Origin: a virus
Length of the DNA stretch: 64,000 nucleotides
Strand: one strand, 5' to 3'
IMG/VR virus record: IMGVR_UViG_3300042562_001046
Location: 1 to 64,000 of that record
The position numbers and the translations under genes are program-made. Of the stretch, positions 1 through 64,000 are shown one piece after another (positions within the stretch are counted from its first letter, which is position 1; each line of letters begins with the position of its first letter). Below the pieces are notes generated by a model, which saw only the letters and a program-made list of their open reading frames with translations, ran no database searches and was not told the DNA's origin.

Positions 1-3000
1 CGACGGAGATCTTCGGCCCCAGGATCTTCAGGAGGTAGGCCTTGGCCGCGTCGCGCTCGGCTTGAGACGAGACGTGGGACGGGCCGTCTTGTTGTTTGTT
101 GAACATACCGCCCCCGACCTTACCGATATTTCCACCGGTGGTGCGCTCCCATTTCACCGGGATCGTGTCTTGGCCGATCTGGCTTTTGGAGTAGGCTAGG
201 GCGTTGGCCAGGAACTTGGCGGTGTCCCTGCTGGGCACACCTTCAACACGCGTGACCGCACTGCCGTCAGATACCTGCCGCCCTGTGTCACCTAGAGCAC
301 CGAGCTTGGCAAGTAGCTCTGCGCCAGGCGACTGGGCCCGCGGGCCAAAGGTTTCAAACTCGCCGGATGCCTTGTCGTAGAACGCGTGTTGTACTGCGAA
401 ATACGACAGCGCTTTTACTTGGTCTTCCGGGGCAGACCGTTTGGCGAGTTCTCGGGAAAGCCGAGGTACAAGTTCGTCGGGGATGATGAACGCGTGCGTG
501 GAACCGGTGTCGTGCGCAAAGAAGTGTGTGAACTCCCTGCCAAGCGGGCCAAACGAATCCGTTCCGAGCTTGCCGCTAAAGACGCTGTTTTCGCCAGCAC
601 GAACGAAGAGTGCTCGTCGATCATCTGCGAGTCGAGTGATGAGTCTGGCTTGCTGTTCACTAGGTGCTCCGTTCTGGGCGTTGAGTTTACGCTCACTTTC
701 CCCAGACGGCGTCTGTTGGCCTTTTGGGAGACCGGCATTCGCCACCTCCGGGGCGGCGGCTGCGCGAGCGCGTTCTGTCAGCGTACCCACCAGCGGCTTC
801 TCGCTGATGTCCATCTGCTTGGCGTCTGGGTTTTTCGGCGACACGTACTTGTCCAGCGCCTTCAGGTCAATCGCGCCGCGCTGAGCCAGCGTGTTCTTTA
901 GGCTCTGCAGCGTGTGCGTCACCCCATCACCGAACATCATCTTGGTGAGCGCCGTCGTGTGGGCGTCGGAGATGCCGGCCCGGCCCTCGATCGACCGGAT
1001 CAGCACGTGGAGTGCCGCCCGCTGCATGCCGTCCACCAGGTTGGGAGGTGCGCCGGCTTTGAGAAAACCGGCGACGTTATCCTTTCCGACGAGGTGGATG
1101 ATCGGCGCGATGCGGTAGGCATCCCCCACCGTACCGTTCTTGTTGTAGCCGCCTTCCTGCATCGCGATGCGGATCTGGGACATGATGACGTTCCGGGCCA
1201 CCTTCGGGTCCGCCAGCATCTGGGCATTGACTTCCTCGGCCGTTCGGCCGGCGCTGCGCATCGCGGCGAGCCCAGTTTTTGGCGGCACGAACTTGTCCAT
1301 CGTCTGCTGGGTGCGCTTCTCGATGTCAGTGTTCTCGTCCCACTGCTCACCCTTGGCCTGGCCTTGGGTGAAGTCCATCGGTGTTGCAGTGCGGCTACTT
1401 GTCTTGCTGGTCGTCGCATCAGGGTTGAACATCGCTCCGTTGGCGTTGGTCAGCTCCAGATCTCGAAGAAACTCCGTAGCCTCCCCCAAAGGCATGCCCT
1501 TCGTCAGCGACTTGATGTATGCCAGCCGCTCGGTCTGGTTGGCTTTGCTGTTCAGCTCGACTTTTTCAGACCGGGTCAAAGCGTTGCGGACCTCGCGCCT
1601 GTCGGAGCGATCCATTCTCGGCACGTCGTCGATCGAACCCTCAGTGTTGTCTGGACCCTCTCTCCGCAACTGGTCGATCGCCACGTTTTCCTCGTTAGGG
1701 GCCAACTGTTCCGCTGTCTTGACTGGCTGCTCCGCCCGCCGTTCCTTAGTCTGCTGCTGCATGTCAGCGTAGGTACCAGTGGCTAGGCGCAGCGACGAGG
1801 GGAACCCGCTCTCGGTGAAGAACTCCTGCTCGCCACCTGGGTTGATCTTGTAGGGCATGCCCTTGACCTGGCCGCTACCCACCAGCGCCATCACCCCGTA
1901 CGACAGGTCGTCCAGGTACTGCTCGTCCTTCGTCTGGTCGTCAAAGCGCTTGCCCTTCTCGTCGCCCTGCATCTCGTCTTTGCCCTGCTGCTGCCGAGCC
2001 CAGAGCACCAGCTTGCTGGCCGGGATCGACATTTCCGTGCCGGCTTCCTTACCCTCGAACATCAAGACGTTGGAGTCCGACATCTTCTGGTCGTGGGCGA
2101 CCTGGTCGTTGATCGTTATGGCGCCTTTTTTACCCCTGGTCATCCGGGCACGCTCTATCAGGCCCTGCCCCTCGCGGTGCATGTCCAGCACCTCGCTCAG
2201 TGCGATCTTGCTCGGGTCGCGGTTGCTGATCTGCCGGCCGACGACGACCGTCTGCTCCTTAAAGTACGCCTCGGCGTCCTTGGCGATCTGAATCCGCTCC
2301 TTCACCGGGATCTTGAACTGGTGTGCCGCGCCCTTGCCGTCGGCTTTAGCTTTGGAAGTGTTGTCGAACACCGTTCCCCGGGCAATCCGGGCCTGCTGGG
2401 CAAAGTAGTTCCGCTCAGCCGATCCGGCTGGGGCCTTGTTGTAGGCCATGTTCATGTAGTCAGCGTACAGCGCCAACATCTTCCCCGGCTGGGTACCGCG
2501 CTCTTTCATCACGTCGTAGGCTGACACCTCCCGAACGTCGTGGTTCGCGTGGTCGGGGTACTCCGGGTCTTCCAGCAGCTGCTGCCGCACGTCGAAGATC
2601 TTCTTAGAGGCCGCCAGCCTGTTGGACGGATCTTCCATCCACTTAGCTTTATCTTCCGGCTCCATGCCTTTGGTGGCTGCTGCTGCGAAGTCGTTGAACG
2701 AGTTGATCGACAGCTTCTGGCCTTTGGCAAACAAAGCAGGGCGTGTGCCCTCACCGTACTCACCAGCCTTGCCAGTTGTGGCAAACATGTCCCCGCCCTG
2801 GCTGCTGGTGCGCAGATTTCCCGTCGCGTGGAAGCCGTAGACGTCCGGCGCTCCATTCTTGTCGACGAGCTTGTCGTTCATGCGCTGATCGAACGCTGTC
2901 GTCCCGTCGGCGCCCGGGTTGTCCTGCAGGCCCTGCTCCTGGCCGGTCATAGCCCGCTCGTCAGCCGTCCCCAGACCCGAGGTTTTCTCCGGCTCACCGT

Positions 3001-5236
3001 TCAGCAGCTCGAGCACGCGGCTGACGCCATCGGCGCCAAACGTCTCGTCCATCGCTTTGCGAGCGCCGGGGGTCTTGGTCATCCCGTCGGCGTACATCTC
3101 ATGGACCTTCAGCAGCTCGGAGCGGCCGTCAGGTGTGTCAAGGTTGATGCCCTGCTTCAACAGATTGTTGCGGACGTCCGGCCCGAGCAGATCAACCGCC
3201 TGGCGTCCCAAGGCGTCGCGCTGCGCCGCAACGCGTGCGGCACCGTTGGGCTGCATCAACTGCTGCGCCTCCTGCTGCATATAGGCGATGGCCTGCTGAG
3301 ACTTTGGTCCTAAGATCGAACCAAGACGTTCGATTACTTCAGGCGTGTTCTCCTTGAACGCGCTATAGGCGTCCAGCGCCAGCCGGTTCAGCTTGGCCTC
3401 TTTTGGGCCGAGCCCTGCGTCACGCGGGGCACGTGCCGACGACTCCATGTTCCACTGATTAGTCATGTCCGCCAGCGTGAACGCGAGGTTCCGAGCCAGC
3501 GCTTTCTGAGTGACGGCCTGGCGCTGGTTCGTCCACGACCGCTGGGCCATGTCTGCCGCGTAGCTGCCAGCCAGATCAGCCCGTTGGCCAAAGTCCACCG
3601 CTGCGTTGTACGACGCGCCCTGGGCCAGCGCCTGATCAGCGGCCTGTTTGCCCTGCACCCCGTAGAGCCGGTCGCGAAAGCCCTGGAACGACTCACCTTC
3701 GTCGTTGGCCTGTTCGTTTTTCTTCGACAGACCGTCAGAGACACCGTTGAACACCGCCTTGGCAAATCCGGCTACGCCCCTGGCTGCGCCGGCCACGCCG
3801 CGCCCGGCCAGCTCGCCACCTTTGGACAGAAGCCGCCCCAGAGCTGCACTGCGCTCTTCCGCTTGGCCCATCAGGCTCTGGGTCTTCAGATGATTAGCGC
3901 CCTCCTCCACCGCCGCCTGCCGTTCTTCGTCCGTACCGCCCACAATCCGGTCGAGGATGTCCTGAGCTTTCTCATCGTCGAGCATCGCGTTGAGCTTGTC
4001 GCTCACCAGCTGACCGCGCTTGGCGTCGTTGCTCATCAGCCAGCTCTGAATGTCAGCAGGAGAAGTCACGCCCTCAGGCTGGACCTGCATTAGGATGTCG
4101 TTTTCCTCTTTGCTGGTCTTGACCTTCGACACTACGTTCTGCGTGGCAGCTTTGAGGTTGTCCAGCAGTGCCTGGGACGACATCTCGCCGTTTTCGTTTG
4201 ACATCAGGTCCGTCACCGTGCCGCGTGCCTGGTTGATCACCTTGCCGGCAGCGTCACGCGCCTGCTGCACCGGGGCTGAGTTGTTCAGGAGGTCGACGGT
4301 GTCGCCAGCCACACCCGCCACGCGCTGAGCGGCCTCGCCCACGCGCTGGCCTGCGTCGCCCACGCGCCGGTAACCAGAGTCTGCCAGCGCACTTGCCCCG
4401 ACCAGCGGGCCGGAGCCTACTGCGCCACCGGCAAAGCTGTTGACGTTCTCCATGAAGTCACCGCTGGTGTCCCGCTCTGGGTTGAGCTGGCCGCGTGCGT
4501 ACTGGGACCCCATGCCCTGCAGCGTCTCGGTACCGCCCTCGGCCAACATGCCGAGCCCGGTCTTCGCGAGCGGTGACATGCTGCGGACTCCCTGGCGCAG
4601 CCCCGCGCCGGTCAGCTGCCGGCCGAGGTAGGCGGGCAGGAATGTGTCCAGCACCGCCCCGCCGTAGCCGTACCCCTCTGACGAGTCGCGCAGCGACTGC
4701 GGCGACGTGTTCTCCATCAGTACCTTGTCGCGGCCAGCCTCGCCCAGGTACTCGCCGGCCAGCTGCCGCTGGTTCATCATGTAGGGCACGCCGAGCGAGC
4801 CGAACTGCGCCAGGGCTCCGACGCCCTTGGCGATCGGGTTCGGAATTGCCGAGGCGATGCGCCCGACCATCCCGAGCCCACCAGACACCGCCAGTGGCTC
4901 AACCATGGAGGCCGCGCCCTGCCCGACTTGACCAGCGGCCCAGTCCAGCCCGTCGCCCACGCCATTGATGTCCTCAATCCGCCCGACGCGTGGCGCGTAC
5001 ATCCGCTGGCGCTGCTCCAGCGCACCCACCTGGTCGCGCAGGGTTTTCTCACCAGCTGCATCGCCGGCAATCTGTGCCTTGAGCGCATCCACCCGCATCG
5101 GGTTCATCTCGGTGCCAATACGGCCTGACTCCCAGCCTCGGCGCAGATCGCCCATGCCGGACACCATGAGCTTTTCTCGGTCCAGCGCAGAAATGTCGCC
5201 TGGAGCGTCGAACAGTGGGCTGCGCAGGGTTGCCAT
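1..5236 (-). CDS. giant virion-associated protein, partial (runs off left edge)
   Basis: An uninterrupted minus-strand frame of at least 1745 codons starts at ATG 5236 and is still open at base 1. The ATG shares a base with the stop of the upstream gene (TAATG), so the two are probably translationally coupled. The N-terminal 250 residues include glycine/alanine-rich, weakly hydrophobic stretches; the rest is a mostly hydrophilic, helical protein. Around residues 797-845 the text PDVYGFHATGN followed by a Phe-Ala-Lys-Gly segment loosely resembles ADP-ribosyltransferase-like modules of phage polyvalent proteins; this is a weak inference. Position at the end of the tail gene array fits a large internal or ejected virion protein. 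No lysozyme or polymerase motif was recognised in the visible part; the C terminus is missing. Confidence 0.8.
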   Translation of the reverse strand, partial: MATLRSPLFDAPGDISALDREKLMVSGMGDLRRGWESGRIGTEMNPMRVDALKAQIAGDAAGEKTLRDQVGALEQRQRMYAPRVGRIEDINGVGDGLDWAAGQVGQGAASMVEPLAVSGGLGMVGRIASAIPNPIAKGVGALAQFGSLGVPYMMNQRQLAGEYLGEAGRDKVLMENTSPQSLRDSSEGYGYGGAVLDTFLPAYLGRQLTGAGLRQGVRSMSPLAKTGLGMLAEGGTETLQGMGSQYARGQLNPERDTSGDFMENVNSFAGGAVGSGPLVGASALADSGYRRVGDAGQRVGEAAQRVAGVAGDTVDLLNNSAPVQQARDAAGKVINQARGTVTDLMSNENGEMSSQALLDNLKAATQNVVSKVKTSKEENDILMQVQPEGVTSPADIQSWLMSNDAKRGQLVSDKLNAMLDDEKAQDILDRIVGGTDEERQAAVEEGANHLKTQSLMGQAEERSAALGRLLSKGGELAGRGVAGAARGVAGFAKAVFNGVSDGLSKKNEQANDEGESFQGFRDRLYGVQGKQAADQALAQGASYNAAVDFGQRADLAGSYAADMAQRSWTNQRQAVTQKALARNLAFTLADMTNQWNMESSARAPRDAGLGPKEAKLNRLALDAYSAFKENTPEVIERLGSILGPKSQQAIAYMQQEAQQLMQPNGAARVAAQRDALGRQAVDLLGPDVRNNLLKQGINLDTPDGRSELLKVHEMYADGMTKTPGARKAMDETFGADGVSRVLELLNGEPEKTSGLGTADERAMTGQEQGLQDNPGADGTTAFDQRMNDKLVDKNGAPDVYGFHATGNLRTSSQGGDMFATTGKAGEYGEGTRPALFAKGQKLSINSFNDFAAAATKGMEPEDKAKWMEDPSNRLAASKKIFDVRQQLLEDPEYPDHANHDVREVSAYDVMKERGTQPGKMLALYADYMNMAYNKAPAGSAERNYFAQQARIARGTVFDNTSKAKADGKGAAHQFKIPVKERIQIAKDAEAYFKEQTVVVGRQISNRDPSKIALSEVLDMHREGQGLIERARMTRGKKGAITINDQVAHDQKMSDSNVLMFEGKEAGTEMSIPASKLVLWARQQQGKDEMQGDEKGKRFDDQTKDEQYLDDLSYGVMALVGSGQVKGMPYKINPGGEQEFFTESGFPSSLRLATGTYADMQQQTKERRAEQPVKTAEQLAPNEENVAIDQLRREGPDNTEGSIDDVPRMDRSDRREVRNALTRSEKVELNSKANQTERLAYIKSLTKGMPLGEATEFLRDLELTNANGAMFNPDATTSKTSSRTATPMDFTQGQAKGEQWDENTDIEKRTQQTMDKFVPPKTGLAAMRSAGRTAEEVNAQMLADPKVARNVIMSQIRIAMQEGGYNKNGTVGDAYRIAPIIHLVGKDNVAGFLKAGAPPNLVDGMQRAALHVLIRSIEGRAGISDAHTTALTKMMFGDGVTHTLQSLKNTLAQRGAIDLKALDKYVSPKNPDAKQMDISEKPLVGTLTERARAAAAPEVANAGLPKGQQTPSGESERKLNAQNGAPSEQQARLITRLADDRRALFVRAGENSVFSGKLGTDSFGPLGREFTHFFAHDTGSTHAFIIPDELVPRLSRELAKRSAPEDQVKALSYFAVQHAFYDKASGEFETFGPRAQSPGAELLAKLGALGDTGRQVSDGSAVTRVEGVPSRDTAKFLANALAYSKSQIGQDTIPVKWERTTGGNIGKVGGGMFNKQQDGPSHVSSQAERDAAKAYLLKILGPKISV

Positions 5237-7671
5237 TATTTTGTAGCTCCAATTTGTACGCCGTTGTCTTTGAGAAACTTGAGGTGTTCGCCAGACAGGT
5301 TGTCAAGGTAGATCGGATTGCTGCCGGGAAAGCGCAGAACTCTGGCACCAGCGCTCGTCCCCGGGGTCATCTTGCCTTCGACAAAACCGACCACCTCCAG
5401 CTTCGCTTTTGACAGCTCTTCGGGTGGTGGCAAGCCGCCAAACGGCGTGTCAGCCGCGCTAAGCCCTGCTGCCTGCATCCAGGTGTTGTTCTGGTTTTTC
5501 TTGGCCGATTCGAGGATGCTCACGTACGAGACGGCGTCATTTCTGTACTTCGTCCGCTCGGTGCTTGACATCCTGCTGTAGCCCCCGTTAGTCGCCCGAT
5601 CCACAATCAGCTTGGCCCGAGCTTCCATGTCTGGGCGGTCCATAACGCTGCCGTCCGCCTTCGTGGTGCTGAACAGCCCTTTGAAGTCAGCTGCCGCATC
5701 TTGGTTCGCCGCCCGACCTTGCTCGAGACCCTTGTCGTAGCGCTCGTCCCGGTATTTGCGCTCACCGACCATCGCGTCATAGCGCAGCCGGTTCCGGTTC
5801 GAGTTGCTGGTCAGCTCGTTGCCGTACGTCGTCGTCTCGTTAGTGTTTTCGTTGTTGAGCCTCGAAGTCGCGTTGGTCTCGCTGTTGTTGAACCGCGAAG
5901 TCGCGTTGGTCGCGTCAATGTTCCTGCGCGACAACACGCGGTCGGCTTCGAGTCGATCGTCTTTGCGCTGGCGCATCTCGTCGACCCAGCTGGTCGGCTT
6001 CTCACGCAGTGCCGGTGCAGCGGCAGCAGCGGGCTGAGCGTACTGGGTCGGCGCGTAGGCACGGCGCAGCTGGTCCTGAGTCGGCCCGGGCTCGGGGGCG
6101 TAGCTGCGGCTGTCAAAGCTGGTGATCTTGCCGGTGCTGTTGTTGCGCATGGCACCGGTGCCACGCGGCACATACACGTCACTGTCGTCGATCATCTTGG
6201 CGGCGGCGGCGTACTCTGGAGTTCCAGCCCGCAGGGATGAGTAGGGCTGGCCGAACTGAGGCTGAGCCGGGGCCGCAGCCGGACTCTGCGCGGCGCCTGG
6301 GGGTTGTGCAGCACCCGGGGCTGAGGCAGACCCAGGAGTCACGAACATAGATGAGCGCGGGTCGTCAAAGCCATTGAACTGCGTGCGCGTATCCAGACGC
6401 AGACCTGTTCGATCGGCCGCAGCCGCTGTTTGGTTTGGTCCTGTGGAGTAAGTTTTGCTTGCGCCGGGGAGCGCAGCAGCGGCTTGTTGGGCGATCATCT
6501 TGCTGTCGTCCACGCCCCAGTCTTGGCCGAAAAACCCACCCGCATTCCTCAGCGTGCGGTTTATTACCTGGCCCACGTTGTCGCGCCCGGTTTCGCCCAA
6601 AGCTGAGCTAATTCCACCCGCAGCCATCTTGCCGCCTTCGTACAGACCCCGGCCAGCGAGGTACGTAGCAGCGGCGGGCGCAGCCGGGGTGAGCAGCCCA
6701 GCGCTCGCGGTTAAGTCGGCAGCGCCTTTGGCAGCTTTCCATCCGTCGTTGTTGTAGACGCCGTCCCCAAGCTCATAAGCAGCAGCAGCGGGCCCAAGTT
6801 TCCTGGCAGCAGCACCGACAAGTTTGCCTGCGCCCGAGGTAGGGGCGGAGAGAAAGCTGGAGTTTTTTACGCTGTCGACAGCGGTCCTAAGCATGCCAGG
6901 GCCTGCAGCGCTTGCGGGTTTTGGCGCAAGCCCTTTGATGTTCTCAGGCTCTGTGAATCTGGTCGGATCGAACACTTTGGCCGGCCCAGTTGGCACCGGG
7001 TTAGCGGCTCGCTCTGCGGCCTGCCCTGCGCTGAGAGCTTCTTGCGCGGCTCGCTGCGACGCCATGGCTCCTTGTGCAGCTTGCGCCTGGGGCGATAGCG
7101 GTCGAAGTTGTGGCTCGGGGGGCGGAGCGGGTGTCACCAGCTTTGCTGCCGCCGCTTGTTGGCCGGCAAGCGCGGCCTGCTCGGCGCGTTGCGCGGTGCT
7201 CGCAGCAGACGCTGCCATACCCTGAGGCGACTGGGGCACGTATGGTTTTCGGGCTGGCCCCGTCGGTTCTTCGGCATTGAAAGGTGTTGCGCCGAGCGAC
7301 GTCGTCGCGGGACTGCGGGCCGCAGCTTTGGCATCTATTTCTCGCTGCGTCGCCTCAGCCCACTTCGAAAAACCGTCATTCGCCCGCAGCATCCCGCCAC
7401 TCATCGCCTTGGCGTCGGCCTCCTCCGGCGTCGTGCCCTTCTGGGCCAGCACCTCACCGCGCAGGCTGCGCAGCTCCTCGCGCAGCCCCGGGGCTGCCTG
7501 CATCATGTCGTTGCTCACCACCGACTCGCCCGGCTCGTAGAGTGCCGGGATCTTGTCCCCACTGCCCTTGCCGGGTACCTCTCCAGCTCCCTGCATCGGC
7601 TGGCGGTCAGCCCACCGGGAGACCCGCTCGCCGCCATCAGCCATGCGCAGGTAGTTGGATTTGACTTTCAT
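5236..7671 (-). CDS. Ala/Pro/Gln-rich virion protein with IPALYEPGE motif
   Basis: 811 residues. The frame is open further upstream, but ATG 7671 is chosen because GGAGA lies 5-6 nt before it and the longer version would overlap the previous gene. Residues 33-52 (PGKGSGDKIPALYEPGESVV) match the motif seen at the start of many large phage internal or tail proteins (G-x-x-x-D-x-IPA-L-x-x-GE-x-VV). The middle is low-complexity Ala/Pro/Gln; near residues 600-650 there is an Asn/Thr/Glu-rich stretch with repeated NATSRFNN-like units, then a helical C-terminal domain. Function unknown; by context a virion protein partnering the giant protein downstream. A palindrome-type regulatory site (7681-7700) sits in its leader. 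Confidence 0.75.
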   Translation of the reverse strand: MKVKSNYLRMADGGERVSRWADRQPMQGAGEVPGKGSGDKIPALYEPGESVVSNDMMQAAPGLREELRSLRGEVLAQKGTTPEEADAKAMSGGMLRANDGFSKWAEATQREIDAKAAARSPATTSLGATPFNAEEPTGPARKPYVPQSPQGMAASAASTAQRAEQAALAGQQAAAAKLVTPAPPPEPQLRPLSPQAQAAQGAMASQRAAQEALSAGQAAERAANPVPTGPAKVFDPTRFTEPENIKGLAPKPASAAGPGMLRTAVDSVKNSSFLSAPTSGAGKLVGAAARKLGPAAAAYELGDGVYNNDGWKAAKGAADLTASAGLLTPAAPAAATYLAGRGLYEGGKMAAGGISSALGETGRDNVGQVINRTLRNAGGFFGQDWGVDDSKMIAQQAAAALPGASKTYSTGPNQTAAAADRTGLRLDTRTQFNGFDDPRSSMFVTPGSASAPGAAQPPGAAQSPAAAPAQPQFGQPYSSLRAGTPEYAAAAKMIDDSDVYVPRGTGAMRNNSTGKITSFDSRSYAPEPGPTQDQLRRAYAPTQYAQPAAAAAPALREKPTSWVDEMRQRKDDRLEADRVLSRRNIDATNATSRFNNSETNATSRLNNENTNETTTYGNELTSNSNRNRLRYDAMVGERKYRDERYDKGLEQGRAANQDAAADFKGLFSTTKADGSVMDRPDMEARAKLIVDRATNGGYSRMSSTERTKYRNDAVSYVSILESAKKNQNNTWMQAAGLSAADTPFGGLPPPEELSKAKLEVVGFVEGKMTPGTSAGARVLRFPGSNPIYLDNLSGEHLKFLKDNGVQIGATK

Positions 7672-7680
7672 GATTTCTCC

Positions 7681-7700
7681 ATCTATCTTAGATTTTAGAT
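7681..7700. promoter_or_regulatory. TTAGAT-type dispersed regulatory motif
   Basis: ATCTATCTTAGATTTTAGAT fills most of the 28-bp gap between two minus-strand virion genes, ending about 9 nt before ATG 7671. It belongs to the dispersed TCTAA/TTAGAT family found before many genes in this window. Confidence 0.5.
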
Positions 7701-10648
7701 CAAGCGGACTGATCGACCGTGGCAATACCGACCACCTGGTTCAGCGCACCCGCCATCGCTTTACCCACGGCGTCGGTACCGGCAGTGGCCGCCTTCATCT
7801 TGATGTCCCACAGCTGCCGGCCTTGTTCGAGGTTGAGCTTGACGTTTTCGATCGCGATCTTCGAGGACGAGTCGAACGAGGCGATGTCGAGCCTGCCCAT
7901 CCCGTCGTACACGCTGGACACCGCACGAAACGCCTCTGTGCGAGCGGCGTAAGCTCTCGAGTTGGCCTCGTTGTTCTGTGCGTTGGCCTGGGCCTCGGCC
8001 TGATACACCTGAGCCTGGGCCACTGCAGCAGCGATGCCGACCCGGGCGTTTTCCTGCAGCACCCGAGCGTTAGACTCATAGACTGCTGCGTTAGCCCGAG
8101 CAATCTCGGCGACCGTACCCTGGCTGGCGACCTGGGCCTTGAACACCTCGGCCTTGGCCATGTCGCCTCGGATCTGGGCTTCGTACCCCTGAACTTGGAG
8201 GGTCTCACCGCGCAGCATCTCCGAATAGGCGCTCACCTCGGACTTGAACGCTTCGAGCTTCAGCCGCTCGACGTCCACCAGCCCCTGGATCGCCGACACA
8301 TCGGCGCGGTACATATCGACCAGCGCTTTCTGAGCGTCTATTTGGGCAGTGTAGATAGCCACCCTGTTCTTTTCGACATCAAGCGCGGTCTGAGTAATAG
8401 TCTGCTGCACTGCGGCGTCAGTCCTGTAGATGTCAAAACTCGTCTTTGCGCCCTCGAGTTCGGCGCTGAAGATCTGAGCCCGATTCTTCTGGATGTTGAT
8501 CGCAGACTCAGTAATGTTCTGCTGGACTGACGCGTCTGTCCTGTAGACCTCAGCGGCTGTTTTGATCCCGTCGAGCTGAACCCCATACACCTGGGCGGCA
8601 ATCTTTTGCGCCTCGATCGCAGTCTGGGTAATGGTCTGCTGCACCGCGGCATCAGTCCTGTAGATGTCAAAACTCGTCTTCGCGCCCTCGAGTTCGGCGC
8701 TGAAGATCTGAGCCCGGTTCTTCTGGATGTTGATCGCAGACTCAGTAATGTTCTGCTGGACTGACGCGTCTATTCTGTACACCTCAGCGGCTGTCTTGAT
8801 GCCGTCAAGCTGAACCCCGAACAGCTGGGCCTGGTTCTTCTGGATGTTTATCTTGGAGTCTGCGATGCTCTGCTGTACGCCCGCATCGGTCCGGTACATG
8901 TCGAGCAGTACCTTCTGTCCCTCGTTCTGCGCGGTGAACAGATGTACTTTATGTTTCTGCAGGTCAGCCTGGACGCCGTACACCTGAAGCTTTACTTTCT
9001 GCGACTCGATCTGAGCTAAAGCACCACGTACGCCCGCTTCGTACGCCGCGATTTCGGTCTTACATTTTTCCAAAAACTTGTCAAACCGAGTGACACTCAT
9101 GTTATACATCGAGACGGCAAACTCGGCCCCAGCCTTGGCGGCGTTCAGCGTCCGCTCCATCACGTTCATGTGAAGGTCAAGCGACATTTTCTCGAAGGCC
9201 ATGGCTTGCGCGATGGTGTACTTCCGGTTCTCGACGTACATATCTGCCCGCTTCAGGGCGATTTCACGCGACGCGGTGCTGATCTTTTCTGCGCCGTCTT
9301 GCTGAGCGCTCTGAATCTGCGCCAGTAACGCCCCAGGCGGCAAAGAGAACCCCCGCGCTGCCATCTGGCGTGATGCTTCCATAGTGACCACTTGGGCACT
9401 GCGTAGTTCGCGTTCTCTGGCCCTCTGCCACAACCCGTCCTCGTCCCCTTCGTTGATGCCGTACCCGCCATCCTGCAGGTCGCGGTACAGCGCAGATACG
9501 GTGGCTTTAGACAAGGTATCGACCACCGATTTGTAGTCGTCCTCTTCGAACTCAAAGATGTTGGTGGGGGTGATCAGCGGGTCTGTTGGTACAGTAATTG
9601 TCAGAAGCCGGACCTCTGTCTCGCTTATCCCGGGGAACACAATATCCTCGAGCACCGGGGCAGTCGGGAGGATCATGGTCGGCCGTTCCACAGGCGTCAG
9701 GTCGACGTTGTCAAAAGACGGGCGGTCGGGTATTTCGAGATCGGGCCTATCCGGTGCGATCGGAGTAATCGTCTCGAACGTCGGGGCCGACGGCACTACG
9801 CCCAAGGGGCGAGCCACTGTGCCGGGAGTGAGGGCGCTGAAGTTCGGCGCAGTGGGCAGTACAAGGTCTGGCCTGGTCGGTGCAATCGGAGTGATCGTCT
9901 CAAATGTCGGGGCTGACGGCACTACGCCCAAAGGGCGAGCCACTGCGCCCGGAGTAAGGGTGCTGAAGTTCGGCGCGGTCGGCAGTACGAGGTCGGGTCT
10001 GGTCGGTGCGATCGGGGTGATCGTCTCAAACGTCGGAACCGACGGCACTGCACCCAACGGTCGAGCCACTGTGCCCGGAGTAAGGGCGCTGAAGCTCGGC
10101 GCTGCAGGCAGTACGAGGTTAGGTCTGGTCGGTGCGATCTGTTTGATCGTCTCAAATGTCGGGGCCGACGGCACTACGCCCAACGGGCGAGCCACTGTGC
10201 CGGGAGTGATCGTGAGGAAGCTCGGCGCTGCAGGCAGTACGAGGTCAGGCCTAACCGGTGCCTCGGGTAGGGTCAGCTCTGGAGCTTCACCGCCGAAGGT
10301 CATTTTGCCGACGATCGGGGCTACGCCGGTACTCAGCGCCTGCAGTGTGGGGGTGACGTACGAAGGGGCCGCCGGGCCTGCCGCAACAGTCGGGGCGGTA
10401 GGTACGAAGATCTTCACGCCAGTGCCCATAGCCTTGGGCGTGTCCGGCATAACCAATGCCTTTGAGATTAACGTGGCGAGCTCAGTCTTGAGCGGTCCGA
10501 CGTCGGTTACTGCCGGCACCGTCCCGGCAGCAACTGGGCTGTATGCCCCCGTGTAGTTCTTCAGTAGGGCCAAGAACCCGTCGAGCTGGTTCGCATACTT
10601 CTGCGCGTTGTTGTTTGCCGCAATCTGGAGGTCGCCTGCGATGCTCAT
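7700..10648 (-). CDS. long fibrous virion protein: proline repeats plus coiled coil
   Basis: 982 residues. Roughly residues 130-305 are four to five tandem 42-residue proline-rich repeats (LPTAPNFSTLTPG...VARPLGVVPSAPTFE pattern), visible in the DNA as 126-bp repeats between about 9760 and 10260. From about residue 380 to 960 the protein is a long helical, Gln/Ala-rich coiled coil with a near-duplicated 80-residue block (DNA period 240 bp, about 8428-8907) containing QQNITESAINIQKN-like units. The architecture (stiff Pro repeat followed by a rod) suggests a fibre or spike shaft; this is inference, no family is recognised. GGAAACACC precedes ATG 10648. It lies between a Gly/Ala-repeat protein and the IPALYEPGE protein. 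Confidence 0.8.
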   Translation of the reverse strand: MSIAGDLQIAANNNAQKYANQLDGFLALLKNYTGAYSPVAAGTVPAVTDVGPLKTELATLISKALVMPDTPKAMGTGVKIFVPTAPTVAAGPAAPSYVTPTLQALSTGVAPIVGKMTFGGEAPELTLPEAPVRPDLVLPAAPSFLTITPGTVARPLGVVPSAPTFETIKQIAPTRPNLVLPAAPSFSALTPGTVARPLGAVPSVPTFETITPIAPTRPDLVLPTAPNFSTLTPGAVARPLGVVPSAPTFETITPIAPTRPDLVLPTAPNFSALTPGTVARPLGVVPSAPTFETITPIAPDRPDLEIPDRPSFDNVDLTPVERPTMILPTAPVLEDIVFPGISETEVRLLTITVPTDPLITPTNIFEFEEDDYKSVVDTLSKATVSALYRDLQDGGYGINEGDEDGLWQRARERELRSAQVVTMEASRQMAARGFSLPPGALLAQIQSAQQDGAEKISTASREIALKRADMYVENRKYTIAQAMAFEKMSLDLHMNVMERTLNAAKAGAEFAVSMYNMSVTRFDKFLEKCKTEIAAYEAGVRGALAQIESQKVKLQVYGVQADLQKHKVHLFTAQNEGQKVLLDMYRTDAGVQQSIADSKINIQKNQAQLFGVQLDGIKTAAEVYRIDASVQQNITESAINIQKNRAQIFSAELEGAKTSFDIYRTDAAVQQTITQTAIEAQKIAAQVYGVQLDGIKTAAEVYRTDASVQQNITESAINIQKNRAQIFSAELEGAKTSFDIYRTDAAVQQTITQTALDVEKNRVAIYTAQIDAQKALVDMYRADVSAIQGLVDVERLKLEAFKSEVSAYSEMLRGETLQVQGYEAQIRGDMAKAEVFKAQVASQGTVAEIARANAAVYESNARVLQENARVGIAAAVAQAQVYQAEAQANAQNNEANSRAYAARTEAFRAVSSVYDGMGRLDIASFDSSSKIAIENVKLNLEQGRQLWDIKMKAATAGTDAVGKAMAGALNQVVGIATVDQSA
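8428..8907. repeat. two ~240-bp near-duplicate blocks encoding coiled coil
   Basis: The stretch starting GTCAAAACTCGTCTT near 8428 recurs near 8668 with few differences and continues similarly for most of 240 bp. It encodes an 80-residue duplicated rod segment of the fibre-like protein. Confidence 0.75.
9760..10260. repeat. 126-bp tandem repeats inside fibre gene
   Basis: Blocks beginning ACTACGCCCAA and equivalents recur at about 9796, 9922, 10048 and 10174, i.e. every 126 bp, with a few substitutions per unit. The period is a multiple of three and the unit encodes the 42-residue proline-rich repeat, so copy number can change without a frameshift. Confidence 0.85.
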
Positions 10649-10657
10649 GGTGTTTCC

Positions 10658-13174
10658 TTAGATTCGGCGCGTGCTGGGCGCGACGTTGAGTCCGAGCTGA
10701 CCAAAGTCAAAGTCAGCCCCGTTGGTGTTGTTGAGGGCAAACTGCCACGCCTTGCCGCGCAGCCCCTGGGGGATGGCGACACGGCGCTGCACCAGGCCTG
10801 TGCGGGCCTGCGCCGACAACGTCACGTTGACAGGCGCAGCCTCATCGACAGTCAGCGTGAGTGTGAGGTCGCCAGCAGTGCGCAGGGTCATGTAGGCGTC
10901 GGTCATCCGCTTCTGGTGCGGATCCTTGAAGTCGAGCAGCCCCGTGGCGAACCCGGCCGAGATGGGCACCCCGGCATCATCGTTCCCGACGTCCAGCCGG
11001 CACAAACCATTTGGTCCAGCGCCGTAGTACACCCCGTTGAGTTCACAGAACGAGTTGAAAGGGTAGTTTTCGTAGGAGGAGACGGCCGCGGTCCGGGTGC
11101 AGACGACCATTACGACCTGCTGGGTCTGCAGCCGGCCCAGTGCGTCCAGCACAGCCCGAAGCGCAGGGATGCGGGCCTCGACCGTACCTACGGCCCCGAA
11201 GCCTGCATCTAGAGAGGCGACCAGAGTCTTCAGCCCTCCGCTGATCACCGCCGGGGAGCCCGCGTAGGCCTCGACCGCAGCAACCGATAGGCGCTGCGTG
11301 ACGCCGATGATGCCGATACCGCCAGCGAAGGCTGTTATTTTGGGCTCGATGCTGGGCAGCAGCGCAGCAATCTCGCAGAACGTCAGGCCATTCAAAACCG
11401 CATCGACGGCCGTCAAAGGAGCTGAAATCTTCGCGGTGTACCCGGCCTTGGTAGTCACAGCCGCCTGCACCGTCGTCAGGCCTGCGCTGATGGTATGACC
11501 ACCGACGATCAGGGCCTGAACCGTAGGGCTGGACGCCGTGATGACAGCCGGAGTGCCTACCCTGCCAGCGGCAGCGGCGCGTACCGTCGTCAGACCTGCG
11601 CTGATGGTATGACCGCCGACGATCAGGGCCTGAACCGTAGGGCTGGACGCCGTGATGACAGCCGGAGTGCCTGCGCTGCCAGCGGCAGCAGCCTGCACCG
11701 CCGTCAGGCCTGCGCTGATGGTGTGACCACCGACGATCAGGGCCTGAACCGTAGGGCAGGACGCCGTGATGACAGCCGGAGTGCCTACGCTGCCAGCGGC
11801 AGCCGCCTGCACCGTCGTCAGCTCCCCGACGATACGGCTCTCTCCTCCGACCATCAGCACGCCGAGTGCCGGCAGCCGCGCTGTTACGTCAGACCGTCCG
11901 CCGGTCGCCGTCGACTTCATGGTCGGTAGCGCGGCGGCGATCTCAGCCGCCGCACCCTGGAAAGCGGTCGACACGTTGCTCAGGGCCGGAAGCGCCGCGG
12001 CGATACCGTACACACCCCCGACGACGGCGCTGGTCAGCAGTGGGAGCTTGGCGTCGATCGTGCGGTCGTTGACCAGCACCTCGATGCTCGAGGTGAGCGC
12101 AAACAGCTCGGCGGTGATCTGGTCCGACTGCGCCTCAAGTGCGGCTGTCGAAGCGGGGAGCCTACCGTTTATTGTCTGCAGCCCTGCCAGCTGGGTCAGC
12201 GCGGCGCCCAGCAGGGGCAGCCGGGCGTAGATGCCCAGGTTGCCGTAGAAGTCAGCCTCGCCACCGGCCACTGCGCCACCTGCACCGACGGCGACGACCC
12301 CGAGCTTCGGGCTGACAGAGACAAACAGCGCTTCGCCAGAACCCGTCGCGCCGCCGACCCCAGCAACTCTGTACCCCACGGCTGCTCTTCCGCCGCCCTT
12401 CGCACCGCCGGTGCCCTCGAACGCAGCGCCGACGGACGGGCTGGTAAATCCGTACTGAGCTTCGCCCGAGCCTGTGGCCCCGCCAGTGCCGACCACCGGC
12501 CGGACCCCTGCAACGCCCGTCTCCAGAAAGCCGGAGAGACGGATACCTTCAGTGCGAGCGACGGCAAGCGCACCGGAGGTGAGCCACGAGCTGAGGCGGA
12601 TACCGACCACCGCCAAAGCCGTTGTTTTGTAGGCCGAGGCTGACCCGGAGCCGGAGGCCCCGCCAGTGGCGACCCAGGCCCGCTTCTTGGCGACCGCCGC
12701 TACGCCACCGCCCAGCGCCCCGCCGCTGGCGACAACGACAACATTGCCGCCGGTGATCGCGGTGGCCACACCGCCGCCGAGGGCGCCGCCGCTGGCGGTG
12801 TGCCCCATCCCGCCGACGCGGTTGACGATCGTGGCGCTTCCGCTGCCGAGGGCACCGCCGCTGGCGACAACGGCGATTCCGCCTTTTCTGGTGGCGACGA
12901 CCGCCACGCCGCCGCCCTTACCGCCGCCTGACGCTGTCATCGAGAAGACTGATGCGACCTGCCGCGACGGCATCGAGAACGACGCGTCGACGAGTTCGCC
13001 GACAGCCACGGCGGTGTCGATTGTCGCTACGGGTAACGAGGATGATGCGTCAACAACATTGCCGAACCACGCGGCACCGGCGATTGTTTGAAGCGGGACC
13101 GAGACACTCCCGGTCAAGAACCCGGGGTTAAGAAGAACGCCCGCGACCGTCTTGACCGGAATCGTGACGGGCAT
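10658..13174 (-). CDS. Gly/Ala-repeat tail appendage protein
   Basis: 838 residues starting ATG 13174. Residues about 80-330 carry repeated ASGGALGGGVA-type glycine/alanine motifs. About 448-570 contain three to four 38-residue repeats (GTPAVITASSPTVQALIVGG type; DNA period 114 bp). The C-terminal 150 residues (FNSFCELNGVYYGAGPNGLC onward) are non-repetitive and look like a folded domain. No enzyme motif is visible. The domain order suggests an extended tail appendage with a C-terminal assembly or binding domain; this is inferred from repeats and position among the virion genes. Four bases separate it from the next gene upstream, so they are probably cotranscribed. Confidence 0.75.
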   Translation of the reverse strand: MPVTIPVKTVAGVLLNPGFLTGSVSVPLQTIAGAAWFGNVVDASSSLPVATIDTAVAVGELVDASFSMPSRQVASVFSMTASGGGKGGGVAVVATRKGGIAVVASGGALGSGSATIVNRVGGMGHTASGGALGGGVATAITGGNVVVVASGGALGGGVAAVAKKRAWVATGGASGSGSASAYKTTALAVVGIRLSSWLTSGALAVARTEGIRLSGFLETGVAGVRPVVGTGGATGSGEAQYGFTSPSVGAAFEGTGGAKGGGRAAVGYRVAGVGGATGSGEALFVSVSPKLGVVAVGAGGAVAGGEADFYGNLGIYARLPLLGAALTQLAGLQTINGRLPASTAALEAQSDQITAELFALTSSIEVLVNDRTIDAKLPLLTSAVVGGVYGIAAALPALSNVSTAFQGAAAEIAAALPTMKSTATGGRSDVTARLPALGVLMVGGESRIVGELTTVQAAAAGSVGTPAVITASCPTVQALIVGGHTISAGLTAVQAAAAGSAGTPAVITASSPTVQALIVGGHTISAGLTTVRAAAAGRVGTPAVITASSPTVQALIVGGHTISAGLTTVQAAVTTKAGYTAKISAPLTAVDAVLNGLTFCEIAALLPSIEPKITAFAGGIGIIGVTQRLSVAAVEAYAGSPAVISGGLKTLVASLDAGFGAVGTVEARIPALRAVLDALGRLQTQQVVMVVCTRTAAVSSYENYPFNSFCELNGVYYGAGPNGLCRLDVGNDDAGVPISAGFATGLLDFKDPHQKRMTDAYMTLRTAGDLTLTLTVDEAAPVNVTLSAQARTGLVQRRVAIPQGLRGKAWQFALNNTNGADFDFGQLGLNVAPSTRRI
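11470..11830. repeat. 114-bp tandem repeats, three to four copies
   Basis: The string GACGATCAGGGCCTGAACCG recurs at about 11503, 11617 and 11731 (period 114 bp) and its flanks are nearly identical. It encodes a 38-residue repeat in the Gly/Ala-rich appendage protein. Confidence 0.85.
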
Positions 13175-13177
13175 GGT

Positions 13178-13579
13178 TTACGTCGCCGGCTGTGTGATGG
13201 TGCACTGGGTGCAGGTAATCGTAGCGCCCGTTGTGATCGCGACTGCGGACACGATGAAGTCGGTCCCGGTCGTGCCAATTGAGCCGTAGACACGGAAGGT
13301 GCCGGCAGAATCTCCCAGTGCCGCATACCCTGCCGTTCCGGTTGCGACAGCTACGCCAATGGACGTATTGCCAGCGACCAGGGTCGCAACACCCGTCGCG
13401 GCGGCATTCCAGCCGGACGTCATGGTGACCTCGACAAGAAGAGTACCTGTAGGGGCAGTGTCGGCGCTGGCCGGCACCGTCCCCGTGTAGAGCCGCAGCA
13501 CCGCAGATGTACCCCCCCAGTTCGAGATCATGTTATCGACAATAGTGTTCCTGAGCCCTACGGCGAGTTTGATAGCCAT
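13178..13579 (-). CDS. small virion protein, LYTGTxPASAD family (paralog 1)
   Basis: 133 residues. It shares a pattern with three other left-arm products: an N-terminal helix with LRN, then YTGTVPASADTAPTGTLL, a Gly-Thr-Ala-Gly-Tyr turn, and a beta-rich C terminus ending ITTGATITC. The relatives are at 13589-14404 (second half), 14825-15268 and 23360-23767. Length and beta content suggest a repeated head or tail surface component; function is not known. Confidence 0.75.
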   Translation of the reverse strand: MAIKLAVGLRNTIVDNMISNWGGTSAVLRLYTGTVPASADTAPTGTLLVEVTMTSGWNAAATGVATLVAGNTSIGVAVATGTAGYAALGDSAGTFRVYGSIGTTGTDFIVSAVAITTGATITCTQCTITQPAT

Positions 13580-13588
13580 GTGATGTCC

Positions 13589-14404
13589 TTAACTGATGAT
13601 GATGCTCAGAGATTTGAGCGTGACGACGACGCCAGTGGTGAGGTTGAGCGAACTCAGAAGCACGTCGCCGCTTAGCGTGCCGACGCCGCACTGAATCGTC
13701 AGCCCGTTGGCCGACACCATCCGCATGTACCCGACCGTACCGGTGGCGACTGGGGTCAGTGACCGGGTCGCGGCCAGATTGATCAGGCCGGACGACGAGG
13801 CGATGAAGTCGGTACTCAGCAGGCTGGTCGTCGCCAGCACCGTGCCAGTGGCGGTATCGTCGGCACTCGCCGGAGCCGAGCCGCTGTAGAACGTGGCAAC
13901 CGCGGCGTTCGTGGCGTGGAAGAACGAGATCGGCGTCGTGGCAGCGATGAACTGGTTCAGGATGGCGTTGCGCAGCGGCAGGCTGAGCAGCACGGTCCCG
14001 AACTGAGCCGGTACCGACAGCGGCATCGAGACCAGGTAGCCACCGGACACGATCATGTCCGCACCGGAGCCAGGTAGCCCTACTGTTTGCAGGTGGCCGA
14101 TCAATATGAGGCTGGAGGCATTCCCCATTCGAGCTGACTTCAGATCCAGAAACTTCAGCACAGCGGGAGTCGGTTCGGACACAACGACGTCCGGCACGGC
14201 GACCGGCAGCAGTAAGTCGACAGCCCCGTCATAGACCGATCCCCAGCGCCCTGCTACTGACACGCCAACCGAGTTGTAGGCGCCCGACATACCATCGGCG
14301 CTGCTGGTAGGGTACACCGCCGTGATGGTGGAGGGGTATGGCGCTGCCGTACCCGCCAGACTCAAGGCCAGATAGGCAGGCCCAAAGGACTGGATGAACG
14401 CCAC
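13589..14404 (-). CDS. virion protein with C-terminal YSGSxPASAD domain (paralog 2)
   Basis: 271 residues. The N-terminal half (about 1-140) is unrelated to the family, while about 135-271 repeat the paralogous pattern: LRNAILNQF, FYSGSAPASADDTATGTVL, TGTVGYMRM and a C-terminal LTTGVVVTLKSLSI. It looks like a fusion of a distinct beta-rich domain with one copy of the 130-residue family domain. The next genes on both sides are within 10 bp. Function unknown; virion context. Confidence 0.75.
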   Translation of the reverse strand: MAFIQSFGPAYLALSLAGTAAPYPSTITAVYPTSSADGMSGAYNSVGVSVAGRWGSVYDGAVDLLLPVAVPDVVVSEPTPAVLKFLDLKSARMGNASSLILIGHLQTVGLPGSGADMIVSGGYLVSMPLSVPAQFGTVLLSLPLRNAILNQFIAATTPISFFHATNAAVATFYSGSAPASADDTATGTVLATTSLLSTDFIASSSGLINLAATRSLTPVATGTVGYMRMVSANGLTIQCGVGTLSGDVLLSSLNLTTGVVVTLKSLSIIIS

Positions 14405-14405
14405 C

Positions 14406-14813
14406 TTACGCGCCCGAGGTGAACGTGAACTTCGGCGTCACGGTGACGGAGTCGTTGGCAAACTGCGCCACGAACGGCGAGGCAAACCGCTCCGACCAAC
14501 GGATGATGGCGTCAGCGCCAACCACGTAATAGCCATAGATCGTCACGGCCGTACCGGCGGTGAAGGTCCAGGTCTGGGCCGTGTAGCTGGCCGCGCCGTT
14601 GGTGCCGTCATGAGTCTCGGTCCACGTCGCAGCCGCCAGGGCCTTCGAGGTGTAGCCAAGCGTGGTCATCTCGGTGTAGGTGGCAGCGACGTCGGCATCC
14701 GCAGGCGTGATGTTGTTGACGAACAGCTTCAGCGTCAGCGCGGCGGGGACTGTCTTCCCCAGCGCATCCTTGAGCATCGCCGACTCACCGGCGTTGGGGA
14801 CTTTAAGTGGCAT
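14406..14813 (-). CDS. small virion protein (LKDALGKTV / GYYVVGADAIIRWSERF)
   Basis: 135 residues, beta-rich. It opens MPLKVPNAGESAMLKDALG and has YGYYVVGADAIIRWSERF and a C-terminal VTPKFTFTSG. Its layout (short N-terminal helix, then a beta sandwich-like chain) parallels the neighbouring YTGT family, but it lacks the PASAD motif. It ends one base before the next gene starts. Probably a structural surface or tail component; function unknown. Confidence 0.7.
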   Translation of the reverse strand: MPLKVPNAGESAMLKDALGKTVPAALTLKLFVNNITPADADVAATYTEMTTLGYTSKALAAATWTETHDGTNGAASYTAQTWTFTAGTAVTIYGYYVVGADAIIRWSERFASPFVAQFANDSVTVTPKFTFTSGA

Positions 14814-14824
14814 GGTTCAGCTCC

Positions 14825-15268
14825 TTAGGCTTGGGGCAGGGAAAACGCGGCGGCGGAAATCACGAACGGGGCTCCGACCAGCAGGCTGAGCGAGCCGAGG
14901 TTCATCTGCGAGCCGCTGGTGGCGATTGCGCCGTCATACCGGGCGGCAGTCGACGAGGCCGCTGTACCGGTGTCCGACGCTTCGCGTAGCCGGAACCAGC
15001 CAGCGGTGCCAGCAGTGCCGACCGTGGCCGACCAGGTCTGGCTGGCCAGCTTGCTCATCGCGCCGGCGGAGGCGGCAGACTCCCAGCTCAAGCCGACAGC
15101 GACGCCGTCTGAGTAGAGCGTGCACAGCTTGGTGCCACTTGCTGCGTCATCGGCCGAGGTGGGCTGCGTGCCGCTGTAGATGTCGATGAAGCCGAGAGCG
15201 AAGATCGTTCGGAACGCGGATGTGGCCATCATCTTGTTGACGAGGCCGGAGGAGAGGCGAGCAGCCAT
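14825..15268 (-). CDS. small virion protein, YSGTQPTSAD family (paralog 3)
   Basis: 147 residues from ATG 15268; GGAAACC precedes it and a longer frame to 15343 would overlap the upstream gene. Hallmarks: LVNKMMATSAFRTIF, IYSGTQPTSADDAASGTKL, a GTAGTAGWFRLRE turn, and a beta-rich end. Third member of the four-copy family. Function unknown; probably a multicopy virion component. Confidence 0.75.
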   Translation of the reverse strand: MAARLSSGLVNKMMATSAFRTIFALGFIDIYSGTQPTSADDAASGTKLCTLYSDGVAVGLSWESAASAGAMSKLASQTWSATVGTAGTAGWFRLREASDTGTAASSTAARYDGAIATSGSQMNLGSLSLLVGAPFVISAAAFSLPQA

Positions 15269-15281
15269 GGTGGTTTCCTTT

Positions 15282-16508
15282 TCAGTTGAACAGAGATGCG
15301 ACGTATTGCGGGGTTGCGCTACGTCGTTTGAGGAGAGCAGCACCCATAGACGCTGCAGGCGGGACGAACTGCCGCGCTGTCAGGTCCTTAGCGGTCCCTC
15401 CATTGCGGCCAACCGTCGGGCCGAGCCGCGACGTCCACATCACATAGGTGTCGGCATCAGCGCCGGCGTCGCCGCTGTCAGCCGGAGCCATGACGTCTGC
15501 GGAGACAGCGATCTCGGTGCCCATCACCGTCCCGTGCGGAGCGACGGGGCGGAGGTCGAACTTTTCCGGCTGGTCGCCGGACAGGAAGAGTGTGCGGTTC
15601 TTGGTGCCGACGAAAATGCCGTCAGCCACGGGGGAGAAAGTCTGGATGTCAGAGTCCAGCACCAGGAAGCCGTTGCGCAGATCAAACAGCTCGTACTCGA
15701 ACGGCTGGCTGTAGAGCAGGAACGGGCCGGACGCCACGTAGGCTCGGCCCTTGTAGTGCCCCAGCACCTGGCCCGCTGGGGGAGGTCCCATGAACTGGGT
15801 GCGCACCGGGACAGTCTGTTCCGAAAGCGAGGTGATCGTGCAGCTGGGCTCAGCGTTGTCGAGTTCTACCGTCAGGAAGGGCAGATCCCCGTTCGTGGTG
15901 CTGACGTACAGGTGCTTGCGGACCACCCTGGGGTTGGTGGACACGGGGAGTTCAGCGAAGCTGATGCCGCCTGTCCCGTCTGGCTTGTTCGCGGTAAGAG
16001 CCGGACTACCGACCTGGACCGAGACCGCCATCGGCGCTCCTGACTCCCGCCCGTCAGCCCCGACAAAGGTCATGGTGCAGAGGTAGGTGCCGTAGGGCAC
16101 GTGCCCCTGAACGCCCGCCGGTGTCAGCTGCGGCGGAGGCTTGATGCCCCAGGACTGGTTCTTGCCCTCGAGCACCGCGCCTGATGTGGTGCCGTCGGTC
16201 CAGAACACCGTGCCGTTGATGGCGGTGTAGGCAACCCGCTTGCCTAAAATAGATATTAGATTTGAGGACGAGCCGTCAGGCAGGAAGCGCTTGAGCTGGC
16301 CGCCCTGGACGAACAGCCCCTGCGCCCCGTCGCTGAACGCGGAGTGCGCAGAGCCAGCGAACACCGTGGCGGTGCCAGCGCGGCGCTGCACCCTCCCCGA
16401 CTCGTCGATGTCGATGTTGCGGCCATACAGCAGGTCACCGGGCGCGAAGCGCTCGGGACTGACGTCGTTGCGGACGCCCTTCACTGCTGTGATCTCTGCA
16501 TAGCCCAC
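15282..16508 (-). CDS. P22 gp10-like tail accessory / stabilisation protein (putative)
   Basis: 408 residues, GTG start at 16508. The N-terminal pattern GVRNDVSPERFAPGDLLYGR followed by DESGRVQRRAGT is typical of podovirus tail-stabilisation proteins that sit under the portal and adaptor (P22 gp10 type). The remainder is beta-rich with propeller-like repeats (GRAYVASGPFLLYSQPFEYE; GIFVGTKNRTLFLSGDQPE). Such proteins plug the tail after packaging. Assignment is by recalled sequence pattern and gene context, not a search. A TTAGAT-type motif lies inside the gene at 16243-16262 and another just upstream of its start. Confidence 0.6.
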   Translation of the reverse strand: MGYAEITAVKGVRNDVSPERFAPGDLLYGRNIDIDESGRVQRRAGTATVFAGSAHSAFSDGAQGLFVQGGQLKRFLPDGSSSNLISILGKRVAYTAINGTVFWTDGTTSGAVLEGKNQSWGIKPPPQLTPAGVQGHVPYGTYLCTMTFVGADGRESGAPMAVSVQVGSPALTANKPDGTGGISFAELPVSTNPRVVRKHLYVSTTNGDLPFLTVELDNAEPSCTITSLSEQTVPVRTQFMGPPPAGQVLGHYKGRAYVASGPFLLYSQPFEYELFDLRNGFLVLDSDIQTFSPVADGIFVGTKNRTLFLSGDQPEKFDLRPVAPHGTVMGTEIAVSADVMAPADSGDAGADADTYVMWTSRLGPTVGRNGGTAKDLTARQFVPPAASMGAALLKRRSATPQYVASLFN

Positions 16509-16520
16509 GTCTATCGCCGA

Positions 16521-16540
16521 TCTAAGTTAGATAGTAGATA
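16521..16540. promoter_or_regulatory. TCTAAGTTAGA palindrome upstream of tail gene
   Basis: A perfect 11-bp TCTAA-G-TTAGA palindrome (16521-16531) followed by TAGTAGATA, lying 12 bp upstream of GTG 16508 on the minus strand. Same family as the sites at 26623, 50761, 55338 and 56673. Confidence 0.55.
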
Positions 16541-16550
16541 TTGTAGGCGT

Positions 16551-16769
16551 TTAAGGCATGGACTGCGCGGCTGTGCCGGGAGGCGGGAACATGCCGGGGC
16601 GGAACATGCCCGGCATGCCCGGCATACCCGGCATGCCCGGCATACCTGGGAACCTCGGGGTGGTGCTGCAGGCGCAGGAGAACACGTTCTGCGGCGGTCG
16701 GCCCTCGGTCCAGACGCCGTCGTTGTAGATAGGTGCGCCGCACTGGGGGCAGGAGGAGGTTTGTTTCAT
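16551..16769 (-). CDS. zinc-ribbon protein with Pro-Gly-Met repeats
   Basis: 72 residues. Residues 7-11 are CPQCG and 32-34 are CAC, which together form a plausible four-cysteine zinc ribbon. The C-terminal half is a (P)GM repeat (five consecutive PGM units) and a Pro-rich tail. In the DNA the repeat is a run of CCCGGCATG/CCCGGCATA units at 16609-16650. No function is known; such small zinc-ribbon proteins occur among phage genes. It is isolated by 31 and 42 bp from its neighbours. Confidence 0.6.
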   Translation of the reverse strand: MKQTSSCPQCGAPIYNDGVWTEGRPPQNVFSCACSTTPRFPGMPGMPGMPGMPGMFRPGMFPPPGTAAQSMP

Positions 16770-16800
16770 GATTGAGTTGGTAGTTAGGTTTATTGAATGG

Positions 16801-18504
16801 CTAGTTGATGCCGCTAATCAGCATCCCCACCGCGCCCTCTTCGTTTGGTTGGAGCGCCCTCATTTCCTCTGGCGGTAGATCAACAAGGACACCGTCGCGC
16901 CAGGCAAACCCGACAGTGTTACCGTAAAGCGGGGAAAGGTTAGTGTTCGTTGCGGCGTATTGAAAGTCGTTGCCAACGATGACTCGCCCTGATCTAGAAC
17001 ACCCTTCGAGCCTCAAATATCCTTCCGGACGAGCGTCGCTTCCTTTAAGTATTTCCAGTGCATACGATCCGTCCGCCCCGCGCCTGAGAACCCAAGCGTG
17101 TCGTCGCCTTGCATAGCGCCCATATGCATCCGCCAAATATTCGCCATTAGAGTTCTGGGGATTTCCGTCGAAGTCTTCAAAGTTTCCAACCACCACAGAT
17201 CCGTCGTCCGACATACCTTGGGGCCTCCCACTGCCATTATTCGGGAAAACAAAAGTGGAAAGGCCTTCTGGCCCCCAGAAGCAAATTACAGAGCGGCGTC
17301 CGCCGGAGCCGAAGGCGCCCCAGGCGCCTTCTTCGACAGGCCGGTATCCGACTATCAACTGCCCGTCCTTAGACAGGTGAGTAGCACGTGCCCAGACAAC
17401 TTTAACGGTCGTATAACTGATAGTGGTATCTGACATCCATGAGTCTTGGAGCAAGCCAGAAAGGGGTGGGCCGGGGTCCAAAAGTTCAAAGACTCCGTCG
17501 CGCCAAACGCAGGGCAAAATCGAATGAACCAGGTAGCTGCCCCACTCTTGCGATTCAGCCCAAAAGCATCCGCACGCCGTGCGACCGTCCTCTGAAACTG
17601 CGAATGCCTCGGAAGCTCCGGCACTATAATTTCGAAGAGCATAGGTAAAGCCGTACAAAGGGTTACCGGAATAGTAAGTTTCATAGTACGCTGCAATCCT
17701 AGGGTCTAAACGAAACCCCCGCTGCCAAAGGACCTCCCCACTCGGTAGTCTTACGTTCTCGGGAATTTCCAAAACGGTTGTCTGGAACTCGCTATCGCTA
17801 TCGCTATCGCTTAGCCTAGAAGTTGCGGCCAGTCGATAAAATTTGTTTAAAAAGACATCGCCTCCGTTGGCGAGCGAAACATACCCACACGCCGCTCGGC
17901 CATTTCCCGAAATACCGTATGGGTAGAAACGAAGAGGATAAACAGGATTCAATCTGAAGAAGTCAGCAAAAGTTTCATCGGGGATGCCAGCGGGGATGCC
18001 GAGGGGGTATTTGAGGTATGTATCCGGTACCTCAGTTACCGTTCCGAAGGTGCTCCCCTCAAAAGTTTTTCGGTCGAAAAGCCCAAAAACACCGTAACTT
18101 GTTTGAATTAATTTTTTTCCGTCTCGAGATATAAAGCGGTGGGGGCCATAGAAAATGCCGTTGTAGTTACTTATGTAGCCGGTGTCGGAATCACGTTTAC
18201 CCCAAGTGTAAAGGCGCCAGCGATAGACCGACGCAAGACTGGTCGTCGGAAACCTAAAGTACACAGCCCCTACTATTATCTCCGGGTTGATAACCGTCAC
18301 CAAAGCCCGAACCACATCCCCGATTTTCTGAAACAAAATCCGGCCGGATGAATTCTCAATAGCCCGCTGCATCGGAGCCGCGCCACTCTCCATGGCGTAC
18401 GCCATCTTCCTGGCCAGGCCGTACAGCGTGGCGTCTTGGTTGCTGTCTGTGTAGACGACGATGGGCATATAAAAAGGGGGCAGCGGGTTGGGAAACTGGG
18501 GCAC
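16801..18504 (-). CDS. HAF-repeat / beta-propeller-like protein, compositional outlier
   Basis: 567 residues from GTG 18504 (ATG 18468, residue 13, is an alternative). Four or more units of the form S-x-D/S-G-x-x-x-x-G recur: SEDGRTACGCFW, SKDGQLIVGYR, SDDGSVVVGNF, SRSGRVIVGNDF, each followed by a Trp-Arg-Asp-Gly-type strand. This is the pattern of HAF repeats in secreted bacterial proteins and suggests a beta propeller. The gene is visibly more AT-rich, with different codon choice, than flanking tail genes, and contains a GCTATC hexamer run (17791-17811) encoding SDSDSDS. Placed among tail genes it could be a receptor-binding protein or an acquired cargo gene; I cannot decide which. Confidence 0.7.
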   Translation of the reverse strand: MPQFPNPLPPFYMPIVVYTDSNQDATLYGLARKMAYAMESGAAPMQRAIENSSGRILFQKIGDVVRALVTVINPEIIVGAVYFRFPTTSLASVYRWRLYTWGKRDSDTGYISNYNGIFYGPHRFISRDGKKLIQTSYGVFGLFDRKTFEGSTFGTVTEVPDTYLKYPLGIPAGIPDETFADFFRLNPVYPLRFYPYGISGNGRAACGYVSLANGGDVFLNKFYRLAATSRLSDSDSDSEFQTTVLEIPENVRLPSGEVLWQRGFRLDPRIAAYYETYYSGNPLYGFTYALRNYSAGASEAFAVSEDGRTACGCFWAESQEWGSYLVHSILPCVWRDGVFELLDPGPPLSGLLQDSWMSDTTISYTTVKVVWARATHLSKDGQLIVGYRPVEEGAWGAFGSGGRRSVICFWGPEGLSTFVFPNNGSGRPQGMSDDGSVVVGNFEDFDGNPQNSNGEYLADAYGRYARRRHAWVLRRGADGSYALEILKGSDARPEGYLRLEGCSRSGRVIVGNDFQYAATNTNLSPLYGNTVGFAWRDGVLVDLPPEEMRALQPNEEGAVGMLISGIN

Positions 18505-18575
18505 TATTCCAGGCGCGACCTACACCCGCTGCTGGTATTCGGGCCGCAGCCCGTGGTCGCTAAAACGTGTGGTGT

Positions 18576-18857
18576 TCAAGTCTCTTTCACCTTGATCACG
18601 ATCTCGACCTGCTTCACGCGGCTGCCAACAGTGGTCAGCGTCACAGTGACCTTGTAGCTGATGCCATCAGCTCCGCCCAGCACCCAGACCTTCACCACGC
18701 CGTCGACCAGCGTGAACGACGACAGGGTTAAGCCGGTTTCGACAACGACCGTGGCAGACGCGCCTGCGTCGCCCAGCTTTGCCAGCCAGGGGACGAAGCT
18801 GATGTCATAGTCCTGCCGATCGGCGGGCTGCTTTACAAATTTCTTCAGGATGCTCAT
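18576..18857 (-). CDS. small fibre-associated beta protein (93 aa)
   Basis: The pattern of a short N-terminal strand (KKFVKQPADRQDYDISFVPW), a Leu-Gly-Asp turn, a V-x-V-LGGADG-x-x-YKVTVT segment and a C-terminal KQVEIVIKVKE recalls a small Ig-like phage family often found beside tail genes (D/EY...W..WL, then sGGt-G-xY-V). The ATG overlaps the stop of the preceding gene (ATGA). Probably a tail or fibre attachment component; family assignment is from memory. Confidence 0.65.
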   Translation of the reverse strand: MSILKKFVKQPADRQDYDISFVPWLAKLGDAGASATVVVETGLTLSSFTLVDGVVKVWVLGGADGISYKVTVTLTTVGSRVKQVEIVIKVKET

Positions 18858-19882
18858 AGCTGGGCGACTCCGGGTTCTGGTAGCACGAGGCTGGTGTAGT
18901 TCTCCGGCGCGACCGAGGCGGTGTAGCCTTCCCCCGGGACCAGCGTGAGGTACGACAGCGCCTCGACGTAAGCGACGAAGCTGCTGGGCGCGGTAGACGG
19001 CAGGAACAGCAGCTCAGCTGCGGCATCCTGGGCTATTGACGGCAGCAGCGCGGTACTCTGCCCCCGGCTGAGCGCAGCGGCCAGGGCGCTCTGCAGGAAC
19101 GCCTGCAGGGGCTGGTCGACGGCGGCCTTGGCGTAGGCCAGCGCCGTGGCGCTTGGGGTCAGCGCTGGGAGGGTCTGGTCCGAGGTTGCAGACGCCCGGG
19201 CGGTGGCAGCGGCGCTCTGGCTGAAGTCCAGCAGGGTCTGCTCTGCCGCACCCACCGCCGGGGCGAGAACTGCCAACCCCGTCGCCGCCTGGTCCAAGGC
19301 CTGCAGGGTCTGGGCCGAAGCACCGGTTGCGACCGCTTGTCCCGTCGCAGCCGCAGTGACCGCGGGCAGGGGCTGAGATGCCTCGCCCTGTGCGGTAGTC
19401 TGCCCAACAGAGGTCTGACTGAGCGCCGGCAAGGTCTGCGCTGCCGTGCCCTCGGAGACGGCTTGGCCGGTGGCCGTGGCCGTGAGCGCCGGCAAGGTCT
19501 GCGCTGCTGCAGCCTGCGCTGCGGTCTGTCCGACAGAGGTCTGGCTGAGCGCCAGCAGGGTCTGCGCTGCTGCAGCCTGCGCCGTAGTCTGCCCGACAGA
19601 GGTCTGGCTGAGCGCCAGCAGGGTCTGCGCTGCTGCAGCTGCTGCGACGGCCTGGCCTACTGCCGTCTGGCTAACCTGCTCCAAGCCTTGTAGAGCCTGG
19701 CCTGTCGCCGTGTCTGTGGCTGTCAGACCCGACGCGGTCTGGGTGAGGGCCGGCAGAGTCTGGGCCGCATCACCCTGGGCGACAGCCTGACCGCTTGCCG
19801 ACTGGCTTACGAGGGCGAGAGACTGCGCTGCTGAACCGTAAGCAGCGCCGCTCGCCGCCTGGAATAAGAGCAGCAGCGACAT
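18854..19882 (-). CDS. Ala/Gln/Thr-rich repeat protein
   Basis: 342 residues. Residues about 15-270 are imperfect 20-22-residue repeats such as LLALSQTSVGQTTAQAAAAQ; some are nearly identical in DNA (63-bp period, about 19480-19640). The C-terminal 70 residues (LPSIAQDAAAELLFLPS onward) are less repetitive. The composition suggests an extended beta or helical solenoid rod. It overlaps the downstream 93-aa gene and is 3 bp from the upstream 56-aa gene, so it is part of one unit. Function unknown; virion context. Confidence 0.75.
   Translation of the reverse strand: MSLLLLFQAASGAAYGSAAQSLALVSQSASGQAVAQGDAAQTLPALTQTASGLTATDTATGQALQGLEQVSQTAVGQAVAAAAAAQTLLALSQTSVGQTTAQAAAAQTLLALSQTSVGQTAAQAAAAQTLPALTATATGQAVSEGTAAQTLPALSQTSVGQTTAQGEASQPLPAVTAAATGQAVATGASAQTLQALDQAATGLAVLAPAVGAAEQTLLDFSQSAAATARASATSDQTLPALTPSATALAYAKAAVDQPLQAFLQSALAAALSRGQSTALLPSIAQDAAAELLFLPSTAPSSFVAYVEALSYLTLVPGEGYTASVAPENYTSLVLPEPGVAQL
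19420..19640. repeat. 63-bp tandem repeats
   Basis: The string GTCTGCGCTGCTGCAGC and its surroundings recur at about 19495, 19558 and 19624 with only scattered changes. The unit encodes a 21-residue Ala/Gln/Thr repeat. Confidence 0.8.
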
Positions 19883-19885
19883 GGA

Positions 19886-20056
19886 TTACCCCGCCGGGAT
19901 GGCGCGCAGGGCGTCCAGCGTTTTGTTGATCTCAACCGCTTGGCGTTCGATCTCGGCCAGTTGCGCCGCATCTCCGACCTGCACCGCGCTGGCGCGGATT
20001 TGGTCGAGGCGCGACAGCCGCGCTTGGGCTAGGGCAATCAGTTCGGCGGTGTACAT
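19886..20056 (-). CDS. 56-aa helical protein
   Basis: Starts ATG 20056 behind AAGGATCA and ends TAA three bases before the next ATG. The product is an amphipathic helical hairpin (MYTAELIALAQARLSRLDQI... EIERQAVEINKTLDALRAI). It is small but has a good ribosome site and an exact fit between its neighbours. It may be a virion assembly accessory; no family is recognised. Confidence 0.65.
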   Translation of the reverse strand: MYTAELIALAQARLSRLDQIRASAVQVGDAAQLAEIERQAVEINKTLDALRAIPAG

Positions 20057-20065
20057 GATTGATCC

Positions 20066-22897
20066 TTACAAGATGACAGCACGGGACATGAGCGTGCCGG
20101 TGTTTTGCAGGCTGTACAGGAACGGCGTGCCGTCCGGGGCATCCATCACCTCCAACAGGTTACCGATATGCACAGCGTTCTGGGTGATGATGGTTGTCCC
20201 CATCGCCGTGATTCGGTTCGTGATAGTGTTGTACGCAAAGACCCGAACCGGGCCGTTGAGCACCGAGCGCGTCATGAACACGGTGTCTACCCCGTCATAA
20301 GCGTAGCTGGATCCGATGTTGAACAACTCGGCCTGCGGCAGTGTGTACAAGCCAAACTGCCACTTCTGCGAGGCCAGATCGAACACATCGACGATGTTGC
20401 TGCCGCCGCCTCGCGGTGAGTACATCTGGCGCTTGCCCTTGGCGGTAGACGCCCCCCAGGTCCAGACCAGATTGGTGCCCGCTGCGCGAGGCTGGACTGC
20501 CAGGATCGCATAGACGCTGGTGGTGTCCACCGTGCCGGTGATGGTCATGGCCGTGGCGGTGTTGGCGGTGATCGTGGTCTCGGTGCCCATGGCCGTCCCA
20601 GCCGTGATACGCATGCGCTTGCCGATCCACTGGCCGACAGCAAACTTCTTGGTGCCGGTCTCTGTAATCAGGGATGCCGCGCCCGCGGTCGCCAAGCCCC
20701 AGCAGTCGGCAATCTCATAGTGCACCGTAGCGTCTGGCGTAAAAGCCTGCGCCGAAAAAGTCAGCGTGGTCGCGGTGTTGCTGATGATCGTGATGCGCCC
20801 GGAGCCGTAACCGGTGCCTGCTTCAACCTTGAACACGTACCCAGCCCACTGGTCAGGCACCCAGTTTTTGCTGGCGTCGATCAGCGTCGTGGTACTTCCG
20901 CCCGTTGCCGCACCGTAGCCCGACATGCCGTCTTCTTTTCGCTGGTCGTCGATACCGAAAATCTTGCTGTCGTAGATCACATACTTGCCGGTACCAGCCA
21001 CTGCGGCTGTGCCCAACGTGGTCGTGACGGTGTTGGCGGTGTTAGACACAATCCAGCGGATCGCGGCGACGGGTGTGGTACCTGGCAGCATGTTGTGCAG
21101 CAAGCGCCCGACATGCTCGTTGACGACCCAGTTTTTGGTCGAGTCAGTCAGCACGGTGGTGGACAGCGCCAAGGCTGTTGCCATACTCAAGGCCGCCGTC
21201 GTATTCACGGAGAACGTGATGGCGGAGGCACTGATCAGACTGACACCTGTAATCGTGTAGGCTGCATTCCAAGCGGCGTCGGTGCAGCCCGAGAAGGTCA
21301 CGGTGTCGCCGCGCTTGAACCAGGCTGCTGTCGCGCAAAGAATGTTGGCCGTGGGACCCGCTGCTGTGATGTTGATCGTGCAGCCTGTACCGGTGCCGCC
21401 GGTTGTGGCTTTGCCCGTGCCCACGGTATACCCTGTGCCTGTGCCCGCGTTGACCAGAGCCAGACCAGTAACAACGCCACCCGAGGTTATGCTGGTCACA
21501 ATGACCTGAGCGCCTGTGCCACCCACGGCGCACGTCAGCGTGTCGCCTATAGAGTACGAAGTGCCGCCTGCCGTGGGGCTGGCGTTAATGCTCTGCACAC
21601 CTAGCGCAATGCGGATACCAGAGGCCACACCGATCGGTGCCCAGCCGGCTTGGGTCGCGGCAATGGTGTTGACGATGCCGTCGTCAAAATACGCGCCCTG
21701 GCTCCAGATATCGTTCTCGGTGTCGTAAGCCAGCAGGGAGGCGTTGGCGTTGCCGCACATGTAGATGCGGTTGTAGTCGGGCCACACTTCATAAGTGCTG
21801 GTGCTGTCGGGGGTTACGTCCCAATTTTTGCTGACCGTGAAGACCGTGGCCGTGTTCCAGACCAGGCGGCGGGTTTGGCCCGCGCCTGTGCCGCCCGTGA
21901 TGACCAAGCGGTGGTTGTCCCAAGCACCCACAGCGAGGGTCTGGCCCGCATCGGCCAGTGTGCGCAGCGTGCCCGTGACAGCGCCCACCTTGGTCGCCAG
22001 TGCCGTGCCGATCTTGCCGGTGCGCTCAATACAGAAATCGGTGCTGAGCACAGCTAAGGCCAAACTTTGAGACACCGTTTTGGTCTGCCACACGTCGTGC
22101 GCCACATCGTAGTATTGCAGCGACATAAACGGCGCAGCAGCCGCAGAACTGAACAGGTACACGCCGCCGGTTTGGGCGACGCTGTAAGACGTCGAGTCGG
22201 GGATCACAGTCCAGGCGGGCACGTTGTACGTGCTGGACATGATCTGGTAGTGTGAGCCAGCCACCGGCTGTGCATACGGCGCAATCGCGTTAAAAGGCTG
22301 GTTGTTCCAAGGTTCGTGCGACTGCAGGTTGGCGTCGGAAAAGAAGAGTTGCGTGGCGTCGTTGTACAGCACTTTTTTGTACTGCGTGGCGTTAGTGCCG
22401 AAAGTGATGCCCACCAGGTAGCCTACCCACTGGTTGATCGCCCACTTCTTGAGCGAATCCGCGATGAGTACCGCACTTGATGTAGTCACTACACCTACAT
22501 CGTGGGTGGTCTCATAGGCAAAGGTCAACACCCGCTCTTGCCCGGCACCCGCGCCGTTGAGGATCAGCAGCGACTCACCATCCAGCAAACCGCCACGCAG
22601 GCCTGGCAGCGTCACGCTTGTTGAGGTGGCCGCCAATACTTTTTGGTGGTAGCCGCGACGCTTGCTGTACACCATGTCCACTCCGATGGTGGGCGCGAGA
22701 GGCGGCGTGGCGAGCAGCTGGTAGGTGTCGGCCACGGTATCCAAGCGGTAGAACAAGCCCGCCGAGATGTAGTACAGAAAACGGTCGTTGCCCTCCTCTT
22801 TGGTCGTCATTGTCGACAACGCGCTAGAGGCAGTGGGCGCTTGGTTGATGGTCGTCCACTCGGGGAGATCGACCATGGGGCGGTTGGTGTTTGCCAT
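20066..22897 (-). CDS. large beta-repeat tail protein
   Basis: 943 residues. Recurrent modules have the form 'S/D-KNW-x(4)-W/H-x-G-x-(10)-GTG-x-x-x-x-I-x-x-N-T-A-T' (for example DSTKNWVVNEHVGR, DASKNWVPDQWAGY, KKWAINQWVGY), alternating with Gly/Thr-rich linkers. A block near residues 430-520 is almost pure Gly/Thr/Ala/Val. The C terminus (FNIGSSYAYDGVDTVFMTRS) looks folded. The array suggests an elongated tail or baseplate-like protein carrying several copies of one beta domain. No enzyme signature seen. GGAACG precedes the ATG. Confidence 0.75.
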   Translation of the reverse strand: MANTNRPMVDLPEWTTINQAPTASSALSTMTTKEEGNDRFLYYISAGLFYRLDTVADTYQLLATPPLAPTIGVDMVYSKRRGYHQKVLAATSTSVTLPGLRGGLLDGESLLILNGAGAGQERVLTFAYETTHDVGVVTTSSAVLIADSLKKWAINQWVGYLVGITFGTNATQYKKVLYNDATQLFFSDANLQSHEPWNNQPFNAIAPYAQPVAGSHYQIMSSTYNVPAWTVIPDSTSYSVAQTGGVYLFSSAAAAPFMSLQYYDVAHDVWQTKTVSQSLALAVLSTDFCIERTGKIGTALATKVGAVTGTLRTLADAGQTLAVGAWDNHRLVITGGTGAGQTRRLVWNTATVFTVSKNWDVTPDSTSTYEVWPDYNRIYMCGNANASLLAYDTENDIWSQGAYFDDGIVNTIAATQAGWAPIGVASGIRIALGVQSINASPTAGGTSYSIGDTLTCAVGGTGAQVIVTSITSGGVVTGLALVNAGTGTGYTVGTGKATTGGTGTGCTINITAAGPTANILCATAAWFKRGDTVTFSGCTDAAWNAAYTITGVSLISASAITFSVNTTAALSMATALALSTTVLTDSTKNWVVNEHVGRLLHNMLPGTTPVAAIRWIVSNTANTVTTTLGTAAVAGTGKYVIYDSKIFGIDDQRKEDGMSGYGAATGGSTTTLIDASKNWVPDQWAGYVFKVEAGTGYGSGRITIISNTATTLTFSAQAFTPDATVHYEIADCWGLATAGAASLITETGTKKFAVGQWIGKRMRITAGTAMGTETTITANTATAMTITGTVDTTSVYAILAVQPRAAGTNLVWTWGASTAKGKRQMYSPRGGGSNIVDVFDLASQKWQFGLYTLPQAELFNIGSSYAYDGVDTVFMTRSVLNGPVRVFAYNTITNRITAMGTTIITQNAVHIGNLLEVMDAPDGTPFLYSLQNTGTLMSRAVIL

Positions 22898-22906
22898 TTT
22901 CGTTCC

Positions 22907-23356
22907 TTAGAGCCGCGTGCGCGTGCCGGTGTTGAATGCAGTGCGGCTGGCGGCGTGCATCAATGCAAACGCCGTGATACCGCCGATCTGCGCTTGATTC
23001 CCGACTGTGGTAACGGTGCCGACAGTGGTAACAGTTCCAATAGTGCCCACAGTGGCGGTGACAGCGCCGCCGATGATGTTGTTCACATCGACGGACAAGC
23101 GGTTGGAGCCCGCGCCGGTGATGACACTCAGGGGCTGGACACGGGCGATCAGGAGTTTGAGCAGCGAGACCAGCGCGTCGTCCACCACGGGCAGTGGGGC
23201 GTCGGGGGTGGCGTCCTGCAGGCTGCCGTCTGGACCGTAGCCGACCTTGACGCGCTGCACCTTGAGGCCCGCAGGGGCGACCGCGCCGTTGACCAGCGTC
23301 AGCTCATCGGTGGCGATCAGGTCGCCCGCGCCAGGCAGCGTGGTGTTGTCTGCCAT
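22907..23356 (-). CDS. tail-associated protein with VGTVTTVG repeats
   Basis: 149 residues. The central segment TATVGTIGTVTTVGTVTTVG is the Val-Gly-Thr repeat common in phage tail-associated hypothetical proteins. It is preceded by a VQRVKVGYGPDGSLQDATPD segment that is also typical. It ends nine bases before the next tail gene. Structural role inferred; exact function unknown. Confidence 0.7.
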   Translation of the reverse strand: MADNTTLPGAGDLIATDELTLVNGAVAPAGLKVQRVKVGYGPDGSLQDATPDAPLPVVDDALVSLLKLLIARVQPLSVITGAGSNRLSVDVNNIIGGAVTATVGTIGTVTTVGTVTTVGNQAQIGGITAFALMHAASRTAFNTGTRTRL

Positions 23357-23359
23357 GGC

Positions 23360-23767
23360 TTAGGCGCCGGGGGCGGTCTTGCTGAAACCCGTGACCTGCA
23401 CCGTCTGGCCGCTGGTGAAGGTGGTGTTGTCGATCGTCATGTCGCCGCCGCCGGCGCTCAGCGTCACCGAGCCCTGCTCGTGGCACGTGGTTCCGGCGTT
23501 GTCGACAAAGCGGTAGTAGCCCGCCGTGCCGCCGACGAGGGCCGTCGTTGACAGGGGCAGGCTGCTCAGCGCCTTGCTGCCGGCCGATGCGGCTGCAGCC
23601 CAGTCGGAAGCCAACGCGTACTCAGCCAGCTTCGTGCCCGACGCCGCCGTGGCGCAGTTGGCTGGCTGGATGCCAGAGTACAGCTGGAGCTTGGCGCTCA
23701 CACCCATGGCGGTCTCGATGGCGTCGAGCATGCCGTTACGCACGCTTGCGGAAAATTGAATGGTCAT
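23360..23767 (-). CDS. small virion protein, YSGIQPANCA family (paralog 4)
   Basis: 135 residues. Shares the family pattern: SVRNGMLDAIETAMG, LYSGIQPANCATAASGTKL, GGTAGYYRFVD and a C-terminal FTSGQTVQVTGFS. It is separated by about 8 kb from the other three members, next to the adaptor gene. That position suggests these proteins serve at several sites of the particle or are successive duplications. Confidence 0.75.
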   Translation of the reverse strand: MTIQFSASVRNGMLDAIETAMGVSAKLQLYSGIQPANCATAASGTKLAEYALASDWAAAASAGSKALSSLPLSTTALVGGTAGYYRFVDNAGTTCHEQGSVTLSAGGGDMTIDNTTFTSGQTVQVTGFSKTAPGA

Positions 23768-23778
23768 GGTGGTTCCTG

Positions 23779-24417
23779 TTAAATGCCGCCGTACGCCACC
23801 GCACCAGCGGTGTGCATGGCCCGGCTCTGCTCGACTTTGGCGGCTGCGCAGTACGCCGCGTGCGTACCCCTGAACTTCTCGGAGGCGTCCTTGTCATGCG
23901 TTTCCGCGTCCTGTACGCTGTAGGCGCGGTGCTTGACCCAGTTCAATAGATGGACATGGTGCCGGGGCGAGATCTCCAAGTCGTCGCCCGCCTCGACGTC
24001 CGCCGGCAGCCGGAATGTCCGCAGCTCGGCGCTCAGCGCCTCGTTCGGCACCGGCCAGGCCCGCAGGACGTTCTCTTCCAGGCCAGACACGAGGGCGCGG
24101 ATCGGGCCGCGTGCTCCGTCAAAGCGCATGCCCTCGGAGGCCATTTTCTCGATCGGGACCACGGGGATGTCGTAGCCCGTGGAGGTATTCAGCACGTCGC
24201 GCAGCTTGAGGATGCGGGGGTCCAGGGTGTACCAGCTCACCTCCGGCGCGATCGTCAGCGTGAAGCTGCGGGCATCGGCGATGCCATAGGTGTCACGGCA
24301 GAACTGCTTTTGTGCGTCGTCGATGTACCCGTAGACCGACTCGTCGGCCCAGAGGTACGGCTCGGTGAGGTCAAAGACCTCGGCCCGAAACACAGCCAGC
24401 AGTTCTGTGGTGTTCAT
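23779..24417 (-). CDS. head-to-tail adaptor-like protein
   Basis: 212 residues. The N-terminal half (ELLAVFRAEVFDLTEPYLWADESVYGYIDDAQKQFCRDT) has the helical 'W-x-D-E-x-x-x-Y-I-x-x-A-Q' signature of adaptor (tail tubular A / connector) proteins that dock on the portal. The C-terminal SPRHHVHLLNWVKHRAYSVQDAETHD segment is also typical. It follows the 124-aa gene with an ATGA overlap. Expected length for the family is about 200 residues. Confidence 0.65.
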   Translation of the reverse strand: MNTTELLAVFRAEVFDLTEPYLWADESVYGYIDDAQKQFCRDTYGIADARSFTLTIAPEVSWYTLDPRILKLRDVLNTSTGYDIPVVPIEKMASEGMRFDGARGPIRALVSGLEENVLRAWPVPNEALSAELRTFRLPADVEAGDDLEISPRHHVHLLNWVKHRAYSVQDAETHDKDASEKFRGTHAAYCAAAKVEQSRAMHTAGAVAYGGI

Positions 24418-24788
24418 GCGCCGGCTTTGGCCAGAGTGAACTTGGCCCAGGCGGCGTCGCGCTCTTTACCGCTCAGACCGGACCAGCCGAGTTCCTTCGT
24501 CAGCACCGCGCTGTGGGGGACGCCGACGGCGGTGAACTCCTCGCGCCGTCCGCGCAGCGAGATCTTCTCGAAGGCAGCAAACAGGGCGGCCTCGCGCTCA
24601 GCTGGGATGGTGGGCTCGACCGGGCCGTCGACGACGACTTCGGGAATATCTTCGGCCGGCACGATGCCGACGGCGATCAGCTCGGCGTGCATCTGGGGCG
24701 GGGCGTAGGTGGGCTTGCCCTTCTCAAACTCGACCGAGCGGCCAGAGACGGAGGCCACGGTCATCTTGCGGGGTGCGATGTATTCCAT
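24414..24788 (-). CDS. 124-aa virion morphogenesis protein
   Basis: MEYIAPRKMTVASVSGRSVEFEKGKPTYAPPQMHAELIAVG opens with a small beta domain; an acidic linker and a helical C-terminal domain (ISLRGRREEFTAVGVPHSAVL) follow. ATG 24788 is preferred. An in-frame ATG at 24860 would add a Pro/Gly-rich stretch that covers a GC-rich hairpin. It lies between a decoration-like protein and the adaptor, which suggests a head-completion role. No firm family match. Confidence 0.6.
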   Translation of the reverse strand: MEYIAPRKMTVASVSGRSVEFEKGKPTYAPPQMHAELIAVGIVPAEDIPEVVVDGPVEPTIPAEREAALFAAFEKISLRGRREEFTAVGVPHSAVLTKELGWSGLSGKERDAAWAKFTLAKAGA

Positions 24789-24823
24789 GATGGTGCGTTT
24801 GGGTTGTGGGTTGAAAGGGATGG

Positions 24824-24848
24824 GGGCGAGGCCTTGTGAGCCCCGCCC
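24824..24848 (-). terminator. GC-rich hairpin behind the decoration-like gene
   Basis: GGGCGAGGC and GCCCCGCCC (one mismatch) form a 9-bp stem with a 7-nt loop in the 74-bp gap after the stop at 24863. It has no good T tract, so it may act as a weak terminator or mRNA processing element that reduces tail-gene transcription relative to capsid genes. Confidence 0.35.
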
Positions 24849-24862
24849 TCCGTGATCCACAG

Positions 24863-25366
24863 TTACGTGATCACGACTTCACTGGTGCGGCCATCCAGCG
24901 TGTACTCGACCCGCACACGGACCTTGCCGGCGGTGGCGTTGGCCACCGTGTAAGCGAGGGTCATGCGCAGGTTCTGGCCGGCGTTGCACAGCAACGGGGC
25001 GGTCAGCGCCAGAGCGGCACGGGTGCCGGCCGTGGCCATCACGCTGGTCGTGGCGATCAGCGCAGTGGTTGAGCCAGAGATGCCCACCGACAGCGTCGCA
25101 GCCGTGGGGCCGGCAAACGCTGTCTCGGTAATCACCTCACCGCCGATGATCACGGCGCCCTGGGGCATCGGGATGCAGTCGAACACCAGGCCGGTGTTAG
25201 CCACTGGGCCGGTCAGGCCGGACTCCAGCGGGTCAGTCGAGTTCGCCAAGGTCGACCCGAGGGTCTTCTTGGAGCCGTCGACCGCGTCGATCACCCACTC
25301 GTTGTGGGAGAAGACGAACTCAGCGTACAGGGGGTACTGGACAGTACGGGTTGCGAGCTTTTTCAT
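24863..25366 (-). CDS. capsid decoration-like protein (putative)
   Basis: 167 residues immediately downstream of the major capsid gene, with GGAGGAACCAGC before the ATG. It is beta-rich with a Thr/Ser/Ala-heavy centre (AATLSVGISGSTTALIATTS) and a C-terminal strand VRVRVEYTLDGRT. Position and composition fit a head decoration or cement protein. No specific family is recognised. Confidence 0.6.
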   Translation of the reverse strand: MKKLATRTVQYPLYAEFVFSHNEWVIDAVDGSKKTLGSTLANSTDPLESGLTGPVANTGLVFDCIPMPQGAVIIGGEVITETAFAGPTAATLSVGISGSTTALIATTSVMATAGTRAALALTAPLLCNAGQNLRMTLAYTVANATAGKVRVRVEYTLDGRTSEVVIT

Positions 25367-25378
25367 GCTGGTTCCTCC

Positions 25379-26500
25379 TTATTGGGCGACGTAGCACGAG
25401 ATCACACCGAAGTCTTCGACTGCGTTGCTCTCGTAGATGTTGCCGAATTTCGGTTTCAGGAAGCCCAGGATCTTGCCGATGGCAATCGCCTGCGAATTCT
25501 TGAAGTCGAAGTCTTCCTCGTTCCATTCCGGGGCGCCGAGGTCGGCCATACCGAGGGCTTGCGCACCGCAGAACAGGACCTGGCAGCCGTCGACCGTGCC
25601 ACCCGAGCCGTACTTGCCGCTGGCCAGGCCAGAGGTGTTGGGCACGTGACGGAACTCGTGCAGGTAGATGCCGTCGATCTTGACGGTGTCGCCTGAGAAG
25701 AGCTTGTCGTTGACGCCGGAGTTCTGGCTGTAGCGCAGATTGGCGTTGTAGTCAGGGTCTTGCTTCAGCTTGGCCATCGCCTGGGGCGTCAGAAACGCGT
25801 GGAACGTCTCCTGGCCGCCGTCGCCGCCGGTGCCGCGGATGTAGCGGTCTTTGGCGTAGGCTTTGAGCTGCACAAACATCTTCCAGCCTGGGAAGTCAGC
25901 TGCGGTTACGGCAGCGGAAGTGTTCGAACCGGTCAGGCTCGACTTCAGCACGCCGGAGGTGGCGTCCCAGCGGGTTGTCCGACGGGTCGAAGGCGCGGTC
26001 ACGTCAGCAGCGAACTCCAGGTACTGGAGGTCAGAGCCGACACGGGTGGCGCCGTTGGGCTTGTACTGGTAGCCGATGCCAGCCAGCGTCTGAAACGCCA
26101 TCTGGTCAATACGGTCAGCCAGCCAGTAGCTCAGCACGTTCTTGGAGTTGTCACGGAACCCGACGATCGACTTCTGGTCGGCCATCTTGCCCTCGTGGCG
26201 GTTGGCGTGGCGCAGCTGGTCGATGCGGATGACCTGCTCAAAGGTCTGCATGCCCTCTTCGTTGCCCACCAGTGTGCGGTCACCCGCCACACCGTCGCCC
26301 TGCAGGTCGGCCAGCAGGGTAATCACCGCACGGGCGCCCTTTTCAGACGACTTGAGATCGGTGATGTGCTGGATCATCGAGCTGGTGCCCGAACCCAGAA
26401 ACTTGTTGATGAAAGACTGATTGCGGGCGTTTTTCCACAAGTCCATAGACCAGACGGTCTTCTGCTCGTTAGTCAACAGCCCAAAGTTGGTTAATGCCAT
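25379..26500 (-). CDS. major capsid protein, N4 gp56 / DUF4043 type
   Basis: 373 residues. The features match the N4 gp56-like (DUF4043) capsid family: an N-terminal LTNEQKTVWSMDLWKNAR, then TDLKSSEKGARAVITLLADL with QGDGVAGDRTLVGNEEGM, the central IRIDQLRHANRHEGKMADQ, and a C-terminal TVKIDGIYLHEFRHVPN strand. It forms the HK97-fold shell. A strong ribosome site (AAGGAG, six bases before the ATG) fits high expression. The upstream gap of about 135 bp contains two TTAGA-type motifs and a TATATT within a GCGG/CCGC inverted repeat, possibly its own promoter. Confidence 0.85.
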   Translation of the reverse strand: MALTNFGLLTNEQKTVWSMDLWKNARNQSFINKFLGSGTSSMIQHITDLKSSEKGARAVITLLADLQGDGVAGDRTLVGNEEGMQTFEQVIRIDQLRHANRHEGKMADQKSIVGFRDNSKNVLSYWLADRIDQMAFQTLAGIGYQYKPNGATRVGSDLQYLEFAADVTAPSTRRTTRWDATSGVLKSSLTGSNTSAAVTAADFPGWKMFVQLKAYAKDRYIRGTGGDGGQETFHAFLTPQAMAKLKQDPDYNANLRYSQNSGVNDKLFSGDTVKIDGIYLHEFRHVPNTSGLASGKYGSGGTVDGCQVLFCGAQALGMADLGAPEWNEEDFDFKNSQAIAIGKILGFLKPKFGNIYESNAVEDFGVISCYVAQ

Positions 26501-26512
26501 GAGGCACTCCTT

Positions 26513-26641
26513 CTAAGTTCGATAAAAGATTTAGACCTTTTGCCGAATGTCGCTTCGCGCCAGCGTTGACTGGAGGTGCTTTCGTGACCTACCTTGAACC
26601 GATGTGCGGAATATACCGCATTTCTAACTTAGATGTTAGAT
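26513..26641 (-). promoter_or_regulatory. leader of the capsid gene with two TCTAA/TTAGA motifs
   Basis: A 135-bp gap between lysozyme and capsid genes. It holds TCTAACTTAGA (26623-26633, perfect palindrome, extended by TGTTAGAT over the lysozyme stop), a GCGG-TATATT-CCGC inverted repeat near 26605, and a second imperfect motif (26513-26534). A capsid-gene promoter here is an inference. Confidence 0.45.
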
Positions 26642-27082
26642 AAGAGCCGCCTCAGCTTCACGCCGAATCGTCAGGCCGCGCAGGACGCGACCGCCGGCTC
26701 TGTTCCACTTGCGCAGCTCACCCGGGACGGAACCCCAGTCACCGGCGTTCACGCGCTTGCGCAGCGTGCTGCCCTTGAGGGCGGAGCCGCCCAAGTTGTA
26801 CGCAAAGTCGATCAGCGCAGCCAGCCGGTCGGGGTGGTCCAGCCCGGGGCACAGCCGCAGCACCTGGGGCAGGTAGACCCGTTTGACCATGTAGAGCAGC
26901 AAGGCTTCAGCCCTCTCGCGACTGATCTGAGCGTCAAGCAGGGTCACCAGAGTGCCGTCTTCGTAGTAGGTGCTGCCGAACCCAATGGTCGGTACCCCAG
27001 CCGGGCACAAGTAGGGCTTAGGAAAAAAGCCCTCGAACCGGCGCATCAGCGCCAGTGCCACGCGCAGGGCCAGCTCGATCAC
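26636..27082 (-). CDS. endolysin, GH24 (T4-type) lysozyme
   Basis: 148 residues. The catalytic triad layout is E17 (RRFEGF), C26 (YLCPAGV) and T32 (TIGFGST), the E-8aa-C-5aa-T arrangement of phage R-type/P21-like muramidases where Cys replaces the Asp of T4. The remaining fold signature FAYNLGGSALKGSTLRKRVN and a C-terminal GLTIRREAEAAL are present. The N terminus (MIELALRVALALM) is mildly hydrophobic and could be a weak signal-anchor. It cleaves peptidoglycan at the end of infection. It overlaps the holin-like gene by 4 bp (ATGA). Confidence 0.9.
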   Translation of the reverse strand: MIELALRVALALMRRFEGFFPKPYLCPAGVPTIGFGSTYYEDGTLVTLLDAQISRERAEALLLYMVKRVYLPQVLRLCPGLDHPDRLAALIDFAYNLGGSALKGSTLRKRVNAGDWGSVPGELRKWNRAGGRVLRGLTIRREAEAALI

Positions 27083-27543
27083 TTGCCGCGCTTCGAGAGG
27101 TTACGGTCGGCCAAGTAGATGCCCAGCGCCGCGCTTGCAACTGCGGCAGCGAACTCGGACAAGACGATGAACCTGAACTCCGACAGGCTGATCATGACGA
27201 GCGCCCATGTCGCCACACCCGGACGGATGGTGGCGTTCCAAGCATCGACCCAGGCGATGCCGATGGCCTTGGTGGTGCCTTTCACGGCCTCAACCCAGCC
27301 CTGCGCCTCAAGCTCGCTGATCGCCGCTTCGGCCTGCACCTGTATCGTTTTGACACCCAGCTCGGCCTGCACGCGGATTGACTCCATGTTGCGCTCGTGC
27401 TGGCCCCGGTCCAGCTCGGCCTGAAGGTGCATGCGGTCCAGCTCGTGTTTGTGGTCCTGCTGTTTGGTGAGCCAAGCAGACAACTCACCCCACAGCATCC
27501 GAAAAACAGAGCCCCCAAAGAAGGAGATGAGTGCGGTGATCAT
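27079..27543 (-). CDS. holin-like membrane protein
   Basis: 154 residues from ATG 27543, which overlaps the previous stop (ATGA); a longer frame exists but would overlap more. A short hydrophobic N terminus (MITALISFFGGSVFRMLWG) is followed by a charged helix (residues 25-85) and then two membrane segments (ATWALVMISLSEFRFIVL and FAAAVASAALGIYLA) separated by a short turn. The WVDAWNATIRPGVATW context is typical of three-helix phage holins. It lies directly before the lysozyme, so a role in endolysin release is likely. Confidence 0.65.
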   Translation of the reverse strand: MITALISFFGGSVFRMLWGELSAWLTKQQDHKHELDRMHLQAELDRGQHERNMESIRVQAELGVKTIQVQAEAAISELEAQGWVEAVKGTTKAIGIAWVDAWNATIRPGVATWALVMISLSEFRFIVLSEFAAAVASAALGIYLADRNLSKRGK

Positions 27544-27794
27544 TTTTTGATGTACTGAACGAGTGAAAACAAGATCGCTGCAGCCGCCCACACCCCGATC
27601 CCCCGATTGACCCACTGGTCCACCTTGCGGTCGACCCGGAGCAGCGTCACCTCATACGCGGCAGCCTTCATCTCCACGGCGCCGATCCTCTCGCCCTGAG
27701 TGGCCTGCCGCTCCTCGAAGAGGATCAGCTTGCCCACGGCGTCGGTTAGTTTGTCGACCTTAGTCTCGAGGCGTTTGAAATCGTCGTCAGTCAT
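27540..27794 (-). CDS. XhlA-like lysis accessory protein
   Basis: 84 residues: a coiled-coil N terminus (DDFKRLETKVDKLTDAVGKL) and one C-terminal membrane segment (GVWAAAAILFSLVQYI) ending in KK. This is the layout of haemolysin XhlA-type proteins encoded beside holins. First gene of a three-gene lysis cassette in which each stop overlaps the next start. Confidence 0.55.
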   Translation of the reverse strand: MTDDDFKRLETKVDKLTDAVGKLILFEERQATQGERIGAVEMKAAAYEVTLLRVDRKVDQWVNRGIGVWAAAAILFSLVQYIKK

Positions 27795-27839
27795 GGTCGT
27801 TCTCGGCGGGTGGTTTGGGGGTTTAGGGTGGTTTTGTGG

Positions 27840-28814
27840 CTACAGCTCGTCGCCGCGCATCTTTGCCAGCTGGCTGTCACTCAACTGGGCAAATTCTTTC
27901 TGGCTCATGCGCATCACAGCAGCCGCGCTTTCTGCGCCGCCGCCTAGCTTGTCGCTGTCCAGGCCGACGCGGGAGAGCGACGGAGGGGTACTGCCTACGG
28001 CCTTGACGACCTTACCGACCGCGTCCTTCTTGCGCTCAGCAGCCACCTCTTTGTCACTGACGCGAGGCGCAGCGTTGGTGGCCATCTCCTGGCGCGTGGT
28101 GCGGGGCTCGACGATCAGCTTGACCGCCTTCTGCAGCGCAGCGGTCGGTGTCAGGCCCTTCATCTCGTAGGCAGACTTCAGATCAGCCACTTCCGCCATG
28201 GCCTCCTCGTCGTAATCGTCGTGGTCTGGGTTCAGCGTCGGAAACGCCGTCTCGACCCGCTCCAGGGCCGTGTTGTACCGAGCCCGCTCTGTGGCCCGGA
28301 TCTCAGCGGCGTGGATCTTCATGTCGCTCTTCGACTCAGCCATGTCCCGCTCAGCTTTGCGGATCTTGGCCATCGTGGCGGTGGCTTTGTCGATCTCGCC
28401 GTCGCTCAGCTGGGTGGCGTAGTCTTTCTCCAAGGCCATCACGCTGTTCTCCAGCGCGGTGATCTCCTCGTTCACGTTGGCGATCTGGTTGCCCTGCTGG
28501 TACTGGGCCAGCTGGCGCTCCAGAGAGGCCCGCTGCTCGCGCTCCTTCTCCAGGATCTCCTTGTGCCGAGCCAACGGGATGCGGGAGTCCTTCTGCTTGG
28601 GGTTGTCCGTCTTGTCGGCCTTGGCGTCCAGCTCAGCGTCCAGCTCCTGGACCTTCGGGTCCTTGGCAACTTCCTCTGCGACCTTGGCGTCAGGCTGGTC
28701 CGGGTCGAGGTCCTGGTCATCGGGCAGCAGGTCGCCGCGATCGGCAGCGGATGGGCCAGAGCCGGACTCACCGGGCTCTGGGTCGTACAGGCGGAAGAAT
28801 TTCTGGATCAACAT
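27840..28814 (-). CDS. scaffolding protein
   Basis: 324 residues, highly charged. An acidic Asp/Pro-rich N terminus is followed by a long coiled coil (about 90-190; EKEREQRASLERQLAQYQQ) and a basic/helical C terminus ending MSQKEFAQLSDSQLAKMRG. Composition, length and location (after portal, before capsid) are those of podovirus scaffolds, which line the procapsid and exit before packaging. Separated from the capsid gene only by the lysis cassette. Confidence 0.7.
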   Translation of the reverse strand: MLIQKFFRLYDPEPGESGSGPSAADRGDLLPDDQDLDPDQPDAKVAEEVAKDPKVQELDAELDAKADKTDNPKQKDSRIPLARHKEILEKEREQRASLERQLAQYQQGNQIANVNEEITALENSVMALEKDYATQLSDGEIDKATATMAKIRKAERDMAESKSDMKIHAAEIRATERARYNTALERVETAFPTLNPDHDDYDEEAMAEVADLKSAYEMKGLTPTAALQKAVKLIVEPRTTRQEMATNAAPRVSDKEVAAERKKDAVGKVVKAVGSTPPSLSRVGLDSDKLGGGAESAAAVMRMSQKEFAQLSDSQLAKMRGDEL

Positions 28815-28838
28815 AGTGCGGGCTTTCGGGTGGGTGGG

Positions 28839-29192
28839 TTAGAGGTAGCGCAGCGCGTGGACCACGCCGCGGAAGATGTAGTCCTTGGCCTGCTGCTCGC
28901 GGGGCAAGTCGGCGAAGGGCACCAGGCAGGGGTGTTCTTTCGCTACGGGGTCCTTCACCGGGCCGTAGTACCAGCCCTCATCCAGCTTCTGCTGCATCCA
29001 GGCGGTGTGGCTGGCCTCGGGACCGAAGTCGCCCGAGATGTGCAGGTACACGCCCGAGCGGGCCGACGAGCGCTGCCACTCCGGGGCGTCCGCCCAGGCC
29101 GGCTGGGAGGTGTCGCCCAGGGCTTCACAGTAAGCCCGGTTCACCTCGTGGCAGATGCGGGCGACTTCGTCAAGCGGGTGGGGGGCGCTCAT
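28839..29192 (-). CDS. RyR-domain-like small protein
   Basis: 117 residues. The pattern EVNRAYCEALGDTSQPAW, SHTAWMQQKLDEGWYYGPVK, EHPCLVPFADLPREQQAKD and a C-terminal FRGVVHAL matches the RyR (ryanodine receptor repeat) domain found as small free-standing phage proteins. Function in phage is unknown. Its ATG overlaps the stop of the gp49-like gene, so expression is probably coupled. Confidence 0.75.
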   Translation of the reverse strand: MSAPHPLDEVARICHEVNRAYCEALGDTSQPAWADAPEWQRSSARSGVYLHISGDFGPEASHTAWMQQKLDEGWYYGPVKDPVAKEHPCLVPFADLPREQQAKDYIFRGVVHALRYL

Positions 29193-29608
29193 GCGGCCAC
29201 CTCGGCCAGCTCGGCCAACCGGCTGCGCAGCTCGTAGCCCATCAGCGGCCAGATCTTCTGCACGGCGTTGGCGCGGGCGATGCTGCGGCCAATATCGGCG
29301 TCGAAGTTCTCGGGGCTGGCGCAGGCTGATTCACCTGTGACGGTGAAGCCGTTTTTCAAGACCAGCACGCAGAAGGTCAGCAGGCACAGAGGCAGCGGGA
29401 CTTCGATGCCGTAAGCGCCGCGTAGGTCTGCCCCGTTTTCAGTCAGCATGGCCGAGCCACGCGCCCCGTTCTCAGCCGTGAAATAGTGCTCGCTGGCAAT
29501 GTTGCCGTCGATGTCCGCCGGCGTGATGCGCGGGGCGGTCAGGCCCTTGGCCTGGATCTGCTGCTCGATGCCGGGGTCGTCAGTGCGTGGGGAGGGGATG
29601 TTGTGCAT
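29189..29608 (-). CDS. N4 gp49 / Sf6 gp66 family protein
   Basis: 139 residues. ITPADIDGNIASEHYFTAENG, then PLCLLTFCVLVLKNGFTVTG and SPENFDADIGRSIARANAVQ, follow the conserved pattern of the N4 gp49/Sf6 gp66 family. The role of that family is undetermined. It follows the portal gene by six bases. Confidence 0.8.
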   Translation of the reverse strand: MHNIPSPRTDDPGIEQQIQAKGLTAPRITPADIDGNIASEHYFTAENGARGSAMLTENGADLRGAYGIEVPLPLCLLTFCVLVLKNGFTVTGESACASPENFDADIGRSIARANAVQKIWPLMGYELRSRLAELAEVAA

Positions 29609-29614
29609 GGTGGG

Positions 29615-31837
29615 TTAGGCTTTTGAGGTTGGGAGACGGGATCTGTTGGCGGTGCGCCGGGTGGTGGGCGGCTTGGCAGCGGCTGTGGCAGCGTCCTGCA
29701 CGGCCTTGACGCGGGCGTCCATGCGCTTCTGGGCCATGTCCTGCTCCTTGAGCTGCAGCTCAGCGCCCATCTGCTCGCGCTTGAGCTGGTGCTCGCGCTC
29801 GGCCAGGCTCATCTTCTGCTGGGCCGTGCGCTCGTCCAGGCCGGCCTTCTGATCGGCGGCCTGGGCCTTGACCTGGACCTCTGCCATCTTGGCCTGGGCC
29901 GAGCCGTCGTCGGGCTCGCCCTGCTGCATGACCTGGGTCTTGGCGACGGTCTCCTGCGTCTTGGCTCCCTTGAGCTGGGCGTCTGCGCCCTTCTGCTGGG
30001 CTTCTGCCTCTGACTTGGCAACCTCGGCGTTCTGGGCCCGCTGCTGCAGCTCCTTGGCAGCCACCGCCTCCGGGCTGGTCTGGTCGCCGGCCATCTGTTT
30101 GATGATGTCCTTCTTGTTCGTCAGGCGGCTGGCGTCGATGATCACGCTGTCGGGCAGCATGATGCCGGCCTCGCGCATCGCCATGACCTGCTCGAACTGG
30201 CTGTCTTCGAGCGTCTCGCGGCGCGGCACCGAGCTGACGACGACGTCGTACTCGCCCAGCGTCAGGTCGTTCAGGATCTCCTGGTACGGGCTCTCCGGCG
30301 GCTCTTCGCCGGTCTCGGCCTCGGGGTTCATCTGGTTGATACCGAACGTCTCCGTCTCACCGGTGGCCTGATCGTGGGTGATCGTCATCAGGCGCTCTTC
30401 GGTGTAGAACTCCTGCACCAGGTCAAGAATGTTCCGTGCCAGGATGAAGTCTGTGCGGGTCAGGTTGTCCAGCGGCTTGACCAGATTCGTGCTGCCGGCC
30501 TTCTGCTTGGCCTGAATCGCCTTGGCGGCGACGTCGGCCCGGTCCATGCCCTGCATGCTGTCGCTGATGCCCGAAATTGTCTTGATCGACTCCTCAGCCT
30601 TGTAGCTGATGCGGTCCAGGCCCTGGGGGACCTGGTTCGGGGCAATCTTCTGGATGTCTTTGTCGGGGTCACCGTTGACCTCGATCACGAGGCCGGTCTG
30701 GGCGCCCTTCGCCTCCAGCTCGGCGACGGTCATGTTCGCCAGCGCCCCGGCTTTGACCTTGTAGCCCGAATTCGCCGTGGTGTTCACCACGTGCAGCTCC
30801 TGGCTGGTGACTTTGTTCAGCAGCTCCTGCGGGCCGAGCAAGTTCTCAACCAGGCCCAGCGTATGGCCGTAGCGGAAGTGTGGGAAGTACGGCACGATCG
30901 TGAAGTGCTTGTACGGGCTCCACTTGTCGTGCAGGATGACGTTGTCGGCCAGGGCGACCCAGCGGATGCGCCGCACCAGCTTGGGCACGATCTGAAAACC
31001 GTACTTCTCGACGAAGAACGCAATCCGGTTGCGGTCAAAGTCCTGCGGAACCTCGCGCATGTCGCCCGTGGCCGGGCTGAGGAAGAACTTCTGCCGGTCC
31101 AGCTCGCGGAACTGGCGCTCAATGACGCGGATGTTGCGCAGGACGTTCGAGTTGTCGGCGCCATTGTTGTAGGTGGCGGTACGGGCGTCACCGAACCGGT
31201 CCCGGTTCATCTGGATGCTGTCGTAGCCGTAGGGGAAGCTGGCGTTGTCCCGGTTGCGCAGCAGCTCGGCGTCTTCGGGGGTGTACAGCACCGCGAGGTC
31301 GTCGGCGGTGACCCACTTCGTGGTGAACACCTCGCCCCACTTGTCTGGATCGTACTCGTCAGCGTCGGAGTCGATCAGGACGTTCTTGCGGTTCATGTTC
31401 TCAATGGACACCTCGCCCTGCGCGGAGTCGTTCATGCTCAGGCGCACGTCCAAGAACCCACGCGAGCTGATGATGCCATCGGCGAACATGTCCGAGCGCT
31501 TCCAGTCCAGCTGGTTGTTGTCGCTGATCTGCTTGAACACCTTCGTCAGGATCTCGGCGTTCTCGGCCGGTGCGCCGCTGCGCGGGCGGAAGCTGATCTC
31601 CGAGCGGTTGTTGATCTGCTCACCCAGCACGTTGCTGACGGTGGCCAGGATCTTGTTGATCGTCAGCACCGGGCGGCGGTTCTTCTCCAGCGCGGCGCGG
31701 TCATTGGCGGCCCACTGGTCGCCGGCGAAGAAGCGCTCGCACTTGTCGGCCTTCTCCACGTACTTCGTGTGCCCGTTGTCCCTCACCCAGGCGTAGCGTT
31801 GCCACTGTTTGTAAGCGAGTTCAGAGTTGACGGGCAT
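29615..31837 (-). CDS. portal protein, P22-like
   Basis: 740 residues, close to the 725 of P22 gp1. The N-terminal ERFFAGDQWAANDRAALEKN, RPVLTINKILATVSNVLGEQ and a central PQELLNKVTSQELHVVNTTA are hallmarks of the P22-type portal. The C-terminal 110 residues are a Gln/Ala/Lys-rich coiled coil, equivalent to the barrel that P22-type portals project into the capsid. It forms the dodecameric ring through which DNA is packaged and ejected. Directly downstream of the Dps-like gene. Confidence 0.85.
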   Translation of the reverse strand: MPVNSELAYKQWQRYAWVRDNGHTKYVEKADKCERFFAGDQWAANDRAALEKNRRPVLTINKILATVSNVLGEQINNRSEISFRPRSGAPAENAEILTKVFKQISDNNQLDWKRSDMFADGIISSRGFLDVRLSMNDSAQGEVSIENMNRKNVLIDSDADEYDPDKWGEVFTTKWVTADDLAVLYTPEDAELLRNRDNASFPYGYDSIQMNRDRFGDARTATYNNGADNSNVLRNIRVIERQFRELDRQKFFLSPATGDMREVPQDFDRNRIAFFVEKYGFQIVPKLVRRIRWVALADNVILHDKWSPYKHFTIVPYFPHFRYGHTLGLVENLLGPQELLNKVTSQELHVVNTTANSGYKVKAGALANMTVAELEAKGAQTGLVIEVNGDPDKDIQKIAPNQVPQGLDRISYKAEESIKTISGISDSMQGMDRADVAAKAIQAKQKAGSTNLVKPLDNLTRTDFILARNILDLVQEFYTEERLMTITHDQATGETETFGINQMNPEAETGEEPPESPYQEILNDLTLGEYDVVVSSVPRRETLEDSQFEQVMAMREAGIMLPDSVIIDASRLTNKKDIIKQMAGDQTSPEAVAAKELQQRAQNAEVAKSEAEAQQKGADAQLKGAKTQETVAKTQVMQQGEPDDGSAQAKMAEVQVKAQAADQKAGLDERTAQQKMSLAEREHQLKREQMGAELQLKEQDMAQKRMDARVKAVQDAATAAAKPPTTRRTANRSRLPTSKA

Positions 31838-31844
31838 GGCGACC

Positions 31845-32198
31845 TTATTTGTAGAAGCGGAGCCGGGTCAGGGACTGCGCTGTCAGCTCCTCCAGCTCAG
31901 CCAGAATGTTCAGCAGCGCCTGGCTCTCGTGGTCTTCCTCCAGCTCAGCGGCGATGCTGGCCAGGTAGTCCTCCAGCAGCGGAATCGGGGTCATTCGGGG
32001 CGGCGCGACCGAGGGGAAAGTCTTGATCTGCTCGTACAGCCCCATGTAGACCTCGGCGTACTTGTCGACCAGGTCAATCAGCCCCTCGTAGAACGTCTGG
32101 AGGGCGACGTGCTGGGCGTAGGTGCTGGCGCTGAAGTGCAGGAGGTGCGCGGCGGTGCGCACGGCGAAGGACTGGGCGATGAATTCAGGGCAGCTCAT
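31845..32198 (-). CDS. Dps/ferritin-like protein (DUF5856-like)
   Basis: 117 residues from ATG 32198 (an in-frame start at 32360 would run into the terminase gene). Residues H18, H30, D45 and E49 reproduce exactly the H-x11-H-x14-D-x3-E spacing of the Dps ferroxidase centre, within AAHLLHFSAS and LIDLVDKYAEVYMG. Length is shorter than Dps (about 165), so this may be a two- to four-helix derivative such as the phage DUF5856 family. It could bind iron or DNA, protect packaged DNA, or have lost activity; only the residue pattern is seen. It lies between large terminase and portal. Confidence 0.65.
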   Translation of the reverse strand: MSCPEFIAQSFAVRTAAHLLHFSASTYAQHVALQTFYEGLIDLVDKYAEVYMGLYEQIKTFPSVAPPRMTPIPLLEDYLASIAAELEEDHESQALLNILAELEELTAQSLTRLRFYK

Positions 32199-32211
32199 GG
32201 GGTGGAGAGCG

Positions 32212-33762
32212 TCACGCGCCCATAAACGAGCTGGAGCCCGAAGATGCGAGCCGACTGCGCCATGATTCAGGCTCCTTGAACACGATTTTTCGGGGCGGCT
32301 CGCTGCCGATCGCCATCTGCGTGGCCCAAGCCAGGGAGTCGACACAGTCGTCGTGTACACCAGCGGGGAACCTCAACATCTCGAGCCGACAGGCGTCGTA
32401 CCACTCCGCTTCAGCAGCAAAGCTCACCCTCCCCTGCTGCAGCCGGCCCTGGAGTGGGCGGGCTCGCGCCAGCTTGTCCGTGATCGGCTTCAGCACCTGG
32501 ATGGATGGGTATTCGCGTCGTTCTCTCATTCTCTTCTTTAATAGAGATTCGATTGCACGGTAAATCTGCCCGTCTTCAAACCCGAGCTGCTGGCCGGAAG
32601 TGTACCATCTCTTACTTAGATTTAAGATTGCCTCAACGATGTACAGGGCGTCGCCAGACTTGAAGCGGACCTGCTCGGCCACGTGCAGCGTGTCGTTCTC
32701 GTCCTGCAGCAGCACCGTGCCGACCGTGTAGTCGTTCTGTTTCTTCTCGCTGATGGCGAAATCCCACGCGATAAACACGTTCACCCGCGACAGGTGCGGC
32801 AGCGCAGCCCGGCGGAAGTGCTCCTTGAGGAAGTAGGCCCCGTCATCGGGCACCGGGTTCTGCTGGAACAGGGCCGACCAGAACCTGGGGCTGATGGTGC
32901 GCTTGATCCGGTTGAGCTTCTGCAGGTCGTAGCGCTCCGGGTGCAGCGCCTCGCCCTTGCCGCGCAGCTTGTGGCCGTTTTCCGGGGGCTCGTACACGAT
33001 TAGATCCGTGTCGTAGTCCAGATACTCGTCGCTTTCGGCGATCGCGGGGTACTTCACCACCACAAACTGGTCCGCCTCGGGGTCGGCCATGGCGTTCTGC
33101 AGCCGCCCGGCCAGATCATCGTCGTGCCACCAAGTCTGCGTCAAAAGTACGCCGCCACCAGGCGCCAGGCGGGTATAGGCGGTCGAACCGTACCAATCCC
33201 ACAGTTTCTCCCGTATATCCCCCGAATCCGCCTCCTCGGCGTTCTTAATAGGGTCGTCGATGCTCAGAATGTGGGCGCCCTTGCCCGTAATCCCGCCACC
33301 GACCCCTGCGGCCACGTAGCCGCCCCGAGAGCCCTGCAGGCCCCACTCCTCAGCGGCCTGGAAATTCGGGTTCAGACGGGTCTCGTACACGCTGTGGTAG
33401 GCCGGATCCTCCAGCACCTCCTTCACTTTCCGGCTGAAAGTCATCGCCAGGCCCACGTTGTACGAGCAATTGATGATCTCGTGGTCCGGGTGCCGGCCCA
33501 AGTGCCAGGGCGGGAACATCCGGGAGCTGAGCTCTGATTTCCCGGCCCGTGGCGGCATCAGCAGCATCAGCCGGGGGCTCAGGCCCTTGGCCACGTCGTC
33601 GCTGAACTTCTCCAGCCGCCGGCAGATGTCCTGGTGGACCCAGCCCGCGCTGTAGCGGGGGTTGATCCGCTGCACAAACGGCAGCAGCCGTCGCCGTGAC
33701 AGCAGCCGAGAGGCCATCTCGATCTCGATGGCCGTGGGAGCCTTGGGGGCCTTGGTCTTCAT
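32212..33762 (-). CDS. terL: terminase large subunit
   Basis: 516 residues. The packaging ATPase has Walker A MPPRAGKS (69-76), Walker B HILSIDD (164-170) and coupling motif LLTQTWWHDDD. The C-terminal RNase H-like nuclease starts at FIAWDFAISEKKQNDYTVG (first acidic residue in WDF), with a later HDDCVDSLAWA providing the last acidic pair. It drives DNA into the procapsid and makes the headful or unit-length cut. Its ATG overlaps the preceding stop (ATGA). An AT-rich TTAGAT-type motif sits inside the gene at 32608-32628. Confidence 0.92.
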   Translation of the reverse strand: MKTKAPKAPTAIEIEMASRLLSRRRLLPFVQRINPRYSAGWVHQDICRRLEKFSDDVAKGLSPRLMLLMPPRAGKSELSSRMFPPWHLGRHPDHEIINCSYNVGLAMTFSRKVKEVLEDPAYHSVYETRLNPNFQAAEEWGLQGSRGGYVAAGVGGGITGKGAHILSIDDPIKNAEEADSGDIREKLWDWYGSTAYTRLAPGGGVLLTQTWWHDDDLAGRLQNAMADPEADQFVVVKYPAIAESDEYLDYDTDLIVYEPPENGHKLRGKGEALHPERYDLQKLNRIKRTISPRFWSALFQQNPVPDDGAYFLKEHFRRAALPHLSRVNVFIAWDFAISEKKQNDYTVGTVLLQDENDTLHVAEQVRFKSGDALYIVEAILNLSKRWYTSGQQLGFEDGQIYRAIESLLKKRMRERREYPSIQVLKPITDKLARARPLQGRLQQGRVSFAAEAEWYDACRLEMLRFPAGVHDDCVDSLAWATQMAIGSEPPRKIVFKEPESWRSRLASSGSSSFMGA

Positions 33763-34034
33763 TCCATGGGGCGCATGTCAATGAACACCGGCGTGCCCTC
33801 CCCCATGTAGGCGGGCAGGATGTTGAACTCAAACCACTCCTCGGCTTCTTCCCGGGGCATGTCGCGGGCCAGCACGTCGATCACCATGGTGCGGTCGTAG
33901 GCAGCCACCCGCATTCCGCCCGCCCGCTCACAGACGCCGATCACGGCTGCGTCGAACGCCACCGGATCCAGCAGATGGGCCGGGGCTTCGTCATCGCCGA
34001 GGAGTTCGTGCAGGCGGTCGCGGGTGTAGGTCAT
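33759..34034 (-). CDS. 91-aa protein between terminase subunits
   Basis: MTYTRDRLHELLGDDEAPAH opens a compact acidic protein with VAFDAAVIGVCERAGGMRVA and a C-terminal EEWFEFNILPAYMGEGTPVF. It overlaps both flanking terminase genes by 4 bp, so all three are probably translated as a coupled set. No family is certain; a small accessory of packaging is a guess from position. Confidence 0.7.
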   Translation of the reverse strand: MTYTRDRLHELLGDDEAPAHLLDPVAFDAAVIGVCERAGGMRVAAYDRTMVIDVLARDMPREEAEEWFEFNILPAYMGEGTPVFIDMRPME

Positions 34035-34654
34035 GGGGTGTGCTCGAGGAGTTGTACGGGAGGGTTGCCCTTGGCGATCATGTCGAGCAGCTCGGCGTCG
34101 CTCATGCCGGTCAGGCGCTGGTGGACCACGTTGCCGCTGACGTCGACCTTGATCTTGTGCTCCACGGGGGCGTAGTAGCCGCAGATCTTCCCGACCTCGC
34201 GCCAGCCGGCAATCATGGAGGCGGGCTCACTCATGAGCTTGGCCATCTCGATCGCCTCCAGCATCCCGTCCATCACCTTCTTGCGGGTCATCTGCACCGC
34301 CTCCTGATAGTGGGCTTCGTGCTGAGCTTTGAGGGCCAGGACGTTGGGCATCCGGGCCAGGCGGTAGCCGACGCCGTCGCCGGCGTACCCGGCACGCAGG
34401 GTGGCGTTCGGGATGGTGTCGCCCTCGGCCCACGCCTGGACGAAGCGCTTCATCTTCTCGGTGAGGGGTTTGTTGGGGTCGATCTCGCTGGCGCCGGCGT
34501 TTGTGCTGGTGTCTCTACCGCGTGCCCGGGCGACGTCGACGCCTCGGTCGGTGACGTTGACACCGCGCTGGTTTTTGCGCGGCGCGTCTAGCTTGGGCTC
34601 TAGGTCATGCCGGCGCTGGGCTCTGACGGACGGGTTCTTCATTCGTGCGGTCAT
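34031..34654 (-). CDS. terS: terminase small subunit
   Basis: 207 residues. After a basic disordered N terminus, the DNA-binding helical core reads LTEKMKRFVQAWAEGDTIPN with ATLRAGYAGDGVGYRLARMP, the helix-turn-helix typical of small terminases. A dimer-type helix (TRKKVMDGMLEAIEMAKLMS) and GWREVGKICGYYAPVEHKIK follow. It recognises the packaging site and feeds TerL. It is the first gene of the left arm; TCTATCTTAGAGCTTAGAT lies directly upstream. Confidence 0.8.
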   Translation of the reverse strand: MTARMKNPSVRAQRRHDLEPKLDAPRKNQRGVNVTDRGVDVARARGRDTSTNAGASEIDPNKPLTEKMKRFVQAWAEGDTIPNATLRAGYAGDGVGYRLARMPNVLALKAQHEAHYQEAVQMTRKKVMDGMLEAIEMAKLMSEPASMIAGWREVGKICGYYAPVEHKIKVDVSGNVVHQRLTGMSDAELLDMIAKGNPPVQLLEHTP

Positions 34655-34894
34655 AGTTTTATTCTATCTTAGAGCTTAGATGAATAGGAAACTTAGATTC
34701 TAGGTAAAAAATTTCTGAAAAATTTAGAGATTCGGCTCCGTGAGTCTCCCCTCCCCGTTCCCGAATTCACCGCCCCCCGGTTCGGATTCGTGATCGGGCT
34801 GGAGGGGAAAAACCAAATACCACGCCGAGCGGAGCTCGTCGTACCGCATGAGCTGTTTGAGCAAGTTCGCTCTGTTTCTCTAGAAAGCGTCACC
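34655..34894. promoter_or_regulatory. divergent control region between the two arms
   Basis: About 240 bp separates the leftward terminase operon from the first rightward gene. The left third is AT-rich with three TTAGA-type motifs (34663-34681, 34690-34703, 34722-34731), unlike the GC-rich rest. No sigma-70 -35/-10 pair of convincing quality was found by eye. Promoters for both arms are expected here because both arms start here, but their exact position is not visible. Confidence 0.5.
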
Positions 34895-35131
34895 ATGTCC
34901 TCATTCGGCACAACCCTTGGCCGCGGCATTGCCCGCGTTGCAGCAACCACCGTCCACGCTGGCGCTGTCACTTGGACAGCCACTGGCAACTTCGGCGAAG
35001 ACCTCGCCTCTGGCTACACAGCTGGCTACGCCGAGCACTCGGCACGTCTTCAGGCTATCCGCGCTGGCATGCCAGTGCAGAAGCTCAACATCAACGTCGT
35101 GCGCCCAGCACGTCGCACTGCCAAGGCGTAA
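34895..35131 (+). CDS. 78-aa Ala/Gly/Arg-rich protein, first right-arm gene
   Basis: MSSFGTTLGRGIARVAATTV, then an alternating small-residue segment (HAGAVTWTATGNFGEDLASG) and a basic tail (VVRPARRTAKA). ATG 34895 is chosen because the frame extending upstream to 34790 runs through the control region. A strong hairpin follows the stop (35141-35162). Net basic; function unknown. As the first gene of the right arm it is presumably expressed early. Confidence 0.55.
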   Translation: MSSFGTTLGRGIARVAATTVHAGAVTWTATGNFGEDLASGYTAGYAEHSARLQAIRAGMPVQKLNINVVRPARRTAKA

Positions 35132-35140
35132 GCCTTGCCA

Positions 35141-35162
35141 CCTCGGGGCTAAGGCTCCGAGG
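35141..35162 (+). other. stable hairpin after first right-arm gene
   Basis: CCTCGGGGC-TAAG-GCTCCGAGG gives a 9-bp stem (one G-U) with a four-base loop, 10 bp after the stop codon. No T tract follows, so it is better read as an RNA processing or stabilising element, or a weak terminator. Confidence 0.5.
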
Positions 35163-35211
35163 CCTCTTCGCACCCTGCACCCCAACTCCCCCTCACTCTT
35201 AAGGACTCATC

Positions 35212-35280
35212 ATGAGATATCTCGCCCCGTTGTTGCTGCTTGCGTTCGGTGTTGGCTCATTGGTCACGATCTTGTGGTGA
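35212..35280 (+). CDS. 22-aa membrane peptide
   Basis: ATG 35212 follows AAGGACTCATC, a good ribosome site. The product MRYLAPLLLLAFGVGSLVTI-LW is a single hydrophobic helix. It ends 7 bp before the next start. Very short, so coding status rests on the ribosome site and tight fit. It could be a small membrane effector or a leader peptide. Confidence 0.45.
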   Translation: MRYLAPLLLLAFGVGSLVTILW

Positions 35281-35287
35281 TCAGAGC

Positions 35288-35560
35288 ATGAACAACGTCA
35301 TCACACCCCAGGCTACCGAAGCCCAAGTCATCGCGCTCAACGAGCGCATCGCCTCCCTCGAAGCTCAGCTCGCCCTCGCACGCACGTGCTACCGCGCACT
35401 GCGCGACAGCATCACCGCACCCGTGGTGTTCACGGCGGTGGCCACCACCGCACCTACGGTCACCCGCTACCGCGACGCACTCGGTCGCGAATGGATCAAG
35501 ACACGCATCGGCACGCGTGCCACCTCTCGGCTCGCTGAGCCTGAGCTCGTCGCTGCGTAA
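35288..35560 (+). CDS. 90-aa protein with coiled-coil N terminus
   Basis: MNNVITPQATEAQVIALNER continues into IASLEAQLALARTCYRALRD, a coiled coil, then a Thr/Ala-rich stretch and a basic YRDALGREWIKTRIGTRATS end. The ATG is 7 bp after the 22-aa gene. No family known. Followed by a strong hairpin at 35594. Confidence 0.6.
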   Translation: MNNVITPQATEAQVIALNERIASLEAQLALARTCYRALRDSITAPVVFTAVATTAPTVTRYRDALGREWIKTRIGTRATSRLAEPELVAA

Positions 35561-35593
35561 TCCACCACCGCGTAACAACGTGGTCTTTCAACC

Positions 35594-35616
35594 GCAGGGG
35601 TGCTCAGCACCTCTGC
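35594..35616 (+). other. 10-bp hairpin before the L7/L12-like gene
   Basis: GCAGGGGTGC and GCACCTCTGC pair (one G-U) around a three-base loop, ending 23 bp before ATG 35639 and close to its TTAGGAG ribosome site. Possibly an mRNA stabiliser or a transcription attenuator. Confidence 0.5.
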
Positions 35617-35638
35617 TATCTATTTAGGAGCAATCATC

Positions 35639-35908
35639 ATGACTCACAAGTTCTCTGTCAACGGGGTGGAGGTCACAGTACCGGATTGCGTGGCCACCGC
35701 CGTGTGCGCTATGGCTCTCGTGGTCGCTGGGAACTGCCGCGCCTCGCTAAGGGTCGAGGCAATCAAGCTGGTACGCACCGCTGGCCTCGGCCTGTACGAG
35801 GCCAAGCACATCGTCGACTACATGTGGGACAACTTCAGCCTCAGCGAGGAGGGCGTGGTCTGCGCCGTCACCAAGTTGGTGAGCTACCACGGCCGCACGG
35901 ATTACTAA
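35639..35908 (+). CDS. small protein with ribosomal L7/L12 C-terminal-like motif
   Basis: 89 residues from ATG 35639 behind TTAGGAG. The segment RVEAIKLVRTAGLGLYEAKH followed by IVDYMW closely follows the L7/L12 C-terminal signature (K-x-x-V-IK-x-VR-x-x-x-GLGLKEAK-x-x-V). In the ribosome that surface recruits translation GTPases. The rest of the protein (MTHKFSVNGVEVTVPDCVAT) is a short beta start. Whether it folds like L7/L12 or binds a GTPase is inference; small phage proteins with this motif exist but have no settled role. Confidence 0.65.
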   Translation: MTHKFSVNGVEVTVPDCVATAVCAMALVVAGNCRASLRVEAIKLVRTAGLGLYEAKHIVDYMWDNFSLSEEGVVCAVTKLVSYHGRTDY

Positions 35909-35910
35909 CC

Positions 35911-36222
35911 ATGATCGAAGTCGTACTTGCCTTCGGGCTCATCAACATCGTTTTTGAGTTCGTCTTGCTGAGCATGTTGAAGCCGCGCACGCGGCTGCGA
36001 CTGCTCGGAAATCATAATAGTCAAATACTATTGCACATCGGTTTCCTATTGATAAACCTTATCGTCCACTGGGGGACCTTGATAGGGACGATGTCCTCAA
36101 TCCTCGCATTTGTCTGCTCAATTGTGACGGTTCGCGGCGCTCAGTTGCTGTACGGCAGCATCGCTGAGAACCGCTACTACACGCTCGGAATCATCAAGTA
36201 TTCAAAGGCTGAACTCGCATGA
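35911..36222 (+). CDS. membrane protein, 2-3 transmembrane helices
   Basis: 103 residues. Hydrophobic segments at about 3-22 (EVVLAFGLINIVFEFVLLSM), 38-58 (QILLHIGFLLINLIVHWGTL) and 59-74, with a basic KPRTRLRLLGNH loop between the first two. More AT-rich than its neighbours. Two bases after the preceding stop; ends by overlapping the next ATG (ATGA). Function unknown; inner-membrane location inferred. Confidence 0.65.
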   Translation: MIEVVLAFGLINIVFEFVLLSMLKPRTRLRLLGNHNSQILLHIGFLLINLIVHWGTLIGTMSSILAFVCSIVTVRGAQLLYGSIAENRYYTLGIIKYSKAELA

Positions 36223-36308
36223 AGCACTACCGCATCTTCACCTGGGCCAAACGTCTTGGCCTGTCCAACACACGCGCTTGGCGCTTGGCCAACTATCTCT
36301 CGGAGTAG
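36219..36308 (+). CDS. 29-aa basic peptide
   Basis: MKHYRIFTWAKRLGLSNTRA-WRLANYLSE. Its ATG overlaps the upstream stop (ATGA) and a strong hairpin follows at 36323. The WAKRLGLSNTRAWRLANYL part could form a small helix-turn-helix-like unit. Short, so coding is moderately supported. Confidence 0.45.
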   Translation: MKHYRIFTWAKRLGLSNTRAWRLANYLSE

Positions 36309-36322
36309 CAGCCTGAAACACA

Positions 36323-36342
36323 ACGCCGGCTGAAGCCGGCGT
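36323..36342 (+). other. perfect 8-bp GC hairpin
   Basis: ACGCCGGC-TGAA-GCCGGCGT, 14 bp after the stop of the 29-aa gene. No T tract follows. One of five hairpins that punctuate this gene cluster. Confidence 0.55.
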
Positions 36343-36382
36343 ACTGCGTGATCCGCTTGAGGAATTTCCCTCTGGAGGATTT

Positions 36383-36562
36383 ATGGCTCAAACCTACGCA
36401 TCCGGCACCTACACACGCATTGAATTCTTCGATGCGTGCTTTCACCACCATGACAACCGCCCACCTCTATGGTGCGTGCGCAAAGTTGGCATGGGTCAAT
36501 CACGCGACTGGCCTCAGCCGCAGGTCATCGCACCAACCGACTGGGACGACTTCCTGTTCTAA
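36383..36562 (+). CDS. 59-aa acidic/aromatic small protein
   Basis: ATG 36383 follows CTGGAGGATTT, a strong ribosome site. The product has YTRIEFFDACFHHHDNRPPL and ends DWDDFLF. The longer overlapping frame (36348-36935) is Ser/Thr low-complexity and rejected. Function unknown. Confidence 0.55.
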   Translation: MAQTYASGTYTRIEFFDACFHHHDNRPPLWCVRKVGMGQSRDWPQPQVIAPTDWDDFLF

Positions 36563-36574
36563 CCACACCACACC

Positions 36575-36814
36575 ATGCCAAACACCATCCAACTCCCCTA
36601 CCTCGGCAAGCACGTCGAACCTCAGCCCAAAGCTGAGCGCGTCCGCACCATCGAGATCTCAATGGCTGACCTGCGCGACAACGAGCTGCGCAATCTCTCG
36701 ACCCTTGACGACCCCGCGGACATCTTCATCCGCAAAGTGGAACACCTCGCCGAACTCCTCGGCTGCTCAGAACAAAAAGCTGAGCGGCTCCTGCTCGCTC
36801 GTCTCGCTGCCTAA
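36575..36814 (+). CDS. 79-aa helical protein
   Basis: MPNTIQLPYLGKHVEPQPKA, a strand (VRTIEISMADLRDN) and a C-terminal helical pair (IFIRKVEHLAELLGCSEQKA). The ribosome site is weak. Followed by a CGTGCA/TGCACG hairpin at 36819. The second half resembles a small helix-turn-helix but no family is certain. Confidence 0.6.
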   Translation: MPNTIQLPYLGKHVEPQPKAERVRTIEISMADLRDNELRNLSTLDDPADIFIRKVEHLAELLGCSEQKAERLLLARLAA

Positions 36815-36818
36815 AACC

Positions 36819-36837
36819 CGTGCAAGTCTGCTGCACG
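36819..36837 (+). other. CGTGCA/TGCACG hairpin
   Basis: A six-bp stem with a 7-nt loop just after the stop at 36814. Fourth in the series of intergenic hairpins in this cluster. Confidence 0.4.
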
Positions 36838-36879
36838 TTAATCCGCAGGCGCAAACTCAACCACAACTGAAAGCACGCC

Positions 36880-37788
36880 ATGAACAAATCTCCTGCCAAA
36901 ACCCACCACTACTTCGACCTCTTCCAATTCATTGACGCCATCCCGTCCGTCGAAGTCGCTGCCCAAGTCGCCACATCCACCGCCTGGCGCATCGACGTCA
37001 CCATCATCAGCGCTGCACGGCAGATCTACAAAGCCGTGAAAGAAGAACTCTACAACCAGGGCGTCGACGAACGCGCTGAATTGACCAACGCACTCAACAT
37101 GCAGGCTTTCGCCGAAGAGTCGTTCAGCGAGATCGGCTCATCACTGACTGGCCCGATCGCCACCATCAAGCACCTCACCTACCAGCGCGAAGCCTGGCAA
37201 GAACTGGCCAAACGCCTGACAGCACTGACCTGCAACTGGCAAGGCGTTCCAAACTTCTACGCTGAGAAGTCTCTCGAAGACCAAATCTTCAACCCCGGCA
37301 ACATGAAAGTGTCCGGCGACACCAAGCGCAAACTCAAAATGGGAAGTCAACGAAAAGCAGAAGCCGCAGGTTCACCCGAACTGGCAGCTGCCCTCTACGA
37401 GCGACAACTCGCACGCTCCGCAGGCAAAGCCGAGGACATCACAGCGCTAATGAAAACCCAAGCACAAGGCATCGCCTTCATGCTCGACGCAGCCGCCCGT
37501 CACGGCAACGTGCTCAACAAAGAAAGCTGCACACCGCAAGGTGAGCTGTCGCCACTGTTCTCTGGTCTGCCTGTCGACGTTCAGCGCATCCTCATCGACA
37601 ACGCCATCAAGGCAGCGCAACGCGCAGAAGAGTGGGCAGCAGAAGATCGCTCCATCACTGAAAGTGGCTACGACACCATCTGCATCTGCAGCCTCAAAGC
37701 TGTCGCCGAACTTCAGTCAGTCCTGAAAGCTCCCAAGTTCCGCGAACCACAGCAGCAAGCTGAAGCTGTCGAGAACACCCTCGGCTAA
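36880..37788 (+). CDS. 302-aa helical protein of unknown function
   Basis: All-helical, Ala/Glu/Gln-rich protein. Recognisable stretches are VTIISAARQIYKAVKEELYN, YQREAWQELAKRLTALTCNW and GDTKRKLKMGSQRKAEAAGS. No catalytic motif is visible and I do not recognise the family. It is the largest gene before the origin-like gap and primase gene, so a replication-accessory or host-takeover role is possible but unsupported. A GNRA-loop hairpin follows its stop. Confidence 0.7.
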   Translation: MNKSPAKTHHYFDLFQFIDAIPSVEVAAQVATSTAWRIDVTIISAARQIYKAVKEELYNQGVDERAELTNALNMQAFAEESFSEIGSSLTGPIATIKHLTYQREAWQELAKRLTALTCNWQGVPNFYAEKSLEDQIFNPGNMKVSGDTKRKLKMGSQRKAEAAGSPELAAALYERQLARSAGKAEDITALMKTQAQGIAFMLDAAARHGNVLNKESCTPQGELSPLFSGLPVDVQRILIDNAIKAAQRAEEWAAEDRSITESGYDTICICSLKAVAELQSVLKAPKFREPQQQAEAVENTLG

Positions 37789-37797
37789 ACCCCAGAA

Positions 37798-37819
37798 ACC
37801 CAGGCCGCAAGGTCTGGGT
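37798..37819 (+). other. 9-bp hairpin with GCAA tetraloop
   Basis: ACCCAGGCC-GCAA-GGTCTGGGT (one G-U) lies 10 bp after the stop at 37788. GNRA loops stabilise RNA hairpins. No T tract follows directly, although a TGCCTA-TTTTT-TAGGCA element follows at 37848-37864. Confidence 0.55.
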
Positions 37820-37839
37820 CTCACGCCGGGCTTGTTTGA

Positions 37840-38083
37840 TGGGCAACTGCCTATTTTTTAGGCAATTACGGAATTTCACTTAAAAGCCCAAACCCCTTAC
37901 TGTAAAAGACTATCTCTCTCAATACTACACTTCCCTTTTTTAAATCTTAATTTAGTAAGTGTAAGTGTAATATATAGAGGGGTTTACCAATGAAAAGGGG
38001 TCTAACGCTATTACACCTGTGAGCGCCCCGTTTTGGGGGTCTATGATGACTTTTCGACCAAAACGATCTGAAGAGGTAAAAAC
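37840..38083. other. AT-rich, repeat-bearing gap upstream of primase (candidate origin)
   Basis: This stretch has no gene, is clearly AT-richer than its surroundings at 37850-37985, and contains several repeats. These are the TGCCTA/TAGGCA inverted repeat (37848-37864), tandem AAGTGTAAGTGTAA with an upstream TACACTT complement (37926-37932), and one copy of a 38-bp repeat found again, inverted, at the right edge of the window. Location directly before the primase-helicase gene supports a replication origin or a major promoter/operator. Neither has been tested. Confidence 0.4.
37984..38021 (+). repeat. 38-bp inverted-repeat copy A
   Basis: Starts TTACCAATGAAAAGGGGTCT and matches the reverse complement of 63963-64000 at 36 of 38 positions (differences at 38007 and 38018). 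A 10-codon frame (MKRGLTLLHL) runs through it, but the conservation looks DNA-level. Confidence 0.85.
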
Positions 38084-40486
38084 GTGAAACTGACCTTCCT
38101 AAATGCCCCGGTGCCGTTAACTAAGTCTTACACCAAACTGACAGATGGCACGATCGAAAAAAGTTCGTACCCCAATGTTTGGGAGGTGACATCGATCATC
38201 GAAGACTGCCGTGACCTCAAGCACTTCGAGACCCTGATCAACAAACACGCAGCCCTCGGCAACTGCCTGCTCAAAGGCATGGTGCTGCGTGATCTGTTCT
38301 GTGAATCCCGCAAAGACTCCACCGACCGCAACGGCACCACGGAATGGCTGTGCCTGGACATTGACGGGATCGAGCCTCAGTTCAGCACCACAGTGCAGCG
38401 CTTTGACAAGACATCGCGAGCCTTCGTCGATGTGCCCGTCGTGCTCCCAGTCACTGTTGACTATCTCCTGCAAGAGATGGGCCTCGGCGAGGTGTCCTAC
38501 ATCTTGCAGTGGTCAGGCTCTATGAACATCACTGGCCCTGCCCTGCGCTGCCACGTGTTCATCATGCTAAGCAAACCTGTCTCCGCACCACTTGTCAAAC
38601 AGTGGCTGATTCAGAAGAACCATGAGGTTGACATTTTTCAGCAGCACCAACAACTCACCAAGACCGGCAACTCCCTCACCTGGGGGCTTGACATCACCGC
38701 CTGCCAGTCCGACAAGCTGATCTACATCGCCCCGCCAGTCCTCAAGGGCATCAAAAACCCACTGGGTCGTCTACCCCGTGTCAGCCTGGTCACTCGCCCC
38801 CAAGCCACCTTCGACCTGGTGGATCAGATCAACACCACCGAACAGAACCGCGTGCTCACCGACACCCGTGTGCTCGAGCTGCGCGACATTGCAGGCCTAC
38901 CCAAGCGCAAGCTGACCTACAAGACCGTGGGTGCTCACCAGGTGCTGGCCAAGCCCGACGAGTGCATCGCCACTGAGATCAAACAAGACCGGGGCTTCGT
39001 CTACTTCAACCTCAACGGTGGTGACTCCTGGGCCTACTACCACCCAGAAAACAACCCTGACTACATCTTCAACTTCAAAGGTGAGCCGGTGTATCTCACC
39101 AAGGAGCTGCTGCCCACGTACTGGGAGTCGTTGAAGTCACAAGCCTACCGCACCAGCTCAACAGGGCTGACCTACCTGGCCTTCCTGGACCGTCAAACCA
39201 GCGTCTACTGGCGCGGCACCTACGACGCAGCCACTGACGACCTGAACATCAACCAGGCCAAGACCGAGACCATGGTCCGCCAGTTCGCAGACTCCAACGG
39301 CCTGCGGCTGGGCGACAACATCCCTGAGTGGGACATGACCTTCAACCCCCATGACAACGTGCGGGTCGACTTCGCCAACAACACGGTCAACACCTTTGAG
39401 CTAACTGAGTACATGCGCACGCCAGTGAGACGTGTCTCCAAGTGCCCTCCCGTCACCTTCAAGATCATCAGCCACGTCCTTGGAGACGATGTTGACGCCG
39501 TCGAGCACTTCATGAACTGGATCAGCTTCATCGCTCAGGAGCGCGACCGCACCATGACCGCGTGGATCTGGCAGGGCACCCAGGGCACCGGCAAGGGCCT
39601 GCTGATGAACAAGATCCTGGCCCCTCTGTTCGGCACCCGACAGACCGCCATCAAACGCGCCAGTGAATTGTCAGAAAAGTGGACCGACTTCGTTGCCAAC
39701 AAGTTCCTCGTCTTTATCGACGAGGTTCAGACATCTGCGTTCCGCGACGAGGCCAACGTGATCAGCAACCTGAAGAACCTGATCACAGAACCGACCGCCC
39801 AGATCCGCATGATGAACCGCAACACCTACGACGTGCCGAACCACTCGAACTGGATCTTCGCCTCCAACAAACCCGACCCTGTCTCGGTAGACAAGGAAGA
39901 CCGGCGCTTCAACGTCGGTCCCTACCAGGCCAAGAAGCTGCAGATCACTCAGAAGGAGCTGGACCAGATCGACAAGGAGCTGCAGGAGTTCCACCACTAC
40001 CTGATGAGCTACGCCGTCGACAAGATCCAGGCCAGCACGGTGCTGCAGAGCTCAGCCCGCACTACCCTGATTGAGCTGTCCCAGACCACCTCAGAATCCA
40101 CTGCCAGCGCCCTGAACGAAGGCAACATGCAGTTCTTCCTCGACCAGCTGCCCACCAGTGACCTGTACAAAACCGACCATCTCAGTCTCAACCGCGTCGA
40201 GACCTACCGGCGAACTTTGTTCGACATCATCCAGCGCACGCGCAGCGACGGCAACTGCAACATCCGTCGTGATGAGCTGTTCGTGATCTTCGACTACACC
40301 GTTGGCGGCATGAACCCAAGTCCAACGACGTTCACCCGCTTCCTAGGACATCGCCAGATCACCGTGAAGCCGGTGAGCATCCAGGGCAAGACTGACAGAG
40401 GCACGACGACGACCTGGCAGGACGTGGCCAGCTTCCCGGCCTACCTGAAGGCAACCTTCGCCGAAATTAAAATAAAAACAGCTTGA
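38084..40486 (+). CDS. primase-helicase fusion (AEP-like primase, SF3-type helicase)
   Basis: 800 residues, GTG start at 38084 behind AGAGG. The N-terminal part has the primase-like motifs LDIDG (91-95, metal-binding DxD) and RCHVF (155-159). The C-terminal ATPase has Walker A QGTQGTGKG (about 498-506), Walker B FLVFIDE (about 540-546) and a downstream sensor-like IFASNKPDP. This matches phage/plasmid primase-helicases of the DUF5906/VirE type. It would unwind the origin and prime synthesis for the phage polymerase encoded at 52.9 kb. Adjacent to the AT-rich candidate origin. Confidence 0.8.
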   Translation: MKLTFLNAPVPLTKSYTKLTDGTIEKSSYPNVWEVTSIIEDCRDLKHFETLINKHAALGNCLLKGMVLRDLFCESRKDSTDRNGTTEWLCLDIDGIEPQFSTTVQRFDKTSRAFVDVPVVLPVTVDYLLQEMGLGEVSYILQWSGSMNITGPALRCHVFIMLSKPVSAPLVKQWLIQKNHEVDIFQQHQQLTKTGNSLTWGLDITACQSDKLIYIAPPVLKGIKNPLGRLPRVSLVTRPQATFDLVDQINTTEQNRVLTDTRVLELRDIAGLPKRKLTYKTVGAHQVLAKPDECIATEIKQDRGFVYFNLNGGDSWAYYHPENNPDYIFNFKGEPVYLTKELLPTYWESLKSQAYRTSSTGLTYLAFLDRQTSVYWRGTYDAATDDLNINQAKTETMVRQFADSNGLRLGDNIPEWDMTFNPHDNVRVDFANNTVNTFELTEYMRTPVRRVSKCPPVTFKIISHVLGDDVDAVEHFMNWISFIAQERDRTMTAWIWQGTQGTGKGLLMNKILAPLFGTRQTAIKRASELSEKWTDFVANKFLVFIDEVQTSAFRDEANVISNLKNLITEPTAQIRMMNRNTYDVPNHSNWIFASNKPDPVSVDKEDRRFNVGPYQAKKLQITQKELDQIDKELQEFHHYLMSYAVDKIQASTVLQSSARTTLIELSQTTSESTASALNEGNMQFFLDQLPTSDLYKTDHLSLNRVETYRRTLFDIIQRTRSDGNCNIRRDELFVIFDYTVGGMNPSPTTFTRFLGHRQITVKPVSIQGKTDRGTTTTWQDVASFPAYLKATFAEIKIKTA

Positions 40487-40503
40487 CCTTTTTTTATCTT
40501 CAT

Positions 40504-40534
40504 ATCTAAAATCTAATCCATGTCGAACTTAGAT
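40504..40534 (+). promoter_or_regulatory. TTAGAT-type motif pair before 91-aa gene
   Basis: ATCTAAAATCTAATC and, just inside the gene start, AACTTAGATAA flank ATG 40520. Same motif family as at 50753 and 55332. Confidence 0.45.
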
Positions 40535-40795
40535 AACCCAGTCGCCACCACCTCCATCCGCTTCCACGGAGCGGATGTGCGCAACCTGGTGAGGTCAAGC
40601 CCCGCGATGACACAGGCCATCCGGGACATGTCGCTCGGCATGCTGGACGCAACAATCAACGTCTACACACAGCCCCGCATAGCAGACACTGAGCCAATGG
40701 AGTGGTCGATGACCATCTCCTCGCCCGTCGGGCGCCGCAGCCTCGCGCTGATCCAACGCAAGCCCAACAGCGCAGTGCTGATCACCGGCGAATAA
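40520..40795 (+). CDS. 91-aa protein downstream of primase
   Basis: MSNLDNPVATTSIRFHGADV starts a protein with helix DVRNLVRSSPAMTQAIRDMS and a beta C-terminal half (MEWSMTISSPVGRRSLALIQ). No family recognised. It starts 33 bp after the primase gene and has a regulatory-type motif overlapping its start. Confidence 0.6.
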   Translation: MSNLDNPVATTSIRFHGADVRNLVRSSPAMTQAIRDMSLGMLDATINVYTQPRIADTEPMEWSMTISSPVGRRSLALIQRKPNSAVLITGE

Positions 40796-40877
40796 GCCCC
40801 CGCTCCCCTCCCTAGCTACGCAGCGCCCGAAGACCGGGTGAAGCGCAGCTCGCCCTGAAATCTAAGAAAGGCCTTCG

Positions 40878-41033
40878 ATGAACGTCACTTATCTAACACG
40901 CGCTCGCCGGCACTTCAACTGCGCCGACCAGAAAACCAACCGCCACAACCAGCGGGCCTGGATCCGCTCGATCCGGTTTCTGGGCGCGAACTGGCTGCTG
41001 GCTCAACCCGTCACACGGACAACCACCCAATGA
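40878..41033 (+). CDS. 51-aa basic protein
   Basis: MNVTYLTRARRHFNCADQKT continues to a hydrophobic SIRFLGANWLLAQP. ATG 40878 follows AGAAAGG and the stop overlaps the next ATG (ATGA). An AATCTAAGAAAG motif precedes it. Function unknown. Confidence 0.5.
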   Translation: MNVTYLTRARRHFNCADQKTNRHNQRAWIRSIRFLGANWLLAQPVTRTTTQ

Positions 41034-41296
41034 AGATTGAAGTCGAAGTCTCTGAAGCAGAGCTGAAGGATGCTCTGGCCCACCACGTGCGCACAGCTGT
41101 CGCTGACCGCATCCACGCCTGGGGCCAGCAGAACCTACTTAAAGAAGCCGTGGCCGCGAAGTACCGCGAACTCGTCTCTGAGCTGGTCGAAGAAGAGCTG
41201 CGGAAAGCTCCACAGATCCGCGAGCAGATCCAGCAGGCCCTGATCAACAAGATCCGCGGGCAGCTCACCACGGCGATGAACAAGAAGACACCATGA
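41030..41296 (+). CDS. 88-aa helical protein
   Basis: MKIEVEVSEAELKDALAHHV, then a long amphipathic helix (LVSELVEEELRKAPQIREQI) and a basic C terminus. A strand followed by helices, highly charged. Coupled to the preceding gene by a 4-bp overlap. Function unknown. Confidence 0.65.
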   Translation: MKIEVEVSEAELKDALAHHVRTAVADRIHAWGQQNLLKEAVAAKYRELVSELVEEELRKAPQIREQIQQALINKIRGQLTTAMNKKTP

Positions 41297-41346
41297 CCAC
41301 ACCACGATCTCGCTTGCTGCTTTTTGTTTTCTGCTGGGGTACTTGA
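41293..41346 (+). CDS. 17-aa hydrophobic peptide (tentative)
   Basis: MTTPRSRLLLFVFCWGT, ATG overlapping the previous stop (ATGA) and ending one base before the next ATG. Very short; could be a leader peptide coupling translation of neighbours rather than a functional product. Confidence 0.25.
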   Translation: MTTPRSRLLLFVFCWGT

Positions 41347-41347
41347 C

Positions 41348-41530
41348 ATGAAAACACCCCTGCCTACATGTTACGGACTGGTTGGCTACACCGAAGCTCA
41401 AATGCTTGAGTACGGCAAAGCAGAGTTTGAACGGGCGCTGCTACTGGCAATGAACGCAACTAAAGCATTTGGTAAGACTGGCGATGTGATTGCGGTAGTG
41501 ATCGGACACATAAAGAGGGATGAAACATGA
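41348..41530 (+). CDS. 60-aa protein
   Basis: MKTPLPTCYGLVGYTEAQML followed by an amphipathic helix (KAEFERALLLAMNATKAFGK) and a short beta end. ATG 41348 follows GGGG at a suitable distance. The stop overlaps the next ATG (ATGA). Unknown function. Confidence 0.5.
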   Translation: MKTPLPTCYGLVGYTEAQMLEYGKAEFERALLLAMNATKAFGKTGDVIAVVIGHIKRDET

Positions 41531-41724
41531 CCAAAGACGACATCATCAAGCTGGCAAAGAAGGTCGGACTGTGTACAGACAAAGAACTGCAACCAGAACT
41601 TATTGTATTTTCTTACCTTGTTGCCGAGCATGAGCGTGAGGAATGCGCAAAGTTGTGTGAGCAATGGAATGCAAGCCACCCTGACGTACTTGCCACCGCC
41701 ATCAAAGCAAGAGGAAATACATGA
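41527..41724 (+). CDS. 65-aa MTKDDII-type protein
   Basis: Begins MTKDDIIKLAKKVGL, nearly the same as the next gene's N terminus (MTKDDIIRMAREAGF). The second half (AEHEREECAKLCEQWNASHP) is helical with two cysteines. This N-terminal signature is common in small phage proteins of unknown function. It is coupled on both sides by ATGA overlaps. Confidence 0.6.
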   Translation: MTKDDIIKLAKKVGLCTDKELQPELIVFSYLVAEHEREECAKLCEQWNASHPDVLATAIKARGNT

Positions 41725-42188
41725 CTAAAGACGACATCATCCGTATGGCGCGGGAGGCTGGGTTTGCCGATGGCGTGGCAGAAATTGTCGGGCTTGAAGG
41801 CTTTGCTAACTTCTTTGCAGATAACAAAAAAGCCCTTGAAGCCGCACTGGAGCAGCAGCAAGCCGCGCAAACGGTACTCGACCTCGTTACCGACCATGGC
41901 GTGCATGGGATGGACCGCGCCCTTACAGCGCTCCGCACTGCGCTGGAGCAGGCACCTAACCGCCAAGCATTACAAGCCGCAGGCACCCACTCCGCGCCTT
42001 GCGCCCGGCACTGCGAAGCCAAGGCGTACGAGATCGAGATTCGTTTGCTGAATTCAGCACTGCGCGAAGCCCAGGAACAGCGCAAGCTGCTGACGGACGA
42101 TCAACTTGATGAAATTGCTGTGATTGCAAGAGGGGGCAATTTGCATGACCTTCGTATTGCCATCGAAGCCGCCCACAACATTAAGTAA
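41721..42188 (+). CDS. 155-aa MTKDDII-type protein
   Basis: Paralogous N terminus to the preceding gene, then helical segments rich in Gln and Ala (KKALEAALEQQQAAQTVLDL) and a coiled-coil C terminus (IEIRLLNSALREAQEQRKLL). No catalytic motif. The tandem arrangement suggests duplication of the first 15 residues with divergent tails. Confidence 0.65.
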   Translation: MTKDDIIRMAREAGFADGVAEIVGLEGFANFFADNKKALEAALEQQQAAQTVLDLVTDHGVHGMDRALTALRTALEQAPNRQALQAAGTHSAPCARHCEAKAYEIEIRLLNSALREAQEQRKLLTDDQLDEIAVIARGGNLHDLRIAIEAAHNIK

Positions 42189-42194
42189 AACCCC

Positions 42195-42464
42195 ATGACC
42201 AAACTCACCGCCCCCGAGCGCAACACTCTGCCCTCCCACGTGATCGCCAGACCCAAAGACGCCGTGTCGCAGTCAATCCGCAAGAGCATCGGTGCAGCCG
42301 TCTACGAGCCCCGTGCCAGGGACCCCAACGAAGCCACCCCGCCAGAACAGAACATCTGGGAACGGCCCGTCTACGTGCCTGGAGATGGGGACCACACCGC
42401 CCAGGTGCCCCGTGCTGGCTCCCAGAACGCCCGTAACCTGCGCAGCCTGGGGTTTGGGACATGA
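42195..42464 (+). CDS. 89-aa basic protein
   Basis: MTKLTAPERNTLPSHVIARP with low-complexity Pro/Arg-rich middle (YEPRARDPNEATPPEQNIWE). Likely disordered. Overlaps the next gene by 4 bp. Function unknown. Confidence 0.55.
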   Translation: MTKLTAPERNTLPSHVIARPKDAVSQSIRKSIGAAVYEPRARDPNEATPPEQNIWERPVYVPGDGDHTAQVPRAGSQNARNLRSLGFGT

Positions 42465-42721
42465 GCCGCAGCAGCGTACGCCGGCTCAAAGCCCGCGCCT
42501 ACACCCTGCGCAACACCCAGACGTGGGACACGTCCATGAACAAGATGCACTTCATCCGGCACATCAAGCCGTGCAGCAGCTACGTGCCCTGGTGCTCCGA
42601 CTGCAACGGCAACTTGTTCCGCGCCCTGCTAGGGCGGTTCCCGTACTCAGTTGCTGAGTTTGACGATTTCCAAGACGTCCAGCAAGCCAACGCAACCCCG
42701 TACTACCAGGAGACAGCATGA
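42461..42721 (+). CDS. 86-aa protein with Cys pair
   Basis: MSRSSVRRLKARAYTLRNTQ, then IKPCSSYVPWCSDCNGNLFR, in which C-x6-C-x2-C could bind metal, and a C-terminal amphipathic segment. Coupled by ATGA to both neighbours. Function unknown. Confidence 0.55.
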   Translation: MSRSSVRRLKARAYTLRNTQTWDTSMNKMHFIRHIKPCSSYVPWCSDCNGNLFRALLGRFPYSVAEFDDFQDVQQANATPYYQETA

Positions 42722-43227
42722 ACTCAACTACCGAGCCCATCACAGAAGTCACTCCCGCAGTCATTCAGAAAACGCCGAATGCCCACGTCCACGAGCAGGT
42801 CTGGGAGGCCATCAAAGCCTGCCCAACTCCTCGCGCCTCGGCGCAGATTGCCTCCTACACAAAGCTGTCGCAGTCGCTCGTTTCGAACTCAATCACCTAC
42901 CTGCGCTCGCGGTACCTGCTTGACGTCACAAAACGAAACCGGTTTAGCGCAGATTACAGAAGCGGCCAACGACTGGTCTCCCACTTCTATGTCCCGGACA
43001 TATACAAAGCCGTCCCATGGGACCAGCTTCCGCACACGCCCTCGAACGCGAACCCCAATCGAACTTCTCTGAACCTCGCTGCAGTACCAAAGCCACAAGA
43101 ACTGCAGGTGCTGGTGCAAGTACCGACGCCAACGCGAGCGCCAAGCATCTGGAACGACTGGATCGAGCAGCAGTCGCTGCGGGACCTGCGCGAGCTGCAC
43201 GCCATCTTGAACCGGTTGTTCCCATGA
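42718..43227 (+). CDS. winged-helix-like protein
   Basis: 169 residues. The central segment AHVHEQVWEAIKACPTPRAS with AQIASYTKLSQSLVSNSITY and LRSRYLLDVTKRNRF reads as a winged helix-turn-helix (recognition helix SLVSNSITYLRS, wing with KRNRF). The C-terminal half is Pro-rich with a terminal helix. A DNA-binding regulator or replication accessory is plausible. It lacks the size and features of CI-type repressors. Confidence 0.55.
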   Translation: MNSTTEPITEVTPAVIQKTPNAHVHEQVWEAIKACPTPRASAQIASYTKLSQSLVSNSITYLRSRYLLDVTKRNRFSADYRSGQRLVSHFYVPDIYKAVPWDQLPHTPSNANPNRTSLNLAAVPKPQELQVLVQVPTPTRAPSIWNDWIEQQSLRDLRELHAILNRLFP

Positions 43228-43700
43228 GCAACAACCTCACTGACCAAGACTACGTTCTGACTGAAGGCGCTGCCTGGTTGAATGTAGGCCTGTTCGCCAT
43301 ACGGATCCACACCACTGACGAAGGCGTCACCGTTGATATCTTTGATGCTGCGCTGGCCAAATCCGACGGCAATTGTGATGCAGGGCTCCTCAACACCACC
43401 TACGTTTACAACAGTGACATAGCAGAGATTGCGCCGACCAACACATGCTCCCACTGCGGCCGCACGTTAGATGACGACCAGACGCAGGGCGTGTGCAGCT
43501 CAGACGACTGCCCGCGGCTCGAGCTGCTCAGCACCGCCGAAGAAGACATTCTGAGCAGCCTGCGCGATCGGGGATGCGCAGTGTGCGTGTTCCAGCCGCA
43601 CGAGATCGGCGACGCCGACCTCGAAAAAATAGAAGAGCGCATGTGCGTCGCGGGATGGGACGAGATCAGCACCAACGGAAACGTGGGGTTAACTGGATGA
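43224..43700 (+). CDS. 158-aa protein with zinc-finger-like Cys motif
   Basis: ATG 43224 overlaps the previous stop (ATGA). The middle carries NTCSHCGRTLDDDQTQGVCS followed by SDDC, a CxxC...CxxxxC arrangement that can bind zinc. The N-terminal half is beta-rich (WLNVGLFAIRIHTTDEGVTV) and the C-terminal half helical. No family certain. Confidence 0.6.
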   Translation: MSNNLTDQDYVLTEGAAWLNVGLFAIRIHTTDEGVTVDIFDAALAKSDGNCDAGLLNTTYVYNSDIAEIAPTNTCSHCGRTLDDDQTQGVCSSDDCPRLELLSTAEEDILSSLRDRGCAVCVFQPHEIGDADLEKIEERMCVAGWDEISTNGNVGLTG

Positions 43701-43718
43701 AAAACACAAGGACGCAGC

Positions 43719-43964
43719 ATGAACTTCGACCATTACACCGTCATTGTGGGCCGGCCTGACTACGTGTCAGACAACCCTGTAGACGACACCTACATGACGA
43801 GCGTCTACGCGCAGACTGCCAAGGCAGCAGGGCTTGAAGCCATCAGGGAGTGCGCGGAAACCGATTCGGCAGCACAAGAAGACGTGAACGACGTAGGCGA
43901 CTACACCATCGTTGCCGTGATCGCTGGGAAGCACCAGGACATACAAGGAAGAACTGACTTATGA
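43719..43964 (+). CDS. 81-aa acidic protein
   Basis: MNFDHYTVIVGRPDYVSDNP, a helix (VYAQTAKAAGLEAIRECAET) and a strand (DYTIVAVIAGKHQ) give a small alpha/beta protein. Overlaps the next gene by 4 bp. Unknown function. Confidence 0.6.
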   Translation: MNFDHYTVIVGRPDYVSDNPVDDTYMTSVYAQTAKAAGLEAIRECAETDSAAQEDVNDVGDYTIVAVIAGKHQDIQGRTDL

Positions 43965-44314
43965 AAACAGCAGAACTGATAGGCGATGCCCTTGATCGGG
44001 CAGTGGCGAAGTGTATGGGTGTCACGGCAATGGAGTGGAGCGATAACCACGGCGGGTATGAGACATACAGCCCGTCCACTGACTGGGCCTTTGGAGGACC
44101 AATCATTGAGCAGATGGGGATCAGTGTATGGGAAGCATGCAATGAGGCAGACCCACAAGAGTGGATGGCAATTACCAGTAGAAGCACGTGGGGCGAAGAC
44201 GGCGAACGCGATGCATCATACGGCCCCACCCCGCTCGTCGCAGCGATGAGGTGCTACGTTGCCTCTCGGCTCGGCGACGAAATCGAGGTCCCCAGTGAAC
44301 TTCACCCGGCTTGA
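43961..44314 (+). CDS. DUF2591 / NinX-like protein
   Basis: 117 residues. MKTAELIGDALDRAVAKCMG, YSPSTDWAFGGPIIEQMGIS and GPTPLVAAMRCYVASRLGDE follow the DUF2591 (NinX-like) family pattern closely. The family is widespread in phages without a known activity. Overlaps the previous gene by 4 bp. Confidence 0.8.
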   Translation: MKTAELIGDALDRAVAKCMGVTAMEWSDNHGGYETYSPSTDWAFGGPIIEQMGISVWEACNEADPQEWMAITSRSTWGEDGERDASYGPTPLVAAMRCYVASRLGDEIEVPSELHPA

Positions 44315-44387
44315 GTTCGCCGAGCGCCTGGTGTTTCTGCTGGCGCTGATCGCGGTCGCCCTAGACCTCCTGTACTGGAGGCCCTGA
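44295..44387 (+). CDS. 30-aa membrane peptide
   Basis: GTG 44295 (AGG upstream), overlapping the end of the NinX-like gene. The product is MNFTRLEFAERLVFLLALIA-VALDLLYWRP, with one hydrophobic helix. Its stop overlaps the next start (TGATG), which supports expression. Function unknown. Confidence 0.45.
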   Translation: MNFTRLEFAERLVFLLALIAVALDLLYWRP

Positions 44388-44707
44388 TGCGCACGCGCCA
44401 CATCCCCGACGCCAGCTTTGTGGCTGCTCAGTCCGACCGCATGCACGAGCTGCTGCGCCAGCGTGCTGCCATCTCGCGTGATGACCTGGAGTACCTGGTC
44501 GAGCACGTGGACAAACTGCGCGACGAACGGGTGAAGTCAGCCGTCGCCGGGCTGATCGGCTGGGGTGACGAAGAACGCGCTGAGATTGAAACCTTCGTGG
44601 CTGTAGCCATCGAGGTCATGAAACGCACCAACGTGAGCAAGCTGCGCGAAGCTGCCCGCGTCGTGTACCTGCGGGTACTGATTAAGGAATTACCAAATGC
44701 CCTGTGA
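44387..44707 (+). CDS. 106-aa helical protein
   Basis: Residues DASFVAAQSDRMHELLRQRA and ISRDDLEYLVEHVDKLRDER form helices, followed by VKSAVAGLIGWGDEERAEIE. Charged, probably a soluble helical bundle. The gene is tightly packed between two overlapping small membrane genes. No family known. Confidence 0.6.
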   Translation: MRTRHIPDASFVAAQSDRMHELLRQRAAISRDDLEYLVEHVDKLRDERVKSAVAGLIGWGDEERAEIETFVAVAIEVMKRTNVSKLREAARVVYLRVLIKELPNAL

Positions 44708-44852
44708 CAACAACTGCACGCAAGCCTGTGTGTGCGATACCAACGTGGACGACCTGTACCCGCTCTACAGCTGGGTCGACTATTCCATCGTGGTGGTGAT
44801 GATCGTCAGCTCGACAGCTGCGTTGGGATTCTTCGTTGGGTATGTAACGTGA
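44697..44852 (+). CDS. 51-aa Cys-rich single-pass membrane protein
   Basis: MPCDNNCTQACVCDTNVDDL has four cysteines in the first 13 residues. A membrane segment (SIVVVMIVSSTAALGFFVGY) follows. The ATG overlaps the previous gene by 11 bp and the stop overlaps the next GTG. The Cys-rich N terminus could bind metal or form disulphides outside the membrane. Unknown function. Confidence 0.5.
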   Translation: MPCDNNCTQACVCDTNVDDLYPLYSWVDYSIVVVMIVSSTAALGFFVGYVT

Positions 44853-45067
44853 GCCGCCCTGAGCCATTTGTCTTCGAAGGACAAACCTACTACCCAGAAA
44901 AGGGGAGCCCTAGGCATATCGTCATTGGCGTCTGCTCTGACTGCGCCTTCGACGAGCACTTCGACTGCGACAGCATCCCCTGCGGCCCACACCACTACAT
45001 CACAGCCATCGTTCACGTGACAAAACGACTCACTCAAACCACAACAAAAGGAGCGCTCGAATGCTAA
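44849..45067 (+). CDS. 72-aa protein with Cys/His cluster
   Basis: GTG 44849 overlaps the preceding stop (GTGA). A beta opening (PFVFEGQTYYPEKGSPRHIV) is followed by GVCSDCAFDEHFDCDSIPCG with PHH. The five Cys/His candidates suggest a zinc-binding knuckle. Unknown function. Confidence 0.55.
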   Translation: MSRPEPFVFEGQTYYPEKGSPRHIVIGVCSDCAFDEHFDCDSIPCGPHHYITAIVHVTKRLTQTTTKGALEC

Positions 45068-45267
45068 TGATCAGTCTGACCTGGGATGAAAGATCGGGAG
45101 ACGGCGAAGGAAAAGTCCGCATACAGAAAAACTTCCTCAAGGAGCACCGCATAACCCAACTAGACGGCTTGAAGGACTGGATTGGCGAGCTGACCAATAT
45201 CTACGAAGACATGCTTACTAACGAGACCCTTTTCTCACCCCTAAACCACAAAAACCCAACACCATGA
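45061..45267 (+). CDS. 68-aa protein before the AAA ATPase gene
   Basis: MLMISLTWDERSGDGEGKVR and a helix (QLDGLKDWIGELTNIYEDML). Starts within the last codons of the previous gene (alternative ATG at 45067) and overlaps the ATPase gene by 4 bp, so it belongs to the ATPase operon. No family known. Confidence 0.55.
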   Translation: MLMISLTWDERSGDGEGKVRIQKNFLKEHRITQLDGLKDWIGELTNIYEDMLTNETLFSPLNHKNPTP

Positions 45268-46250
45268 AACCATCCAGCATCCGCACAGTCATACCCAAAC
45301 TCATCGCCAAGCAGCGCCCTGTCTTCATCTGGGGCCCACCCGGCGTCGGCAAGTCTGACGGCGTGGCCCAGATTGCCAAGGACATGAAGCTCGAGCTGCG
45401 CGACGTTCGCCTGTCCCTGCTCGACCCGATCGACCTGAAGGGCTTTCCCGTTGTCGACGCCGTCAAGAAACAGATGAAGTGGCTTCCTGCCGACTTCCTA
45501 CCCACCAAGGGCAAGGGCCTGCTGTTCCTGGACGAGATGAACAGCGCCCCGATGGCGGTCCAGGGCGCAGCCTACCAGCTGGTGCTCAACCGCAAGATTG
45601 GTGACTACAAGCTGCCCGACGGCTGGGCTGTGCTGGCTGCAGGCAACCGCTCCGGCGACCGTGCCATCGTTCATGCCATGCCGTCCGCGCTGGCCAACCG
45701 CTTCGTTCACCTGGACTACGACGTCAACGTAGACGACTGGAACATGTGGGCAATGGAGAACGGCATACACGACCACATCCGTGGCTTCATCCAGTTCCGC
45801 CCGGCGCTGCTGCACAGTTTCGACCCCGCCACCAACCCACGTGCCTTCCCAACAGGGCGCAGCTGGATGTTTGCCAACGACATCTACCAAGACGAACACC
45901 CCGCAGCCGAGGAGTTCGAACTACTCAAGGGCACCGTCGGCGAAGGCGCTGCAGCTGAGTTCAGCGGCTACGTCAAGCAGCTGCGCGATCTGCCCAGCGT
46001 CCCTCAGGTGCTGATGGACCCAGACGGCACCAAGCTGCCCTCATCCCCCGCTGCCAAAGCCGCCATGGCTGCAGCCCTGGACCCAGCCACCACGGTCGGC
46101 AACATCGCCCGCGTCATGAAGTACATCGAGCGCATGCCGGTCGAGTTCGGTGCTGTGTTCATCCGCTCCATCATCCGGCGTGACAGCAAGCTGACCAGCA
46201 CCAAGTCCTACATGGACTGGACCATCAAGAACCAGGCCGTGTTGACCTAA
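45264..46250 (+). CDS. MoxR-type AAA+ ATPase
   Basis: 328 residues. Walker A GPPGVGKS (24-31), Walker B LLFLDEMN (about 85-92), sensor-1 region VLAAGNRSGDRAIVHAMPSA and an Arg-finger context (LANRF) place it in the MoxR/dynein-like AAA+ group. Such ATPases work as chaperone-like remodelers together with VWA proteins, and a VWA/metallopeptidase gene lies four genes downstream in the same unit. The C-terminal third (TVGNIARVMKYIERMPVEFG) is typical of phage MoxR proteins. Substrate unknown. Confidence 0.85.
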   Translation: MKPSSIRTVIPKLIAKQRPVFIWGPPGVGKSDGVAQIAKDMKLELRDVRLSLLDPIDLKGFPVVDAVKKQMKWLPADFLPTKGKGLLFLDEMNSAPMAVQGAAYQLVLNRKIGDYKLPDGWAVLAAGNRSGDRAIVHAMPSALANRFVHLDYDVNVDDWNMWAMENGIHDHIRGFIQFRPALLHSFDPATNPRAFPTGRSWMFANDIYQDEHPAAEEFELLKGTVGEGAAAEFSGYVKQLRDLPSVPQVLMDPDGTKLPSSPAAKAAMAAALDPATTVGNIARVMKYIERMPVEFGAVFIRSIIRRDSKLTSTKSYMDWTIKNQAVLT

Positions 46251-46266
46251 CCACAAGGAGTCCTTT

Positions 46267-47088
46267 ATGTTGCAAGAACGCGCCATGCTCGCCCAGCTGT
46301 CCATCTCTCAGTGGACGGCCCGCAAACACGACAAGTCCGTGTCGGCCGAAGTGGAGAAAGCCCACGCAGCTCACAACGCCGGCCGGTTCAACAAGGACCT
46401 GGTCGACAAGGCGCTGCTGGAGCCCATCACCAAGCTGGCCGGCCAGGTGCGTGAGTTCCACTACGACAAAACCCTGGCCTGGAACGACTCAGGCGCCCGG
46501 CTGCTGCCCAGCATCCTGTTCGCGGACTACTCCACCAAGATCCGGCACTTCCGGCGAGAATTCGACCGCCTGGTCGACGACATGGTCACTCAGTACCCCG
46601 TCGAGGTTCAGGCAGCCCGCAACCGGCTGGGCACCATGTACAACCCGGGCGACTACCCAGACCCCCAGGAAATCAAAGACCGGTTCCAGATCAAGATCGA
46701 GTTCGAGCCTGTCCCCAACGCCAACGACTTCCGCGTCGACGTGGGCCAGGAAGCCGCTGACGAGATCCGCAGCTCCATCACGCAGGGTGTGCTCGACCGC
46801 CAGGCCGACGCCGTCAAAAGCACCTACAAACGCATCCATGACGTGGTGTCTAAGGTCTATGAAAGACTGTCCGTAGAAGATGCGATCTTCAAGGACACCC
46901 TGATCAAGAACGTCCGGGATCTGTGTGTCGTGCTGCCGGCGTTCAACCTCAACAACGACCCGGCCATCACCGCGCTTCACACCGCCCTGCTCGACCTGAC
47001 CGATGTCAGCATCCAGCAGCTGCGCGTGGATACAAGGCTGCGCCAACGCACCGCCAACAAAGCACAGGCCATCCTGAACACGCTGTGA
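46267..47088 (+). CDS. MoxR-operon helical protein (DUF3150-like, tentative)
   Basis: 273 residues, mostly helical. LSISQWTARKHDKSVSAEVE opens it, then FHYDKTLAWNDSGARLLPSI, AARNRLGTMYNPGDYPDPQE and a C-terminal LIKNVRDLCVVLPAFNLNND. Proteins of this type, which I recall as DUF3150-like, sit between MoxR and VWA genes in other phages. The constant partnership suggests it is a component or client of the ATPase complex. AAGGAG precedes the ATG. Confidence 0.7.
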   Translation: MLQERAMLAQLSISQWTARKHDKSVSAEVEKAHAAHNAGRFNKDLVDKALLEPITKLAGQVREFHYDKTLAWNDSGARLLPSILFADYSTKIRHFRREFDRLVDDMVTQYPVEVQAARNRLGTMYNPGDYPDPQEIKDRFQIKIEFEPVPNANDFRVDVGQEAADEIRSSITQGVLDRQADAVKSTYKRIHDVVSKVYERLSVEDAIFKDTLIKNVRDLCVVLPAFNLNNDPAITALHTALLDLTDVSIQQLRVDTRLRQRTANKAQAILNTL

Positions 47089-47327
47089 TTGACGAAGTCG
47101 CTGAAACCTACCTCGTCATGGAGGCTCTCGATGACCTGGCTCGTCGCGACTTCATCTGGGACAAGAACCGGCTCGTTTACCAGCGGCTCACTCCCACCGC
47201 CCGAGTCTGGTGGTGGCGCATGGCCAAAGTCAACGCCACAGCTGGCATCCCCTCCATGCAGCAGCTGCTCACCAAAGTAATCACTCTGAGACTTACTAAA
47301 AATGACGTGGTCAATATCAACTCGTAG
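47085..47327 (+). CDS. 80-aa Trp-rich basic protein
   Basis: GTG 47085 overlaps the previous stop (GTGA). It reads VAETYLVMEALDDLARRDFI then RLVYQRLTPTARVWWWRMAK with three consecutive Trp, and a C-terminal hydrophobic TKVITLRLTKND. Coupled to the MoxR operon. No family known. Confidence 0.55.
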   Translation: MIDEVAETYLVMEALDDLARRDFIWDKNRLVYQRLTPTARVWWWRMAKVNATAGIPSMQQLLTKVITLRLTKNDVVNINS

Positions 47328-47328
47328 C

Positions 47329-48024
47329 ATGGTCTGCATCAGCTCGTACGAGCAGGCGCTGGCGCACTGGAAGAAGACCAAGTCGTGGGCCAACAACGAC
47401 CGCCCGTTGTCCGGCCGGCGTGAAAAAAATAAAGCGCTGCGCAAACTAACCGACGGCAGCTTCGAGTGCCGCTTGTACGAAACGCCACTGGTGACCTATC
47501 ACCCGGCGGGCCAGGTCACTCTTCTCACCGACGACAGACTTTCTAGTCGGATGTTCATGGAACGTGTTGCGCCGCTCCACTGCTCCCCTGTGTCTGCTCA
47601 AGGAAGGACGTTCTGGGAGATCAGGACTCGTGACGGCGCGCAGTTTCGCCTAAACCGAACTGAAATAATACCCAACGACGACAAGACCTGGCGGGTCCTG
47701 TACAGCACGGGCCAAGCCACAGAACAGTTCAGAGACAAGTCGCTGTGCGCCAAGATCCGGCGCAACCTAAAGATGTACGCCAACTGGTACGGCGTGACCA
47801 GCCGCCTGATGAACTTGCCCGGTGGAGGCCACGTTGCACACCTGTCCAATACACGTCTGACACAGCTTACTGAGCGCCCGCTCGAACCTGAATCCTTCAT
47901 GGAATTTGCCGGCGAAGCGGGAGACCCCTGCCGCTACTCGTTCTACGACCACATCTTTCGGGCCACCGGCGCCCTTCGAACTATCCCCGTCCCTTTTGAC
48001 CGCCTACCCAGGAACGCCCCATGA
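47329..48024 (+). CDS. 231-aa protein of MoxR operon
   Basis: ATG 47329 is preferred because it starts two bases after the previous stop; ATG 47302 would overlap. Beta-rich with KLTDGSFECRLYETPLVTYH, EIRTRDGAQFRLNRTEIIPN and NLKMYANWYGVTSRLMNLPG. No motif recognised. It overlaps the VWA gene by 4 bp, so it probably works with it. Confidence 0.6.
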   Translation: MVCISSYEQALAHWKKTKSWANNDRPLSGRREKNKALRKLTDGSFECRLYETPLVTYHPAGQVTLLTDDRLSSRMFMERVAPLHCSPVSAQGRTFWEIRTRDGAQFRLNRTEIIPNDDKTWRVLYSTGQATEQFRDKSLCAKIRRNLKMYANWYGVTSRLMNLPGGGHVAHLSNTRLTQLTERPLEPESFMEFAGEAGDPCRYSFYDHIFRATGALRTIPVPFDRLPRNAP

Positions 48025-49103
48025 ACAAAGAAATTGCTGACAAAATCACTCACGCCCGCACCTCGCTGATCATCGACCAGCCGTTCCTCGGCATGCTCGC
48101 CTTGCGTCTCACGATGGTGGAGGACACCGGCATCAAAACCCTGGCGGTCGACGGCAAGCACATCTACTACAACCCCACATTCGTCGGCACGCTGTCCCTG
48201 GAGCTGCTGATCTCAGCCCTGGCCCACGAGGTGTTCCACTGCGTGTACGACCACATCGGACGCCGGGGCGGCCGTAACCCACGCAAGTACAACCAGGCGG
48301 GCGACTATGTCATCAACGCCACCCTCAAAGACGCCGGCATGCCCATCAGCCCAAACTGGCTCTTTAACGCCGGGTATGCCGGTATGTCGAGTGACGAGAT
48401 CTACAACCTGCTGCCCGACGATGACGGCCACGGCAACGACCCCCTGGATGAAGTCCGGGACGGTGACCCGAACGACACGGAGGAAATGGCCGTCGACTGG
48501 AAGATCGCCACGATCGAGGCAGCCAACGCAGCTGAGAAGTTCGGCAAGCTGCCCGCCAGCATGAAGCGCTTTGTCGAGCAGCTGACCAGAGCCAAAGTCG
48601 ACTGGCGTGACGTCCTGCGCCGGTTCATCACCCAGCGCTCGGCAGATGACTACACCTGGCTGCGCCCAAACCGGCGCTTCATCCAGCAGGGCCTGTTCCT
48701 GCCCACGCTCTACTCAGAGTCCATGGGCGAGGTGATCGTCTGCATCGACACCTCAGGCTCCATCGACCAGGCCACGCTCGACGCGTTCGGGTCTGAGATC
48801 AAAGCCGTGGTGCAGTCGACCCGCCCTACTCTCACCCACGTCATCTACTGTGACGCTGCTGTCAACCACGTCGATGCGTTCGGGCCCAACGACGACCTGA
48901 ACTTCGCCATGCACGGCGGCGGCGGCACTGACTTCCGCCCACCCTTCGAGTACGCAGCCCAAGAACAGATCCAGGCCAGCTGCCTGATCTACCTGACCGA
49001 CGGCTACGGCCCGTTCCCCCAGACAGCTGACTTCCCCGTCCTGTGGGTCATGACCACAGACGTCGTCGCCCCGTTTGGCGACACCATCCAGATCGAGATC
49101 TAA
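48021..49103 (+). CDS. metallopeptidase-like / VWA protein (DUF2201 type)
   Basis: 360 residues. The N-terminal domain carries the zinc motif HEVFH (H69, E70, H73; also H78) after LISALA. The C-terminal VWA-like domain has the MIDAS start DTSGS (about 243-247), a later GGGGTDFRPPFEYA and LIYLTDGYGPF. This is the DUF2201 layout (peptidase-like domain plus VWA) that accompanies MoxR ATPases. It probably binds a partner or substrate through the VWA domain while MoxR supplies force. Whether the HExxH is proteolytic is not known. Confidence 0.85.
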   Translation: MNKEIADKITHARTSLIIDQPFLGMLALRLTMVEDTGIKTLAVDGKHIYYNPTFVGTLSLELLISALAHEVFHCVYDHIGRRGGRNPRKYNQAGDYVINATLKDAGMPISPNWLFNAGYAGMSSDEIYNLLPDDDGHGNDPLDEVRDGDPNDTEEMAVDWKIATIEAANAAEKFGKLPASMKRFVEQLTRAKVDWRDVLRRFITQRSADDYTWLRPNRRFIQQGLFLPTLYSESMGEVIVCIDTSGSIDQATLDAFGSEIKAVVQSTRPTLTHVIYCDAAVNHVDAFGPNDDLNFAMHGGGGTDFRPPFEYAAQEQIQASCLIYLTDGYGPFPQTADFPVLWVMTTDVVAPFGDTIQIEI

Positions 49104-49105
49104 CC

Positions 49106-49555
49106 ATGTCAGAAAAAAGAGAACTCATCGTTCAGCAGCTCCGTGACCTCGGCATCACCCGCTGCGTGATCAGCTACAGCGGAGGTGGCGACAGCGGACA
49201 GATCGAGGACGTCACGTGTTGGACTAACGTCCCCGGCGGAGAAGAAATAGTCGACGCCGAAAAACTACAAAAAGCTGCCCAGACGGAAGAACAGTTCATC
49301 GTGACCCAGGTGACAGACCGTCTCCTCGGCGAAAAAACCAGCCCGCTGAACCAGCGCATCGAAAACCTGGCCTACGAGCTGCTGGAGGAAGCTGGCGTTG
49401 ACGACTGGGTCAACAACGACGGCGGCGCGGGGACCATCACAGTCTTTGTGGAAGACGGAAGCAGCAAGGAGGATGGCGACTTCGAAGCCGGCCAGATCCT
49501 GATCAGCCAGGACACTTACGAAACCACATCTCACAACAACACGTACACCCTATGA
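49106..49555 (+). CDS. DUF6878-like protein
   Basis: 149 residues from ATG 49106. The opening RELIVQQLRDLGITRCVISY with SGGGDSGQIEDVTCWT follows the DUF6878-type pattern (Y-x-G-x-GDSG-x-IE). The C-terminal half has VDDWVNNDGGAGTITVFVED. Activity unknown. Overlaps the next gene by 4 bp; the two families commonly travel together. Confidence 0.6.
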   Translation: MSEKRELIVQQLRDLGITRCVISYSGGGDSGQIEDVTCWTNVPGGEEIVDAEKLQKAAQTEEQFIVTQVTDRLLGEKTSPLNQRIENLAYELLEEAGVDDWVNNDGGAGTITVFVEDGSSKEDGDFEAGQILISQDTYETTSHNNTYTL

Positions 49556-49905
49556 CCTCCCCCATCTTCCACTCCATGACCAGCGTCAAGCGCTGGGGCG
49601 GCGCTGCTGAGGACTACACACCCATCCACGACTGGCTGGATGCAACCAAAGAGAGCTTCGCTGACTTCCGCCACCGTGCCCTGCGCCACCACAGCCAGGG
49701 CTGCTTCGAGGCTGAGCGGGTATTCGGCCACAGCATCACCAACAGCGCCGGCCGTGTGGTGCCGGTGCGCTACATCGCTGAGATGCACATCCAAGAAGAC
49801 TGCGGCGGCCGGATCCCGACCGTCTCCGACTGGTTCCGAAACATCAAGCCCGAAGTCTGGATGAGCCGCGGCTACAGCACGCCAGAAGAAGAATGGACGA
49901 CATAG
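49552..49905 (+). CDS. DUF6915-like protein
   Basis: 117 residues. HSMTSVKRWGGAAEDYTPIH, DWLDATKESFADFRHRALRH with HSQGCFEAERVFG, VPVRYIAEMHIQEDCGGRIP and PTVSDW match the DUF6915 pattern, with several conserved His. A metal-dependent role is imaginable, but none is established. Confidence 0.7.
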   Translation: MTSPIFHSMTSVKRWGGAAEDYTPIHDWLDATKESFADFRHRALRHHSQGCFEAERVFGHSITNSAGRVVPVRYIAEMHIQEDCGGRIPTVSDWFRNIKPEVWMSRGYSTPEEEWTT

Positions 49906-50123
49906 GCTTCCAGTCTGGCGAGTTCAACCCGCTGATCGAGTACGTCAAGATTGGCAACAAGGGTGTGGGCGAGATCAGCCTGGAGGGCGACCAGTGGCGC
50001 TTCCACCACTGGGGCGGCGTAACGGGCAGACTCAGTGCCGCAGAGATGGCTGCTGTGATGGCCGCTGTCAGCGACCGCATCACCATACTCACCGTCACCC
50101 ACCGGCTGCTCAAAGAAAGGTAA
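49893..50123 (+). CDS. 76-aa protein
   Basis: MDDIGFQSGEFNPLIEYVKI, a beta stretch (EISLEGDQWRFHHWGGVTGR) and a C-terminal helix (AAEMAAVMAAVSDRITILTV). Starts inside the end of the DUF6915-like gene. Small alpha/beta protein, unknown function. Confidence 0.55.
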   Translation: MDDIGFQSGEFNPLIEYVKIGNKGVGEISLEGDQWRFHHWGGVTGRLSAAEMAAVMAAVSDRITILTVTHRLLKER

Positions 50124-50127
50124 TGCC

Positions 50128-50751
50128 ATGACTGAATCTGAAGTCGAGGAAAAGACTGAATTCCTGTACGACGAGCTAAGCCCAAAAGCTCAGGAGGCTG
50201 CTCTACGGTCTGAAACCGAGAGCGAATATTTTATGGACTTCGACTGGTGGGACTACGTGTACGAAGACGCTGTACGTATGGCAGAAATGCTGGGTATCTC
50301 CATCCACAAGAAAGACAAACACGGCTGGAGCATCTGGTTCTCAGGGTTTTGTAGCCAGGGCGACGGCGCCAGCTTTGAAGGTGCATACCGGTTTGAACCC
50401 GACGCCATCCAAAAAATCCAGCAAGAAACCAATGACCCTGAACTTTTGCGCATCGCCACAAAACTGACCACCATGCAGCTGACCCAGCGGCTGCTGGGGT
50501 TTGAGCCGTTTTACGGTGCCATCTTGGGCCCTAACCACGGCTACAACGTCCGCACAGATATCCACGACTGGGGCATCGACGAAATCGGCGAACCAGACGA
50601 AAAGGATTTTCAAGAACTGATGCAAGACTTTGCCGACTGGATCTACGAACAGCTCGAGACAGAAAACGACGGCCTACGCTCAGACGAGACCGTCGCCGAA
50701 AACCTCCGTGCCCGAGAAATAAAGTTTGACGAGTTTGGCAGTCCGACTTAA
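50128..50751 (+). CDS. 207-aa antitoxin-like phage protein
   Basis: ELSPKAQEAALRSETESEYF, WWDYVYEDAVRMAEMLGISI and SIWFSGFCSQGDGASFEGAY match a phage family often annotated as antitoxin of a toxin-antitoxin stability system, although the sequence shows no toxin partner nearby. The C-terminal half is acidic and helical. AAGG precedes the ATG. Role unproven; interaction with host defence or toxin systems is only a hypothesis. Confidence 0.6.
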   Translation: MTESEVEEKTEFLYDELSPKAQEAALRSETESEYFMDFDWWDYVYEDAVRMAEMLGISIHKKDKHGWSIWFSGFCSQGDGASFEGAYRFEPDAIQKIQQETNDPELLRIATKLTTMQLTQRLLGFEPFYGAILGPNHGYNVRTDIHDWGIDEIGEPDEKDFQELMQDFADWIYEQLETENDGLRSDETVAENLRAREIKFDEFGSPT

Positions 50752-50752
50752 C

Positions 50753-50772
50753 ATCTAAGATCTAACTTAGAA
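50753..50772 (+). promoter_or_regulatory. ATCTAAGATCTAACTTAGAA motif before nuclease gene
   Basis: Contains the perfect 11-bp palindrome TCTAA-C-TTAGA (50761-50771) directly preceded by another ATCTAAG half. The site ends 14 bp before ATG 50786 and opens the DNA-metabolism block. Confidence 0.55.
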
Positions 50773-50785
50773 ATGAAAGCAGTCT

Positions 50786-51493
50786 ATGGCTAAATCCTGG
50801 TCTTTCTCGAAGCTCGGTGACTTCGAGAAGTGCAAAAAATACTTCTGGCTTAAGCACGAGCAGAAGATCCCAGAGCCAGAACGTCCGCTGCCACCCGGCA
50901 AAACTGAGCACGCCAACGATCGTGGCAGCCGGGTTCACGACAACTGCGAGGGCTACGTCCGAGGCGACCACGACGCCCTGGCCCCAGAGGCTGAGAAGCA
51001 CTTCGGTGCCAAGCTCGACCTGATGCGCACCCTGCACGCAGAGGGCATGGTCTCCCTCGAAGGTGAGTGGGGTTTCGACAACGAGTGGGTCATCGCCCCC
51101 TACGCCAACGCGTGGCTGCGCATGAAGCTCGACGCCATGGTCGAAGTGTCAAAAGACCAGGCCGTCGTGATCGACTACAAAACCGGCCGCAAATTCGGCA
51201 ACGAGGTCAAGCACGCCCAGCAGCTCCAGCTCTACGCGCTGGCCACCTTTCTGCGACGCCCAAAGCTCGAAGTGGTCCAAGCTGACCTCTGGTACCTGGA
51301 CGTCAACGAAGTCACCTCCCAGGTGTTCACCCGCGACCAGAGCCTGCGCTTCATCCGCAGCTTCGAGAAGCGCGGCAAAGACATCATCGCCTGCTCGACC
51401 TGGCCGGCCAACCCAAACAAGTGGAGCTGCCAGTGGTGCATGTACGGCCCTGAGCACTCCGGTCACTGTGAAGTAGGAGTTAGAAAAGCATGA
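50786..51493 (+). CDS. RecB/Cas4-like PD-(D/E)XK nuclease
   Basis: 235 residues. The N-terminal SFSKLGDFEKCKKYFWLKHE and RGSRVHDNCEGY match the PDDEXK_1 (RecB/Cas4-like) family. The active site is MKLDAMVE with VVIDYKTGR (about residues 113-135) and QLQLYALA downstream. The C terminus has CQWCMYGPEHSGHC, Cys/His residues that could hold a metal or Fe-S cluster as in Cas4-type nucleases. It overlaps the helicase gene by 4 bp. A role in DNA end processing or recombination with the helicase is likely. Confidence 0.8.
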   Translation: MAKSWSFSKLGDFEKCKKYFWLKHEQKIPEPERPLPPGKTEHANDRGSRVHDNCEGYVRGDHDALAPEAEKHFGAKLDLMRTLHAEGMVSLEGEWGFDNEWVIAPYANAWLRMKLDAMVEVSKDQAVVIDYKTGRKFGNEVKHAQQLQLYALATFLRRPKLEVVQADLWYLDVNEVTSQVFTRDQSLRFIRSFEKRGKDIIACSTWPANPNKWSCQWCMYGPEHSGHCEVGVRKA

Positions 51494-52908
51494 TCAAACC
51501 CTTCGCGCACCAAAAAGTCTCCGTCAAACACAACGACGGCTCGCCGATCGTCTTCGACTGCAGCGACCCCGGCACAGGCAAAACCTTCGTGCGGATCGCC
51601 GGGTTCGCCAAACGCCGCGCCAAGGGGAGTGGTGCCATGCTGGTGCTGGCGCCGCGCTCCCTGCTGCGCTCGGTCTGGGTCAACGACATCCGCAAGTTCG
51701 CCCCGCAGCTGACCACCTCTGTGGCCGACGCCGCCAACCGTGCCGAGGCCTTTGCCCAGGACGCCGACGTCTACATCACCAACGTCGACGCGGTCAAGTG
51801 GCTGGCTACGCAGAAACCGGCGTTCTTCAAGAAGTTCAGCGAGCTGGTCGTCGACGAGTCAACCGCCTACAAACACCACACCAGCCTGCGCAGCAAAGCC
51901 GCTGCCAAGATCTCCCAATACTTCAAGTACCGCTGCTGCATGACCGGCACGCCCAACTCCAACACCATCACCGACATCTGGCACCAGGTTCAGATCCTGG
52001 ACGCTGGCAAGCGGCTGGGCTTCAGCTTCTACAAGTTCCGCGACGCGGTCTGCACACCACACCAGGTCGGCCGCAGCGCTCAAGCCATCCGCTGGCAAGA
52101 CAAAGACGGCTCAGAAGAGGCCGTTTTCGGGCTGCTGTCTGACATCGTCATCCGGCACAAGTTCGAAGATTGCGTCGACATCCCAGCCAACCACCAGTAC
52201 CCGATCGAGTACGAGCTGACGCCGCGCCAGATGAAGGCCTACCTTGAGCTGCAGGACACCCAGATGCTGATGCTGAGCTCCCGCGTCAAAGGAGCGCCAG
52301 GCACGCCCAACATCCTGGCCATCAACGCCGCTGCCGTGGCTACCAAGCTGCTGCAGGTTGCCTCCGGTGCTGTCTACGACGGCATGGGTGGCTACCAGGT
52401 GATCGACACCGCCCGCTACGAGATGATCCTGGACCTGGTGGAGCAGCGCAAGCACAGCCTGGTGTTCTTTCTCTGGAAGCACCAGCGAGACGCCCTGCTC
52501 AAAGAAGCAGAAAAGCGCGGCATCTCGTTTGCCGTGATCGACGGCAACACCTCTGACCGCGACCGCGACGAAATCATCCAGGGCTACCAGGCAGGCGTCT
52601 ACCAGACGATCTTCGCCCACCCCAAGTCTGCTGCCCACGGGCTGACGCTGACCAAGGGCACGGCCACGATCTGGGCCTCACCCACCTATGACCTGGAGAT
52701 CTTCAAACAGGGCAGCAAGCGCCAGCACCGGCTGGGACAGACCCAGAAGACAGAAACGATCGTGCTGCTGGCAAAGGACACGATCGAACAGCGGGTCTAC
52801 GACCTGATGCTCGGCAAAGACGCCCGCATGACCAACCTGCTGGACCTGTTCGGGCTGGCTGTGCCGGCGGTCGTAGCTCGTAAAAAGAAAGTGGCGGAAA
52901 CAGCATGA
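51490..52908 (+). CDS. SNF2-like superfamily 2 helicase
   Basis: 472 residues. Walker A DPGTGKT (26-32), Walker B VVDEST (121-125), motif III MTGTPNSN, and motif VI QGSKRQHRLGQTQKT (about 407-421) define a SNF2/RAD54-like SF2 ATPase of the compact phage type. It would translocate on double-stranded DNA during replication or recombination. Its neighbours (nuclease before, polymerase after, both overlapping by 4 bp) imply a coordinated complex. Confidence 0.85.
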   Translation: MIKPFAHQKVSVKHNDGSPIVFDCSDPGTGKTFVRIAGFAKRRAKGSGAMLVLAPRSLLRSVWVNDIRKFAPQLTTSVADAANRAEAFAQDADVYITNVDAVKWLATQKPAFFKKFSELVVDESTAYKHHTSLRSKAAAKISQYFKYRCCMTGTPNSNTITDIWHQVQILDAGKRLGFSFYKFRDAVCTPHQVGRSAQAIRWQDKDGSEEAVFGLLSDIVIRHKFEDCVDIPANHQYPIEYELTPRQMKAYLELQDTQMLMLSSRVKGAPGTPNILAINAAAVATKLLQVASGAVYDGMGGYQVIDTARYEMILDLVEQRKHSLVFFLWKHQRDALLKEAEKRGISFAVIDGNTSDRDRDEIIQGYQAGVYQTIFAHPKSAAHGLTLTKGTATIWASPTYDLEIFKQGSKRQHRLGQTQKTETIVLLAKDTIEQRVYDLMLGKDARMTNLLDLFGLAVPAVVARKKKVAETA

Positions 52909-54995
52909 CCTGGTCCTCCGCACTCAAGAAACAAACTCAAAGGGCCAGGCCGGTCTATGCCGGCTTCAAGCGCCCGAGTTTTCCCGCACACAAAGTCGAC
53001 TGGCCCCGTCTGGTCAGCCTCGACTTTGAGACTTTCTACGACGACGAGTACACCCTCAAAAAGCTGTCCACGTCTGAGTACGTCCGTGACTCCCGTTTCA
53101 AAGCTCAAATGCTGGGCATCAAGGTTGGCAATGGCAAAACCCGAATCGTCGCGCCGAAGAACATCCGCGCTGAGCTGGCCAAGATCAATTGGTCGACTCA
53201 CGCTGCTCTCTGTCATAACACTCAGTTTGATGGTTTTATCCTTAGCCATCACTTTGGCGTCCATCCCGCTTTCCTATATGACACGCTATCCATGGCTCGC
53301 GGCCTGCATAGCAACGACATCGGTGCTGGTCTGGATGAGGTGAGCATCTTCTACGGCGGGCAGGGCAAGCTCGAAGGGCTTGAGCGCACCAAGGGCGTGT
53401 TCAACTGGGACAAAGCGCTCTTCTCCAGCACGTCGGTCTACTGCGCCAACGACGTCGACGAGATGTTCCGGGTGTTCAAAGAAATGCTGCCGGCCATGCC
53501 CAACGACGAGATGCACCTGATCGACCTGACCTGCCGAATGTTCTGCAGCCCGGTGCTCAAAGTCGACATCCCCCGCGTCGAGAAAGAGCTGGTGCGGGAG
53601 CTGGCGCTGCGCAAAGATCTGATGTTCGCCGCGGTCAACCCCGACGACTGGCGCGACGCCAAGCTGCTCAAAACCAAGGAGCGGCTGCTCGATCAGGAAG
53701 AACAGGACATCACCATCATCAAGCGTGTCATCGGCTCTAACGAGAAGTTTGCCGGGCTGCTGACCGCCGAAGGTGTTGACATCCCAATGAAAATCAGCCC
53801 CGCCTGGATGAAAAAGTCCAAAGACGAGCGTGAAGAGCACATCGACAGCAAATACAGCTTCGCCTTTGCCAAAGACGACACCGACTTCATCGAGCTGCCC
53901 AACCAGGTGGACAGCTGGGGGCTGGACCCCAACAAAGCCAGCGACGTGGCGCTGATGGCCGTCAAACAGGCCCGGCTGCAGGCGCTGGTCGACGTGCGGA
54001 TCGCTGTCAAGTCCACCACCAACGTGACGCGGGCACAGCGCTTCCTGAACGCCGGTGCCAACAGCTGGTCGCTGCCCTGCGGCTATGCCTACTACCGAGC
54101 GCACACCGGGCGCATGGGCGGGCAGAACAAGATGAACATGCAGAACCTGCAGCGCGGCGGTGAGCTGCGCCAGTCCATCCTGGCGCCCAAGGGCCACGTG
54201 GTGGCGGTCCAAGACAGCGGCCAGATCGAGTGCCGCGTCAACGGCTGGCTCTGGGGCCAGACTGACCTCCTGGACGCGTTCCGAGATGCGGACGCCGGCA
54301 CCGGTCGTGATGCATACTGCAACTTTGCCGACAACATCTACGGCCGCGAGATCACCAAAGTCGACAAAGACGAGCGCTTCGTCGGCAAGGTCTGCGTGCT
54401 GGGCCTGGGCTTCCAGATGGGAGCACCCAAGCTGCAGATGACCTTCGCCAAAGGTGCGCTGGGTGGCCCACCGGTGTACTTCGAGCTGGACAAGTGCAAG
54501 GCGATCGTCAGCACCTACCGCGCCAAAAACTACCGCATCGAGCAGGGCTGGGGCATCTGCAAAACGATCATCGAAGACATGGCTGCTGGCACCGAGGGCA
54601 GCTACGGCCCAATCAACTGGGAGTTTGAGACGATCTGGCTGCCCAACGGCATGGCCCTCAAGTACCCCGGGCTGCGCAAGCAGGCGGGTGACAAGGGCTG
54701 GGACGAGTGGAGCTACCAGGCCAAAGACCAGCGCAAGAAGATCTACGGCGGCCTGCTGTGTGAGAACCTGGTGCAGGCGCTGGCCCGCATCATCGTGATG
54801 ACTCAGATGCTGTGGATCTCCCGCAAGTACCGTGTGGTGATGACCACCCACGACGAAACCGTCGCGATCGCCAAGACAGCCCAAGCCGAGCGCTGCTTGA
54901 GCTTCATGGCAAAAAGTATGAGCACCCCCCTCCCCTGGTGTCTCGACATTCCGCTGAACTGTGAAGGGGGGTATGACGTCAACTACAGCAAGTGA
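52905..54995 (+). CDS. polA: DNA polymerase, family A
   Basis: 696 residues. The N-terminal 3'-5' exonuclease has DFET (D40, E42), HNTQFDGF (about 104-110) and YCANDVDE (about 179-186). The polymerase domain has motif A VQDSGQIECRVNGW (about 435), a divergent motif B VGKVCVLGLGFQMG (about 493-506) and motif C THDETV (about 648). The motif A and B residues differ from textbook Pol I (DYSQIELR, YG), which is usual for phage family A enzymes. It is the main replicative polymerase candidate, with primase and helicase at 38-40.5 kb. Confidence 0.9.
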   Translation: MTWSSALKKQTQRARPVYAGFKRPSFPAHKVDWPRLVSLDFETFYDDEYTLKKLSTSEYVRDSRFKAQMLGIKVGNGKTRIVAPKNIRAELAKINWSTHAALCHNTQFDGFILSHHFGVHPAFLYDTLSMARGLHSNDIGAGLDEVSIFYGGQGKLEGLERTKGVFNWDKALFSSTSVYCANDVDEMFRVFKEMLPAMPNDEMHLIDLTCRMFCSPVLKVDIPRVEKELVRELALRKDLMFAAVNPDDWRDAKLLKTKERLLDQEEQDITIIKRVIGSNEKFAGLLTAEGVDIPMKISPAWMKKSKDEREEHIDSKYSFAFAKDDTDFIELPNQVDSWGLDPNKASDVALMAVKQARLQALVDVRIAVKSTTNVTRAQRFLNAGANSWSLPCGYAYYRAHTGRMGGQNKMNMQNLQRGGELRQSILAPKGHVVAVQDSGQIECRVNGWLWGQTDLLDAFRDADAGTGRDAYCNFADNIYGREITKVDKDERFVGKVCVLGLGFQMGAPKLQMTFAKGALGGPPVYFELDKCKAIVSTYRAKNYRIEQGWGICKTIIEDMAAGTEGSYGPINWEFETIWLPNGMALKYPGLRKQAGDKGWDEWSYQAKDQRKKIYGGLLCENLVQALARIIVMTQMLWISRKYRVVMTTHDETVAIAKTAQAERCLSFMAKSMSTPLPWCLDIPLNCEGGYDVNYSK

Positions 54996-55315
54996 GCCAC
55001 ATGATCGAAATCGAAGACCCCAACTACTTCACCAAGGTGATGGACTTTGCCCTGGAGAACAACTGCGCCTCCAAGCTGCTCGAGCGGCTTGAGTACCTGA
55101 CCAGCTACCACGAAGGAGAAAACACATGCGTCCTGTTTAAGGACTGGGCCCCTCACAGCTTCTCCTTCTACATGCTCCGCCCCGACGGCTCCCGCTGGTT
55201 CAACGGCGGACTCATCTACTCCGGCCCAGACCAGCCGCTCGACGGCTCCTTCCCTGCCTTGACCGTAGGTATCGGGATCGACAGCTCCAAACACAGCTGG
55301 TCTGTGCATACATGA
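54992..55315 (+). CDS. DUF4120-like protein
   Basis: 107 residues from GTG 54992 (GTGA overlap with the polymerase stop); ATG 55001 is an alternative. IEIEDPNYFTKVMDFALENN, LERLEYLTSYHEGENTCVLF, DWAPHSFSFYMLRPDGSRWF and NGGLIYSGPDQPLDGSFPAL match the DUF4120 family. Activity unknown. Confidence 0.75.
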   Translation: MSHMIEIEDPNYFTKVMDFALENNCASKLLERLEYLTSYHEGENTCVLFKDWAPHSFSFYMLRPDGSRWFNGGLIYSGPDQPLDGSFPALTVGIGIDSSKHSWSVHT

Positions 55316-55328
55316 TTCTGTAACGAAT

Positions 55329-55350
55329 CATCTTAGATCTAAGTTAGAAT
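55329..55350 (+). promoter_or_regulatory. CTTAGATCTAAGTTAGA double palindrome
   Basis: A 12-bp perfect palindrome CTTAGATCTAAG (55332-55343) overlaps TCTAA-G-TTAGA (55338-55348), 23 bp before ATG 55372. It is the best-formed member of the dispersed motif family. Confidence 0.6.
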
Positions 55351-55371
55351 TACAACAGAAAGAAACACACC

Positions 55372-55824
55372 ATGTCCGCAGTCATCGAAAAACCCAACCG
55401 CACGCGCATCGCCAAACCGGCCGCCGAACCCACCATGACCCTCGGTCAAGCAACCGACAAGATGTGGCAGCTGCGCGAAGAAAAGCGCGTGCTTGAAGCC
55501 CAGGTCAAAGCGCTTGAGCTGCAGATCAAAGGCGACGAAGACAAGAAAATCATCGGCCTGGAGGGCATCATCTTTGGCCTACTTGACGCCCAGGACACCC
55601 GCAAAGCCGAAGGCAAAAAGGCCTCCGTGTCCATCGGTGAGTCCGTGGTCGGCAACGTCGTCGACTGGGAAGCATTCTGGGCCTGGATCGCCAAGACCAA
55701 GAACTTCCACCTCATCCAGAAACGCACCAGCGACCCCGGCTTGCGAGAGCTGTGGGCCCTGAAGAAAGCAACCCCCGGCTGTCAGCCCTTCACCAAAAGA
55801 ACCCTTTCCGTTCGCTCCCTGTAA
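55372..55824 (+). CDS. coiled-coil DNA-metabolism protein
   Basis: 150 residues: a basic start (MSAVIEKPNRTRIAKPAAEP), a coiled coil (KMWQLREEKRVLEAQVKALE) and a C-terminal domain with VDWEAFWAWIAKTKNFHLIQ then KRTSDPGLRELWALK. The family recurs beside single-strand-binding-like genes in phages and may be a nuclease inhibitor or structural partner. That is inference from memory of context. ACAGAAAG precedes the ATG. Confidence 0.6.
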   Translation: MSAVIEKPNRTRIAKPAAEPTMTLGQATDKMWQLREEKRVLEAQVKALELQIKGDEDKKIIGLEGIIFGLLDAQDTRKAEGKKASVSIGESVVGNVVDWEAFWAWIAKTKNFHLIQKRTSDPGLRELWALKKATPGCQPFTKRTLSVRSL

Positions 55825-55838
55825 TCTAACGTCTAAGA
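55824..55838 (+). promoter_or_regulatory. ATCTAACGTCTAAGA motif
   Basis: Overlaps the stop of the coiled-coil gene and ends 12 bp before ATG 55851. Same dispersed family (TCTAA half-sites repeated). Confidence 0.45.
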
Positions 55839-55850
55839 AAGACATCACAA

Positions 55851-56621
55851 ATGGCTACCACCAAAAAACCCCCTGCTCCTGCCTCCACCGCGGTCGCTGT
55901 CAAGAAGACCGCCGGCGCCAACATCGTGTCCATCCAGGCCGCGCTCAAAGCCCAAGCTGAGCAGATGGGCGAGCGCACCGCACCCGCCGGCGGCAACTCC
56001 ATCCGCGTCACCCAGGACAAGCAGTTCATCCTGCCCGACGGCACCAAAACCCCTGGCCCGCTGGAGCTGGTCATCGTCGACTTCACAGCCAAGCACGCGT
56101 TCTATGAAGGCGCGTTCGACGCAAAAAGCATCGTCCCGCCTGCGTGTTTCGCGATCGGCATCAACCCGCTGAAGATGACCCCCAGCAAAAACTCGCCGCT
56201 GACCCAAGCGGTCGACTGCCAGGTCTGCCCCAACAACGTGTTCGGCTCCGACGGCAACGGCAAGGCCTGCAAGAACTCCCGCGTGCTGGCCGTTCTGCCC
56301 CCTGACGCCGACGAGAACACCGCCATGTGGATCTTGGCCACGTCACCCACCGCCAACAAGGGCTTCGATGGCTTTGTGACCTCGGTGGCTCGCGTGTTCC
56401 AGACGCCACCGATCGGCGTGGTCGCAACGGTCTCCTTTGACCCGAATGAAACCTACGCCAAGCTGGTGTTCAGCAACCCGCAGCCCAACCCCAACTTGGC
56501 TGAGCACTTCGCCCGCCAGGACGAGGCACGGACCATGCTAACCGTCGAGCCTGACGTGTCCAAGTTTGTCAAAGCGCCTCCAGTGCGCGGCGGCAAAGCA
56601 ACCGCTGGCGCACGACGCTAA
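55851..56621 (+). CDS. single-strand-DNA-binding-like protein with zinc motif
   Basis: 256 residues. A disordered Ala/Pro start is followed by VDCQVCPNNVFGSDGNGKAC, the C-x2-C...GKxC zinc-binding pattern of phage single-strand-binding-like proteins, and by SVARVFQTPPIGVVATVSFD and a C-terminal basic tail. It probably coats DNA for the polymerase and recombination proteins. A large hairpin follows the stop. Confidence 0.65.
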   Translation: MATTKKPPAPASTAVAVKKTAGANIVSIQAALKAQAEQMGERTAPAGGNSIRVTQDKQFILPDGTKTPGPLELVIVDFTAKHAFYEGAFDAKSIVPPACFAIGINPLKMTPSKNSPLTQAVDCQVCPNNVFGSDGNGKACKNSRVLAVLPPDADENTAMWILATSPTANKGFDGFVTSVARVFQTPPIGVVATVSFDPNETYAKLVFSNPQPNPNLAEHFARQDEARTMLTVEPDVSKFVKAPPVRGGKATAGARR

Positions 56622-56622
56622 G

Positions 56623-56658
56623 GGTTTACCCTCTCCCACAAATGGGGGAAGGGAAACC
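56623..56658 (+). terminator. long hairpin after SSB-like gene
   Basis: GGTTTACCCTCTCCC pairs with GGGGGAAGGGAAACC through about 14 bp with single-base bulges and a 6-nt loop. A TTTTTCT run follows 12 bp later. Fits a terminator or RNA stability element closing the DNA-metabolism transcript. Confidence 0.5.
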
Positions 56659-56672
56659 GATACATCAATTTT

Positions 56673-56690
56673 TCTAATTTAGATCAAAGA
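56673..56690 (+). promoter_or_regulatory. TCTAATTTAGA palindrome
   Basis: Perfect TCTAA-T-TTAGA at 56673-56683, extended by TCAAAGA. 15 bp upstream of ATG 56699 and just after a hairpin, consistent with a fresh start of transcription here. Confidence 0.55.
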
Positions 56691-56698
56691 TACGACTT

Positions 56699-56956
56699 AT
56701 GTCAGTTCTAATGTCAATACGCAAGTGGTACATCAATCAGGCCCTGGAGTCATTCAGTCGTCTGAATGAAGTTCTCAGCGAATTGACATTGGCAGAGGTA
56801 CTGGCTTGTCTCGATCTCGAGACAGCCACACGACGTCGCCGGTCCGTCTCCGACCGGTTGATCTCTCGAGCAGTTCGGCTCAACGAGATCGCCTTCAACC
56901 AAAGCCTACAGGAGAAATACCATGGCACGCGCACCCAAGTCCCTGACCCCCGCTGA
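56699..56956 (+). CDS. 85-aa helical basic protein
   Basis: MSVLMSIRKWYINQALESFS, an amphipathic helix ending EVLACLDLETATRRRRS, then SDRLISRAVRLNEIAFNQSL. Strongly basic (RRRR). The upstream palindrome replaces an obvious ribosome site. It could bind nucleic acid; no family recognised. Its end overlaps the next gene by 35 bp. Confidence 0.55.
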   Translation: MSVLMSIRKWYINQALESFSRLNEVLSELTLAEVLACLDLETATRRRRSVSDRLISRAVRLNEIAFNQSLQEKYHGTRTQVPDPR

Positions 56957-57299
56957 AAAGAAACTCGCAATGGCCGGCCTCAAGACAGCCATCAAGCAGC
57001 ACACCGAGAACCGCAAGAGCATCAGCGGCGCTTTGAAGGAAGCTGAGAAAGCCCTGGCTACCGCCAAGAAAAGCGCAGACGCAGTCACCAAGCAGGCTGA
57101 GAAAGAGGCTGCAGCTAAGCGTAAAGAGGCAGCAACGGCTGTTGCGGCTGTTACGAAGCAGCACGATGCTGCGGTCGCCAAGCACGCCAAGCTCAACGCC
57201 GCCGCCGAGAAGGGCCTGGAGAAACTGACCGCCCAGATGGCCATGCTCGACGCAGCGCCTGCTGCAGCTGCCAAGCAGACCGAATCCGAACCGACCTAA
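56922..57299 (+). CDS. Lys/Ala-rich coiled-coil protein
   Basis: 125 residues, nearly one long basic coiled coil (SISGALKEAEKALATAKKSA; AVTKQAEKEAAAKRKEAATA), reminiscent of histone H1-like or H-NS-silencing-type basic phage proteins in composition only. ACAGGAGA precedes ATG 56922 strongly. Function unknown; DNA condensation or a rod is possible. Confidence 0.6.
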   Translation: MARAPKSLTPAEKKLAMAGLKTAIKQHTENRKSISGALKEAEKALATAKKSADAVTKQAEKEAAAKRKEAATAVAAVTKQHDAAVAKHAKLNAAAEKGLEKLTAQMAMLDAAPAAAAKQTESEPT

Positions 57300-57304
57300 A
57301 CCAT

Positions 57305-57333
57305 CCGGCCGCTAGTACGCTGCTGGCGGCCGG
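57305..57333 (+). other. 8-bp GC stem-loop
   Basis: CCGGCCGC and GCGGCCGG form a perfect stem with a 13-nt loop in the 57-bp gap before the exonuclease gene. No T tract. Confidence 0.45.
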
Positions 57334-57356
57334 CACCAACCCCCCCGAAAGATTTA

Positions 57357-57914
57357 ATGAAGCACATCATGATCGACGCCGAGACTCTCGGTACCGTGTC
57401 CGACGCCTGTATTCTCAGCATCGGAGCTGTTCGGTTTGACCTTGACTCGGAGAGTATTGATGATGACGGCTTTTACGCCAGCATCTCGATCGACTCCAAC
57501 CTTGAGCTCAAGCGCCGGATCCAAGAGGAGACTCTAATTTGGTGGCTGAAGCAAGGAGCGGACGCTCAGGGCGTGTTTCATGAGTCCAAGCAAACCCTGC
57601 GGGCGGCACTGACTGACCTGGCTGACTGGATCGGCGCTGACGACTGCCAGGTCTGGAGCAACGGGGCCGATTTCGACCTGCCCATGATCGCTCATGCCTT
57701 CGCGTCACTGGGGATGGAGATTCCTTGGCAATACTGGAACAGCAACTGCTTCAGGACTTACAAGAAACTGCCCGGCGCCAAGCTGATCAGGCTGCCCTTT
57801 ACGGGCACGAAGCACAACGCCCTGTTTGACGCTGTCCACCAGGCGCGTACGGCACAAGCCATTCAGAAGGCGCTGTTCTCCAACAACCATGTCATGAAGG
57901 TAAAAGCGGCATGA
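57357..57914 (+). CDS. DEDDh 3'-5' exonuclease (DnaQ / Rv2179c-like)
   Basis: 185 residues. Exo I MIDAETLGT (D7, E9), Exo II SNGADFDLPM (about 101-110) and Exo III KHNALFDAVHQA (H153, D158) are all present with expected spacing. Similar to phage DexA-like and Rv2179c-type 3'-5' nucleases acting on RNA or single-stranded DNA. It overlaps the next gene by 4 bp. Confidence 0.85.
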   Translation: MKHIMIDAETLGTVSDACILSIGAVRFDLDSESIDDDGFYASISIDSNLELKRRIQEETLIWWLKQGADAQGVFHESKQTLRAALTDLADWIGADDCQVWSNGADFDLPMIAHAFASLGMEIPWQYWNSNCFRTYKKLPGAKLIRLPFTGTKHNALFDAVHQARTAQAIQKALFSNNHVMKVKAA

Positions 57915-58327
57915 GTGAACTTGACCCACACGGACGTGACCCGCACGCACCTGGGGCCAAGCTCGACGCCGGCAAAGTCCAACCCTGGCTGTGCCTGAGC
58001 GGGTTCTCCAACGCCCTGATGGCCGTGGCTGATGTCACGACCAAAGGGGCGCTGAAGTACACCCCCAACGGCTGGACCAAGGTGCCGGAAGGCGAAGCGC
58101 GGTACATGGAGGCGTTCGCACGCCACATGCTCCTGCTCGGGTCTGGCGAGAAAATAGACAAGGACACCTCGTGCCTGCACAAAGCACAGATGGTCTGGAA
58201 TCTGCTCGCCTCCCTCGAACTTGAGATGCGCACCGCCAAGGACTGGGACCGCAAGGTCGCAAGCTGGGACCCAGACGACGCCTCAGAAGTCTGGACAAAC
58301 CGAGTGAGTGTCTCAGCCAGCTCATGA
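57911..58327 (+). CDS. dATP/dGTP diphosphohydrolase-like (DUF5664 / MazZ-like)
   Basis: 138 residues. GAKLDAGKVQPWLCLSGFSN, VTTKGALKYTPNGWTKVPEG, RYMEAFARHMLLLGSGEKID and CLHKAQMVWNLLASLELE follow the DUF5664 family, described for the dATP/dGTP pyrophosphohydrolase of 2-aminoadenine phages. The visible His/Asp/Glu cluster in RHMLLLGSGEKIDKD is the expected metal site. It would lower dATP and supply dGMP. No PurZ-like gene was found in this window, so a Z-genome link is only suggestive. Confidence 0.65.
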   Translation: MSELDPHGRDPHAPGAKLDAGKVQPWLCLSGFSNALMAVADVTTKGALKYTPNGWTKVPEGEARYMEAFARHMLLLGSGEKIDKDTSCLHKAQMVWNLLASLELEMRTAKDWDRKVASWDPDDASEVWTNRVSVSASS

Positions 58328-58725
58328 GCACCCCGGAGAACACGTTTATCGCCTCTGTGCACAGGCATCTGCCGCCTGAGCTGTACCGGATGAAGAACCA
58401 CAACCAGTACAACTCAGGCATCCCAGATGTCTGGTACAGCGGCTATAAAGCGGACCTCTGGATTGAGTACAAGTTCATCGTGTTGCCCAAACGCGCTGAC
58501 ACAATGATCGTGCCCAACCTCTCCAACCTTCAACATGAGTGGCTATTACAGCGACACATGGAAGGCCGGAGAGTGGGCGTTATAGTTGGGTGTAAAGAGG
58601 GAGGTGTGTGGATAAAAAATACAGATTGGGGCCGCCCGTGCTCCTGTGAAGATTTCCATCAAAAAATACTGACTCGAGCAGTTATTGCCGACCTAATCAA
58701 AGATGAAGTCGGCCGGTGTTTCTAG
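58324..58725 (+). CDS. VRR-NUC-like PD-(D/E)XK endonuclease
   Basis: 133 residues. NQYNSGIPDVWYSGYKADLW followed by IEYKFIV gives a PD...(D/E)xK active site (P-D in GIPDVW, E-Y-K in DLWIEYKF). The rest (LSNLQHEWLLQRHMEGRRVG) fits the compact VRR-NUC/Holliday-nuclease-like fold. A 4-bp overlap couples it to the diphosphohydrolase. Probably resolves or trims phage DNA. Confidence 0.7.
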   Translation: MSTPENTFIASVHRHLPPELYRMKNHNQYNSGIPDVWYSGYKADLWIEYKFIVLPKRADTMIVPNLSNLQHEWLLQRHMEGRRVGVIVGCKEGGVWIKNTDWGRPCSCEDFHQKILTRAVIADLIKDEVGRCF

Positions 58726-58776
58726 GTCTCCTCCGTCTCGATCCTCCAGATCTATTCAACTTCCTTCTAACCCAAA

Positions 58777-59160
58777 ATGAGAAACAACGAAACCGGACTC
58801 TTTCCGGCACTTGAAAAAATCCTACGAGCTTCCTCCGTTCCTTTGGACTGTCAAACAATGTTTGACATGCCCGAGGTAAAACAACACGCGGCGTCTGTGA
58901 ACCGCGTCTCTGACTACCTTGGCGGCCTCTGGCGCAAAGGTGTTGTCGTACGTCTAGCCGCCCCCAAAGTTGAGGGCACTCGCGCTCGGTGGATGTATGA
59001 ATGGAAGGGCAACCGAGGCCCCAAGCTCCACGATGCTATCGAGTACACCCCGCGTGTGCTGGCCGATCGCCCCTCTGTCCTGATCACTGAGGAGGGCAAC
59101 GTCATCACCATTGAGATGCCTCACCTCGTGATTTCCATACGGCAGAAGCCGGGCAATTAG
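58777..59160 (+). CDS. winged-helix-like DNA-binding protein
   Basis: 127 residues. Residues about 15-70 (ASSVPLDCQTMFDMPEVKQH, SVNRVSDYLGGLWRKGVVVR) read as a winged helix with recognition helix VNRVSDYLGGLW. The C terminus is beta-rich (SVLITEEGNVITIEMPHLVI). A weak terminator follows. A regulator or initiator accessory is plausible; identity unproven. Confidence 0.55.
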   Translation: MRNNETGLFPALEKILRASSVPLDCQTMFDMPEVKQHAASVNRVSDYLGGLWRKGVVVRLAAPKVEGTRARWMYEWKGNRGPKLHDAIEYTPRVLADRPSVLITEEGNVITIEMPHLVISIRQKPGN

Positions 59161-59165
59161 TCAGA

Positions 59166-59183
59166 GGGGCATGAGCCCCCTTT
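59166..59183 (+). terminator. GGGGC/GCCCC hairpin
   Basis: GGGGC-ATGA-GCCCC followed by CTTT, 5 bp after the stop at 59160. Short T tract, so termination may be partial. Confidence 0.4.
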
Positions 59184-59191
59184 ACTCGGGC

Positions 59192-59208
59192 CTAACATCT
59201 AATATCTA
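59192..59208 (+). promoter_or_regulatory. CTAACATCTAATATCTA motif
   Basis: Two CTAA-type half-sites end at the ATG 59208. It follows the terminator-like hairpin, as at 56673. Confidence 0.4.
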
Positions 59209-59441
59209 TGTTCGATCTATTGACGAAAGAAGAAGACGTCCAAGCCTCGAACATGGGATGGGCGCTGCAATACGTCTACGACCTGGACACCGCCCGGTGG
59301 CGTGTTCAGGTTCTCACCACCAACCCTGTCCACCCTAACGCGGAAGCGGCCGGCGCGCACGTCGTCGGCCAGGCCCGCGCTGGTCAGCCCCTCGCAACCA
59401 AAGCCATCCGCCTTGTGATGGCCAGCAACCAACGCACATGA
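59208..59441 (+). CDS. 77-aa protein before ligase
   Basis: MFDLLTKEEDVQASNMGWAL with a beta stretch YVYDLDTARWRVQVLTTNPV and a helix AEAAGAHVVGQARAGQPLAT. Overlaps the ligase start by 4 bp. No family known. Confidence 0.55.
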   Translation: MFDLLTKEEDVQASNMGWALQYVYDLDTARWRVQVLTTNPVHPNAEAAGAHVVGQARAGQPLATKAIRLVMASNQRT

Positions 59442-60394
59442 ACCTCAAACCCCTGCTTGCAGAAGACGCCAACCTTGCCAACGTCAAATTCCCGTGCTGG
59501 GCTCAGCCGAAGATCGACGGCGTCCGCGCCCTCAACCTAAACGGCACGCTCACCGGGCGCAGCCTGGACCCCTTCGAGGGGTTCGGCATCACCGAGCACT
59601 TCAGCCAACCCGAATTCATCGGCCTGGACGGGGAAATGACCCTAGGCAACGACCCCAGCTGCGGCGAGCGCCTGTGCAGCTTGACCACTGGCGCCATGGG
59701 CCGTTTCAAAGGCGTGACTGAGATGGCCGACCTGCACTGGTGGGTGTTTGACCTGATCACGCCTGACACCATCGACCTGGTGTATGCGGACCGATACCGG
59801 CTGCTGCATCAAACCGTGCGGGACCTTCAGTACGGCAACCGCAGGATCGACATCGTGCCCTACGTCGGCTGCAACAACCTGGCGCAGCTGCAGCACGCCG
59901 TGGCAGGGTTCTTTGAAGACGGCTACGAGGGCACCATCATCCGCAATCCCCAGGCCCTGTACAAACAGGGGCGAGCCACCAAGAAGAACCAGGAGCTGTG
60001 GCGTGTCAAGCCCTGGGCCGACGCCGAGATCCGCGTCACAGGCATTACCGAAGGGCAGATGAACGCCAACGAGGCCAAGACCAACACGCTGGGGCGCACT
60101 GAGCGCAGCAGCGCCAAGGCCGGCATGGTCCCCAACGGCCAGGTCGGCTCCGTCCAAGGCACCCTGCTTGCGGACTTCCACGACCCGATCACCGGCCGGC
60201 TGCTGTTCGGCAAAGGCCTGCCCGTGACCGTTGGCAGTGGCGAGATGTCCGTGGTCGAGGCCACGCGCTACTTCCGCGAGCCTAACCTGATCGTGGGCCA
60301 CGTGGTCAAGTTCAAGCACATGACCCACGGCGTCAAAGACCTGCCCCGCTTTCCGACCTACATGACGCACCGGCTGGCGCAGGACATGTCGTGA
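59438..60394 (+). CDS. ATP-dependent DNA ligase (T7-like)
   Basis: 318 residues. Nucleotidyltransferase motif I is AQPKIDGVRAL, with the adenylated lysine K25. Motif III FIGLDGEMTLG, motif IV DGYEGTIIRNPQALYKQGRA and motif V LWRVKPW are all present, followed by an OB-fold C-terminal domain. This seals nicks during replication and recombination. Closely packed with small genes and the integration module. Confidence 0.9.
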   Translation: MNLKPLLAEDANLANVKFPCWAQPKIDGVRALNLNGTLTGRSLDPFEGFGITEHFSQPEFIGLDGEMTLGNDPSCGERLCSLTTGAMGRFKGVTEMADLHWWVFDLITPDTIDLVYADRYRLLHQTVRDLQYGNRRIDIVPYVGCNNLAQLQHAVAGFFEDGYEGTIIRNPQALYKQGRATKKNQELWRVKPWADAEIRVTGITEGQMNANEAKTNTLGRTERSSAKAGMVPNGQVGSVQGTLLADFHDPITGRLLFGKGLPVTVGSGEMSVVEATRYFREPNLIVGHVVKFKHMTHGVKDLPRFPTYMTHRLAQDMS

Positions 60395-60594
60395 ACCACA
60401 AGCTGACCTATGACGGCGCGGCCCTGGTCGCACCCGGCAACAAGTGGATCCCGATCGGCCAGGACACGCCGCGGGGCGTGAAGCTGCTACTCATCTCTAG
60501 AAAATACCGTTCGGCGGCGCTGGGCATGTACCTGCCAGACGACAAGTTCTACACCCACTACTACCCCCTGCCGACGTTCGACGATCCGGTATGA
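60391..60594 (+). CDS. 67-aa protein
   Basis: GTG 60391 overlaps the ligase stop (GTGA). Beta-rich: LTYDGAALVAPGNKWIPIGQ then RGVKLLLISRKYRSAALGMY and a C-terminal THYYPLPTF. Overlaps the Xis-like gene by 4 bp. Unknown function. Confidence 0.55.
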   Translation: MNHKLTYDGAALVAPGNKWIPIGQDTPRGVKLLLISRKYRSAALGMYLPDDKFYTHYYPLPTFDDPV

Positions 60595-60926
60595 CCACTG
60601 AGCCGCTGCGCATCCTGAACCTGCAGGAGGCAGCGGCGTTGCTGCGCGTGCACAAATCCACCTTGTCCGGCCAGGCAGCAGCGGGGCTGGTCCCCGCTGG
60701 CAAGATTGGTCGAGCCTGGACGTTCATCGAGTCTGACCTCGTCGCACACCTACGAAACCAATACCTATGTCCCTCTACAAACAGCCCAGCAGTGAAATCT
60801 GGTGGGCCTACCTCACGCACCAGGGGGAGCGGCACCGCTTCTCGACTGGAGAAACTGATCGCGCTGCGGCGAAACGAGTTCACGACGAGCGCAAAGCCGC
60901 GCTCTGGAAAGAAACCCCTGCCCTAA
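60591..60926 (+). CDS. excisionase-like HTH protein overlapping integrase
   Basis: 111 residues. LNLQEAAALLRVHKSTLSGQ then AAAGLVPAGKIGRAWTFIES and DLVAHLRNQY is a MerR/HTH_17-type DNA-binding fold like those of excisionases. The remaining 50 residues are basic and low-complexity and are read in a different frame from the integrase start, overlapping it by 160 bp. A translational link to the integrase and a role in directionality are likely but not proven. Confidence 0.65.
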   Translation: MTTEPLRILNLQEAAALLRVHKSTLSGQAAAGLVPAGKIGRAWTFIESDLVAHLRNQYLCPSTNSPAVKSGGPTSRTRGSGTASRLEKLIALRRNEFTTSAKPRSGKKPLP

Positions 60927-61789
60927 AAGGCAAGACCTGGAACAACGCCATCGAGAAATGGCTGGACGCTGCCCCGCGCTCATATTCCGAGCTGCTGGGC
61001 ATCAAGAAGTTCAACCTGTACTTTCCCGACCGGCGGCTCAACAGCATCACGCCAGAGCTGGTTAACGAGGCCCTGTCGAAGTATTGCAAGACCGGGGCCA
61101 CCTACACGCGGCATCGGGCGCGTGTCGCTGGGATCCTGAACATGAACGGGGTGATCCTCAAACTCGACACCCGCAAGGTCAAGAAGAAGGCCCGTACCTG
61201 GCTGACCCACGAGCAGTGGGCGGCTCTGTACGCAGAACTACCGCCGCACATGCAGCCAATGGCAGAGTTTGCGGTGGAGACCGGTCTGCGCCAGTCCAAC
61301 GTGCTGAAGCTGGCATGGGACCGCGTTGACGTCAAACGCCGCCTGGTATGGATCGAAGCTGAGGACATGAAGGGCGGCACCGCCATCGGGATCCCCCTAT
61401 CAACTGGAGCACTGCGTGTCCTACAAGCCCAAACCGGGAAGCACCCTGAGTTCGTCTTTACGTACCAGAAGCGCCCCATCAAAGAAATCAAGACCGCCTT
61501 CATCGCCGCCTGTGTCCGAGCAGGAGTTGGTCGCATGGTGGACGGAGCGTATCGTGGGTTCACCTGGCACGGCTTTCGCCACACCTGGGCCACCTGGCAC
61601 GTCCAGAACGGCACCCCACTCGACGTCCTTCAGAAGCTAGGCGCCTGGAAAGACCACCGGATGGTGCTGAATTACGCCCACCACTCGCCTGGGCACTTGG
61701 CGAGTTTTGCTGACAACGCGAAGGAAAAATCATGCCTGACGCCGACGACTACTTCTGCATCGGTACCGACGGACGCCTCTGGATCCTAG
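60767..61789 (+). CDS. int: tyrosine recombinase (phage integrase)
   Basis: 340 residues. A SAM-like DNA-binding N terminus (MSLYKQPSSEIWWAYLTHQG) and a core with R175 (ETGLRQSN), a Lys in DMKGGTAIGIPLS, HGFRH (H268, R271), then LGAWKDHRMVLNYAHHS with Y303 as the nucleophile. The set is R-K-H-R-(H/W)-Y, complete. It integrates the phage at a tRNA gene; attP with a tRNA-Val 3' end lies 0.9 kb downstream. Confidence 0.95.
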   Translation: MSLYKQPSSEIWWAYLTHQGERHRFSTGETDRAAAKRVHDERKAALWKETPALKGKTWNNAIEKWLDAAPRSYSELLGIKKFNLYFPDRRLNSITPELVNEALSKYCKTGATYTRHRARVAGILNMNGVILKLDTRKVKKKARTWLTHEQWAALYAELPPHMQPMAEFAVETGLRQSNVLKLAWDRVDVKRRLVWIEAEDMKGGTAIGIPLSTGALRVLQAQTGKHPEFVFTYQKRPIKEIKTAFIAACVRAGVGRMVDGAYRGFTWHGFRHTWATWHVQNGTPLDVLQKLGAWKDHRMVLNYAHHSPGHLASFADNAKEKSCLTPTTTSASVPTDASGS

Positions 61790-61947
61790 GTAACCACGGG
61801 GGTTTTGAGGCTGCCGAGGACACCGCCCGCTCGCTGGACGTGGAGCCGGTCTGGATCTTCGGCCGCGAAACGGCGATCGCTTGGCGCGACAGCCTGAACC
61901 AAGCGCTGCCCAAACACAGCGCTTCACTCTCGATCGCCTACTCATGA
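61732..61947 (+). CDS. 71-aa protein overlapping integrase end
   Basis: MPDADDYFCIGTDGRLWILG with a beta motif then EPVWIFGRETAIAWRDSLNQ. Overlaps the integrase C terminus by 58 bp and the next start by 4 bp. Function unknown; it lies between integrase and attP. Confidence 0.5.
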   Translation: MPDADDYFCIGTDGRLWILGNHGGFEAAEDTARSLDVEPVWIFGRETAIAWRDSLNQALPKHSASLSIAYS

Positions 61948-62186
61948 CACATACCTTCCGCGCTAACCTTAAACAAGCAGCTCGTAACAACGAGACCGTC
62001 ACCATCGGCGGTGGGGAATTTGGCCCAGCAGAGCTGCATCAAGCAGCTCGCGCTTTAGAGCAAGGCGAGAAAGCAATCAACCTCTTGCACGCCATTGTCG
62101 ATCTCAACAGCACTACCAACGGCATGTTTAAAAGCATGCTGGAAGCCCGTACGTGGCTGCGCGAGATTGAAAGCAAGCCTACATGA
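61944..62186 (+). CDS. 80-aa helical protein
   Basis: ATG 61944 overlaps the previous stop (ATGA). NETVTIGGGEFGPAELHQAA continues to RALEQGEKAINLLHAIVDLN, with a C-terminal helix KSMLEARTWLREIE. Coiled-coil tendency. Function unknown. Confidence 0.55.
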   Translation: MTHTFRANLKQAARNNETVTIGGGEFGPAELHQAARALEQGEKAINLLHAIVDLNSTTNGMFKSMLEARTWLREIESKPT

Positions 62187-62560
62187 GCCGCCAAGCCCGT
62201 GATGATGGCACCAGCACCGCGCTGGCCGTCGCTGGCGAGGCCTGGTGCGGCCTGGCCGAATACTTCATCTACCGGTACTTTGTGCTGCAGGGCAGCCAAG
62301 GCGCTCGCTTTGAGGAGGCCCGGGCGTTTGCGGAGCTGTGCTTTTCGGCTAAGCCCCCACACCCCAACGCCTGGGGCTCCCTGGCGCTGCGTATGGCCAG
62401 CTCTGGCCTGATTGAGCGCACTGGCGATCACCGCCAAAGCACCCTGTTCCGCAACCACGCTCGATCGGCTGCGGTGTGGCGTGTGCGGCACCACACCTCT
62501 GTTTTGGCCCACCCAAACCCGCTGTTGTCCGCTGCTTGGAGGAGGAAAACCATGGCCTAA
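62183..62560 (+). CDS. 125-aa small phage protein (winged-helix-like)
   Basis: ALAVAGEAWCGLAEYFIYRY, FAELCFSAKPPHPNAWGSLA and a basic end (TLFRNHARSAAVWRVRHHTS). The PHPNAWGSLALRMASSGLI with ERTGDHRQS pattern resembles small winged-helix phage proteins of unknown role. It ends just before the attP region. Confidence 0.6.
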   Translation: MSRQARDDGTSTALAVAGEAWCGLAEYFIYRYFVLQGSQGARFEEARAFAELCFSAKPPHPNAWGSLALRMASSGLIERTGDHRQSTLFRNHARSAAVWRVRHHTSVLAHPNPLLSAAWRRKTMA

Positions 62561-62667
62561 AACCTACTCTAAGATCTTCTTGTATGGCGTAAAAGTATGG
62601 CATAGCACCCCGTTCTAACGTCTTCTAACGCCTCTCTAATCACGATCAAAGATGACTAGATCAAAAA
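62561..62667 (+). other. integration region arm with repeated TCTAA motifs
   Basis: Noncoding. Contains CTCTAAGATCTT (62567-62578) and three further TCTAAC/TCTAA half-sites between 62613 and 62640. They could be integrase arm-type sites or members of the dispersed regulatory family; no way to decide by eye. Confidence 0.35.
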
Positions 62668-62702
62668 AAATTCCTTATAAGTCATTGATTTATAAGGAAT
62701 TT
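62668..62702 (-). terminator. tRNA-type intrinsic terminator carried by attP
   Basis: AAATTCCTTATAA and TTATAAGGAATTT form a 13-bp perfect stem with a 9-nt loop. Read on the minus strand it is followed by TTTTTTTTGATC, a proper T tract. It lies directly downstream of the CCA end of the tRNA fragment, so after integration it would terminate transcription of the restored tRNA. Confidence 0.7.
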
Positions 62703-62704
62703 CT

Positions 62705-62750
62705 TGGTGGGCGGTGGAGGCTTCGAACCTCCGACCCCAGCAGTGTGAAG
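62705..62750 (-). other. attP core: 3' half of tRNA-Val(CAC)
   Basis: Read on the minus strand: anticodon loop TTCACAC (CAC anticodon), TGCTG, GGGTC, T stem GGAGG with loop TTCGAAG and CCTCC, then ACCGCCC-A-CCA. The 5' partner of the anticodon stem (TGACC where CAGCA would be needed) does not pair, so homology stops at the anticodon loop and this is a fragment, not a gene. This is the classic phage attachment core and predicts a host tRNA-Val(CAC) with identical 3' half. Confidence 0.8.
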
Positions 62751-62876
62751 GTCACCGCCGCGCCCCGCCAGGCCTTTATCCACGCCATTCTGCCCGAAAG
62801 TATGGCGGTTTCGGTATGGCCTAGGCCATAATTTTAAGAGCTAAGACAAGTCAACTTCATAACCCATAGGAATATC
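62751..62876. other. noncoding stretch right of attP
   Basis: About 126 bp between the attP core and ATG 62877. Besides GC-rich text near 62755-62770 I see nothing that reads as a gene or strong element. The tRNA 5' half is absent. Confidence 0.4.
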
Positions 62877-63071
62877 ATGGTCATTTACAAAACTTTCACC
62901 ACCTCCGCCGAAGGCGTCCAAACCATCAACTGGCAGGCATCCCAAACCGAGGCCAGCAAGGCCCGTGGTGCGGCCAAGAAGCTAGGCTCCAAGGCCGAAT
63001 CCCAGACCGTCAACATCCCCACAGCCAAGAGCCAACTGATCGGCTGGCTGAACGAGAACGCTGTGTGTTAA
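62877..63071 (+). CDS. 64-aa protein
   Basis: MVIYKTFTTSAEGVQTINWQ then ASQTEASKARGAAKKLGSKA, with a C-terminal helix. Basic-polar and probably folded as beta-alpha. TAGGAATATC precedes the ATG. Function unknown; first gene right of attP. Confidence 0.55.
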   Translation: MVIYKTFTTSAEGVQTINWQASQTEASKARGAAKKLGSKAESQTVNIPTAKSQLIGWLNENAVC

Positions 63072-63102
63072 TGTGACCTCCACAACAACACAGGGAGAAC
63101 TC

Positions 63103-63357
63103 ATGGATACATTTCAAGACCACAACGGATTTGGGAAAATCTTCGCCGTCGGGATCGTGATACTTTTTATCGCGATGGCCCGAGGCCTCATCAAGTCGCA
63201 GTCAGAAATTGCCCGTCGCACAAGGATTGTCATCGCGGTGCTGATCGGGCTCTCCGGCGCATCAGCTGTGGTGGCGGGATCTGGCCCAATCGGCTTGGTA
63301 ATCCTCCTCGCCATACTTGGCGCCGGCTACTGGATCTTCAAAGGTCGAGGCAAATAA
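63103..63357 (+). CDS. 84-aa membrane protein
   Basis: ATG 63103 follows AGGGAGAACTC, a strong ribosome site. Three hydrophobic segments: IFAVGIVILFIAMARG, IVIAVLIGLSGASAVVAG, and GPIGLVILLAILGAGYWIF. Inner-membrane protein of unknown function; a lysogenic or exclusion role is only a guess. Confidence 0.6.
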   Translation: MDTFQDHNGFGKIFAVGIVILFIAMARGLIKSQSEIARRTRIVIAVLIGLSGASAVVAGSGPIGLVILLAILGAGYWIFKGRGK

Positions 63358-63360
63358 TCC

Positions 63361-63636
63361 ATGCAGTCCAACTTCCTGCTCGGCAACCTCAGCATCACAG
63401 AAGACGCAAAGTATTGCCTACAGCGCATCCCGTACGACCTGATTGCTCGTCATGCAGTCAACGAACACGGCTCGCTCTCCAAACGGGAAGCCCGCCGCAA
63501 TGAGGTGGCCATGAAGACGATCGGTGAAATCACATCCCGCTACGCAGTCGACCCGACCAACCCCAAAGCCGGGAATGTTCTGGTCGTCACCAGCTGCGCC
63601 TGGAACGAAACCCTTGTCAAACTAGAAAGCGAATAA
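63361..63636 (+). CDS. 91-aa protein
   Basis: DAKYCLQRIPYDLIARHAVN and EHGSLSKREARRNEVAMKTI form a helical domain, followed by a beta end (AGNVLVVTSCAWNETLVKLE). Its stop overlaps the next ATG (TAATG). Unknown function. Confidence 0.6.
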   Translation: MQSNFLLGNLSITEDAKYCLQRIPYDLIARHAVNEHGSLSKREARRNEVAMKTIGEITSRYAVDPTNPKAGNVLVVTSCAWNETLVKLESE

Positions 63637-63755
63637 TGTCCTTCTTCTTCCTCCTCTCCCGAATCATCCGCATCGCGTACGTCACACTGCGTGCTGCTGC
63701 CGGATTCCTCATCGTCAGCCACGGCATTGTCCGTTGGGTCAACAACCACCGGTAA
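63636..63755 (+). CDS. 39-aa membrane peptide
   Basis: MSFFFLLSRIIRIAYVTLRA then AAGFLIVSHGIVRWVNNHR. Mostly hydrophobic with a basic end. TAATG overlap with the previous gene; ends just before a terminator. Confidence 0.5.
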   Translation: MSFFFLLSRIIRIAYVTLRAAAGFLIVSHGIVRWVNNHR

Positions 63756-63763
63756 AAGACAAG

Positions 63764-63793
63764 GCGGGTCAGCCCAGAGCTGGTCCGCTTTTG
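63764..63793 (+). terminator. intrinsic terminator 1 of right arm
   Basis: GCGGGTCAGC-CCAGA-GCTGGTCCGC (10 bp, two G-U) followed by TTTTG, 9 bp after the last stop codon. Confidence 0.65.
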
Positions 63794-63838
63794 TTCACGT
63801 ATTTACCGCCCCTTTTTGCCCCACTCATCTCTCTTCCC

Positions 63839-63862
63839 GCCGGCACTGCCCGGCTCTTTTTT
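63839..63862 (+). terminator. intrinsic terminator 2 of right arm
   Basis: GCCGG-CACTGC-CCGGC followed by TCTTTTTTA. Second terminator in tandem; with the one before it, probably ends rightward transcription. Confidence 0.65.
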
Positions 63863-63962
63863 ATTTCCCGAAGGGTATGGGGCGCGGGGTGGAGAAAGGC
63901 TGAAAACCTGCTTCAAACCCTGCGGGGCAGAGACGGCGTAGGCGGCGGCTTTTTCGGCCCAA
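63863..63962. other. noncoding right end
   Basis: About 100 bp of GC-rich text without a convincing plus-strand gene. A minus-strand frame (63803-63994) begins inside the 38-bp repeat, but it crosses the terminators and is not called. Confidence 0.4.
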
Positions 63963-64000
63963 CACTGGTGTAATAGTGTTAGACCCCTTTTCATTGGTAA
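63963..64000 (-). repeat. 38-bp inverted-repeat copy B
   Basis: Reverse complement of 37984-38021 at 36 of 38 positions. The match continues to the last base of the window, so the full repeat may be longer. Confidence 0.85.

Follow-up and report, generated by a model that had tools for sequence, protein, structure and literature searches.

What does a phage do with a MoxR-type AAA+ ATPase and a zinc-peptidase-like VWA protein encoded next to its replication genes, and do the genes lying between the two belong to the same system? The question is raised by a locus of five open reading frames (ORFs) in a 64,000-nucleotide stretch of viral DNA (IMG/VR record IMGVR_UViG_3300042562_001046, positions 1 to 64,000; hereafter the window). 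MoxR-VWA genes are found in hundreds of sequenced phages and belong to the N4-like core, and the published guess at their role is virion assembly. The phage MoxR-VWA pair, and phages carrying such a pair, are already known; new in this study are a third partner, the DUF3150-related protein P273, and an unexpected distribution on plasmids.

Five ORFs within a longer gene run

The five ORFs were found where the initial annotation had placed them (Table 1), and all of them showed coding-like codon-position GC. The motifs that it had reported were also confirmed: Walker A (GPPGVGKS, residues 24-31) and Walker B (LLFLDE, residues 86-91) are intact in the ATPase, and the DUF2201 protein carries HEVFH at residues 69-73 and DTSGS at residues 243-247. 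The latter protein matched the Pfam families DUF2201_N (E 9.8e-49) and DUF2201 (E 1e-24), while the ATPase scored over the cut-off for AAA, exactly at the cut-off (27 bits) for AAA_3, and matched phrog_1297 at 1.7e-99. As judged from these sequence comparisons, the domain matches and motifs of the locus are not chance. A match to phrog_249 ('porphyrin biosynthesis', E 2.8e-8) hinted at a relationship of the ATPase to CobS, which was rejected in view of the far stronger phrog_1297 match.

Table 1. Genes of the MoxR-VWA locus and the run that follows it, in window positions.
Feature	Position	Strand	Remarks
MoxR-type AAA+ ATPase, 328 aa, phrog_1297, N4 gp24 family	45264..46250	+	Walker A/B, sensor-1, arginines
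P273, divergent DUF3150 protein, mostly helical, conserved third component	46267..47088	+	
P80, small accessory ORF, GTG start, outside the conserved core	47085..47327	+	one relative, L005
P231, accessory ORF outside the conserved core, no detectable relatives	47329..48024	+	
VWA protein, 360 aa, DUF2201_N zinc-peptidase-like and VWA domains, phrog_1314, N4 gp25 family	48021..49103	+	
DUF6878, small ORFs, exonuclease, SNF2-type helicase, DNA polymerase	49106..54995	+	contiguous gene run

The start of P80 overlaps the end of P273 by 4 bp, and the reading frame of P231 is already open from an ATG at 47302. Near-abutting or overlapping genes, separated by short gaps or joined by four-base overlaps, run from ~44.7 kb to the end of the DNA polymerase gene at 54995, and this run extends upstream of MoxR too, through p111 and p68. 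A consensus scan of the + strand between 45 and 55 kb, which reads DNA letters and not transcripts, returned no terminator-like sites. The terminase, portal, and major head protein genes lie on the opposite strand to MoxR, P273, and VWA, left of 35 kb, and in most relatives with enough flank the exonuclease, helicase, and polymerase come after these three genes. The five-gene operon of the initial annotation stands in so far as its genes are contiguous and three of them are conserved, but the run continues beyond it and P80 and P231 fall outside the conserved part; by comparison with relatives, the five genes are not a natural unit and only MoxR-P273-VWA is conserved.

A conserved trio in viral loci

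Searching with P273 retrieved 26 viral loci, and in every one of these that holds both flanks the order was MoxR, P273, VWA on one strand, although such order counts are not independent samples because the viral loci were chosen by similarity. Searching with the VWA alignment retrieved 80 loci, 43 of which have at least 4 kb of upstream DNA; MoxR-P273-VWA was present in 41 of these 43 and P273 was missing from the other two, and since the loci are the closest VWA relatives, these counts describe one lineage and not phages generally. The order expected for all five genes was kept for the trio but failed for the complete set: P80 had a single detected relative, L005 (34% over residues 7-70, E 5e-10), and P231 had none among IMG/VR viral contigs, no Pfam match over the cut-off, and no PHROG match.

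Pairwise distances of MoxR, P273, and VWA were correlated with r 0.93-0.95, and 0 of 2000 permutations reached values as high; the three proteins have one common history. In the MoxR+VWA tree, P273-bearing members separated from pair-only members with two label changes and one unresolved row (L094). Plasmid members appeared at two places, beside viral contigs and beside a cyanophage, and at these places the plasmid forms nested within or beside phage forms; the cyanophage-Rhodovastum join was recovered in the P273 tree as well. These trees came from quick searches and contain some long branches, and direction of transfer is therefore not claimed. Relatives were found in many more phage records, 815 for MoxR and 744 for VWA, and P273 was not detected in the examined N4-like, jumbo, Thermus, or Vequintavirus-type loci. 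When N4-like, jumbo, Thermus, and phage G loci were scanned for an overlooked P273, the best match (E 0.03) lay outside the MoxR-VWA interval and was rejected. Judging from these comparisons, P273 is a newly recognised third partner that is constant within one lineage of MoxR-VWA pairs.

P273 as a divergent DUF3150 protein

The PF11348 (DUF3150) profile matched 14 of 15 aligned P273 family members (best 9.3e-7), and one P273-homologous record exceeded the curated PF11348 cut-off, while the window P273 itself remained under the Pfam gathering score and gave no match. An AlphaFold2 model, with the window protein and the viral loci as its only input rows, reached a pLDDT of 89.5 and was predicted to consist mostly of long helices; the best viral fold match to this model was a DUF3150 protein (E 2e-20, TM 0.87). 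Because the homologues and the modelled fold match DUF3150 and the window protein alone is under the cut-off, P273 is termed here a divergent DUF3150 relative and not a curated member. Searching the PDB by fold returned nothing below E 0.001, with generic helical proteins as the top matches, and searching it by profile returned only weak short matches. Over 108 members, 27 positions of P273 are at least 93% conserved, including W16, D22, K43, and P131. A literature search for DUF3150 found no paper naming it; the family gains a partner set here, and one database label is corrected.

Conservation of ATPase, MIDAS, and zinc-peptidase residues

Among 109 aligned relatives of MoxR, 107-109 keep Walker A/B, sensor-1 N128, R146, and R199. 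Of the MIDAS residues of the VWA protein, D243, S245, and S247 (DxSxS) and T303 are present in 125/125 relatives and D327 in 124/125. HExxH is intact in 123 of the 125, is retained in all phage members examined, and together with D95/N99 is conserved in nearly all VWA members. Two plasmid lineages depart from this pattern. In L037 and its relatives L135 and L136 the three HExxH residues are all gone, along with N91, D95, and N99; in L040 and L137 both H69 and E70 were lost and N99 was changed. That D95 changed along with HExxH in L037 suggests that D95 helps bind the metal.

The VWA genes of these HExxH-less lineages showed dN/dS values of 0.09-0.12, which indicates purifying selection, and their MoxR proteins kept Walker A, the acidic pair of Walker B, and the asparagine of sensor-1. 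On this pattern the zinc-peptidase-like domain is normally intact but not indispensable, and with this domain dispensable, the core activity is probably remodelling and not cleavage.

The trio on plasmids

The P273 query also retrieved 44 plasmid records, 16 of them typed conjugative, with carriers in Burkholderia, Paraburkholderia, Cupriavidus, Caballeronia, Variovorax, Rhodovastum, and others; trio-bearing plasmids are those of Burkholderiales and Acetobacteraceae, and many are conjugative. Using the cyanophage DUF3150 protein as query returned 42 records from the same genera as the P273 plasmids. ATPase, P273, and VWA followed one another in that order on 11/11 inspected plasmid records, and on the Simplicispira plasmid several genes separate the ATPase from P273. 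TerL and portal were the two phage packaging genes sought, and none of the 11 plasmids gave a match to either, while the window's own record, used as a control, matched both (E < 1e-107). Phage remnants of other kinds on the plasmids, or a plasmid role differing from the phage role, are possible.

Type IV secretion genes come after the VWA gene in 6 of the 11 plasmids. Only 3/11 carry PRTRC genes upstream of the trio within ~11 kb, and a link to the PRTRC cassette is therefore not claimed. Two-gene MoxR-VWA relatives on other plasmids lie near RAMP/CRISPR, toxin-antitoxin, DUF262, or Sir2 genes.

Comparison with known MoxR-VWA systems

The phage-encoded remodelling pair of the initial annotation is well supported but had been described before. 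In N4, gp24 is a MoxR protein and gp25 a DUF2201/VWA protein; they are core genes of N4-like phages with middle, not late, transcripts (PMC4193335). Group 2.2 jumbo phages carry a MoxR-vWA pair with a fused metallopeptidase; its proposed role in virion assembly and processing draws on the analogy of a tail chaperone from an Acidianus virus (PMC7824862). The literature search found no report of a target for the phage pair. The jumbo phage loci resemble the window in both families, in the metallopeptidase-VWA fusion, and in the adjoining position of the genes, but neither these nor the N4-like loci, as far as checked, yielded a DUF3150 partner, and the present trio is also plasmid-borne. The gp24/gp25 pair of N4-like phages (Schitoviridae) is likewise placed among early/middle replication genes; it differs in being a direct pair, or one with small or HNH genes in between, and in having no P273.

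A MoxR motor with a VWA co-chaperone is also found in NorQ-NorD, CbbQ-CbbO, and RavA-ViaA. These systems serve metabolic enzymes and are not known to have a zinc-peptidase fusion or a DUF3150 protein. In NorQD, a finger of the VWA protein inserts into the pore of the MoxR ring and the MIDAS site grips the target (PMC9976466, PMC13036017); by analogy, the pattern of invariant residues in the trio fits roles shared out in the same way, to which P273 would add an adaptor or scaffold. The nearest solved sequence to MoxR was Midasin, and MDN1 MIDAS was among the best fold matches of the VWA protein, but Midasin/Rea1 is a single giant eukaryotic protein of ribosome assembly. Ternary conflict systems combine a MoxR-vWA core with VMAP, iSTAND, FtsH, or a beta-propeller as the third part (PMC7159879). 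The trio shares with them the plan of MoxR, VWA, and a third conserved protein, but this protein is DUF3150 and not one of the known four, and the trio is borne by phages and plasmids. Pfam scans of the operon proteins found none of the four (bpMoxR, E 0.067, was under the cut-off), and PADLOC defence families gave only weak ATPase-domain matches (E 0.0017 or worse).

Possible function of the trio

The reading that I favour, with a probability of roughly 0.4, is that the trio is an ATP-driven remodelling machine with a DUF3150 adaptor, which would act at the stage of replication or establishment and not in virion assembly. The MoxR hexamer would be the motor and the VWA protein its co-chaperone, with the MIDAS site gripping the target; the helical P273 may serve as a subtype-specific adaptor or scaffold, and the trio would act in the newly entered cell as the mobile DNA replicates or establishes. 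I infer complex formation, the adaptor role of P273, and the stage of action; the genes that surround the trio in phages suggest replication or establishment, with operon position alone being no proof. A wider version, which I put forward more tentatively, is a mobile-DNA establishment machine that phages and conjugative plasmids have in common: DUF3150 would be the dedicated adaptor, the fused zinc peptidase would be dispensable, and the target would be a complex, of the host or of replication, that either kind of element has to pass.

The published alternative is a virion assembly chaperone and maturation peptidase that remodels and cleaves structural proteins, as put forward for the metallopeptidase-fused pair of group 2.2 jumbo phages (PMC7824862). 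The retention of HExxH in all examined phage members agrees with it, and so do the virion proteins encoded near gp24/25 in roseophage N4-likes (PMC4193335), but the trio sits with replication genes on the strand opposite to the window's structural block, its N4 homologues are middle genes, and it is under purifying selection on plasmids that lack TerL and portal. Because the trio is maintained on plasmids where no packaging genes were detected, it probably has a job other than building virions. Virion assembly is then unlikely to be the task that phages and plasmids share, and capsid assembly, one of the targets initially considered, is disfavoured given the 11 plasmids inspected. The three-gene form kept on plasmids separates the virion-assembly reading from a non-virion one, and plasmid transfer or maintenance offers a genetic system for testing trio function without phage particles. 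Plasmid members also weigh on the idea of a host-directed protease, in which the zinc domain would cleave a host protein in favour of infection: HExxH and the conserved D95/N99 are present in nearly all members, but two plasmid lineages have lost the zinc motif and kept MIDAS, ATPase, and P273, and I regard this idea as improbable.

Anti-defence or host-directed action, both suggested at the outset, may also be the role of the trio. Counter-defence, in which the machine would dismantle or inactivate a host anti-invader complex faced by phages and plasmids, is a serious rival to the replication or establishment role: it would account for the trio in both phages and conjugative plasmids, the type IV secretion genes that follow VWA agree with it, and early/middle expression during infection would fit. 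Known defence and anti-defence families matched only through weak generic hits, however, and I consider this reading doubtful. The reverse assignment, a defence or exclusion system of mobile elements against competitors, draws on the use of MoxR-vWA cores in cellular ternary conflict systems (PMC7159879) and on the defence-type neighbours of two-gene relatives on other plasmids. It is quite improbable for the trio, which in phages is embedded among replication genes and not in an accessory locus, has none of the third partners of the conflict systems among its operon proteins, and belongs to a P273 lineage distinct from the two-gene pairs.

Further features of the phage

The parent record, a viral contig 66775 bases long, encodes a tyrosine integrase, which makes it probable that the phage is temperate. 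The large window proteins that were scanned included no N4-type virion RNA polymerase, and the right part of the window gave no megablast match against phages. A relative was found in a contig of Herminiimonas sp. CN. P273 occurred in 1 of 274 genomes of the Herminiimonas class, the sole carrier being the starting genome itself, so that in this class the trio is essentially a module of mobile elements.

Phage lifestyle and locus context

The tyrosine integrase encoded in the window, together with the related locus carried by Herminiimonas sp. CN (L041), points to a temperate phage with a betaproteobacterium as its host. On three plasmids bearing the trio of MoxR, P273 and VWA genes (L037, L039, L044), a PRTRC cassette consisting of ThiF-like, A, B and F proteins was found upstream of the trio. 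Two-gene MoxR-VWA relatives that lack P273 are located close to CRISPR RAMP, toxin-antitoxin, DUF262 or Sir2 genes, a hint that the pair without P273 may serve in defence.

Members of phrog_1314, which includes the VWA protein of the window, match the DUF2201 metallopeptidase-VWA family, yet PHROG labels them 'HNH endonuclease'; numerous phage records, in RefSeq and elsewhere (e.g. NC_055784, NC_023719, NC_071039), carry the same label.

Interrupted genes and homing endonucleases

In some phages MoxR was found in two pieces, in one case with an annotated HNH endonuclease in between, and in other phages homing or HNH endonuclease genes separate MoxR from VWA. Given these split genes and intervening endonucleases, the MoxR locus looks as if homing elements had invaded it more than once.

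The DNA polymerase match on the related phage contig L017 is broken into three pieces with gaps of about 840 and 860 bases, which suggests the presence of inteins or introns. P273 on the same contig is shortened and ends at about residue 146.

Features of the window and of related loci
Feature	Source	Position	Remark
VWA gene	window	48021-49103 (+)	phrog_1314
DUF6878 protein	window	49106-49555	immediately after VWA gene
Tyrosine integrase	window	60767-61789	
DNA polymerase match	L017	16898-20437	three pieces
Split or endonuclease-bearing MoxR locus	Klebsiella phage Pylas (H24)		
Split or endonuclease-bearing MoxR locus	Pseudoalteromonas phage pYD6-A (H26)		
Split or endonuclease-bearing MoxR locus	L001	10418-11914	
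Split or endonuclease-bearing MoxR locus	L129	4486-4986	
Two-gene locus	Rhodococcus pRLLBG43 (L139)		near genes named in text
Two-gene locus	Synechocystis pSYSA (L140)		near genes named in text
Two-gene locus	Sphaerotilus (L046)		near genes named in text
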